Position numbers and translations under genes: made by a program. A DNA stretch of 41,011 bases from an uncultured Alcanivoracaceae bacterium (GTDB lineage Bacteria; Pseudomonadota; Gammaproteobacteria; Xanthomonadales; Marinicellaceae). Below are positions 1-41,011 of the stretch, one piece after another; the first letter of the stretch is position 1; each line of letters begins with the position of its first letter. Location: the NCBI GenBank assembly GCA_947311585.1, contig CAMZLQ010000134.1:1-41011 (forward strand). Reading direction: 5' to 3'. Under the pieces are notes generated by a model that was given only the letters and a program-made list of their open reading frames with translations, did not search any database and had not been told where the DNA came from.

Positions 1-311
1 ACGGCTTTTGGTCCAAGTCTAAATATACCTTTCAAATCCACACTAAGGGTGAGCAAAACCAAAGATGCAGGCAATAAATAACGTGAAGATACGTAATATA
101 AACTTTTGGCATCGGCATCTTCTATCAAGCCAAAGGTATTGAGTAAGGAAGGTAAAAAATAACACAACAATAATGCAGGAACGATGCCATAAAACTTTGT
201 CCAAAATTTTGTTTTTAGTTGTCCTGTGTAAAAAACCAAGCCTAAAATAGCCGCAAGTACGCCAAAAAGTACAGCATCGGATTGGATTAATGGTATAGTT
301 TGTTCATTCAT
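1..311 (-). CDS. DUF819 family membrane protein, N-terminal part (3' end outside window)
   Basis: Reverse-strand translation MNEQTIPLIQSDAVLFGVLAAILGLVFYTGQLKTKFWTKFYGIVPALLLCYFLPSLLNTFGLIEDADAKSLYYVSSRYLLPASLVLLTLSVDLKGIFRLGPKA, typical of DUF819/YjcL-like N-termini; runs off the window edge. Confidence 0.75.
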   Translation of the reverse strand, partial: MNEQTIPLIQSDAVLFGVLAAILGLVFYTGQLKTKFWTKFYGIVPALLLCYFLPSLLNTFGLIEDADAKSLYYVSSRYLLPASLVLLTLSVDLKGIFRLGPKA

Positions 312-332
312 TTTGCATTGTCTCTTTTACTT

Positions 333-851
333 ATGTCTATTCGAAAATTTAATAATATCAACCCAACAATCGCTGCCTCTGCCTATATTGACCCACAAGC
401 CTGCGTGATTGGCGAGGTAGAAATTGGTAAAAATTCATCAATATGGCCAATGGCTGTTGTACGTGGTGATGTAAATTTTATCAAAATTGGCAATAACACC
501 AATATTCAAGATGGCAGTATACTACATGTCACCCATAAAGGTGAATACGGTGATGGTGCTGCTTTGATAATTGGCGATAATGTCACCGTTGGTCATGGTG
601 CAATTTTACATGCGTGCACCATTGGCAATAGTTGCCTTATCGGCATGGGAGCCATAATCATGGATGATTGCATTATTGAGGATTATGCCATGATTGGTGC
701 AGGGGCAATGTTGCCCCCGCGTAAATGCGTTAAATCAGGTGAGTTATGGCTAGGAAATCCCGCTAAAAAAGTGCGCGATTTAAGCGATGAACAAAAACAG
801 CAACTGGACTACTCTGCTAGGCAGTATGTTAATCTTAGTAAAAAGTATTAA
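333..851 (+). CDS. gamma-carbonic anhydrase-like (left-handed beta-helix, YrdA family) protein
   Basis: Hexapeptide-repeat protein: AVVRGDVNFIKIGNNTNIQDGSILHVTHKGEYG...VTVGHGAILHACTIGNSCLIGMGA. Start moved from ORF start 300 to ATG 333 (MSIRKFNNINPTIAASAYIDPQA). Confidence 0.88.
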   Translation: MSIRKFNNINPTIAASAYIDPQACVIGEVEIGKNSSIWPMAVVRGDVNFIKIGNNTNIQDGSILHVTHKGEYGDGAALIIGDNVTVGHGAILHACTIGNSCLIGMGAIIMDDCIIEDYAMIGAGAMLPPRKCVKSGELWLGNPAKKVRDLSDEQKQQLDYSARQYVNLSKKY

Positions 852-852
852 G

Positions 853-3800
853 CTACTTTTTCTTTAAATTTTGGTATTGTTTTGCTGTCATGCCATATTT
901 TTTCTTAAATACCCGACAAAAATAAGCAACCGAACTAAAGCCACATTCATCACTAACGATAGAAACTTGGTACCCATCTTTTAGTTTCATACAAGCTTTT
1001 TCTAGACGATATTCTCTCAGCATATCCATGGGATTTTCATCTATTAAAGCTTTAACTTTTCGGTTTAGATGTCTTTCACTAACAGCCATTTTATCCGCTA
1101 AATCTGCTCTTTGGATGTATTCATTAGGATAAATTGTGCCTATAACATCTCTAAGTTTATCAATAAACTTAATATCCTGTTTAGCTAAATTTAATTTATC
1201 TAAACAGGTGTTGCTTTTGAAGGCCTGACTAGTTTTCTTTTGTAACATTTTTCGAATTGTTAAAATATTATCTAATTGAGCATGCAATTCTTTTGCATTA
1301 AAAGGTTTGGTCATGTAAGTGTCGATATTTTCACGCCAACCTTTAATGCGACTATCTGTCGTATTTAAAGCCGTCAATAACACAACTGGGATATGTGAAG
1401 TTCTGGGGTCATGACGTAAAACCCTTGTGACTTGATAACCATCCATTTCTGGCATCATGACATCACAGATAATAATATCAGGTAATTCTTTTAATGCCAA
1501 AGTAATACCAGCTTTACCTCGATTTGCTAGCAGACAATTAAACCTGTTTGACAAGATTTTTCCAATATATTCTTGCATATCTTGATTATCATCAATGATG
1601 AGTACACAAACACGATTATTTTTGGTTGCAAAACCTATTTCAGTCGTTTCTTCAATAATTTCATTGTAAGTATTGGAAACCAATTGATTGACCATTACAT
1701 GTGATGGTTCTATATCTTCTTTAATATTTGTTGTTGGGAAAGTTACGGTAAAGAGCGTACCCTTCCCCCATATACTTTCAAGTTTGACTTGTCCATCATT
1801 GGCTTGGGTGATTTCTTTAACAACTGTGAGTCCTATTCCTGTCCCCGCAATATTTTTGTGTGTTTCAAGTCGACTGAAACGAGCAAAAACCTTTTCAAAG
1901 TCTTTTTCTTGAATTCCCGGTCCTGTATCTTTAACTCCAATACTCACCTGTTTATCCTTAATTAGAGAATAAATACTGACTTTACCACCAGAATTAGTAT
2001 ATTTTAAGGCATTAGAAATTAGGTTTCCTACAACAACCTCCAAGCACTCATTAGTTGCATAAATACTTACATCGTGCTGATTATCAAGAGACAATTCGAT
2101 ATTTTTTTCCAAAGCTATTGGTCTGAAAGACTCATACAGCATTAAAAGTATAGGCTGCACAGCTTGAGATTCGCGATTAATTTCTTTGTTGTTTTCAGCC
2201 TGAGAAAGCTTTAAGATTTGTCCCACCATAAGCATCAAGCGTTTTGCATTGCGTTGAATCATTTTATGTTCTTGAGTGAATTTACTCAATTCTGGATTAT
2301 TAAGCAATTGTTCACTAGGCCCTAAAATTAAGGTTAGTGGCGTTTTAAATTCGTGTGTAATATTTGTAAAGACTTTATTTTTATAATCTAGCAACGCTTC
2401 TACCATTTGTTTTTGTCTATTGACTTCATGCGTACGAAGCACAACAATCTTTTCTAATGCGATTGCGTGTTTGCGACTGGCGATAGTTTTATAACGTATA
2501 AAACCCCAAATTAACAAAATCCCCAACAAAACATATATTGTATATGCCCATGGCGAAAACCATGGTGCTGGATAGACAATGATTTTCAAGGATTTATTTT
2601 TACCCCATACTCCATCTTTGTTGGCTGCCTTTACCTGAAATATGTATTCGCCAGGAGATAGGTTAGTATAGGTTACCTGACGATTTCTTGAGTTAGTGCT
2701 AACCCATTGATTATTAAGCCCAAATAATCTATATGCGTATTTAATCTTGGTAGATTCTAAATAATCAAGTGCTACGAATTCAAATCCAATAATATAATCT
2801 TTATGACTAAGTACAATTTCTTCAGTCTCATTAATTGGTTGCTCAAGTATAAAATTAGTTTTGGTTGCTTTGTTTACTAACACTCTCTGGTTTTGCAAAT
2901 AAAGCTTGGTTAAGAACGGAGAATAAATTTCCCTTTTGGAGTCAATTAATTTTGGATTAAACTTATTAAAACCATGTCTCCCTCCAAAATATAAATTACC
3001 TGAGGCATCATTAAAGCTGGAATTTATAAAAAAAGAGTTATTTAATAGTCCGTCAGAGTTATTGTATTGTATAGATTTGTTCAGCCTTGGGTCATATCGA
3101 ATTAATCCATCATCCGTCGCTAACCAAATTAGCCCTGAATCATCTGATTCAATAGCAGTAATATTTGAAGGATTTTGAAAATTTAACTCTTTGTAAATTT
3201 GTTTTATTAATTCTCCATTAGAACTCAAATGAAAAAGCCCTTTTTTACCAACCCCTATCCAAATAGAATCATCTTTATCGATATAAATACTGTAAATTGA
3301 ATCCGTTCCATAGGGTATGACATCCGTAGCAAAAGGGGAAAATTCATTATTCGATATTAATTTCACAATCCCTTGCGATGTAGTTACAAATGTCTCTCCA
3401 AAACTATTAGTAGATGCTGCATAAAATTCGGTATTTTGGCCTTTATAATTTTTAGCTTTGAAGGGCTTATATGACTTGTTTTTTGTATTGTATAAATATA
3501 AATTTAAATAAGTTCCCACCAACCGTGTGTTATTGCTCATATCCATTGAAAAGAATGTGATCTCATGAGTTGATAAATTATGCAAGTAAGTTGATTTAAG
3601 AGTTGTAAAATCTGTATAATATAGACCATTACTCGTGGAGGTCCAAACACCAGTAGAATCTAAATCAATAGAAAATACTGTATTACTTGTTGCAGGATTA
3701 GCAGAGTCTAACGCTATATATTGGCATGATTTTTTAGGGATATAGCGGATTAAGCCATTGTCAGTACCTAACCACCATATATTGTTTTTAATGTATTGAC

Positions 3801-4803
3801 TTGTAAAAGCAGTGCTTTTCGAACAAAAAATACTTTCCTTAGATTTAGTAAAGTTCTCGAATTGGGTTGATTTTAAATTTAACTGGCTGAGTCCATTATT
3901 AAAAGTGCCGACCCATAGTTGATTTGTACTATTTATAAATAAAGCATTGACTGCATTATCTGCAATTGATGCAGTTTTCGTGTCACCTTTGTATTGTGAA
4001 ATAGTTTCATTGGATATATGGTACTTATAAAGTCCGTTATAGACTGTTCCTATCCAAATGTGTTTCTCATCACTTACTAATGAAGTAATAACTTTGTCTT
4101 TCAAGATTATTTTAGTCGATTTATCTTTTTTATAAACATATAACCCACCATCGGTTCCTAAATATGTTGTGTTGTTGGTTTTAAAAATTGTACGAACGCG
4201 TAGATGGGGAATATTTATTGGATTAATATTCAAAATTTTTTTTTCGGTTATTCCAAAATAAATTAAGCCAGAATATGTGGCTAAAAGTAAAGTATCATCA
4301 TCTAATTGATTGATATCAGTAATCACATGATTTGTTAAAGGAAAAAAATGACTAGATGATGTGCTGTGAGTTAAGCTTATCTTATAAAACCCTTTGGTTG
4401 TTGCTACCCACAAATTTTTATTGTGCTCAAAAATTGCTCTAATTTTTACTTCAGCTTGATTAAGTCTATACTCGATAAAGACATCGCTTTTTAAATAATA
4501 CAGTCCAAATTTGTTTGTTGCGACCCATAGAGTATTGTTACTATCCAAAAATACTTTGTTAACTCTTAGGTGCATTCTTTTGTCGTTATTGACTATTATT
4601 GGTACTCTATGAGCGGTTATTCCATTAAACTTGAAAATTCCAGAATGGGTTGCTATCCATAAAAATTTATATTGATCTTCTGTAATTGAAGAAATAGGTG
4701 AAGAGGATAGTTTTTGATTAATAGGAGGGTAAGAAAATTGCAGTAAATCTTTACATAACACATGATTGTTAAACAAGAATAAAAATAAGAGATAGAACTT
4801 CAT
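853..4803 (-). CDS. hybrid two-component system regulator (HTCS): signal peptide, Reg_prop propeller repeats, Y_Y_Y domain, TM, HisKA/HATPase, receiver, AraC-type HTH
   Basis: Repeated W(I/V)(G/A)T motifs (IWIGTVYNGLYKY, LWVGTFNNGLSQL); H-box NITHEFKTPLTLILGPSEQLL; N/G boxes NLISNALKYT, DTGPGI, GTGIGLTVVKEI; receiver IIICDVMMPEMDGYQV; AraC C-terminus VSIVSDECGFSSVAYFCRVFKKKYGMTAKQYQ. Confidence 0.93.
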   Translation of the reverse strand: MKFYLLFLFLFNNHVLCKDLLQFSYPPINQKLSSSPISSITEDQYKFLWIATHSGIFKFNGITAHRVPIIVNNDKRMHLRVNKVFLDSNNTLWVATNKFGLYYLKSDVFIEYRLNQAEVKIRAIFEHNKNLWVATTKGFYKISLTHSTSSSHFFPLTNHVITDINQLDDDTLLLATYSGLIYFGITEKKILNINPINIPHLRVRTIFKTNNTTYLGTDGGLYVYKKDKSTKIILKDKVITSLVSDEKHIWIGTVYNGLYKYHISNETISQYKGDTKTASIADNAVNALFINSTNQLWVGTFNNGLSQLNLKSTQFENFTKSKESIFCSKSTAFTSQYIKNNIWWLGTDNGLIRYIPKKSCQYIALDSANPATSNTVFSIDLDSTGVWTSTSNGLYYTDFTTLKSTYLHNLSTHEITFFSMDMSNNTRLVGTYLNLYLYNTKNKSYKPFKAKNYKGQNTEFYAASTNSFGETFVTTSQGIVKLISNNEFSPFATDVIPYGTDSIYSIYIDKDDSIWIGVGKKGLFHLSSNGELIKQIYKELNFQNPSNITAIESDDSGLIWLATDDGLIRYDPRLNKSIQYNNSDGLLNNSFFINSSFNDASGNLYFGGRHGFNKFNPKLIDSKREIYSPFLTKLYLQNQRVLVNKATKTNFILEQPINETEEIVLSHKDYIIGFEFVALDYLESTKIKYAYRLFGLNNQWVSTNSRNRQVTYTNLSPGEYIFQVKAANKDGVWGKNKSLKIIVYPAPWFSPWAYTIYVLLGILLIWGFIRYKTIASRKHAIALEKIVVLRTHEVNRQKQMVEALLDYKNKVFTNITHEFKTPLTLILGPSEQLLNNPELSKFTQEHKMIQRNAKRLMLMVGQILKLSQAENNKEINRESQAVQPILLMLYESFRPIALEKNIELSLDNQHDVSIYATNECLEVVVGNLISNALKYTNSGGKVSIYSLIKDKQVSIGVKDTGPGIQEKDFEKVFARFSRLETHKNIAGTGIGLTVVKEITQANDGQVKLESIWGKGTLFTVTFPTTNIKEDIEPSHVMVNQLVSNTYNEIIEETTEIGFATKNNRVCVLIIDDNQDMQEYIGKILSNRFNCLLANRGKAGITLALKELPDIIICDVMMPEMDGYQVTRVLRHDPRTSHIPVVLLTALNTTDSRIKGWRENIDTYMTKPFNAKELHAQLDNILTIRKMLQKKTSQAFKSNTCLDKLNLAKQDIKFIDKLRDVIGTIYPNEYIQRADLADKMAVSERHLNRKVKALIDENPMDMLREYRLEKACMKLKDGYQVSIVSDECGFSSVAYFCRVFKKKYGMTAKQYQNLKKK

Positions 4804-4817
4804 GCTAAAAAAAATAA

Positions 4818-4849
4818 AAGGCTAGCATAGCACAAACCATACTAGCCTT
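4818..4849 (-). terminator. intrinsic terminator of the 4856-5200 gene, just before the HTCS start codon
   Basis: AAGGCTAG / CTAGCCTT 8-bp perfect stem; minus-strand RNA continues TTTTATTTTTTTT. Confidence 0.75.
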
Positions 4850-4855
4850 GTTGAT

Positions 4856-5200
4856 TTAATTATAAGGACCATTACCAATAGAACCACTAACGCCAACATC
4901 GCAATGAATTGCATTTGAATTAGCGACAGGGGCACCAATTGGAATATGTGGAAATGAATAAGTAGAGTTTGAAGTTGGAGCACTAAAATTTCTTGGGTTG
5001 CTCGCATGAACCCCGTCAATTCTTGCTTCACATTTGCTTTTTGCTACAAGAGGAGGTCCACTAACACCGCCTTCATCATAAGACACACCGTCAATTGTAT
5101 GGATACACCTCATTATTTGAAGGTTTTCCCCTGCGAATAAATTTATACTTATAAAAATCCCCATAGCCAAAGCCAGTTTTAATAATAATTTGTTTTTCAT
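4856..5200 (-). CDS. small secreted protein, unknown function, 3 Cys in mature part
   Basis: Signal peptide MKNKLLLKLALAMGIFISINLFA; SD GGAGAG before ATG; TATAAT at 5216-5221 (minus). Confidence 0.7.
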   Translation of the reverse strand: MKNKLLLKLALAMGIFISINLFAGENLQIMRCIHTIDGVSYDEGGVSGPPLVAKSKCEARIDGVHASNPRNFSAPTSNSTYSFPHIPIGAPVANSNAIHCDVGVSGSIGNGPYN

Positions 5201-5254
5201 TTTGTCTCTCCAATAATTATATAAAGTCAGTAAATTTTATGTGGTTTTTCATGA

Positions 5255-5303
5255 AAAAATACAATATTAACAAAAAGTACAAGTTTACGTCTCAAAAGTA
5301 CAA
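5255..5303. promoter_or_regulatory. three direct repeats AAAA(G/A)TACAA in the divergent promoter region
   Basis: AAAAATACAA 5255-5264, AAAAGTACAA 5273-5282, AAAAGTACAA 5294-5303; the last two identical and exactly 21 bp apart. Confidence 0.55.
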
Positions 5304-5379
5304 TTATTTGGTCTTTTTGTCTAAATATAAGTCCGAAAGCGACTAAGGTTTAAGTAAAATTTTCTGTAAAATGGCTCTA

Positions 5380-5399
5380 TTGATTCAATATTGTATCAA
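5380..5399. promoter_or_regulatory. near-perfect 20-bp palindrome (operator candidate)
   Basis: TTGATTCAATATTGTATCAA; 9 of 10 base pairs symmetrical; about 30 bp upstream of ATG 5430. Confidence 0.5.
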
Positions 5400-5429
5400 T
5401 TTTATTAACTTATATTTTGGAGAAAAATT

Positions 5430-5825
5430 ATGACGTTCAAAAAATCTTTAATTGCTTCTTTGTTGGTTGGAACTATATATGCAGGATCTGCAAGCGCAGG
5501 AATGACTTGTGAATATATTCATGCAGGTAAATCCATTTGTGAAGCTTTAACATCAAATAATCAAAATTTAAATTCTTATCAATGGTCACTTTCAGGAAGC
5601 GGTTCCTTCTCAGGAGGAACAAGCTCTCCATTTGCATCACCTATTTGTAATATGAATACATGTGATGTTCAAGTTATAGTTACTTATCCTGATGGTAATA
5701 CAACTACATCTAGTGCTACTATTCCAAGCAGTACATATTATTTTATGCCACCTAATGGGACAGGGACTGGAGGTACATTGCCAACGGGAATACCTGGATG
5801 CATTGGTACACATATTTGCAACTAA
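5430..5825 (+). CDS. small secreted Cys-containing protein, unknown function
   Basis: Signal peptide MTFKKSLIASLLVGTIYAGSASA; six Cys in mature region; Ser/Thr/Gly-rich; SD TTTGGAGAA before ATG. Confidence 0.75.
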   Translation: MTFKKSLIASLLVGTIYAGSASAGMTCEYIHAGKSICEALTSNNQNLNSYQWSLSGSGSFSGGTSSPFASPICNMNTCDVQVIVTYPDGNTTTSSATIPSSTYYFMPPNGTGTGGTLPTGIPGCIGTHICN

Positions 5826-5955
5826 AACCACTCAGGTGGGTAGGATGACAAAGTTTTACCTTGTAAGATATAACTAAAATACACAATTAACTAACACGGT
5901 AAATCAATATTTATCTAACTTACCATTACAGTTTAAAGCGAATATTCATAAAAAT

Positions 5956-5987
5956 AAAACTGCGTCACATAATGTTACGCAGTTTTT
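5956..5987. terminator. bidirectional intrinsic terminator between convergent genes
   Basis: AAAACTGCGTcACATaATGTtACGCAGTTTTT hairpin with A/T tracts on both sides. Confidence 0.8.
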
Positions 5988-6017
5988 AATTTACCTCTTA
6001 TACAAATTCAGACCACC

Positions 6018-7664
6018 CTAGTCTTCAAAAGAATCCACATAAACATAATCGCTTGCTGCAAATAAAGTAAATTCAATTAATGGTGAAATAGCATACCCAT
6101 TCGGAGCTGCTGCATCTTCCACATACCAACGTGCATAAAGAGTTGTGCCTATCATTGCTGTATCACTGGGTAATGCAATACTTAATGAGGCATGTCCATC
6201 AGTGGTATTTGATAGTTGTTTTGTTGCGTAATTTAATCCTGTTGCTGGTAAGGCAGTCGTGCCTGGGTCGGCTAAATCAACAACAAAAAATGAGTTGGCA
6301 TCACTTAGCGCATTTTCAACTGCAACGGTAAAATTTTGATTGCCAAGCAGTGGCGGTTCTATGGCTGTAACCTGTGGAATCTTTGCACTTGTTCCTGCCA
6401 CACCAGCCCCAGTAATTTGCGGCTCGCGTGAACTACCCGCATAAAGAGAAGGGTGAGCAAAAGGTCCTGTTTCATTTGTCACACGTGGATCGGTTAAGGG
6501 ACGACCCAAAAATGCCACTAAATTTGATTTTTGTGTGGCTGATAAAAACAAGGGTTGCATTCGTGTATCTAAATTTGGGTTGGCATAATCTCCACCACGA
6601 TCATAAAAATCAACCACTTCTTCGAGTGTCGAAAAACGCCCATTGTGCATAAATGAGGTTCTGTATTGTAAATTTCTTAATGAGGTTGTTTTAAATTTTC
6701 CTCTGTCAGCTTCAATCCCTGTTACAGCAAATCGTCCGCTGTCTTCTGCATTTGGGCTCACGCCGATATTTTGAAATTCAGTATTTGAAAACAGCGCACT
6801 GCTGTGGCACGTATTACACCCTTGAGATTGAAACAATTGAAACCCTGCTCTTTCTTGTAGGGTTAAAAATGAAGGATCTTGGTTCTCAATCATGGCATCA
6901 ATAGGTGCTTGATTCGAGTACAATGAACGCTCATAAGCCGCAATCGCCATGGCAATTTTAGGGGCTGTAATTTCATTTGTGCCAAAGACTTTTTTAAATA
7001 ATTGAAAATAATTTTGTGAATTAATCCATTGGGACATCTGGTCTGAAACCAATGGGCTTAATGCCAAGGGTGTGGATGTTTTAACGCTGTTTACGACGTC
7101 ATTCCAATTTCTACTGTTGTGTCCCATCTCTACTGGATTGGTTGGCGGTGCTAAAACTTGCGACTCTAACGCCGCTCCACTAATCAGAACTAAATCATTT
7201 GTGATTGGGTCATAAAATTGGCCACCAGCTCTGCCATCAAAAAACAATTCTGGTGCGTAGCCTGCATTAATCGAAGATGGTGCACGTCTGCCTGTAACGC
7301 GTGAATTATAACCATGTAAAGGGTTATATATATAGTTTCCATCTGCCCCGCTTTCTGGCACTCCCATCGAACCAGTTATATCGTCCGCCGTATTCATTAT
7401 GCCATCAAAGCCCGCATTGGTAGACAATGGATTTGAAACACTTGAACGGGGATCAACTCCTCCAGATGATAGGATGTGACAACTGGCACAGGCAACTGTT
7501 TTTGTTGCAGAGAGTTGTTCATCCCAATAAAGGATTTTTCCTAGTTTTACTTTTTCAGGCGTTGATGCATTGCCTGGAGGATCTACTGGAGGGCTTAAGG
7601 AAGGCATTTGTGCCATGGAAATAAAAGAGGTTAGTATTAAACCAAAAAAAATGACTCTGTACAT
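6018..7664 (-). CDS. di-haem cytochrome c peroxidase / MauG-family protein
   Basis: Two CXXCH motifs (ACASCH, GCNTCH), FKTTSLRNLQYRTSFMHNGRFSTLEEVVDFYDRGG; N-terminal signal peptide; C-terminal beta domain. Confidence 0.9.
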   Translation of the reverse strand: MYRVIFFGLILTSFISMAQMPSLSPPVDPPGNASTPEKVKLGKILYWDEQLSATKTVACASCHILSSGGVDPRSSVSNPLSTNAGFDGIMNTADDITGSMGVPESGADGNYIYNPLHGYNSRVTGRRAPSSINAGYAPELFFDGRAGGQFYDPITNDLVLISGAALESQVLAPPTNPVEMGHNSRNWNDVVNSVKTSTPLALSPLVSDQMSQWINSQNYFQLFKKVFGTNEITAPKIAMAIAAYERSLYSNQAPIDAMIENQDPSFLTLQERAGFQLFQSQGCNTCHSSALFSNTEFQNIGVSPNAEDSGRFAVTGIEADRGKFKTTSLRNLQYRTSFMHNGRFSTLEEVVDFYDRGGDYANPNLDTRMQPLFLSATQKSNLVAFLGRPLTDPRVTNETGPFAHPSLYAGSSREPQITGAGVAGTSAKIPQVTAIEPPLLGNQNFTVAVENALSDANSFFVVDLADPGTTALPATGLNYATKQLSNTTDGHASLSIALPSDTAMIGTTLYARWYVEDAAAPNGYAISPLIEFTLFAASDYVYVDSFED

Positions 7665-7759
7665 AAATTGTTAGGATATTTTTAAACTGCCGCATTATGG
7701 CACAAATCCATCCATTACATCTTGATATCCATTAACTTTTTAAACGTTTTACATCACTC

Positions 7760-8488
7760 TTATTGAAAACACATTTCTGCAAATTTTTGTAACAGAGTTG
7801 GTCCATTATTAACATCTTCTACCTCTGCAATTAATTTATCCGGATTAAGTCCTTCTTTTTTGACCTCGTCGTACCTCAGTTTGATATAGTATTTAATAAT
7901 CTCAGGAGTAAACTCAGGATGAAATTGCATTCCCCAAATATGGTTGTTATAACAAAAGCAATGGTGAGCATCCAGTTGGGTTTGACCGAGTATTTTTACC
8001 TCTTTGGGAAGGTAAGTTACTGCTTGTTGATGCGTGGCTTGGAGTTTGATGGATGAGGTTGAACAATTAATCAAATCAGCAAACAGCTTATCATTGCAAG
8101 CATCTTCAGCCAACTGTACGTCAACTTGCCCCATTTCCCTACCCTTTGGATTCCATTGGACGCTTCCACCTAAAACTTTAGCCAATAATTGATGACCATA
8201 ACAGACACCAAGTATTGGTAGACTTGAGTTAACAAACTGCTTAAGCCATTGTTGTGTTTTCTGACACCAATCATGGCATTCAGTGACCATGGCAGGAGAG
8301 CCTGTAATAATTATTCCAGCTATTTCTTCAGAATTCGGAAAGTTCTCATTATTGTAAACATGAACAACTTTTGTTTGTGATGCTTTTACTCCTAAGGCTT
8401 TGATAAAAAGCTCATCAAAATCCCCATACTTCTCTCGTGCTTTTTTAATGGATTGTCCTGTTTGCAGGATAATTATTTTTTTCTTCAT
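7760..8488 (-). CDS. class I glutamine amidotransferase (GMP synthase GATase-like)
   Basis: PILGVCYGHQLLAKVLGG nucleophile motif; IWGMQFHPEF. Confidence 0.88.
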   Translation of the reverse strand: MKKKIIILQTGQSIKKAREKYGDFDELFIKALGVKASQTKVVHVYNNENFPNSEEIAGIIITGSPAMVTECHDWCQKTQQWLKQFVNSSLPILGVCYGHQLLAKVLGGSVQWNPKGREMGQVDVQLAEDACNDKLFADLINCSTSSIKLQATHQQAVTYLPKEVKILGQTQLDAHHCFCYNNHIWGMQFHPEFTPEIIKYYIKLRYDEVKKEGLNPDKLIAEVEDVNNGPTLLQKFAEMCFQ

Positions 8489-10257
8489 TAATCGTATTCT
8501 GGTGGAACAAGTTTAAGGGCTTCTTCAAGTGAAGTTTTACCTTCTTTTAATAAATTAGCTATAGATAATCGCAGTGGCTTCATACCAATCCGATAACATT
8601 CGGCTGCCACCGTTTCTGATGGCATTTTTTCTTTAATCATTTTACGTAAACCTCCTGTTATAGGCATAATTTCATAGACCCCTGTTCTTCCGTGATAACC
8701 AGTATTACGGCACTCTAAACACCCAACCTTGTGGTAAATGTTGTCGGGCATGGCTAAATTCCAAGGGTGTGTTAATGAAACCCATGCTTCGGCATCTACT
8801 TTTGATGGTTCTTTACAATGCGGGCACAATAAACGCACTAAACGTTGAGCAATAACGCCTGCTAATGTTGAACGTAACAAATAATCGGGTACGCCTAAGT
8901 CCATTAAACGATTGATAGCAGATGGCGCATCATTGGTGTGTAAGGTTGATAACACTAAATGCCCTGTTAGAGAGGCTTGGACTGCCATCTTTGCAGTTTC
9001 TAAATCACGTATTTCTCCGACCATAATAATGTCGGGATCTTGACGCATTAATGTCCTTATGCCGCTGGAAAACTCTAAACCAATTTTTGGATTCACCTGC
9101 ATTTGGTTGAGTTCTTGAAACACCATTTCGATGGGGTCTTCAACCGAAGAAACATTGACCGATTCAGTGGCTAATTTACGCAAGGTGGAATAAAGAGTGG
9201 TGGTTTTTCCCGAACCTGTAGGACCAGTGACCAAAACAATACCATGCGGACGGTTAATCATTTGCAGCCATTGTTTGACTTCATCCTTAGAAAACCCCAA
9301 GTCTTCGTAGTTTTCAACCACTGCATCGGGGTCAAAAATACGCATAACACACTTTTCTCCAAATGTTGTTGGCATGGTTGAGACACGTAATTCGACTTCT
9401 TTATTTTCAGAGGTTAATGTTTTGATGCGTCCATCTTGCGGTTTGCGCTTTTCTGCCACATCAATACGCGACAATATTTTGATGCGGCTGACAACAGCGC
9501 CCATAACAAGTGTTGGTAAAACATAAACATTGTGTAGTCGCCCATCAATTCGGAAACGCACTTTTGATTCTTCGCGCTTGGGTTCGAGGTGAATATCACT
9601 GGCACGTTGTTCAAAGGCGTATTGCAATAACCAATCGACGATATTGACAATGTGCTGGTCATCAGCGGTTAAATTGCCCTTACTGCCGAGCTTGACCAGT
9701 TGCTCTAGGTTTAATATCGGGTCAATAGAACGGTTTTTGTGTTGTTTCTGAGCATGTTTTACTGATTTATTGACACCATAGAATTCAAAAAGTAGCCGCT
9801 GTATGTCTAAAGGGTTGGAATGCACACGTATAACTTTTAGGCGTAATATGCGTTGCAGTTCTTCCAGCCAGGAGGTGTCGGATGGTTCTGCCACCGCAAA
9901 TGTCACCGTATCTGGAGTTATATCTACTGGCAATATTTTATGTTTGGTGGCATAAGCTTGAGAAACAGCATCAGTAACCTTGTTAACATTGACCTTAGTT
10001 GGATCAACTTTCAAATATGCCAGACCATTCATTTCAGCCACAAATTGCGTGATAAACTCAATGGATAATGGTTTTCCCGTCTTTTCATTGATGAGTTTAT
10101 AATCGGATAAGGTGACATAGGGATGAACAGAGGTCACTGAGGTTAGTTTGGCATTACGCAATATTCTTTGTGCCGAAATTTTATCAATTATGGCTTCTTT
10201 ATACAACGCTTTTACGATTGGTGTGATTGAAGCAGCTAGAGATTTTTCCATTGTCAT
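8488..10257 (-). CDS. GspE/PulE/PilB-family type II secretion-like ATPase
   Basis: Walker A GIVLVTGPTGSGKTTTLYSTL; Asp box; IIMVGEIRDLETAKMAVQASLTGHLVLSTLHTNDA; Cys pairs CPHC/CLEC; N-terminal MshEN-like domain. Confidence 0.93.
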   Translation of the reverse strand: MTMEKSLAASITPIVKALYKEAIIDKISAQRILRNAKLTSVTSVHPYVTLSDYKLINEKTGKPLSIEFITQFVAEMNGLAYLKVDPTKVNVNKVTDAVSQAYATKHKILPVDITPDTVTFAVAEPSDTSWLEELQRILRLKVIRVHSNPLDIQRLLFEFYGVNKSVKHAQKQHKNRSIDPILNLEQLVKLGSKGNLTADDQHIVNIVDWLLQYAFEQRASDIHLEPKREESKVRFRIDGRLHNVYVLPTLVMGAVVSRIKILSRIDVAEKRKPQDGRIKTLTSENKEVELRVSTMPTTFGEKCVMRIFDPDAVVENYEDLGFSKDEVKQWLQMINRPHGIVLVTGPTGSGKTTTLYSTLRKLATESVNVSSVEDPIEMVFQELNQMQVNPKIGLEFSSGIRTLMRQDPDIIMVGEIRDLETAKMAVQASLTGHLVLSTLHTNDAPSAINRLMDLGVPDYLLRSTLAGVIAQRLVRLLCPHCKEPSKVDAEAWVSLTHPWNLAMPDNIYHKVGCLECRNTGYHGRTGVYEIMPITGGLRKMIKEKMPSETVAAECYRIGMKPLRLSIANLLKEGKTSLEEALKLVPPEYD

Positions 10258-10979
10258 GTATTTTTTAAAAGTGATTTAGGTAATTCTGTACCTAACATTT
10301 TGGTTAAGTTCTTTTCTGTTAACACATCTTTAATTTTCCCGCTAAATACTTTAGATTCCCCACAGAACATAAGAATATGCGAACAGTATTGTTGCACGTA
10401 TTGTATATCATGCGTCACCATTATAATGGCTTTTTTTTGTGATAGTTCCTTAAGTTTTTGCATTAACTTATACCGAAAAGCTAAATCCAAATGATTCAGT
10501 GGTTCATCCAGTAGCATCACATCACTGTCTTGAGCTAAAATTGTCGCCAATTCAACCTTGCGTAATTCTCCTCCAGAAAGTGCCAGAATGCTTTTTTTAG
10601 CTAAACTTGTTAATTCCATATCGCCTAATGCTTGGGTTATGATTTCTAAGTTCGGCGTTGTATTTTTATGCCAAGCGTATCGACCATAAGAAACGGCTTG
10701 TTGAACACTGCAGTCTAAACTGGATTCTTGAACTTGAGGCAAAAGAGAAACCAGTTGTGCTCGAGAGAGAAACTCAAGATTCTTTAACTCAAATCCATCT
10801 ATCTTGATACTGCCCTGTGAATACGCTTGTAATCCTGCAAGTGTATGGAGCAAGGTGGTTTTTCCTGCACCATTTTTTCCTAAAATCGCCCAGAACTGCC
10901 CTTTTTCTATCGTCATACTGAAATTAGATAACAGTAATTGCTCATCCATTTTTAAAGATAATCCTTGAATCTCTATCAT
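10254..10979 (-). CDS. ABC transporter ATP-binding protein, FecE/BtuD type
   Basis: Walker A AILGKNGAGKTTLLH, signature LALSGGELRKVELATILAQ, Walker B VMLLDEPLNHLD; overlaps the permease. Confidence 0.9.
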   Translation of the reverse strand: MIEIQGLSLKMDEQLLLSNFSMTIEKGQFWAILGKNGAGKTTLLHTLAGLQAYSQGSIKIDGFELKNLEFLSRAQLVSLLPQVQESSLDCSVQQAVSYGRYAWHKNTTPNLEIITQALGDMELTSLAKKSILALSGGELRKVELATILAQDSDVMLLDEPLNHLDLAFRYKLMQKLKELSQKKAIIMVTHDIQYVQQYCSHILMFCGESKVFSGKIKDVLTEKNLTKMLGTELPKSLLKNT

Positions 10980-11926
10980 GTTCTTTTACGCAAAAGATAG
11001 ATAAAAACAGGAACCCCAAAAAAAGCAGTAAAAACACCAACAGGAAGTTGAACCGGTGCCACAACCGTTCGCGCAAGCGTGTCAGCCAAAAGCAAAACAA
11101 TGGCACCAATAAGTGCAGAAAGGGGAATCAATAAGGCGTGTACGTTGCCAACAAGTAAACGGGCTAAATGGGGCACGACCAAGCCAACAAAACCAATCGT
11201 TCCTGACATTGATACTGCAACAGCGGTAAATACGGAAGTGCTTAGCAAGATAATCAGGTTAATTTTTTGTACGTTTACGCCACTTTTTAGGGCAAAAAAC
11301 TCCCCACGTGCAAGTAAGTCTAACTCTCTATTGTAGGCATAAACCCAAATTGAGCCACTGATGAGAATCACAAGAGGATAAATCAAAGCCGAGGAATAAC
11401 TCAAATCACCCATCAACCAAAAAAGCATGGATTTTGTAGAAGCACTAGGACTCAAAGTGAGAATCATGCTGATAATTGCACCGTAGGCAAAAGCAATAAC
11501 AACACCACTGAGCAGTAAATTTTGTGTATTGAGTGTTCTTTTAGATGACAGCAGTAGCAACAATCCCAATGAAAGTAAAGCAGCAACAAAGCCGATAGTC
11601 ACAAAAAGCCAAAAAGGAATAACTACACCTGCTGCTATTATGGCTAATTGTGCGCTTGCTGATGCGCCTGATATGCCTAATATATAGGGATCAGCTAAAG
11701 GGTTTTTTACGAGGTTTTGAATAAGCAAACCCGCCAATGAAAGCAACCCACCAACACTGATAGCATTGACAACTCGAGGTAAGCGAATTGAGAATATGAT
11801 ATCATCCCATTTATCAGAAAATAAAATTTCAGATAAGGGAATGTGTTGCGACCCCGATAATAAAGCAAAAATAATACAAAGGATTAAAGATAACAGCAAA
11901 AAAAGAATCACACTCGCTTTTTTCAT
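10976..11926 (-). CDS. FecCD/BtuC-family ABC transporter permease
   Basis: RLPRVVNAISVGGLLSLAGLLIQNLVKNPLADPYILGISGASA; GFVGLVVPHLARLLVG. Confidence 0.93.
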   Translation of the reverse strand: MKKASVILFLLLSLILCIIFALLSGSQHIPLSEILFSDKWDDIIFSIRLPRVVNAISVGGLLSLAGLLIQNLVKNPLADPYILGISGASASAQLAIIAAGVVIPFWLFVTIGFVAALLSLGLLLLLSSKRTLNTQNLLLSGVVIAFAYGAIISMILTLSPSASTKSMLFWLMGDLSYSSALIYPLVILISGSIWVYAYNRELDLLARGEFFALKSGVNVQKINLIILLSTSVFTAVAVSMSGTIGFVGLVVPHLARLLVGNVHALLIPLSALIGAIVLLLADTLARTVVAPVQLPVGVFTAFFGVPVFIYLLRKRT

Positions 11927-12012
11927 TTACTTGCAGATGAAACTTTTATTTTGTTTTTTGGGTGCATCAAAGAGTTGTGCTAGCATCGTATTTTCACTAT
12001 CGGGATTGAGTA

Positions 12013-13338
12013 TTACATTAATTCTACCGAAGCAATCTGATTTTTCTTTAATCTCATTTTAGCATTACCATTTTTATACAGACTTTCAATGGTAAGTGAT
12101 TTGGCATCAATCTTTCTGAGGTAACCAATAATGGGGCGACCTCTTTTGGTTTTTATTCTCAATTTCTTATTCAATACAGAGGGTAGTTTTTGCATTGAAA
12201 TAACGCGTGATTTTGATTTTCCTGTTTTGAAAACCACCGCTTTTAAGTAACTTTTGGTTGTTTTTTCTTCTTTTAGTTTCCTCTGCCTTGCAACTTTTTC
12301 TCTTTCAAGAATTTCATTCTTTAAACGTTGAGTATCAATTCTTGTGTAATCAATATCAACTAATTTAGCCGTAAAATAATCAGAGTTTGCAGTCGATATT
12401 TCCAACTGTGACTTTTCATACAGTTCAATTTGCTCTTGCTTAACAAAATCCGAAACATATTTGCGTTCATCAAGCGTAATAATGGCATTAAATTCTATGT
12501 CTGGAGCTAGCATTCTTTGGTAACGTTGAGACATGTCATCTGGTAATTGTTTTGAGTAGAATGTTCTTAAAAATTGTTGTAAATGTTCAGCTGCACTTAA
12601 GCGGTATTTTGCAAAAGAGCCACCGTAATTTTGCGCACAAATGTTGTTTCTTTTGAGATTAAAACCATTATCAAGGTAGTTGTAAAACAACTTATCAACA
12701 ACAAGGTCTTCCAGAATCAGTTGGTTTTCAAAATAAGCCATTTTTAAATTACTCGACCATGTTGATGAAAATAATTCATCAGCCGTCACAATTAAATCCA
12801 CATCAACGCTACCATTGGATTGCCGTGAATAGTACAAATCGAGATTAAAGGTTTGATTTTCATCGATTAATTTTTCCCAAGAACCTTTAGGAAAAACCGT
12901 ATAACTGTCTTTTTTACAGCCAAAACTGCCCGCATAGCCTGCCAAATACATCCACAGACTTCTTTCTTGTAAAGAATCATAAATATCATTGGCTTGGTCA
13001 TCCAAAGATGCTCCATTAACTGAAATGGATATGAATTCTGGTAAGAGTGTTGTTAACTTAGTCGCAGAATTTTTAAAGAGAAATAAAGGTGTGGTTTCAA
13101 TGTTAATTGAACTAATGTCATAAGATTGCTTATAGTTTTCTGGCGTGAATTTTAAGTTTCTAATGGTAATTAAACCACCTAAACTGGTGCTGATTGAGCT
13201 ATATTGCCACTCACCTAGGCTTGAAGCATGATTAATCATAGCCTTAGCAAATACATTTGCATTGTGAAAATAACGCCATGTTGGGTATGACAATATCACA
13301 ACTAATGTTAGTATAAGTCCTATAAATTTATTTTTCAT
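12013..13338 (-). CDS. hypothetical protein with N-terminal membrane anchor (441 aa)
   Basis: Long ORF in operon context; N-terminal hydrophobic helix MKNKFIGLILTLVVILSYPTW; no recognised family. Confidence 0.75.
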   Translation of the reverse strand: MKNKFIGLILTLVVILSYPTWRYFHNANVFAKAMINHASSLGEWQYSSISTSLGGLITIRNLKFTPENYKQSYDISSINIETTPLFLFKNSATKLTTLLPEFISISVNGASLDDQANDIYDSLQERSLWMYLAGYAGSFGCKKDSYTVFPKGSWEKLIDENQTFNLDLYYSRQSNGSVDVDLIVTADELFSSTWSSNLKMAYFENQLILEDLVVDKLFYNYLDNGFNLKRNNICAQNYGGSFAKYRLSAAEHLQQFLRTFYSKQLPDDMSQRYQRMLAPDIEFNAIITLDERKYVSDFVKQEQIELYEKSQLEISTANSDYFTAKLVDIDYTRIDTQRLKNEILEREKVARQRKLKEEKTTKSYLKAVVFKTGKSKSRVISMQKLPSVLNKKLRIKTKRGRPIIGYLRKIDAKSLTIESLYKNGNAKMRLKKNQIASVELM

Positions 13339-13401
13339 TCTTCTCTCAATTATTCAATTTCTATTCTAGGACAAACTCCTGGTAGTTTCCCTGTTTGAAT
13401 T

Positions 13402-15138
13402 TTACATAAAAGGCTCTGCAAAGCCCAAAAAATAGGTAATCATTATCGTTTGTATTTGCTTAGATGACAAGCCTACATCTGGAAAACTGCCTACATTCTT
13501 ATAGTTTTTATAAAAGTCAGGGTGATTTATTGGTAACGACTTTTTCCCTTGACGCAATTGGAAACTACTCGAATACCTAAATGGCCAGATGTCTAAAATT
13601 GGTAATGACCGTGATACATTGGCAATAAGTCCACTAAAGAAACTGAGCACTGGTATTTTTTTATTGGCAGCTATTGTCCATGAATTTTCAGGCAGCATGT
13701 CTATCTTAATTTTTTTTGTCAGTAATTCTGCCATGGGCTTTGATTCGATAATCAATCCAGATTCCGTGTTAAGAACATCTGAACGGTGATCAAAATTATG
13801 AGAGCCAATTAAAGATATATTTTTATCAATGACAATGGATTTTGCATGAAGTCCAAAACGCGTATCTTTGTTTGCAAATTCTTCACCAAACATCTGGGTT
13901 TTGTAATTAGGTGATTGTTTGTATTCAAATATATTTAAACCTATATTCTTTAAATATTTCTTTTTATGTTTAAAAGAAATAGCATAAACATAAAAAGCAT
14001 CGGTTGAAGACAAACTATTTGTTGAGACTGTTATGTCAACGTTTGGTTTTTTCTTGTGCAACGATTTGAGCGATTTATAAGCCTTTTTACTTAAAACCAA
14101 ATAGGGTGTCTGCATTAAAAGGCTTGATTGTGCAGACAAAATTAACTCTTTTATCTTTAAGCTCATCTGTTTGTATTTTTTCTTTGTTTCGCGATTTTTA
14201 ATAAATAGCTTTTCTGGTGAATCACTATAATATTCTACAGCACCAACTGCTATTGCGGTTTCTACAAACAGTTTTTCCATTAGTCTATAATCAAAAGCCT
14301 TGATATTTAACTGCACTGCTTTGGGATTTTGGGCCACAAGCCAACTGGATTTATTTTCCTGATTATTTAAGATTCTATAAACAATATCATCGAGGTTTTC
14401 CACTGGAACCACCCAAGGAGATTGCCAAAAATGATTAAACGATTGCTTCATTTGTTGCGCTACTATTCCAACCGCTAATGCATCTCTATCACGGTAATTA
14501 AATTTCTCATCCCAATCAAAATAGCGGTTTTGGTAGTTGCGTCCACCATTAATGCCGTATTTATCATCCACTAAAAACAACTTATTGTGCATACGTCGAT
14601 TAAGGTTGGATAAGCAACAAGCCAGTGCACTAAAAAAGTCAAATGCAGAGGTATGACCTTCATTAAAAGTTGGGTTAAACATTTTAACCGTAAAATTTTC
14701 ATGCAAAGTAGCAAGCTCTGCCAAAAACCAGCTGTTACCCATAGAAAACAGTTGGTCAATAATGATATTAACTTTTACGCCTCGTTTCGCCGCTTCTAAT
14801 AACTCCGATAAAACCAAATGTCCTGCTTCATCATTAACCCAAATGAATGTTTGAATATCAATGCTTTTTTGTGCCGCTTTTATGAGGTGTAAACGAATCA
14901 ACAGTGACTCTTCACCATTATCCAATAGAGTAACATAGTCTTGTTTGTTTTGAATGCTTGATTGGTATAGTTGACTCAAGGGCGTGTCAATAGCACAACG
15001 AGTGACATCGGTGGCAGGACATTTTATGGTCTTGTCTTTTTTGATTTGGGTTAATTGATTAACCTGCTGTATAACTTTTTGGCTCGGGTGACAGGCAGTT
15101 AAAGCAAGAAGTGAAATTAATACCACAAATCGAATCAT
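13402..15138 (-). CDS. phospholipase D family lipoprotein (cardiolipin synthase C/YmdC-like)
   Basis: Two HKD motifs (MHNKLFLVDDKYGINGGRN; LHAKSIVIDKNISLIGSHNFDHRS); lipobox LLALTAC. Confidence 0.9.
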   Translation of the reverse strand: MIRFVVLISLLALTACHPSQKVIQQVNQLTQIKKDKTIKCPATDVTRCAIDTPLSQLYQSSIQNKQDYVTLLDNGEESLLIRLHLIKAAQKSIDIQTFIWVNDEAGHLVLSELLEAAKRGVKVNIIIDQLFSMGNSWFLAELATLHENFTVKMFNPTFNEGHTSAFDFFSALACCLSNLNRRMHNKLFLVDDKYGINGGRNYQNRYFDWDEKFNYRDRDALAVGIVAQQMKQSFNHFWQSPWVVPVENLDDIVYRILNNQENKSSWLVAQNPKAVQLNIKAFDYRLMEKLFVETAIAVGAVEYYSDSPEKLFIKNRETKKKYKQMSLKIKELILSAQSSLLMQTPYLVLSKKAYKSLKSLHKKKPNVDITVSTNSLSSTDAFYVYAISFKHKKKYLKNIGLNIFEYKQSPNYKTQMFGEEFANKDTRFGLHAKSIVIDKNISLIGSHNFDHRSDVLNTESGLIIESKPMAELLTKKIKIDMLPENSWTIAANKKIPVLSFFSGLIANVSRSLPILDIWPFRYSSSFQLRQGKKSLPINHPDFYKNYKNVGSFPDVGLSSKQIQTIMITYFLGFAEPFM

Positions 15139-15677
15139 AAAATAACCTTAATTTCCGTGTCCGCATACGATGCCAAGGCTAAACTATAGCCTTTTATGCC
15201 ATTATACGTTGTTAGATTCATTCCATTCATCTTGGTTACCAATTGTTTATTTTGTTGCAAATAATTTTGTGATAAATAATACCACAAGCGACCCCCTTCT
15301 GCCTTGCAAACGGCTTCTTTTAAGCTCCATAGTGTGTAAAATAATTGACAGGCATGTTTTGGCTTTAATGATTTCATTTGCTCAAACTCTTCTAAATGGT
15401 AATAACGCTTGGCAAGAGCTAAGTAGTTTCTCTTGTTGTTGATGTATTCCACATCAACGCCAAGTGCTTGCGAGTCATTAAAGGCTTGCACCACCACATT
15501 TTTTGAGTGACTTACTGAAAAGTGCATGCCTTTAATTATTGGCTTACCATTGGGGTTATAAGTAATATCGCCTTTAATAATATCTTTATGCAAATAATCC
15601 GACAAGTTTTTATGCAACAACAACTTGGATTGTTTTTTAAGGTCTTCTGTGTTTTGATAAACGTGCAGATAAATCAT
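15135..15677 (-). CDS. 4'-phosphopantetheinyl transferase superfamily protein
   Basis: FSVSHSKNVVVQAFNDSQALGVDVEYIN; FYTLWSLKEAVCKAEGGRL. Confidence 0.9.
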   Translation of the reverse strand: MIYLHVYQNTEDLKKQSKLLLHKNLSDYLHKDIIKGDITYNPNGKPIIKGMHFSVSHSKNVVVQAFNDSQALGVDVEYINNKRNYLALAKRYYHLEEFEQMKSLKPKHACQLFYTLWSLKEAVCKAEGGRLWYYLSQNYLQQNKQLVTKMNGMNLTTYNGIKGYSLALASYADTEIKVIL

Positions 15678-16237
15678 TTCTTAGGCTGGATTTTTATTTC
15701 CCCTTGCTTTTCTGGGTATTTGCCTTTTACGTCTTTATAAAATGCTTTGATTATTTCCATATCGGCATCAATATCACCAGTTGGCATAAAGCTATCCTTA
15801 ATCCCCACTTCTCGATTTTCAAAATCTAATACAGCCATGGCAATAGGGATTTTGGCCTCTAAAGCAATATAATAAAAACCAGTGCGCCAGTATTTAATAT
15901 TTGAACGTGTGCCTTCAGGAGCTAATGCCAAAGCTATTTTATCTTGAGAATTAATAAACTCAGCCATTCTTGTGGTGAGTTTTGTGGTTTTATCTCTATC
16001 AACACCAAACCCACCCAAAGCTTTAAACAAGTATTTCTGTGGCCATTTGAATAAGGCATCTTTACCCATATAACGAAAAGGAACACCTGCTGAAAAAATA
16101 TAAAATATGCCCAAAGGAAAATCCCAATTGCTTGTGTGCGGGTAAGCAATAACCACATAACGGGGTTCTTTTGGAAGATTGTTAATGGTTTTCCATTTGA
16201 ATACTTTTAACCAAAAACGGCAAAAATGTTTAAGCAT
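15674..16237 (-). CDS. lysophospholipid acyltransferase family protein (PlsC-like)
   Basis: PHTSNWDFPLG and LALAPEGTRSNIKYWRTGFYYIA motifs. Start taken at ATG 16237 (MLKHFCRFWLKVFKWK), which overlaps the paaZ stop by a few nt. Confidence 0.88.
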   Translation of the reverse strand: MLKHFCRFWLKVFKWKTINNLPKEPRYVVIAYPHTSNWDFPLGIFYIFSAGVPFRYMGKDALFKWPQKYLFKALGGFGVDRDKTTKLTTRMAEFINSQDKIALALAPEGTRSNIKYWRTGFYYIALEAKIPIAMAVLDFENREVGIKDSFMPTGDIDADMEIIKAFYKDVKGKYPEKQGEIKIQPKK

Positions 16238-18281
16238 CGTCAAAAGGCTCCGTATTTGAGGCAACCATGGTTAAAATATCGTAGCTAGCCACGACAACAC
16301 CTTCTTGGTTGGTAATAGAAATATCCCACCGAACCTCTCCATAACCTTTTCCACGTCGGTAAGATTTTTGTTTGCAGGTTAATTTTACCCTTAAATCATC
16401 CCCGGGGTAAACTGGTTCGGTAAAACGCAAATCATCCAGTCCATAATTTGCTAAAACAGGTCCCAGTGAAGGTTCAACAAACAATCCCGCTGCCATTGAA
16501 ACAATAAAATAACCGTGTGCGACTCGCCCATCAAAAAATGGATTTTCAGCTGCCGCTTTGTCATCCATGTGTGCATAAAATTTATCCCCACTTAAATTAG
16601 CAAATTTCTCAATATCATCCAATGTAATGGTTCGTGACTCTGAAAGTAAACTTTGCCCCACTTTAAGCTCCTCAAAATAGAGTTTAAATGGGTGTTTTGG
16701 CGCTTTTATTGTCTTAGCATTGCCAATGTATTTTTGGCAAATACGACTAATCGTTGTGGGCGAACCCTGTAAAGCGGTGCGTTGCATGTAGTGCATAACG
16801 CCACGAATCCCACCCATTTCCTCACCGCCACCTGCTCGTCCTGGACCACCATGGGTCATGTGCGGAAGCGGAGAACCATGCCCCGTTGAAAATTCAGCTG
16901 AATCTCGATTGATTAACACCATGCGCCCATGGAAACTGGCGGTATTCATCACTAACTCACTGACAATTTCATCATCATACCCAAAGATTGAACCCACTAA
17001 CGAACCTTGTCCCATATTGGCAAGTTGGGCAGCTTCATCCAAAGAATCATAAGGCATTAAGGTGGAAACAGGACCAAAAGCCTCAATATCATGCACTTGT
17101 GTGTCTTCTAATGGGTTTTCACACGCCAATAAAATAGGATTAATAAAAGCACCCGCTTTGCTATCAGCTCCAATAGTTTCGACTTCATCGGGGTTGCCGT
17201 ATATAAATTCAGCGTATTTGGATAATTCTGCCACGCGTTCTCGTACTTCACTGCGCTGGGATTCACTGGCTAGCGAGCCCATTTTTACGCCTTCGGTAAG
17301 CGGATCGCCTATCACTATACGCGCCAACCTCTCACTGACAGCATCTGCTACAGGTGAGAGTAATTCTCGCGGCACAATGGCTCGGCGAATGGCGGTGCAT
17401 TTTTGCCCGCATTTAACCGTCATTTCACGCACCACTTCTTTGACGTAAAAATCAAACACCGGTGAATCAACTCGTGTATCAGGTGTCAAAATAGAACAAT
17501 TGAGTGAATCGGCTTCCATGGTAAATCGCACAGAATTATGCATGATGGCTTTATTGGATTTCAAATACTGACCTGTTGTTGCAGAGCCAGTAAAAGCCAC
17601 GGCATCTTGGCAATCCAAATTATCCAACAAATCACCAGTTGAACCACATATTAACTGCACAGCACCCTCTGGCAAAATACCAGATTCAATAATGGCATGA
17701 AACATTTTTTCAGTCACAAAAGAAGTATTAGATGCAGGTTTAACAATCGCAGCAACTCCTGCTAACAAGGTTGGAGCCAACTTTTCTAACATGCCCCAAC
17801 ACGGAAAATTAAAAGCATTAATATGCACGGCAACACCTTGTAACGAAGTGCAAATGTGTTGCCCAATAAATTGATCACTGGCTGAGAGCATTTCCAAATT
17901 TCCATCGACAAACACATTATGGTCAGGCAATTCACGTCGCCCTTTGCCCGAATAAACAAACAACGTACCAATACCACCTTCAATATCAATCCACGAATCC
18001 AGTTTGGTGGCTCCTGTTAAAAAAGACAGTTGATAAAACTCTTTTTTGCGCGACAATAAATAAAGAGCCAGCTCTTTCAACATCAAAGCGCGTTCATGAA
18101 AAGTCATGGCACGAAGTGCCTTACCACCTTTATCTTTGGCATAATCCAACATGCCAGAAAAATCCAGACCCTCAGATGAAATTTCAAAAATTTTCTCACC
18201 CGTTAATGCATTAAAACACGGACGAAATCCATCACTTGCAGTGTGCCACGTTCCCTTGGCGAAAGATTGAAGTTTGTTCAT
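16230..18281 (-). CDS. paaZ: phenylacetic acid degradation bifunctional protein PaaZ (aldehyde dehydrogenase + MaoC-like hydratase)
   Basis: N-terminal ALDH (GVAVHINAFNFPCWGMLEKLAPTLLAGVAAIVKPAS, VKCGQKCTAIRR) plus C-terminal MaoC domain (HGYFIVSMAAGLFV). Confidence 0.92.
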   Translation of the reverse strand: MNKLQSFAKGTWHTASDGFRPCFNALTGEKIFEISSEGLDFSGMLDYAKDKGGKALRAMTFHERALMLKELALYLLSRKKEFYQLSFLTGATKLDSWIDIEGGIGTLFVYSGKGRRELPDHNVFVDGNLEMLSASDQFIGQHICTSLQGVAVHINAFNFPCWGMLEKLAPTLLAGVAAIVKPASNTSFVTEKMFHAIIESGILPEGAVQLICGSTGDLLDNLDCQDAVAFTGSATTGQYLKSNKAIMHNSVRFTMEADSLNCSILTPDTRVDSPVFDFYVKEVVREMTVKCGQKCTAIRRAIVPRELLSPVADAVSERLARIVIGDPLTEGVKMGSLASESQRSEVRERVAELSKYAEFIYGNPDEVETIGADSKAGAFINPILLACENPLEDTQVHDIEAFGPVSTLMPYDSLDEAAQLANMGQGSLVGSIFGYDDEIVSELVMNTASFHGRMVLINRDSAEFSTGHGSPLPHMTHGGPGRAGGGEEMGGIRGVMHYMQRTALQGSPTTISRICQKYIGNAKTIKAPKHPFKLYFEELKVGQSLLSESRTITLDDIEKFANLSGDKFYAHMDDKAAAENPFFDGRVAHGYFIVSMAAGLFVEPSLGPVLANYGLDDLRFTEPVYPGDDLRVKLTCKQKSYRRGKGYGEVRWDISITNQEGVVVASYDILTMVASNTEPFDDA

Positions 18282-18431
18282 AAAAGGCTGTAATTATTCA
18301 AAGAGGAATATTGTACCATTAAATCATAAAAGTTTTTATTTGCTAATTCCTTCGCCGACAAAAACTTCAACTATGTTACTTTTATTCTAGAGATATTAAG
18401 GAATTGCCACTATAAATTTTCCCTCTGAACC

Positions 18432-18460
18432 TTGTATTTTCGGAATAGTATTCCTATAAT
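18432..18460 (+). promoter_or_regulatory. promoter with palindromic spacer, TTGTAT-N17-TATAAT
   Basis: TTGTAT 18432-18437, perfect palindrome GGAATAGTATTCC 18442-18454, TATAAT 18455-18460; ATG at 18468. Confidence 0.6.
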
Positions 18461-18467
18461 ACAATAT

Positions 18468-19643
18468 ATGAAACAACGTTGGATTCAATCAGAATTATTA
18501 AAAAGGTTAGACTTTTCACCTGCTGTAGCTCTTTTGGGGACACGACAAGTGGGAAAAACCACGCTCGCTTATGAAATTTCAAATCAGAGAAATTCTATTT
18601 ATTTGGATTTGGAGTCACCAAAAGATTTGTCAAAACTCAGTGACGCTGAATCTTATTTTTTGCAACATTGTGATAAATTAATTATTTTGGATGAAATCCA
18701 ACGCGCTCCTGAGCTGTTTAGTATCTTGCGCAGTGTTATCGACCACAATATTCGTCACGGGAAACAAACAGGACAGTTTTTAATTTTGGGCTCTGCTTCT
18801 ATGGATTTGTTACGGCAATCATCCGAAAGTTTAGCTGGGCGCATTACCTATCTCGAAATGACTGGATTTAATGGTTTAGAAGTGCCGAATCAAACTACTC
18901 AAGATATAAACAAACTGTGGTTTCGCGGTGGTTATCCACGCAGTTATTTGGCAACAAACGATACACAAAGTCAATTATGGATTGAAGATTTGATTCGCAC
19001 TTATTTAGAGCGTGATATCCCTTCTTTTGGTTTTCGAGTTTCTGCCACACGGTTAAGAAGGCTTTGGACCATGTTGTCACATTTACAAGGAGAGGTTGTC
19101 AATTATTCTACTTTAGCCAGCAACCTAGAAGTCGATGGCAAAACAGTAAGTAAATATATTGATATCTTGGTTGATTTATTATTGGTCAGGCGTTTAGAAA
19201 CTTGGCATAGCAATGTTAAAAAACGTTTGATAAAATCCCCTCGTTTTTATGTGCGAGATAGTGGAATCTTGCACTGCCTGTTATCAATTCCTGAATATGA
19301 ATCATTGTTATCCAATCCTATACTGGGAAAAAGTTGGGAAGGTTTTGTCATGGAAAATATTATGTCAATAATACCTGCCCACATAAAACCTTATTTTTAT
19401 CGAACCTCTGCTGGAGCTGAAATTGATTTGGTGTTAAAAATATCGAACAATGAAACATGGGCAATAGAAATTAAAACGGGACTTTCTCCCAAAATTTCAA
19501 AAGGATTTTATAGCTCTTGCGAGGATATTAATGCCACACAACGTTTTGTGGTTTATGGCGGCTTAGAACAGTACCCAATTAAAAATCGAGTAACCATGAT
19601 TTCTTTGCTAGGAATTATGAATAAGCTGTTGGAAATATTATAA
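18468..19643 (+). CDS. AAA ATPase with DUF4143 domain
   Basis: Walker A ALLGTRQVGKTTLAYEI, LIILDEIQRAPELFSILRSVID, C-terminal nuclease-like fold GAEIDLVLKISNNETWAIEIKTG; start set at MKQRWIQSELL. Confidence 0.92.
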   Translation: MKQRWIQSELLKRLDFSPAVALLGTRQVGKTTLAYEISNQRNSIYLDLESPKDLSKLSDAESYFLQHCDKLIILDEIQRAPELFSILRSVIDHNIRHGKQTGQFLILGSASMDLLRQSSESLAGRITYLEMTGFNGLEVPNQTTQDINKLWFRGGYPRSYLATNDTQSQLWIEDLIRTYLERDIPSFGFRVSATRLRRLWTMLSHLQGEVVNYSTLASNLEVDGKTVSKYIDILVDLLLVRRLETWHSNVKKRLIKSPRFYVRDSGILHCLLSIPEYESLLSNPILGKSWEGFVMENIMSIIPAHIKPYFYRTSAGAEIDLVLKISNNETWAIEIKTGLSPKISKGFYSSCEDINATQRFVVYGGLEQYPIKNRVTMISLLGIMNKLLEIL

Positions 19644-19690
19644 AATAAAAGTAAGATATTATGTTCTACTACACAGGTGAAGATATTACC

Positions 19691-20296
19691 ATGAAAATAA
19701 TATTATCAATACTATTACTTATACTCTTTACATCTTGTGGGACGGTTGAGCATAAAAAGCCAATTACGTCTGATGATAAAATAATCGTTAAAACTTTAGC
19801 TGAGGCAGACACTACTTTGATTGAATTCTGTAAGGAAAATAACTGTAGGAAGGATAATTCTTTTAAATTAATAAGAGCTAATAAAAGTGTATTTGATTAT
19901 TCTTCTGAATTGGATCCTCCAGCTATTCAAGGTGAATATATTACAATATTCCCTGGCGAAACACTATATATTGAGGCTGAAGAAACTGACACCAAGCCCA
20001 TTAATTTTGTCCAAGTCAAAGAAATTCGCAATCCAAGTAAAACCATAATTTTTAGATTTTGGCAGGAGCCAGATGCCAAAACACCAAGAATGATGCTTGA
20101 AGTTACAAATCCTTTCTCAAAACCTCTAAGATATAACTTATTTATGATGGATACATTCAAATACAACCTATATAAAACCAGTAGCTGCCCTGTTAGTGGA
20201 AAAATATTTGAAATGTGGGGAGATACAATTTTCCAATTATTATTTGAAAATCTAAAGTTTGTACAGGAAGGCGAATCGATGTCATGCGTTGAATAA
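19691..20296 (+). CDS. putative lipoprotein, unknown function
   Basis: MKIILSILLLILFTSC lipobox; SD AGGTGA ahead of ATG 19691. Confidence 0.7.
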   Translation: MKIILSILLLILFTSCGTVEHKKPITSDDKIIVKTLAEADTTLIEFCKENNCRKDNSFKLIRANKSVFDYSSELDPPAIQGEYITIFPGETLYIEAEETDTKPINFVQVKEIRNPSKTIIFRFWQEPDAKTPRMMLEVTNPFSKPLRYNLFMMDTFKYNLYKTSSCPVSGKIFEMWGDTIFQLLFENLKFVQEGESMSCVE

Positions 20297-20415
20297 TATC
20301 ACCTTAAATATTTGAACTATTGTATGCCAAAGCAATATGCTGTTATTCTTTTCCCCAACACCCCTCCTATGTCAGGATAGTTATCGCCGCTAGTTTTCAA
20401 TAGAGGCAAACCATA

Positions 20416-20580
20416 ATGTGTGCAAAATTTAGTCAATCATTTAAAAAGCAAGCAGCAAAAAAAGCATTAAAGCGAGAAAATAGAGTTGGTGTAAAAGCCC
20501 TGTCAATGAAATATCAGTTGGTTATTCTCCATTGCAAAAATGGATTGTACAAAGATAAAAACATTCAAATAAATAACTAA
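20416..20580 (+). pseudogene. decayed transposase OrfA-like fragment (HTH region), frameshifted
   Basis: MCAKFSQSFKKQAAKKALKRENRVGVKALSMKYQ then, in another frame at 20517-20558, VGYSPLQKWIVQR*: the characteristic OrfA HTH ending, split by a frameshift. Confidence 0.6.
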
Positions 20581-20583
20581 CAC

Positions 20584-21279
20584 CTACAACGCATAAACAT
20601 CAAACCTTGCAGCTTTACCGATGACTTGTGAAGTGGGTTTTTTGTTGCAGACAAAATCGGCTTTGACAGGGCGTTTAATGACTACTTTTTTAGCCTTTGA
20701 GCCTTTGGCTTGTTCGAATAAATCTTCTGCCATTTGCCCTTGGTGACCGACAAAGCTTTGCAAAAAAGTCATTTGTTTATTATTTTTGGCTGATTTTTTG
20801 GTTGCAGGGTACATGGGGTCAATGTAGATAACTTCGCAAGTGGTTTTTAAGATATTCGGTAAGGCATCTTTTTTATAAACCTTTATGCTTTCTATGTCTG
20901 CACGGTTCAGCCCATCTTTAAGTAGAGCGCACATCAATGGGTTGGACTCGTAGGCTTCAATTTGTGAGCCAGTGAGGGATAAAAGGTAGGCATCTTTGCC
21001 AAATCCTGCGGTGCAATCCATGACTGTTGTGGGGTGTTTCTTTTTTCCCAAAACTGCCTTTATCACCAACTCTGCATTGAGGTGTGCTTGGGAACGAAAT
21101 TTGAGTTGTTTGGATTGAAAATCAACAAAAACGTGGTGTTTATCTTTTTTGTTGAAGACAGAAAGCTTTTGCTCAAATAACTCTATATGATAATCGGTAT
21201 TAGCGTTTAAAACAGGGTCTAAATCCAGTGGATTTAGACCCAACAATTCGATACGCAATTTAACTGCTTGTGACAGCAT
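20584..21279 (-). CDS. rsmJ: 16S rRNA (guanine1516-N2)-methyltransferase RsmJ
   Basis: TTVMDCTAGFGKDAYLLSLTG, IYIDPMYPATKKSA, VVIKRPVKAD. Confidence 0.88.
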   Translation of the reverse strand: MLSQAVKLRIELLGLNPLDLDPVLNANTDYHIELFEQKLSVFNKKDKHHVFVDFQSKQLKFRSQAHLNAELVIKAVLGKKKHPTTVMDCTAGFGKDAYLLSLTGSQIEAYESNPLMCALLKDGLNRADIESIKVYKKDALPNILKTTCEVIYIDPMYPATKKSAKNNKQMTFLQSFVGHQGQMAEDLFEQAKGSKAKKVVIKRPVKADFVCNKKPTSQVIGKAARFDVYAL

Positions 21280-21285
21280 AAAAAC

Positions 21286-22578
21286 CTATCTATTCGAAAT
21301 ATCTTTATAGTCCCGAGTTGTAGGGCCAGTGTAAACTTGACGTGGTCGACCGATGCGCGTATCGGGTGTTTCATACTGCTCAAGCCATTGCGAAACCCAA
21401 CCCACTGTGCGTGCGATAGCAAACATTACGGTGAACATTTGTTTTGGTATGCCCAAAGCTTTGTAAATGATTCCAGAGTAGAAATCCACATTTGGGTACA
21501 GTTTCTTCTCAACAAAGTATGGGTCTTTTAATGCAATCTCTTCAAGCTTCATTGCCAACTCTAATTGCGGATCATTAACACCTAATTCATTGAGTACTTC
21601 ATGACAAGCTTTACGAATAATCGTCGCTCTTGGGTCAAAGTTTTTATAAACACGGTGACCAAAACCCATTAATCGGAATTTATCGCTTTTATCTTTGGCT
21701 TTTGCAACGTATTTATCACAGTTTGAAACATCACCAATTTCATCCAACATGTTCAAAACCGCTTCGTTGGCGCCACCATGAGCTGGTCACCAAAGTGAAG
21801 CAATACCCGCTGAAACACAGGCAAAAGGATTCGCACCTGTTGAACCAACAAGTCTAACGGTAGATGTAGAGGCGTTTTGTTCATGATCAGCATGCAGCAT
21901 AAACAATAAATCCAGCGCTTTAGCTGCTACGGGATTTGGCTCATAAGGCTCTGATGGCACGGCATACATCATGTGCAACAATCTTTCAGTAAAGTTCAAA
22001 TCATTGCGTGGGTAAACAAAAGGCTGTCCCACTGAGTTTTTGTAAACTGAAGCGGCTATTGTTGGCATTTTGGCAATCAATCTGACTGCGGCTAAACGTC
22101 TATGCTCAGGGTCAGACATATTCATCCAGTCATGATAAAATGCAGCAAAAGAACCCACAACGCCAACCATCATCGCCATTGGGTGTGCATCGTATTGAAA
22201 ACCCGACATCAACATCTTCATTTTTTCGTGCACCATGGTGTGGTAACGAATTTCGGTATCAAAATCTTCGTATTGATTTTTGGTTGGTAGCTCCCCATTC
22301 AACAATAAATATGAAGTTTCAACAAAATTGGAATTTTCTGCCAACTGTTCAATTGGATAGCCACGATAAAGTAACACACCTTTTCCACCATCAATGAATG
22401 TGATGGCACTTCGGCATGCTGCTGTTGCGGCAAAACCAGAATCATAGGTGAAATAACCTGAATTTTTGTGTAAGGTTTTTAAGTCAAATGTTGGTGGACC
22501 CATTGAACCCGTAATAATCGGAAGCTCAACGGACTGATCTGAATCAGGAAAATTAATTGTAACGTGCTTATTGTTCAT
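21286..22578 (-). pseudogene. gltA: citrate synthase interrupted by a single in-frame TGA at 21787-21789
   Basis: Both ORFs are collinear in one frame: ...[34 protein letters not shown]...[13 protein letters not shown]...[22 protein letters not shown]. Full-length 431-codon frame; expected motif [13 protein letters not shown]. Confidence 0.92.
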
Positions 22579-23022
22579 AGAATAATACCCCTATGTTTGT
22601 GTGTTTAAAACATACGTTTGATTGCTTGGCTGCTCCAATAAAGTAATCAAAGTAAAAGATTTGACTATTTTAACTTAAAACAAAATTTTACTCCACAAAC
22701 TTTGCCACTATTTTCTGTTGCCTTACTCAATTTTCAATAGTTAAACTTAAATTAACGTGTAATCAATTGCTACTTATAGTCAATCAATAAAATTTGGAGA
22801 AGTATAAGTGTAATGGGCGAGTTTTATCGGAGACATTTTGAACCACTTTTCCTTAATTCGTTAAATTTCTGATTTGGAGTTAAATAATTATTTTCTGAAT
22901 TTAGCCTTTACAATCAACCTATCTTATCAAACAGCTAAAAACAGGTATAAAAATCATCTGCCTTACCGTGATGAAGCGACTGAGATTTTATAGCCTTTGA
23001 TTGATTATTTTGACTATGAAAT

Positions 23023-24930
23023 TTAAATCTTGGTAAATGATTGCTCGATTTTTTCTTTATTTGTGGTTTTTCGCATTTTTGGCAAACTGTTGATGAATTG
23101 TTTGCCGTAGGACTTAAAAATAATGCGTTTGTCGCAAATTACTAAAATACCCTTATCTGTTTCGGAACGAATGAGGCGACCTACTCCTTGCTTTAATGTG
23201 ATTATCGCTTTGGGTAATTGGTAATCAAAAAAAGCGTTGCCGCCATTTTCTACAATTTTATTAACTCGTGCTTGTAAAACTGGATCATCAGGATGTGCAA
23301 AGGGCAGTTTGTCGATTATAACGCATGAAAGGTTATCACCAGCCACATCAACCCCTTCCCAAAAACTGGCAGCACCCAATAAAACACCATTGCCTGAGTC
23401 GCTAAAATCTGCCAATAACTGATGGCGCGAGCCTTGCCCTTGAACAAACAAAGGTTTATCCAATTTGTCTTGAAAAAATTCGGCAGCTTTATTTAACGCT
23501 CGATGACTGGTGAATAAAAAGAAAATGCCGCCTTTGGTCTGTTTTATCATCGGCAATAGGTGTTCGCATATTGCTTGAGTAAAGTTAAAATCATTGGCAT
23601 CTGGCACTTCTTTTGGCACGTAAATCAACGCGTTGTTTTCGTAATCAAAAGGACTATCAACCAGCATGGTTTCGCTGTCGATAAATCCTGTTTCTTTTTT
23701 ATAATGCCCAAAAGATTGATTGACTGCCAATGTCGCAGAAGTAAGTATCCATGCCGCTTTATTTTCGTTACGGAACTTTGTTAGTGGGTCCGAAATATCT
23801 AACGGCGTTTTGTGAAAAATAAAATACTTGTTGCGGTTTTCGTACCAATAAATAAAGTCTGCACTTAATTTGCCTAAAATTTCACCCATAAACACAACTA
23901 ACGCCTCTGCTCGCATAAAACACGACTCTAACCCCTTGGATGAGGCCGCCAAAGGCTTTAATACTTCGGCCAATTCTTGCAAAGAATTTTGCAACAATTC
24001 AAGATGTTCGGTATTGGCTTTTTTTTCCAGTAAAGAAACCAATGTATCGGTATCCTTGACTTCTGCAAATTGCAGGTAAATATCCCGTAAGGACTGTTCA
24101 ACACCCTTATGCTCTGCTGTAATTGCGGCAAATGCACCCGAAACTTCTCCTGCTTCTTTGGCACAGTCATTGAGTAAATCTTGGCACTGATAGGATGAAA
24201 AAGATTGACTAAAAAATTTCGAAGCTATTTCTGGAACTTGATGAGCCTCATCTAAAATAATAACTTCTGCATCGGGTAACAATTCACCAAAACCTTCCTG
24301 TTTTAACGCCATATCGGCAAAAAGCAAATGGTGATTAACCACTAAAATATCAGCTTCCATGGCCCGACGTCGAGCTTTCATAACCAAACATTCGGTATAA
24401 CTGGGGCACTCTGTGCTTAGGCAATTATCAGCATTAGAGGTGACATGTCGCCAAATTAAGTCATTTTCTGCCACGTCTTCAAGCTCAGCTTTATCACCAA
24501 CCTTGGTCTTGTGTGACCATTTTTCTATAATGTGCAATGGAATTGCCAAATCTGGATTGTGGGCAATGCGTGAATGCAATGCGCTGTACATGCGGTGATG
24601 GCACAAATAATTTGAACGCCCTTTAAGTAAGCGAATTTTAGGCTTGAGTTCCATGATTTCTAACACTTTAGGTAAATCACGGTAAAACAATTGTTCTTGC
24701 AGGTTTTTTGTTCCAGTAGAAACAATGGTTTTTTTATTCTTCAAAATAGCAGGAACCAAATAAGCAAAGGTCTTGCCAGTGCCTGTGCCAGCCTCAGCAA
24801 TGAGTGTGCCATTGTCATGTATGGTTTGCTCAATTTTTTCTGCCAATTCCACTTGCACTTGGCGGGCTTTAAAGTTTTTAAATTTTTTAGCGAAAATCCC
24901 TTCTTCACCTAAAACATCAACTACACTCAT
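23023..24930 (-). CDS. yoaA: ATP-dependent DNA helicase YoaA (DinG/XPD-like, Fe-S)
   Basis: EAGTGTGKTFAYLVPAIL, VVNHHLLFAD, ILDEAHQVPEIA, GVLLGAASFWEGVDV, QGVGRLIRS; Cys cluster C...CLSTECPSYTEC. Confidence 0.9.
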   Translation of the reverse strand: MSVVDVLGEEGIFAKKFKNFKARQVQVELAEKIEQTIHDNGTLIAEAGTGTGKTFAYLVPAILKNKKTIVSTGTKNLQEQLFYRDLPKVLEIMELKPKIRLLKGRSNYLCHHRMYSALHSRIAHNPDLAIPLHIIEKWSHKTKVGDKAELEDVAENDLIWRHVTSNADNCLSTECPSYTECLVMKARRRAMEADILVVNHHLLFADMALKQEGFGELLPDAEVIILDEAHQVPEIASKFFSQSFSSYQCQDLLNDCAKEAGEVSGAFAAITAEHKGVEQSLRDIYLQFAEVKDTDTLVSLLEKKANTEHLELLQNSLQELAEVLKPLAASSKGLESCFMRAEALVVFMGEILGKLSADFIYWYENRNKYFIFHKTPLDISDPLTKFRNENKAAWILTSATLAVNQSFGHYKKETGFIDSETMLVDSPFDYENNALIYVPKEVPDANDFNFTQAICEHLLPMIKQTKGGIFFLFTSHRALNKAAEFFQDKLDKPLFVQGQGSRHQLLADFSDSGNGVLLGAASFWEGVDVAGDNLSCVIIDKLPFAHPDDPVLQARVNKIVENGGNAFFDYQLPKAIITLKQGVGRLIRSETDKGILVICDKRIIFKSYGKQFINSLPKMRKTTNKEKIEQSFTKI

Positions 24931-24933
24931 GGG

Positions 24934-25446
24934 TTAAAATCTATTGGGCGCTTTAACAACGCAGCGTTCTTTATTTTCCAGTGCCATCGCTTGGCTAGCC
25001 TCATCACTTAAAATATCAGCTGCTAGCGCCAGTATTCTCCATGATTTTTCGCAAATTTTGCCTTTTGCAGGTGAATTTTGAGTGGAAATAGCGGCCCAAT
25101 AGTAAGCATGTTGGGCATCACCTTGGTGCAGATTGATTTCCGCCATTAATTGCGTTACTTCGGGTGCATTTGGTTGAATTCGGTAAGCGCGTTGTAATTG
25201 CGACAAGGCCTTTTGAAAGTGATTTTGTTCGAAATTTTGTTGAGCCAATGCGAACAAACTCTTCACCGCATCATTCATCAACGGCACCGTTTCAATAACG
25301 GATTTTTCTTGATTGGGCGGGTTAATTCTTTGGTCGACTGAACTGTCTTTAACCTGCGCAGGTTGTCCTTTACGTCCAGAGAATATCTGACAAGAACTCA
25401 ACAATAGAATTAACAAAAACAGAGAATAACGCAAAAAAGCTCTCAA
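24934..25446 (-). CDS. TPR-like lipoprotein
   Basis: Lipobox LLILLLSSC; TPR-like FALAQQNFEQNHFQKALSQLQRAYRIQPNAPEVTQLMAEINLHQGD. Confidence 0.75.
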   Translation of the reverse strand: MRAFLRYSLFLLILLLSSCQIFSGRKGQPAQVKDSSVDQRINPPNQEKSVIETVPLMNDAVKSLFALAQQNFEQNHFQKALSQLQRAYRIQPNAPEVTQLMAEINLHQGDAQHAYYWAAISTQNSPAKGKICEKSWRILALAADILSDEASQAMALENKERCVVKAPNRF

Positions 25447-25486
25447 AGATTTAGAAAAGACGAATTTTAACAGATGTCACCTTTGA

Positions 25487-25933
25487 TTACAGAATTTTAT
25501 GCATGACAATGGCGTGTTCTCTTCCTTTGGGCTTTTTATAATAATTTTTGCGCAAACCAATTTGTATAAAACCAAAAGATTGGTATAAAGCTTGAGCCAC
25601 AGGACTTGATTCTCTAACTTCTAACAAAAACACTTTAGTGCGGTTGTAAATGCAAATGTTTTCTAAATATTTCAACAACTTCCGACCATAACCCTTACCC
25701 TGACAATCCGAATCAATGCACATATTAAGCAAATGAGCCTCATCCAAAGCCGTCATAACAATACCAAAACCAATAATGTTTTTGTCTTTTTTTAAAACAA
25801 TGGTGTGATAATCCGATTGAATGCAATCGCGCATAACTGATTTTGACCAACCAATGGGATAGCTTTTCTTCTCAATTTGCATTACCGCATCTAAATCCGA
25901 CAAACTCATGGGCTCAAAAGACAGTTTTGTCAT
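25487..25933 (-). CDS. rimI: ribosomal-protein-alanine N-acetyltransferase RimI-like
   Basis: GNAT motif QGKGYGRKLLKYLE, VFLLEVRESSPVAQALYQSFGFIQIGLRKNYY. Confidence 0.88.
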   Translation of the reverse strand: MTKLSFEPMSLSDLDAVMQIEKKSYPIGWSKSVMRDCIQSDYHTIVLKKDKNIIGFGIVMTALDEAHLLNMCIDSDCQGKGYGRKLLKYLENICIYNRTKVFLLEVRESSPVAQALYQSFGFIQIGLRKNYYKKPKGREHAIVMHKIL

Positions 25934-25998
25934 TTCCTTGCTATATCTCTGTTAAAAACTAGCCTATAATACCCGAAATACAGTAATAAATAAATCTT

Positions 25999-27360
25999 AT
26001 GTCACAAGCCATTCCAAACGAAGCAACCGAAAAAGAGATTCAAGTTCTCAACGCTGCACTCGATGACAATCGTTTGCACGAAGTTGAGCGCATGATTAAC
26101 TCGTTGCCAGCCTCTGAAATTGCTTTTTTTCTTGAGTCTTTGCCCAAAACCAAACGCCTTAAGGTTTGGGATTTAGTTGATTCAGAACACAGTGGTGAAA
26201 TCCTCGTTCATTTGCACGATGAAGTCCGTAATGACTTTATCGCACAGATGGAAAATCATGAGTTGGTGGACGCCACATCCGACTTGGAACTGGACGATTT
26301 AGCTGATATTATTGAAGATTTACCCAAAGAAGTTACCGATGAACTGCTTCTTTCTATGGATAAAAATAACCGCGAGCTACTTAAACGCGCCTTATCTTAT
26401 CCTGAAAACTCTGCAGGTGGGTTGATGAATCCCGATGTCATTACCATACGCCCTGATGTCACCATCGATGTTATTTTACGCTATTTGCGCATGCGGGGGA
26501 AATTGCCCAATCCTTTGGGAGATTTATTTGCGGTTGGTCGTGATGGCCATTACCGTGGACGCCTTGATGTTAATGATTTATTGCTCAAGGACCCCAACAC
26601 CAAAGTCTCAGACATTCTTGATTTAAAATCACCTGCCATTTTAGCCACCACACCTGCCAGTGAAGTGGCACAAGATTTTGAGCACCACGATTGGATTTCT
26701 GCTCCAGTGGTTGATGAACAAAATACACTCATTGGGCGCATTACAGTTGATGATATTGTTGATGTCATACGTGATGAATCCGAACAGACTGTTATGCGTA
26801 TGGCAGGTCTTGATGAAGAAGATGATATGTTTGCACCCGTTCTTATTTCATCTAAAAGGCGAGCCGTATGGCTTGGTATCAACTTATTAACGGCGTTAGC
26901 AGCGGCTTATGCCATTGGCTTTTTTGCCGACACCTTAGAACACATAGTAGCACTGGCAATCTTAATGCCTGTTGTTGCTTCCATGGGCGGAATTGCGGGC
27001 TCACAAACCTTAACCCTTATGATACGTGGCATGGCAACTGGACAAGTTGGCTTAGGTAATGCCAAAAGCCTGCTCTCACGTGAATTTTTCATCAGCCTCT
27101 TTAACAGTTTTATCTGGGCAATTGTCTTGTCTGTTATCACATTTTTATGGTTTAAGGACTGGAATATCGGCTTAGTTATCGCCATGGCACTAACCATCAA
27201 CCTTATCGCTGGGGCAATTGCAGGTGTTGTTGTGCCCTTGATTTTAAGGCGTTTATCCATTGATCCTGCCATAGCAGGCGGTGTGGTGTTAACAACCGTT
27301 ACCGATATTGTTGGTTATGTCTCCTTTTTAGGCTTGGGTTCTGCATTTTTGATGCATTAA
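25999..27360 (+). CDS. mgtE: magnesium transporter MgtE
   Basis: N-domain + CBS (LIGRITVDDIVDVIRDE) + TM domain (LMPVVASMGGIAGSQTLTLMIRGMATG). Confidence 0.95.
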   Translation: MSQAIPNEATEKEIQVLNAALDDNRLHEVERMINSLPASEIAFFLESLPKTKRLKVWDLVDSEHSGEILVHLHDEVRNDFIAQMENHELVDATSDLELDDLADIIEDLPKEVTDELLLSMDKNNRELLKRALSYPENSAGGLMNPDVITIRPDVTIDVILRYLRMRGKLPNPLGDLFAVGRDGHYRGRLDVNDLLLKDPNTKVSDILDLKSPAILATTPASEVAQDFEHHDWISAPVVDEQNTLIGRITVDDIVDVIRDESEQTVMRMAGLDEEDDMFAPVLISSKRRAVWLGINLLTALAAAYAIGFFADTLEHIVALAILMPVVASMGGIAGSQTLTLMIRGMATGQVGLGNAKSLLSREFFISLFNSFIWAIVLSVITFLWFKDWNIGLVIAMALTINLIAGAIAGVVVPLILRRLSIDPAIAGGVVLTTVTDIVGYVSFLGLGSAFLMH

Positions 27361-27620
27361 CATCAAAGCAGTAAACTAATCGGCTTTAATCGCAGCTTTT
27401 TCTAATATAGCCATAATCTCTAATAAAGTTTTCTATAAATAATTCATGTGTAATGGTCTAATAAACTTGGAAACATCTTTACTTAACAATAAGTTGTGTA
27501 AAGATTCGCAATAAACAGCTATCCAGTAAAAGTCTACCTCAAATCAGCTTTGTCGCAATAGATTTTTTACTCTCTTGAACAAGCCCCTAGTGCTTTAAAC
27601 CCCTAATTTTATTTATTTAG

Positions 27621-27648
27621 TTGACACTAAAGTTTTCTTGAATATAAT
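27621..27648 (+). promoter_or_regulatory. consensus sigma70 promoter TTGACA-N16-TATAAT
   Basis: TTGACA 27621-27626 and TATAAT 27643-27648 read directly upstream of the 27695 ORF. Confidence 0.8.
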
Positions 27649-27654
27649 TAATAC

Positions 27655-27668
27655 ATACATTATTGTAT
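27655..27668. promoter_or_regulatory. operator candidate ATACA-TTAT-TGTAT at the predicted transcription start
   Basis: Inverted repeat; 13/14 identical to the site at 29053-29066. Confidence 0.55.
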
Positions 27669-27694
27669 ATTTTAATAAATAAACAGAGGTTATT

Positions 27695-27931
27695 ATGAAA
27701 AAAACAAAAACTTTATTACTTTCAGCATTAGTTGGCTTAAGTTTGGCAATGTCTGCACACTCCATTCCTGATTATGGAACATATACAGCAAAAATTATTT
27801 GGAGAGGTGGGTTTGTCTATGTTAGTGGAATCGGTCAACAAGGTTGTTGGTGGAATGCCACTCAGTTTGTCTTTACACACCCTAACTCCCATATATTGGC
27901 TCCTGGCTGTACTATGGCTCAAAACTCCTAG
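27695..27931 (+). CDS. small secreted peptide, unknown function (mature part with 2 Cys)
   Basis: Signal peptide MKKTKTLLLSALVGLSLAMSAHS; SD AGAGG; consensus promoter upstream and strong terminator downstream. Confidence 0.75.
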   Translation: MKKTKTLLLSALVGLSLAMSAHSIPDYGTYTAKIIWRGGFVYVSGIGQQGCWWNATQFVFTHPNSHILAPGCTMAQNS

Positions 27932-27945
27932 TACTAATATAATAT

Positions 27946-27983
27946 AAAAACCCTGTTACTCAGCAATGATTAACAGGGTTTTT
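27946..27983 (+). terminator. intrinsic terminator of the 27695 peptide gene
   Basis: 13-bp perfect stem AAAAACCCTGTTA / TAACAGGGTTTTT with 12-nt loop. Confidence 0.88.
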
Positions 27984-27987
27984 GGTC

Positions 27988-28034
27988 AAAAACTCGATTG
28001 AAATACAGTGAATAGCGTTTATCTAATCGAGTTT
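27988..28034 (-). terminator. intrinsic terminator of the DUF6502-like/peptide operon
   Basis: 10-bp stem AAACTCGATT / AATCGAGTTT; minus-strand RNA continues into TTTTT. Confidence 0.65.
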
Positions 28035-28046
28035 AATGGGAACTCT

Positions 28047-28286
28047 TTATGGACGGCAATGACCGCCAGTCCCCTCTTCCTCCCCCATACGGTTATTACT
28101 TGTTTGATCTTCATCACAATCATCTTCTGGTGGAATGATAACTCTTGTTTCCCGAGTCAAATCAAACTGTTCAATTAATTGTATTAGGTAAAATTCTTGC
28201 TGATTTTTTATTTGACTGTTTTGTGCAAGGGGCTCATCAGCCATTGCAAAACTCGATATTAGCAACAGGGGTAATAATTTTTTCAT
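28047..28286 (-). CDS. small secreted acidic peptide, unknown function, 2 Cys
   Basis: Signal peptide MKKLLPLLLISSFAMA; start overlaps the stop of the upstream gene (28283-28286, ATGA). Confidence 0.7.
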   Translation of the reverse strand: MKKLLPLLLISSFAMADEPLAQNSQIKNQQEFYLIQLIEQFDLTRETRVIIPPEDDCDEDQTSNNRMGEEEGTGGHCRP

Positions 28287-29044
28287 TGGTCTTCCTCTTT
28301 TTTATGATTTAGATTAAATTGCATTAATGATATTCCATACTTTTTAAAAGTACCAGATTCGACATCTTGGTAATAGTGCTCAAACTCCTTTTTGAGTTGG
28401 TTTTTTGTGTTTTCCAGTATCTGTCGTGTTTTCCTGTGTAATTCATTTAGTGAATCAGGATCAACACGCGTTGTAAAAATGCTATATTCGTAATCCCTTT
28501 GCTCCCTTTGAGGGCAATTAATATTCCACAGCACCGTATTTGTAAAATGATCGATATGATTGGAGTATATTTGCATCGTTTGGCTTGAGTTCGGAATATT
28601 GGTTATGGTATTGGTAATGTATTCAATTTTATCGCCTAAATCCTTAATGCAACCCAACGCACTGAGTTCTTTTATTACTGAATTCAGTGTGGTTGCTCCG
28701 TAGGCAACTTTTTTAATTATGCTCTCAATTGAATTTTCACCCCTCTTATTAATCACTTTTGTGGAATACTTCTCACACTGAAGTTTTATGTTATTGATGA
28801 GGGTGAATATTGAAGAGTTTTTTTTGTATTGCGGCTTATCTTTAATAATAGCTGATACTGTTCTTCTATCAATTCCTGTCTTTAATGCGGTACGAGTGAT
28901 TGTTTTATTGTGTTTATAGTTTTCTAACACATACTCTTTTCTAAGCGTTTTAACAGCTTCATCAAAATCAACATTAAATTCTTGCATAAAACGAGCCAAA
29001 CCTTTAAAAGTTTTCTCTAAGTCTTTGAGTGTTTTCATGCTCAC
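28283..29044 (-). CDS. DUF6502-like putative HTH regulator
   Basis: N-terminal HTH-like KTITRTALKTGIDRRTVSAIIKD, overall length and layout like DUF6502 proteins. Start is GTG 29044 or ATG 29038. Confidence 0.65.
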   Translation of the reverse strand: MSMKTLKDLEKTFKGLARFMQEFNVDFDEAVKTLRKEYVLENYKHNKTITRTALKTGIDRRTVSAIIKDKPQYKKNSSIFTLINNIKLQCEKYSTKVINKRGENSIESIIKKVAYGATTLNSVIKELSALGCIKDLGDKIEYITNTITNIPNSSQTMQIYSNHIDHFTNTVLWNINCPQREQRDYEYSIFTTRVDPDSLNELHRKTRQILENTKNQLKKEFEHYYQDVESGTFKKYGISLMQFNLNHKKEEDQ

Positions 29045-29052
29045 ATCTTAAT

Positions 29053-29066
29053 ATACACTATTGTAT
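29053..29066. promoter_or_regulatory. operator candidate ATACA-CTAT-TGTAT upstream of the DUF6502-like gene
   Basis: Inverted repeat overlapping a TATATT -10 candidate (minus, 29050-29055); 13/14 match to 27655-27668. Confidence 0.55.
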
Positions 29067-29101
29067 TATTGCAAGATATTTTTTAGATAGACTTAAATTA
29101 T

Positions 29102-29443
<342 letters not shown>

Positions 29444-29573
29444 TTATCTCTCTTTGGTTTTATTTAAAAACATAATTATAGGCTTTTTCCTACAAATTGA
29501 TAGTGACTTTCTGATTCTTAAACTTTGTGCTTGTGTTAAAATGGCGGTATTATTTAATTCAATTAAGACGATT

Positions 29574-29813
29574 ATGATTAAACCACAGGCCGTAGAAGAT
29601 GTTGTTAGCAAAATTGGGGAATTGATTCCTCAAGACCTTAAAACCATTCGAGATGAGTTTCACACCAATGCCAAGGCGGTTTTGGTCGCTGGATTAAAAA
29701 AGATGGACTTGGTTACGCGTGAAGAGTTTGACGTGCAAAAGGCTGTTTTGGCTAAAACACGTGAAAAACTTAAGATGCTTGAAACTGAATTGAAGAACTT
29801 ACAGAAGTCATAA
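29574..29813 (+). CDS. ubiK: UbiK-like accessory factor (YqiC/BMFP domain)
   Basis: MIKPQAVEDVVSKIGELIPQDLKTIRDEFHTNAKAVLVAGLKKMDLVTREEFDVQKAVLAKTREKLKMLE; start set at ATG 29574. Confidence 0.88.
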   Translation: MIKPQAVEDVVSKIGELIPQDLKTIRDEFHTNAKAVLVAGLKKMDLVTREEFDVQKAVLAKTREKLKMLETELKNLQKS

Positions 29814-29836
29814 AACAAAAGGATAGAGAAACAAGG

Positions 29837-31345
29837 ATGTCAAAATTAGCTATAGTCTATTCGCGTGCGCAAGATGGTATTAAAGCGCCATTGGTTCGCG
29901 TCGAAGTGCATTTATCTAAGGGCTTGCCAGGCCTAAATATTGTTGGCTTGCCAGAGACTGCAGTCAAAGAAAGTAAAGACCGTGTGCGTGCTGCCATCAT
30001 CAATAGCAATCTTGATTTTCCGCAACAACGTATCACCATTAATCTCTCTCCTGCCGACCTACCCAAAGAAGGCGGTCGTTTTGACTTGCCTATTGCTATT
30101 GGCATCTTGGCAGCATCCGAACAGGTCTCTGGTGATAGATTAACCGAATCGGAGTTTGTTGGTGAGTTATCTTTGGGTGGTGAACTGCGCTCAATTAAAG
30201 GTGTGTTACCTATTGCCATAGAAACATTTCAATCTAATCGAGTTTTGGTGGTTCCATTTGACAATGGTTGTGAAGCCGCTTTGATTAGCACTGGCATTTG
30301 CAAAACAGCTTTGAATTTAATCGAAGTGTGTGCATGGTTAAATCAACTATCTGCTTTGCCACAAGCCAAAACCATTGTAAGACCTAACAAAATTACTTGT
30401 GCTGATTTGTCCGAAGTTAAGGGTCAGTTCCAAGCCAAAAGAGCTTTGGAAATTGCCGCTACTGGTTCACACAATTTGCTATTTATTGGTCCTCCTGGCA
30501 CTGGTAAAACCATGTTAGCTAGCCGTTTATCTGGCATAATGCCAGCATTAACAGAAAATCAAGCCATTGAATCTGCGGCTATTGCCTCTATTTCAGGACA
30601 AGGCTTTGATATTAACAATTGGTTTATTCCACCTTTTCGTGCGCCTCATCATACTGCTTCTGCGGTGGCTTTGGTCGGCGGTGGTTCCAACCCAAAACCC
30701 GGGGAAATTAGCCTTTCTCATCAAGGAGTTTTATTTCTGGATGAATTGCCGGAATTTTCTCGCCATGTTTTGGAGGTTTTGCGTGAACCGATGGAGTCGG
30801 GGAGAATTACCATTTCACGTGCAGCTCGACAAGCCGAGTTTCCTGCTAAGTTTCAATTAATTGCAGCAATGAACCCTTGTCCGTGTGGATTTCTGGGTGA
30901 CAAAGAACGCGAGTGCTCATGTTCTCAATCTCAAATCGAACGTTACCGAGCCAAAGTTTCTGGGCCTTTGTTGGATAGGGTTGATATGCATGTGGAAGTA
31001 TCTCGAATTGCCTATAAAGAACTGCGAACAAAAAGCTCTGATGGTGAGTCAAGTCAGTGCGTAAAAAAACGTGTAGAGCAGGCAAGGAAAATTCAACTAA
31101 GACGTAACCAAGGTAAAACAAATGCTGATTTATCGAATCAAGAAATGGACATGTATTTGAATATTCCTGAAGAAAATTTAGTTATGCTAGAATCCATAGT
31201 AGAGAAACTTAAACTCTCTGCTCGTGCGTATCACCGCATTTTGAAGGTCGCTCGAACTATTGCGGATTTAGAAAAAAGTTCAAGTATAGAAAAAAAGCAT
31301 TTGTTAGAAGCCGTTTCCTACCGCTGTTTGGATAGAGTAATCTAA
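29837..31345 (+). CDS. comM: YifB/ComM-family Mg chelatase-like AAA ATPase
   Basis: VEVHLSKGLPGLNIVGLPETAVKESKDRVRAAI; LLFIGPPGTGKTMLASRLSGIMP; MNPCPCGF. Confidence 0.93.
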   Translation: MSKLAIVYSRAQDGIKAPLVRVEVHLSKGLPGLNIVGLPETAVKESKDRVRAAIINSNLDFPQQRITINLSPADLPKEGGRFDLPIAIGILAASEQVSGDRLTESEFVGELSLGGELRSIKGVLPIAIETFQSNRVLVVPFDNGCEAALISTGICKTALNLIEVCAWLNQLSALPQAKTIVRPNKITCADLSEVKGQFQAKRALEIAATGSHNLLFIGPPGTGKTMLASRLSGIMPALTENQAIESAAIASISGQGFDINNWFIPPFRAPHHTASAVALVGGGSNPKPGEISLSHQGVLFLDELPEFSRHVLEVLREPMESGRITISRAARQAEFPAKFQLIAAMNPCPCGFLGDKERECSCSQSQIERYRAKVSGPLLDRVDMHVEVSRIAYKELRTKSSDGESSQCVKKRVEQARKIQLRRNQGKTNADLSNQEMDMYLNIPEENLVMLESIVEKLKLSARAYHRILKVARTIADLEKSSSIEKKHLLEAVSYRCLDRVI

Positions 31346-31376
31346 GCGGTATTATGCCGCAGGATTAATATTAATA

Positions 31377-31718
31377 TTAATTTTCTATTTCTTTTGATTG
31401 GGCAATAATGCGATTAAGAATATTTTGATCATCTTCAGAAATATCAATAATGGAAAAACCGCACAGGCATAGATTCGTATATTGAACTTCTGCCCACAAA
31501 CATTCCAGCCCAATATTAATGTTTTTCAAGCCTCGCACTGAAAACTTCCATTCTGTTTGAAACATCTCCCCCACTTCGATCCTTGACTTGCACGCAACAA
31601 GCAACCCATCAGAAGATATATTTAAAATGTCTCCAAATTCTGTGCCTATTATCAAGTCAACAATTTCTATCTTAACTTTTGGCTTAACTCTTTTTGATTT
31701 TCTGTATTCTTTACTCAT
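31377..31718 (-). CDS. PilZ domain protein
   Basis: YRKSKRVKPKVKIEIVD...GDILNISSDGLLVAC, PilZ-like RxxxR and (D/N)xSxxG pattern. Confidence 0.7.
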   Translation of the reverse strand: MSKEYRKSKRVKPKVKIEIVDLIIGTEFGDILNISSDGLLVACKSRIEVGEMFQTEWKFSVRGLKNINIGLECLWAEVQYTNLCLCGFSIIDISEDDQNILNRIIAQSKEIEN

Positions 31719-31737
31719 TATTATTTTTTTTAGTGGC

Positions 31738-33936
31738 TTATGATGCAGAGGCTGATGTTATAGTTTGTAATTTTTTAAAAATAGTTCTCAATACGGAGTC
31801 AAAGTATTTCTTTTCCTCTTTTTTGACGACGATAATATTCTTTCTTGCAAGATCAATAGCTATTGCATTTAAGGATTTTTCATAAGGCTTACTGCCCATT
31901 AAGGTTACAAAAAGCGCCTTGTTACTAACAGGACTAAACCAACTTAATTTTCTTCTTATTTTTTGTCTCTGTTGATTAATAATAAAATCAAATAAAGTTC
32001 CATAGGGCATTAAACGAATTTTAGTCAACTCTGCCTTTTCAACCTCTGTAAGATCTCGTAACTCCTCTAGTTTAACAGAACCTGCTTTTTTAGCATTGGT
32101 TTTATTTTTATTAATTGTTGCTACTTCTGAGAGTTTTATTTCTTTAGTTAACGTGCCTGCAGTCGCTGCATTGGCACATTCTTTAATATTATTTAGAGTT
32201 CTGGATCTGTCATTTTCTGAAAAACCCAACTCGTCCATTGTTTGGTCTAGGTGATGCAGTGACTCTATTTTTTGTTTTGGTGTTAACTCTTTAATCAACT
32301 TAGGGTTTGCCATTTTAGCAATATTTGTTGATGCATTAATATTCTTATGCCACTGTTCAGAGTCTTCGCCATGCCTTAACAAGGATAGCGTAAGAGAATC
32401 CTGAATGACGTATTTAATCACATTTTGAACAAATTCAGGCACAGCATTTTTTGCAACATTTTCAACAACTTCTTCAACCTTATGGCGTGATATATTTAAT
32501 TTTTCTTTACCCTTTGCTGCATTTACCCACTTTTCTTCCGCCTTTTTTGCTCGCCTCTCTGTTAAACGCAAGTAACTTTCTAAATCTTCATTCGCTATGT
32601 CAAAAGATTGTGGTGTACCATCAAATTCACTGGCAACACTTGAACTAAACTGGTGCAGTTTTTTGACTACGGATGTTCCGTGCCATTTTTGTGCAGCATA
32701 AATCAATTTTTCTAGGTATTGTCGAGCTGGGTGGTTCGGATTATTAAAAAACTGATCGTCTGTTATAGATGTTCGAATTAATGGTATATTGATGGCATTG
32801 AGAGAAGATAATATATTTCCATCAATAGAGTTGTCTGCTTTGACTTGTTCATAAAACATGCCCATCACATCAAAGGAGTTTTGTTGTTGAGGCGTTAATG
32901 TTGGGTAATAAATACCCGTTTCATTTTTAACGTCATCTAAAATCATTTCTTTTAATTTATCTATTTCAGTTCCCCCAGCAGCAACACTGGTTACTTTTGA
33001 TAAATTATTTAGCGTTTGATCCATCATCGCATTATCTATATTTGATGCTTGGCTTCCTTGACTTACTTGATTGCTCTGCATTCTGCTTTGATTCATTAAA
33101 TCAAAAATGGATTTAACTATTTCAGAAGAATTTACACCACCTGACTTTTGAGTTTCTCCTTGTCCTCCATGAAAAACATTGTTGGTATTTACTGCAGGTG
33201 AATTGGCTTGATTTGTGCTGGATTGGTCTTGCGGTTGATTTAGTCCATGAGAGCCCAATTGTTCCTGACCAACACGCTTATTCTTACCCGCATGAGGCAT
33301 AGCTACCTTCTTTTTAATATTGGGCAATATTCCAGCATCAACAAACTTTTTATCAATAATATCATACAATGTGTGTAAATTTTTATTCAATTCCTTTTTC
33401 AAAATTTCTATTATTGACACCTTAGTCAATATACTTGCTTCGAGCACTTCAAGGGTCTGACTGTATATCCAACAGATTGAAGTGACGCCAAAGGGCATAT
33501 TCGCTTTAGTTATATTTCTAGAAGCAAAAAGAATTTTTAATCTCTTCTCAAGTGCATAGAGGTAATTGGAAAATCTGATATCTAATACCGATTCTAACTG
33601 TGTAAAAGCCAAACTAATTTCCAATTCCTCATCTTCAACTAAGGACAAGCTAATTTCATCATTGGATAAACTAATTTGTTCAGTTATTTTATCTGGCATA
33701 CTTTTAGTAATATCACTTAGAACCTGTACAATAGAATCTTGATTGTTCTTAAGCGCATTGTATTGTTCAAATAATTTTGTCTCTTGTTGGTTCGATGACG
33801 CATTTTCTGCTTGCAGAAACAAGTTCTCCAGAGTCTTTTCACATGCTATTGAAAGCGATTTTTCCAAACAACGTTGGAAAGGTACTAGACTACTGCTTAT
33901 GAGGTTGTTGTGCCCGATTCGAGATGGTGTTCTCAT
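31738..33936 (-). CDS. DUF1631 family protein
   Basis: RTPSRIGHNNLISSSLVPFQRCLEKSLS...; WVNAAKGKEKLNISRHKVEEVVENVAKNAVPEFVQNVIKYVIQDSL; length and layout typical. Confidence 0.8.
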   Translation of the reverse strand: MRTPSRIGHNNLISSSLVPFQRCLEKSLSIACEKTLENLFLQAENASSNQQETKLFEQYNALKNNQDSIVQVLSDITKSMPDKITEQISLSNDEISLSLVEDEELEISLAFTQLESVLDIRFSNYLYALEKRLKILFASRNITKANMPFGVTSICWIYSQTLEVLEASILTKVSIIEILKKELNKNLHTLYDIIDKKFVDAGILPNIKKKVAMPHAGKNKRVGQEQLGSHGLNQPQDQSSTNQANSPAVNTNNVFHGGQGETQKSGGVNSSEIVKSIFDLMNQSRMQSNQVSQGSQASNIDNAMMDQTLNNLSKVTSVAAGGTEIDKLKEMILDDVKNETGIYYPTLTPQQQNSFDVMGMFYEQVKADNSIDGNILSSLNAINIPLIRTSITDDQFFNNPNHPARQYLEKLIYAAQKWHGTSVVKKLHQFSSSVASEFDGTPQSFDIANEDLESYLRLTERRAKKAEEKWVNAAKGKEKLNISRHKVEEVVENVAKNAVPEFVQNVIKYVIQDSLTLSLLRHGEDSEQWHKNINASTNIAKMANPKLIKELTPKQKIESLHHLDQTMDELGFSENDRSRTLNNIKECANAATAGTLTKEIKLSEVATINKNKTNAKKAGSVKLEELRDLTEVEKAELTKIRLMPYGTLFDFIINQQRQKIRRKLSWFSPVSNKALFVTLMGSKPYEKSLNAIAIDLARKNIIVVKKEEKKYFDSVLRTIFKKLQTITSASAS

Positions 33937-34033
33937 ATATTACCCTATTTATTATTTCCCATAATATCTATGAAGTGCCAATATTTATGCCCAAGAGAGA
34001 TATTCTAATCCTGCTTAGGCATAATTGTGTAAC

Positions 34034-35305
34034 TTACTTTAGTCTCTTAATTTTCATCATGCCCAAGATATATCGCTCAAACAAAGAATCTGTTGATCCA
34101 GTTTTGACCTTACGCATAAAATACTTTTCAAAAGCGATTTTGGCTAAATGCACCCATTTGCCTTTTTTCGCCCATGTTGTGTTACGAGGAGGAATCTGAG
34201 GCAAGGCAACAAAAGCCACACCCGTATCTCCCAAATCAGCTAAACAAATGGCATTCCATGTTGCTTTAGCATAAGGCTCTTTACCTTCTAATTCTGCTTT
34301 AATATTTTTTGCAGCAGCCGTTACCATTGATTCTATCATGTATCCCGTTTTTGGCGCACCTGTAGCCACAGGTGTTGCCTCAACTGGCGGAATTGCAACA
34401 CAAACACCTGCTGAATAGATATTTTTAAATTTTGGATTTCTTTGGTATTCGTCAATTAATACAAATCCACGAGGGTTATTCAAACCCTCAACATCCATCA
34501 CTGCATCCACACCCAAAAAGGCTGGAAGCATCATGGAAAAATTAAAATCAAGCTCGTGCTTTTTATAATCCTCACCTTTACCGTCAACTTCGGTAACAAA
34601 CATTTTTCCTTGTTCAATTTTGTCTACTTTAGCATTGGTAATCCATTTAATATGCCTATCACGCATAACAGACTCCATGAGCCCTTTTGAGTCTCCTACA
34701 CCGCCTAACCCCAAGTGGCCAATATAAGGTTCTGCCGTAACAAATGTCATTGGCACTTGATCACGAATGCCTCGTTTACGTAAGTCTGTATCAACAATCA
34801 TCGCAAATTCATAAGCAGGGCCATAACAACTCGCCCCTTGCACAGCACCAATTACAATCGGGCCTGGGTTTTCTAAAAACTTTTGGTATTCTTCCCACGC
34901 TTGTTCTGAGTGACCCAATGTGCAAATAGATTGCGTGTACCCATCAATTGGTCCCAAACCTTCGACTTCATGAAAAGCCAATTTTGGTCCCGTGGTGATA
35001 ACCAAATAATCGTATTCAACGACTTCACCGTCATCTAAAATCATTTTGTTATTTGCAGCATCAATTTTTTTCGCACCACTGGTTTTAAAATCAATTTTTT
35101 TCTTTTTCATGTATTTGGTTAAATCAACTGAAATTTTTTCTGATTTTGACCAGCCGACCGCAGCCCATGGATTGGAAGGAGTGAAACAAAATTTTTCACC
35201 TTTATTGACCAAGGTAACTTGATGCTCTTTACTTAATTCTTTGCGCAAATCATAAGCGGCTGGAACGCCACCAATGCCTGCACCTAATACGACTATATGA
35301 CTCAT
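34034..35305 (-). CDS. sqr: sulfide:quinone oxidoreductase-like FAD-dependent oxidoreductase
   Basis: HIVVLGAGIGGVPAAYDLRKEL; ASCYGPAYEFAMIVDTDLRKR; TGYMIESMVTAAAKNI. Confidence 0.85.
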   Translation of the reverse strand: MSHIVVLGAGIGGVPAAYDLRKELSKEHQVTLVNKGEKFCFTPSNPWAAVGWSKSEKISVDLTKYMKKKKIDFKTSGAKKIDAANNKMILDDGEVVEYDYLVITTGPKLAFHEVEGLGPIDGYTQSICTLGHSEQAWEEYQKFLENPGPIVIGAVQGASCYGPAYEFAMIVDTDLRKRGIRDQVPMTFVTAEPYIGHLGLGGVGDSKGLMESVMRDRHIKWITNAKVDKIEQGKMFVTEVDGKGEDYKKHELDFNFSMMLPAFLGVDAVMDVEGLNNPRGFVLIDEYQRNPKFKNIYSAGVCVAIPPVEATPVATGAPKTGYMIESMVTAAAKNIKAELEGKEPYAKATWNAICLADLGDTGVAFVALPQIPPRNTTWAKKGKWVHLAKIAFEKYFMRKVKTGSTDSLFERYILGMMKIKRLK

Positions 35306-35522
35306 GTTTATCTCTCTATTTTAATTTATATGATTGTTTTAAACTAAATTGATGTTTGTTCCCCAGTGCTCAAACACGCCTTTAAGTAACTTTCTAGTTT
35401 TTATTAATTAGGAGTTTTTTTATTATAATTGGCCTCCTTAACCAATAGTGGCAATGATTGTAACACAGCAAAAAGGTTAATTAAACCCTAATTCCCATTG
35501 TTACTTTATCGTTAACAGTCGG

Positions 35523-36395
35523 TTAAAACCCTTTTCCAAGCTTATTGAGAGGAATTATCAAATAACGGCATCCATTAGATTCAGGCTCTGGGAAATTACC
35601 TGCCCGAATATTGACCTGTATGGAAGGAATAATAAGTTTAGGTTGATTTAATTGTGCATCACGTTGTTCACGCATTCTTATGAACTCTTCTATTTTTGTT
35701 GTACGAGTTATGTGTTTGTTTTCAGTTTGTTGAACAGAAGACAGAAACCACGCCAGTGGTTTGCGTTGATTGGGAGGGTAGTCATGGCATAAATACAATT
35801 TTTTTTCTTCACCCAAAGCATATATTTTTTGCACTGAATCAAACAGCTTTTGTGCGTTTCCACCAGGAAAATCACAGCGTGCGGAACCATAGTCAGGAGA
35901 AAAAAGCGTATCCCCAATAAAAACACAATCTCCGCAAATAAAGCTCATGCTATCATTGGTATGCCCAGGTGTGTGCAAAACTTTAATTTGGAGATTTCCA
36001 CACCTTATTTTATCACCATCTTTAAGTAAAAGATTAAATTGCGATCCATCTGTTCTAAAACTTTTATCAAGGTTGAAAATGCTTTTGAATATTTCTTGCA
36101 CTCTTTGGATGCCCTCACCTATTGCCACTGACGCTTTGGTTTTGCTCGTGATATAAGCTGCTGAAGTGAGGTGGTCGGCATGTGCGTGAGTTTCTAACAC
36201 GTGCTGCACTATTAATCCTTTGTGCTTAATATACAACAGAACCTCATCAATAAATTGTGTTGAAGTATTGGCGTTATTGGCGTTGTAGTCCAATACTGGA
36301 TCAATGATTGCTGCCTTTTTTGTTTCAGGGCAAATCACAACATGTGTCCAAGTAAATGTCTCTTTATGGTAAAAACTCTTAACTTTTGGGTTCAA
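35523..36395 (-). CDS. MBL-fold persulfide dioxygenase-like hydrolase (Blh/ETHE1 type)
   Basis: THAHADHLTSAAYI, VLHTPGHTNDSMSFI, VFIGDTLFSPDYGSARCDFPGG, LCHDYPPNQRKPLAW. Proposed TTG start at 36395 (LNPKVKSFYHKETFTW) preceded by AAGGA. Confidence 0.85.
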   Translation of the reverse strand: MNPKVKSFYHKETFTWTHVVICPETKKAAIIDPVLDYNANNANTSTQFIDEVLLYIKHKGLIVQHVLETHAHADHLTSAAYITSKTKASVAIGEGIQRVQEIFKSIFNLDKSFRTDGSQFNLLLKDGDKIRCGNLQIKVLHTPGHTNDSMSFICGDCVFIGDTLFSPDYGSARCDFPGGNAQKLFDSVQKIYALGEEKKLYLCHDYPPNQRKPLAWFLSSVQQTENKHITRTTKIEEFIRMREQRDAQLNQPKLIIPSIQVNIRAGNFPEPESNGCRYLIIPLNKLGKGF

Positions 36396-36464
36396 ATTGA
36401 AATTCCTTTGTTTGCATCTAGGTATTATATTAGAATATGCTAATTTAAGCAAATGAGTCATTAA

Positions 36465-37238
36465 ATGATTTTAGGTTGGATAGGCGCACTTTTTATTGGA
36501 ATATCTCTTGGGTTGATGGGTTCTGGGGGCTCAATTCTTACCGTTCCTGTCTTGGTGTATCTGTTTGGACAAGAAGAAAAAGTTGCCATTGCAGGCTCAC
36601 TTGCTATCGTAGGCACCATTGCCTTAGCTGGAGGATTGGCTTATTTAAAAAATAATTTAGTGAACTGGAAAACCCTCTTTTTATTGAGTTTTCCAAGCAT
36701 GATTGCCACCTATTTTGGCGCCCTGCTTGCTGCTTACATTCCTGGCATTATTCAATTGATAATTTTTGCTTTCATCATGTTCGTTGCCGCCTTAAGCATG
36801 TTTAACTCGAGAAACATTGGCTCTGAGCCACACAAAATGCAAACAAATAAAGTTATTGTTAGTGGTCTTTTGGTTGGCGTTATTACTGGAATTGTCGGTG
36901 TTGGCGGTGGCTTTTTAATCGTTCCTGCATTGGTGTTAATGGCGGGTTTATCCATGCGCAACGCCATCGCTACCAGCTTGTTTATTATTGCTATTAACTC
37001 CTATACAGGGTTCATCAAATATTATTTTACTCTTAAACAAAACAACCTCTTACTGGACTGGAGAATCATCACCTTGGTTGCCTTTATTGGAATTATGGGA
37101 ACCTTTGTTGGAAAATTCATCTGCCACAAAGTAGCGCAAGTAAAATTAAAACGCTATTTTGCTTATTTTCTATTATTGATGGCGGTTTTTATTTTGTATA
37201 AAGAAGCACCAAAAGCACTTGATTTACTCACGAGTTAG
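36465..37238 (+). CDS. sulfite exporter TauE/SafE family protein
   Basis: LGLMGSGGSILTVPVLVYLFG, GIVGVGGGFLIVPALVLMAGLSMRNAIATSL. Confidence 0.9.
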   Translation: MILGWIGALFIGISLGLMGSGGSILTVPVLVYLFGQEEKVAIAGSLAIVGTIALAGGLAYLKNNLVNWKTLFLLSFPSMIATYFGALLAAYIPGIIQLIIFAFIMFVAALSMFNSRNIGSEPHKMQTNKVIVSGLLVGVITGIVGVGGGFLIVPALVLMAGLSMRNAIATSLFIIAINSYTGFIKYYFTLKQNNLLLDWRIITLVAFIGIMGTFVGKFICHKVAQVKLKRYFAYFLLLMAVFILYKEAPKALDLLTS

Positions 37239-37655
37239 CGCATATTTCGTCGCAAACCAATGAGCCAAGAAAACAATAAGCAGCCAAACCCAAAGAGAAC
37301 CCACTGGCAGTTTGTTACTCCAATAAACTGGCCAAATAAAGGCTGTCACAAGATTCATAACCGCTTCAATAAAAAAATTAATAAGCATCTTAAAACCAAT
37401 GCTATCAATAAAATCAGTAATACTGGTAAAGTTCTTAAAAAAATCAATAAACTGATTAAACTCCACATGCAAATAGGTCATTAAAGCCAAAATACCATAA
37501 AAACCTCCACCAAATTTAATGAATTTCTTGCGCAGCATTCGCACGTGAAAACTTTCGCCTTCTTTATCTTCAAGTTCAATTTCTTTGAGCTCTTTTTTAA
37601 GTTCGGTTGCGTTGTTCGATTTTAACTTGGTTTTACCGCTTGTAAGCACTACCAA
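37224..37655 (-). CDS. hypothetical membrane protein; N-terminus uncertain
   Basis: At least two hydrophobic segments; ORF-track start is a TTG; a TM-encoding frame lies immediately upstream in another frame. Confidence 0.55.
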   Translation of the reverse strand: MVVLTSGKTKLKSNNATELKKELKEIELEDKEGESFHVRMLRKKFIKFGGGFYGILALMTYLHVEFNQFIDFFKNFTSITDFIDSIGFKMLINFFIEAVMNLVTAFIWPVYWSNKLPVGSLWVWLLIVFLAHWFATKYALTRE

Positions 37656-37720
37656 ATAATAAGAAAAAAGAGCAACAGGAAAACCAGAAAGAGAAAGGCT
37701 TTGATTGCATCAATTATCAT
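37649..37720 (-). CDS. possible 23-aa transmembrane microprotein, or the out-of-frame N-terminus of the 37224 ORF
   Basis: MIIDAIKAFLFLVFLLLFFLIIW*; its ATG overlaps the ribA stop (ATGA at 37717-37720). Confidence 0.4.
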   Translation of the reverse strand: MIIDAIKAFLFLVFLLLFFLIIW

Positions 37721-38301
37721 AATTGCGTTAAATGATTAAATTTATCAACTTTAGTGCGGATGTAGGCTTTATTTTGTTTCGTGTGACCTACATTCACCGC
37801 TATGCGTTGATTTATAGTGACACCAGCTTCCTTGATGGCATTTATTTTATCGGGGTTATTTGTCATAATATCAACTCTAGAAACATTAAAGTGGTTAAAA
37901 ACACTTGCAAGCATAGCATAGTTTCTGTTATCTGCGGCATGCCCAAGTTGAATATTAGCATCAAACGTATCAACGCCTTGATCTTGTAATTCATAGGCTT
38001 TAATTTTTTCAAGCAAACCAATTCCGCGCCCTTCTTGGCGTAAGTAGATAATCATTCCTTGGCCTTGCTTGCCAATTTCTTGCATGGCATATTCTAATTG
38101 CGGACCACAGTCACAACGCAAAGAAAACAAACCATCTCCAGTTAGGCATTCCGAATGCACACGGGTAAGTACCGTATCATTTTTGGAAAACTCGCCTTTA
38201 GTCAAGACCAAGTGTTCTTTATTATCATACATGAAAACATGCACATCAAAATCTGCATATTTAGTAGGGAGTTTGGCTTTTGCAATAAATTCTGCGTTCA
38301 T
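37717..38301 (-). CDS. ribA: GTP cyclohydrolase II
   Basis: VHSECLTGDGLFSLRCDCGPQLEYAM; IYLRQEGRGIGLLEKIKAYELQDQG. Confidence 0.95.
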   Translation of the reverse strand: MNAEFIAKAKLPTKYADFDVHVFMYDNKEHLVLTKGEFSKNDTVLTRVHSECLTGDGLFSLRCDCGPQLEYAMQEIGKQGQGMIIYLRQEGRGIGLLEKIKAYELQDQGVDTFDANIQLGHAADNRNYAMLASVFNHFNVSRVDIMTNNPDKINAIKEAGVTINQRIAVNVGHTKQNKAYIRTKVDKFNHLTQL

Positions 38302-38723
38302 ATTTCACTTTTTAACTTCAATAATTCCACGGCTGCAACTGCCGCTTCAAAACCCTTGTTTCTGCCATCATCACTTGAGCGTGCGATAGCTTGGGCTTCA
38401 TTTTCAACCGTAATAATGCCATTGCCAATAGGCAGTGAAAATTTTAACGAGACATCCATAATTCCTCGTGCTGATTGTTCACAAACGTGGTCAAAGTGCG
38501 CCGTTTCACCCCGAATAACCGCGCCCAATGCAATGATGGCAGAGTATTTTTCCGTTTGTGCCAACAATTGACAAGCCAAAGGAATTTCTAATGCTCCTGG
38601 CACATCAATGCGTGTGATTTGGTAATCATTTTCTGTTAAATATTTCTCTGCACCTTGATACAGCCCATCAATGATGTGCTGGTAAAAAGGTGCTGTGATA
38701 ATGGCAATCTTTTTGTTTTTCAT
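38298..38723 (-). CDS. ribH: 6,7-dimethyl-8-ribityllumazine synthase
   Basis: IALGAVIRGETAHFDHVCEQSARGIMDVSLKFSLPIGNGIITVENEAQA. Confidence 0.95.
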   Translation of the reverse strand: MKNKKIAIITAPFYQHIIDGLYQGAEKYLTENDYQITRIDVPGALEIPLACQLLAQTEKYSAIIALGAVIRGETAHFDHVCEQSARGIMDVSLKFSLPIGNGIITVENEAQAIARSSDDGRNKGFEAAVAAVELLKLKSEI

Positions 38724-38749
38724 AATTTTATATCCGCAAGATACTATTG

Positions 38750-38815
38750 AACCACAAAGGACAAAGAGTTTATGTACCTTACAATATCTCTGTGAGCTCT
38801 GTGTCCTCTGTGGTT
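38750..38815. repeat. inverted pair of ACCACAGAGGACACAGAG-type intergenic repeats
   Basis: Left arm AACCACAAAGGACAAAGAG; right arm reads, on the minus strand, AACCACAGAGGACACAGAGCTCACAGAGA (2 mismatches in the first 19). Confidence 0.75.
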
Positions 38816-38842
38816 CATCTTGTTTTCATTTATGTAAAGTGT

Positions 38843-39919
38843 CTATTTTTTATACTCTATAAATTCTGTAATTTCCAATCCAAATCCCGATAAAGCAGGA
38901 AAGCGTAGTTCTGGGCTCATGAGTTTCATTTTTCCAACATGCAAAGATTTAAGTATTTGTGAGCCAATCCCCACATTGTGATAAGCATATTGGCTCTTAT
39001 TGCTGTTGCCAAGGTCGTCAAATTCGGTTGCAGCTGCTTGGTTATAATTAAGTATAAGCAAGACCCCTTTGCCATTTTTAGCTATGGTTTTCATTGCCCG
39101 TTGGGCTGTCCAATAACCATCTTTTGAGTCAACACCTCGCAATTCACGCAGAAAGTTGGGAAACTGAACTCGCACTAAACATTCACTATCTTCGCTCAAA
39201 TCACCCATATAAAATGCCAAATGCTGTGTATTACTGATTTTGTCGTTAAATTTTTTAACTTTAAAATCGCCCCATTGGGTATTATAAACAGACTGTTCTA
39301 ACACTTCCACAGTGCATTCATTTTGCATGCGGTATTGAATCAAGTCAGCAATGGTTCCGATTTTTAGGCCGTGTTTTTTGGCAAATTGTATCAAATCATC
39401 ACGCCGTGCCATGCTGCCATCCTCATTCATGATTTCAACAATCACCGCTGCAGGGGTTAAACCAGCCAAATGAGCAATATCACAACCCGCCTCAGTGTGT
39501 CCTGCACGCGATAAAACGCCGCCGGGTTTTGCCATCAAGGGAAAAATATGTCCAGGTACAACCAAGTCATCAGCTCTGGCATTGACATTGACCGCATCAA
39601 TAATGGTTTTATAGCGGTCATAGGCCGATATTCCTGTGGTTATGCCATGGGCAGCATCAATAGAAACGGTGAAGTTGGTTTCTAATTGTGCGGTATTTTT
39701 ATTCACCATTAAATTCAAGCCCAATTGTTCGCACTTTTCTGGCATCAAAGTCATGCAGATTAAACCGCGGGCATGGATAGACATAAAATTAATGATTTCA
39801 GGTGTGATGCAATTGGCCGCCACCACTAAATCCCCTTCATTCTCTCGGTCTTCATCGTCTATGAGAATGACCATTTTGCCATTTTTTATGTCTTGGATTA
39901 GTTCTATTGTTGTGTTCAT
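38843..39919 (-). CDS. ribBA: 3,4-dihydroxy-2-butanone-4-phosphate synthase with degenerate GTP cyclohydrolase II-like domain (RibBA type)
   Basis: ILIDDEDRENEGDLVVAA, HIFPLMAKPGGVLSRAGHTEAGCDIAHLAG; C-terminal domain lacks the Cys cluster seen in the standalone RibA. Confidence 0.93.
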   Translation of the reverse strand: MNTTIELIQDIKNGKMVILIDDEDRENEGDLVVAANCITPEIINFMSIHARGLICMTLMPEKCEQLGLNLMVNKNTAQLETNFTVSIDAAHGITTGISAYDRYKTIIDAVNVNARADDLVVPGHIFPLMAKPGGVLSRAGHTEAGCDIAHLAGLTPAAVIVEIMNEDGSMARRDDLIQFAKKHGLKIGTIADLIQYRMQNECTVEVLEQSVYNTQWGDFKVKKFNDKISNTQHLAFYMGDLSEDSECLVRVQFPNFLRELRGVDSKDGYWTAQRAMKTIAKNGKGVLLILNYNQAAATEFDDLGNSNKSQYAYHNVGIGSQILKSLHVGKMKLMSPELRFPALSGFGLEITEFIEYKK

Positions 39920-39931
39920 ATTGTTTTTTTT

Positions 39932-39960
39932 ACCACAGAGGACACAGAGTTCACAGAGGG
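39932..39960. repeat. ACCACAGAGGACACAGAG-type intergenic repeat copy
   Basis: ACCACAGAGGACACAGAGTTCACAGAGGG. Confidence 0.75.
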
Positions 39961-40023
39961 TTATAGTTTAAATCTTTTTATACCTATCACTAAACGATTA
40001 ACATTAAAGTTAATTAATAACCC
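39961..40023 (-). pseudogene. 3' relic of a GxxExxY-type protein gene
   Basis: Minus-strand translation GLLINFNVNRLVIGIKRFKL*, matching the usual C-terminus of GxxExxY proteins, directly followed by the CACAGAG repeat. Confidence 0.6.
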
Positions 40024-40040
40024 TGTTTTTATTTAAATTA

Positions 40041-40649
40041 TTATAACAAACTCGATTTAAAATCAGGAAGCATCTTCTCAACGTATCGGGCAATCGTGTC
40101 TATTTCAATATTAACTCTATCATCTAACTTTAATTGACCCAGGTTAGTTTGTTCTAATGTGTGCGGAATAAGATTAACCGATAAGACACCATCTTTGATT
40201 CCATTCACGGTTAAACTTACACCATTGAGTGCCACAGATCCTTTTTTAACAATGTATTTATCCAGTTCTTGCGGTATTTTAAATTGATAGATGGTTGAAC
40301 GGGCACTGGTTTCAATACCAACACAGAGTGCTACAGCATCCACATGACCCGAAACCAAATGACCCCCAAGCTTATCTTTTAGGGTCAAAGATTTTTCTAA
40401 GTTGATTGCTGAACCTATTTGCCAATCAGCTACTTGGGTTTTGGATAAAGTTTCTAAGGAGACATCGAGCGAAATCTTATCTCCATCAACCTCTGTCACG
40501 GTCAGACACACACCATTACACGCAATGCTATCGCCCAATTCGATATCTGATACTTCCTTAAAATTGGTTTTAACCACAAAGCTAAAATCCCCTTTTGTTT
40601 GTTGTTTGAAAACGACCTGACCAACACTTTGAATAATGCCTGTAAACAT
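40041..40649 (-). CDS. ribE: riboflavin synthase alpha chain
   Basis: MFTGIIQSVGQV; GDSIACNGVCLTVTEV; LGGHLVSGHVDAVA; VALNGVSLTVNGI. Confidence 0.95.
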   Translation of the reverse strand: MFTGIIQSVGQVVFKQQTKGDFSFVVKTNFKEVSDIELGDSIACNGVCLTVTEVDGDKISLDVSLETLSKTQVADWQIGSAINLEKSLTLKDKLGGHLVSGHVDAVALCVGIETSARSTIYQFKIPQELDKYIVKKGSVALNGVSLTVNGIKDGVLSVNLIPHTLEQTNLGQLKLDDRVNIEIDTIARYVEKMLPDFKSSLL

Positions 40650-40792
40650 GGTATTTTTAAATTAAAGAGACCTTTGCAATATAGTGGTGATTACACTATT
40701 GTTCAATGTTTAATCAAAAACAAACCAATTAAATTCAATAGGATGTGCAACGACTAATATTAACCCTGCTAGATAATACCATTCATCACGAG

Positions 40793-41011
40793 TTAAACCA
40801 TTGCTTCACCTTTCTTAATTTTATAAAACCCAACGTCTTCTAAAATACCATAAACCGATGGCAATACCAACATCACAAGCATGGTTGAAGTCAACATACC
40901 GAAGACGATACTGGTGACCAATGGCACAAGGATTAACGCTTGGGTGCTGGTTTCAAATAGCAAGGGTACCATGCCAGCAACGGTTGTGGCAGAGGTTAAA
41001 AAGATGGCTCG
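40793..41011 (-). CDS. RND efflux transporter permease, C-terminal end (5' part outside window)
   Basis: Reverse translation RAIFLTSATTVAGMVPLLFETSTQALILVPLVTSIVFGMLTSTMLVMLVLPSVYGILEDVGFYKIKKGEAMV*. Confidence 0.88.
   Translation of the reverse strand, partial: RAIFLTSATTVAGMVPLLFETSTQALILVPLVTSIVFGMLTSTMLVMLVLPSVYGILEDVGFYKIKKGEAMV

Follow-up and report, generated by a model that had tools for sequence, protein, structure and literature searches.

A predicted palindromic operator shared by a remote DUF6502 relative and genes for two putative exported peptides

The window analysed here, a stretch of 41,011 nucleotides from an uncultured Alcanivoracaceae bacterium, contains a compact module in which a gene for a predicted DNA-binding regulator and two genes for small peptides with Sec-type signals form two convergent transcription units, and the promoters of both units carry a copy of the same 14 bp palindrome, ATACA-N4-TGTAT. 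We consider it likely that this palindrome is the operator of the regulator, which would act as an autorepressor with joint control of its own operon and of peptide 1. An earlier note on this DNA had proposed a dedicated regulator with an operator shared between its own promoter and a second secreted-peptide gene, and the comparative sequence data support this core idea. What the earlier reading overlooked is that the module is a member of a large family of regulator and exported-peptide pairs.

Layout of the module

The features of the module, in window coordinates, are the following.

27621–27648, + strand: sigma-70-like promoter of peptide 1 (TTGACA at 27621–27626, 16-nt spacer, TATAAT at 27643–27648)
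27655–27668: predicted operator 1, ATACATTATTGTAT (ATACA-TTAT-TGTAT), placed near +1 of the transcript for peptide 1
27695–27931, + strand: peptide 1, 78 aa, with a Sec-type signal peptide and two mature cysteines
27946–27983: bidirectional terminator hairpin, AAAAACCCTGTTA...TAACAGGGTTTTT, common to both convergent units
28047–28286, − strand: peptide 2, 79 aa, with a Sec-type signal peptide, two mature cysteines and a C-terminal GEEEGTGGHCRP
28283–29038, − strand: regulator, 251 aa, with a helix-turn-helix (HTH) TRTALKTGIDRRTVSAII, a winged-helix-like region and long C-terminal helices
29053–29066: predicted operator 2, ATACACTATTGTAT (ATACA-CTAT-TGTAT on the + strand), in the −35/−10 interval of the regulator promoter
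29069–29074, − strand: −35-like box of the regulator promoter, TTGCAA (TTGAAA in the ortholog of the related genome G007)

The two sites had been recognised from the sequence alone, and we find them as described, matching at 13 of 14 positions and each a perfect ATACA-N4-TGTAT inverted repeat. The promoter TTGACA-N16-TATAAT reported just before site 1 is likewise evident on reading the sequence; site 1 begins about 7 bp past its TATAAT, and it is because this promoter precedes the site that we place the site at about +1. Site 2 does lie in the regulator promoter, between the TTGCAA box and the −10 region, and the described overlap of the regulator gene with a second secreted-peptide gene is present, the stop of the former and the start of peptide 2 (28047–28286) sharing ATGA. 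The regulator gene had been given as 28283–29044; its end is correct, but we prefer a start at ATG 29038 (251 aa) to GTG 29044 because the G007 ortholog begins at the equivalent position.

Rarity and conservation of the palindromes

The motif proved not to be common when the genome was scanned for it. Its degenerate form ATACANTATTGTAT has exactly two occurrences in the 2.24 Mb genome, and ATACA-N4-TGTAT occurs three times, twice at the promoter sites of the module, which are its only intergenic occurrences, and once inside a patatin-like ORF. Shuffling the 1.7-kb module by dinucleotides 5000 times never gave two ATACA-N4-TGTAT sites (mean 0.005; palindrome and motif statistics here and below were computed after inspection of the data). 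Some repeated N4 palindrome with 5 bp arms was present in 4% of local shuffles, at a local GC content of 33%, so that the pair of sites is only moderately surprising and is weak evidence by itself. Decisive for an operator are the genome-wide rarity, the conservation in G007 and the like geometry at paralogous regulators.

G007 is a MAG of the same genus whose regulator is 78% identical to that of the window. Synteny is kept for peptide 1, peptide 2, the regulator, P-II and YifB, there is a terminator hairpin equivalent to 27946–27983, and both sites are retained in the orthologous promoters, operator 1 as ATACA-AATA-TGTAT (L007:6–19) and operator 2 as ATACA-TTTT-TGTAT (L026:1292–1305). Between the window and G007 all 20 arm bases are kept, as against 2 of 8 spacer bases (Fisher p = 7e-5). 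ATACA-N4-TGTAT is found three times in the G007 genome too, at the same two promoters and inside an acyltransferase-like gene. The third sites of the two genomes were considered as further targets and rejected, both being intragenic. Among the relatives, the ATACA version is kept in G007 only; the homolog that comes next in closeness (L027 in G006, 44% identical) was considered as a second module and is without both the operator and the downstream peptide.

The three proteins look to be under purifying selection relative to G007, as judged from the coding sequences. The regulator has a dN of 0.15 with dS saturated, and peptide 1, whose ortholog is found in G007 only, has 53% identity with dN 0.36 and dS 1.49. 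The C-terminal part of peptide 2, including GEEEGTGGHCRP, is kept at 22 of 34 residues.

A family of regulators with exported partners

By tblastn, 34 of 61 related genomes have relatives of the regulator, frequently more than one each, and comparison of a seven-row alignment of the family with genome contigs yields 11 MAG loci. A plasmid or phage origin was considered and rejected, the plasmid and phage collections containing no homolog of the regulator. The description of the protein as DUF6502-like holds in part. The window regulator itself has no match to PF20112 (DUF6502; Pfam cut-off 27 bits) at E values up to 1, and two of 16 family members match it weakly, below the cut-off; however, profile A1, of which the window regulator is the first row, finds genes across the class with E values down to 1e-18, and the three of these that were checked have PF20112 scores of 1e-42 to 1e-84. 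By this profile-level homology the window regulator is a remote DUF6502 relative. Matches to the family profile extend to 26 of 274 genomes across the class, including the window genome, whose true DUF6502 gene sits at another locus (G000:C103). DUF4423 (PF14394) gives 16.4 bits (E = 0.008) with the window regulator, under the curated cut-off of 30 bits, and TPR families give no match with the window regulator at E values up to 1 or with 16 members up to 0.05. Nor does the regulator match the RRNPP receptor families in Pfam and NCBIfam, or the module any toxin-antitoxin (TA) or defence family. An AlphaFold2 model built from 11 sequences suggests, at low confidence, an HTH, a winged-helix-like region and two long helices, and because this model is modest (mean pLDDT 66, pTM 0.33) the sensor region is not delimited.

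Many paralogous regulators have palindromes in their own promoters, with the same geometry of 5 bp arms and a 4 bp spacer and with other arms (GTACA, GTGCA, GTGTA and GTCCA), and on this account we take it as very probable that the 251-aa regulator has ATACA-N4-TGTAT as its operator. After removal of near-identical upstream regions, perfect N4 palindromes with 6 bp arms are found upstream of 18 of 41 regulators (4.5 expected) and those with 5 bp arms upstream of 27 (12.8 expected, some of them being chance occurrences); for the other 14, the upstream stretch examined contains no perfect N4 palindrome with 5 bp arms. The sequence GTACAARTTTGTAC has ten sites in 11 related genomes, eight of them just upstream of regulator-family genes. 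Another precedes a gene for a secreted 161-aa cysteine-containing protein with no adjoining regulator gene (L124:1501–2071, G003:C52), and this operator is identical to the operator of a regulator paralog; L124 is a second case of the window arrangement, in which an operator would control an extra exported product. The tenth lies in an orphan stretch that copies the region upstream of a regulator and has an operator but no regulator gene (G005:C53). TGTGYA-N4-TRCACA has 18 sites, of which 16 were examined and eight are directly upstream of regulator genes.

Two further observations concern these upstream regions. In many paralogous modules (L029, L036, L037, L038 and L046 among others) the operator is preceded by about 130 bp of conserved sequence that contains two hairpins, such as GCGTAGCCGTGGAGCTACGC and ...CCTGTTCTC.... 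In L040, L062, L063 and L065 a long regulator homolog and a shorter one (180–193 aa) are divergently arranged, with the palindromes GTACA-N4-TGTAC and AGACC-N4-GGTCT between them, perhaps one for each regulator.

The regulator genes are characteristically followed by a gene for a peptide of 64–96 aa with a Sec-type signal, either overlapping by ATGA or a few bases apart. We counted regulators of at least 240 aa with a signal-bearing ORF of 50–120 aa directly downstream, signal peptides being called by a hydrophobicity rule (hydrophobic N-terminus, basic start). Such a peptide lies at −10 to +30 nt in 12 of 36 regulators and 1 of 126 control genes (p = 3e-8, with kin sequences kept, so that the counts are not fully independent), and the one positive control gene is a divergent member of the regulator family. 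Two mature cysteines are present in all 12 paired peptides, which usually also have Gly-Ser/Thr repeats such as VGGDGTG, VVGDGSN, SAVGTGG and ATEDGSG, the repeat unit being missing or degenerate in some members. For other regulators the peptide is encoded immediately before the regulator gene or follows a frameshift at a homopolymer tract. Peptide 2, whose C-terminal end reads EEGTGGHCRP, fits this partner class in having two cysteines and the conserved C-terminal GEEEGTGGHCRP. Peptide 1 has two cysteines but is without the motif, and it has no Pfam, PHROG or PADLOC family; a weak match to PatX was discarded, as it covers the signal peptide alone. Both window peptides are in frame.

Out-of-frame partners were seen in seven modules from four genomes (L037, L038, L039 in G000:C123, L040 in G000:C154, L062, L063 and L065). 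An A10 or T9 tract separates the ATG and signal start from the frame of the repeat peptide, and one extra tract base, always in the same direction, would give a full signal peptide followed by DGSG/GDGS repeats with two cysteines; the tracts are candidates for conserved slippage during transcription or for phase variation. The modules L040, L044 and L062 are followed by arrays of short DNA repeats, which translate as repeated WGRDFSPVCFKK-like units.

Across the class and order, DUF6502 genes typically overlap the gene for an exported protein by ATGA (loci L089–L116 and L149–L168). The partner is often a DUF5666 (PF18914) lipoprotein starting C...GGIGGTG, and many class-wide partners are lipoproteins of 300–600 aa. 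DUF5666 proteins, DUF4397-like proteins, small lipoproteins and AQGGTG-repeat proteins are non-homologous kinds of partner, and a GG-x-GTG motif is carried by DUF6502 partners across families. G-[ST]-G lies near the mature N-terminus in 27 of 30 partners, where within-sequence shuffling gives an expectation of 8.2 (kin sequences were again kept, and these counts too are not fully independent). The palindrome GGGAN-N4-NTCCC is found at 10 of 48 DUF6502-type genes (about 1.3 expected from its density in the same loci), all ten belonging to the class-wide set.

Proposed circuit and comparison with known systems

The circuit that we favour builds on direct observations: the two sites are rare and conserved, the genes have an operon structure, and throughout the family a regulator goes together with a palindrome and an exported peptide. 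The 251-aa protein would be an HTH regulator of the homodimer type, predicted to bind as a dimer in two places, at the spacer/−10 region of its own promoter and, in the convergent promoter of peptide 1, around the start site. RNA polymerase would be blocked at both, and the regulator–peptide 2 operon and peptide 1 would be held under joint control. The choice between repression and activation was made from site position alone, and we infer repression because the operators cover the −35/−10 spacer and the start site, which are standard repressor positions. Both peptides would be exported by Sec, probably with one disulfide each. The C-terminal region of the regulator presumably senses a signal that lifts repression; a fragment of a co-encoded peptide is the most attractive candidate for this signal, a speculative suggestion that we hold only tentatively.

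It is possible, at well below an even chance, that the module produces exported effectors, either bacteriocin-like or microcin-like or acting in the envelope or matrix, whose dosage the regulator sets in response to an unrelated cue, and this would be compatible with the autorepressor circuit. Exported peptides with two cysteines are consistent with such a role, as are the rapid change of peptide 1, which is 53% identical to its ortholog where the regulator is 78% identical, the extra operator-linked secreted protein at L124 and the larger lipoprotein partners across the class. However, no immunity, export or modification gene adjoins the module, PADLOC, PHROGs and Pfam are without a match, and that regulators and partners stay paired one to one points to something beyond simple dosage control.

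Also compatible with the autorepressor circuit, and in our view rather unlikely, is peptide signalling of the RRNPP kind, in which the co-encoded exported pro-peptide would be cut to release a peptide that re-enters the cell, where the regulator would be its cytoplasmic receptor and DNA binding would be relieved or triggered. The defining receptor fold is missing, no TPR being detected in the regulators, although the RRNPP signature (PMC10075063), with five criteria that include a Sec-exported pro-peptide and C-terminal TPRs, is matched on three counts and likely on a fourth, Sec export. A small Sec-type pro-peptide directly beside a DNA-binding protein of 250–300 aa, the short VGGDGTG and VVGDGSN units in many partners and the G-[ST]-G excess common to non-homologous DUF6502 partners all point towards signalling, whereas class-wide partners are often 300–600 aa lipoproteins rather than small pro-peptides, the cysteine pair of each peptide points to a folded product in the periplasm or outside the cell, and some members have a degenerate repeat unit or none.

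That the palindromes are chance repeats or sites of an unrelated global regulator, in a coincidental neighbourhood, is very improbable: AT-rich DNA and the shuffles with a repeated palindrome leave some room for chance, but a global regulator would have many sites and not three of which two are here, G007 keeps the arms while the spacers change, and the promoters of paralogs have palindromes of like geometry whose arms differ. A toxin-antitoxin pair, with the regulator as autoregulated antitoxin and the small peptide as membrane-active toxin, has the least to recommend it, since the palindromic operator in the regulator's own promoter and the two overlapping genes of the operon, the second with a small product, are offset by Sec signals and conserved cysteine pairs in the products, by a partner class that reaches large DUF5666 lipoproteins and by the lack of a match to any TA or defence family.

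Regulator/pro-peptide pairs are typical of Gram-positive Bacillota, and Proteobacteria typically use small-molecule signals (PMC10075063). RRNPP systems such as PlcR–PapR, NprR and AimR–AimP (PMC10075063) resemble the window in the adjoining of a DNA-binding, receptor-like protein and a small, putatively Sec-type pro-peptide; the pro-peptide here is small (79 aa) and directly adjacent, and the regulator (251 aa) falls within the 250–500 aa of the receptors. The window differs from the RRNPP systems of Bacillota in having no detected TPR domain, a Gram-negative host and, in its family, repeat-rich two-cysteine peptides, and membership of RRNPP is rejected because the TPRs are missing.

HetR of filamentous cyanobacteria, with PatS, PatX and HetN (PMC7761841, PMC4649674), is likewise an HTH regulator with a palindromic target, and RG[ST]GR recurs in its different partner peptides and proteins as xG[ST]G does in the DUF6502 partners here. 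It is also the top Foldseek match of the regulator model, at a non-significant E = 0.065 and TM of about 0.3 for a low-confidence model. Homology to HetR, suggested by this match and by G-[ST]-G, was rejected on profile comparison: hhalign of the regulator profile with HetR (query sequence checked against PDB entries) gives a probability of 0.3% over 26 columns, and the HetR family in Pfam has no match for the window regulator. The resemblance is an analogy only. A more far-reaching proposal, which we regard as unlikely, is that HetR–PatS or RRNPP circuits have a Gram-negative counterpart in the DUF6502 superfamily, in which each regulator would recognise a Gly-Thr/Ser-Gly peptide from its own co-encoded exported partner and have a private 14 bp operator (5 bp arms, 4 bp spacer), with genus-level expansion into insulated regulator–peptide–operator triplets and some partners gated by a slippery homopolymer.

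The literature searched for DUF6502, TIGR02147 and DUF5666 contains no functional paper, and the regulator and exported-peptide pairs are apparently a large, undescribed family. The DUF6502/DUF5666 loci share with the window an HTH regulator of 250–300 aa, often an ATGA overlap with the downstream gene, an exported partner with a GG-x-GTG-like motif and, in part of the family, a 14 bp promoter palindrome. The window differs from them in a regulator without a PF20112 score, in a partner that is a 79-aa peptide and not a lipoprotein, in operator arms of ATACA and not GGGAN, and in the presence of a second operator-linked peptide gene. Such pairs may be one way in which Gram-negative bacteria signal with peptides; they provide a first functional hypothesis for DUF6502 and concrete candidates for Gram-negative peptide sensing, each with a DNA-binding protein, its own motif-bearing exported peptide and its own operator.
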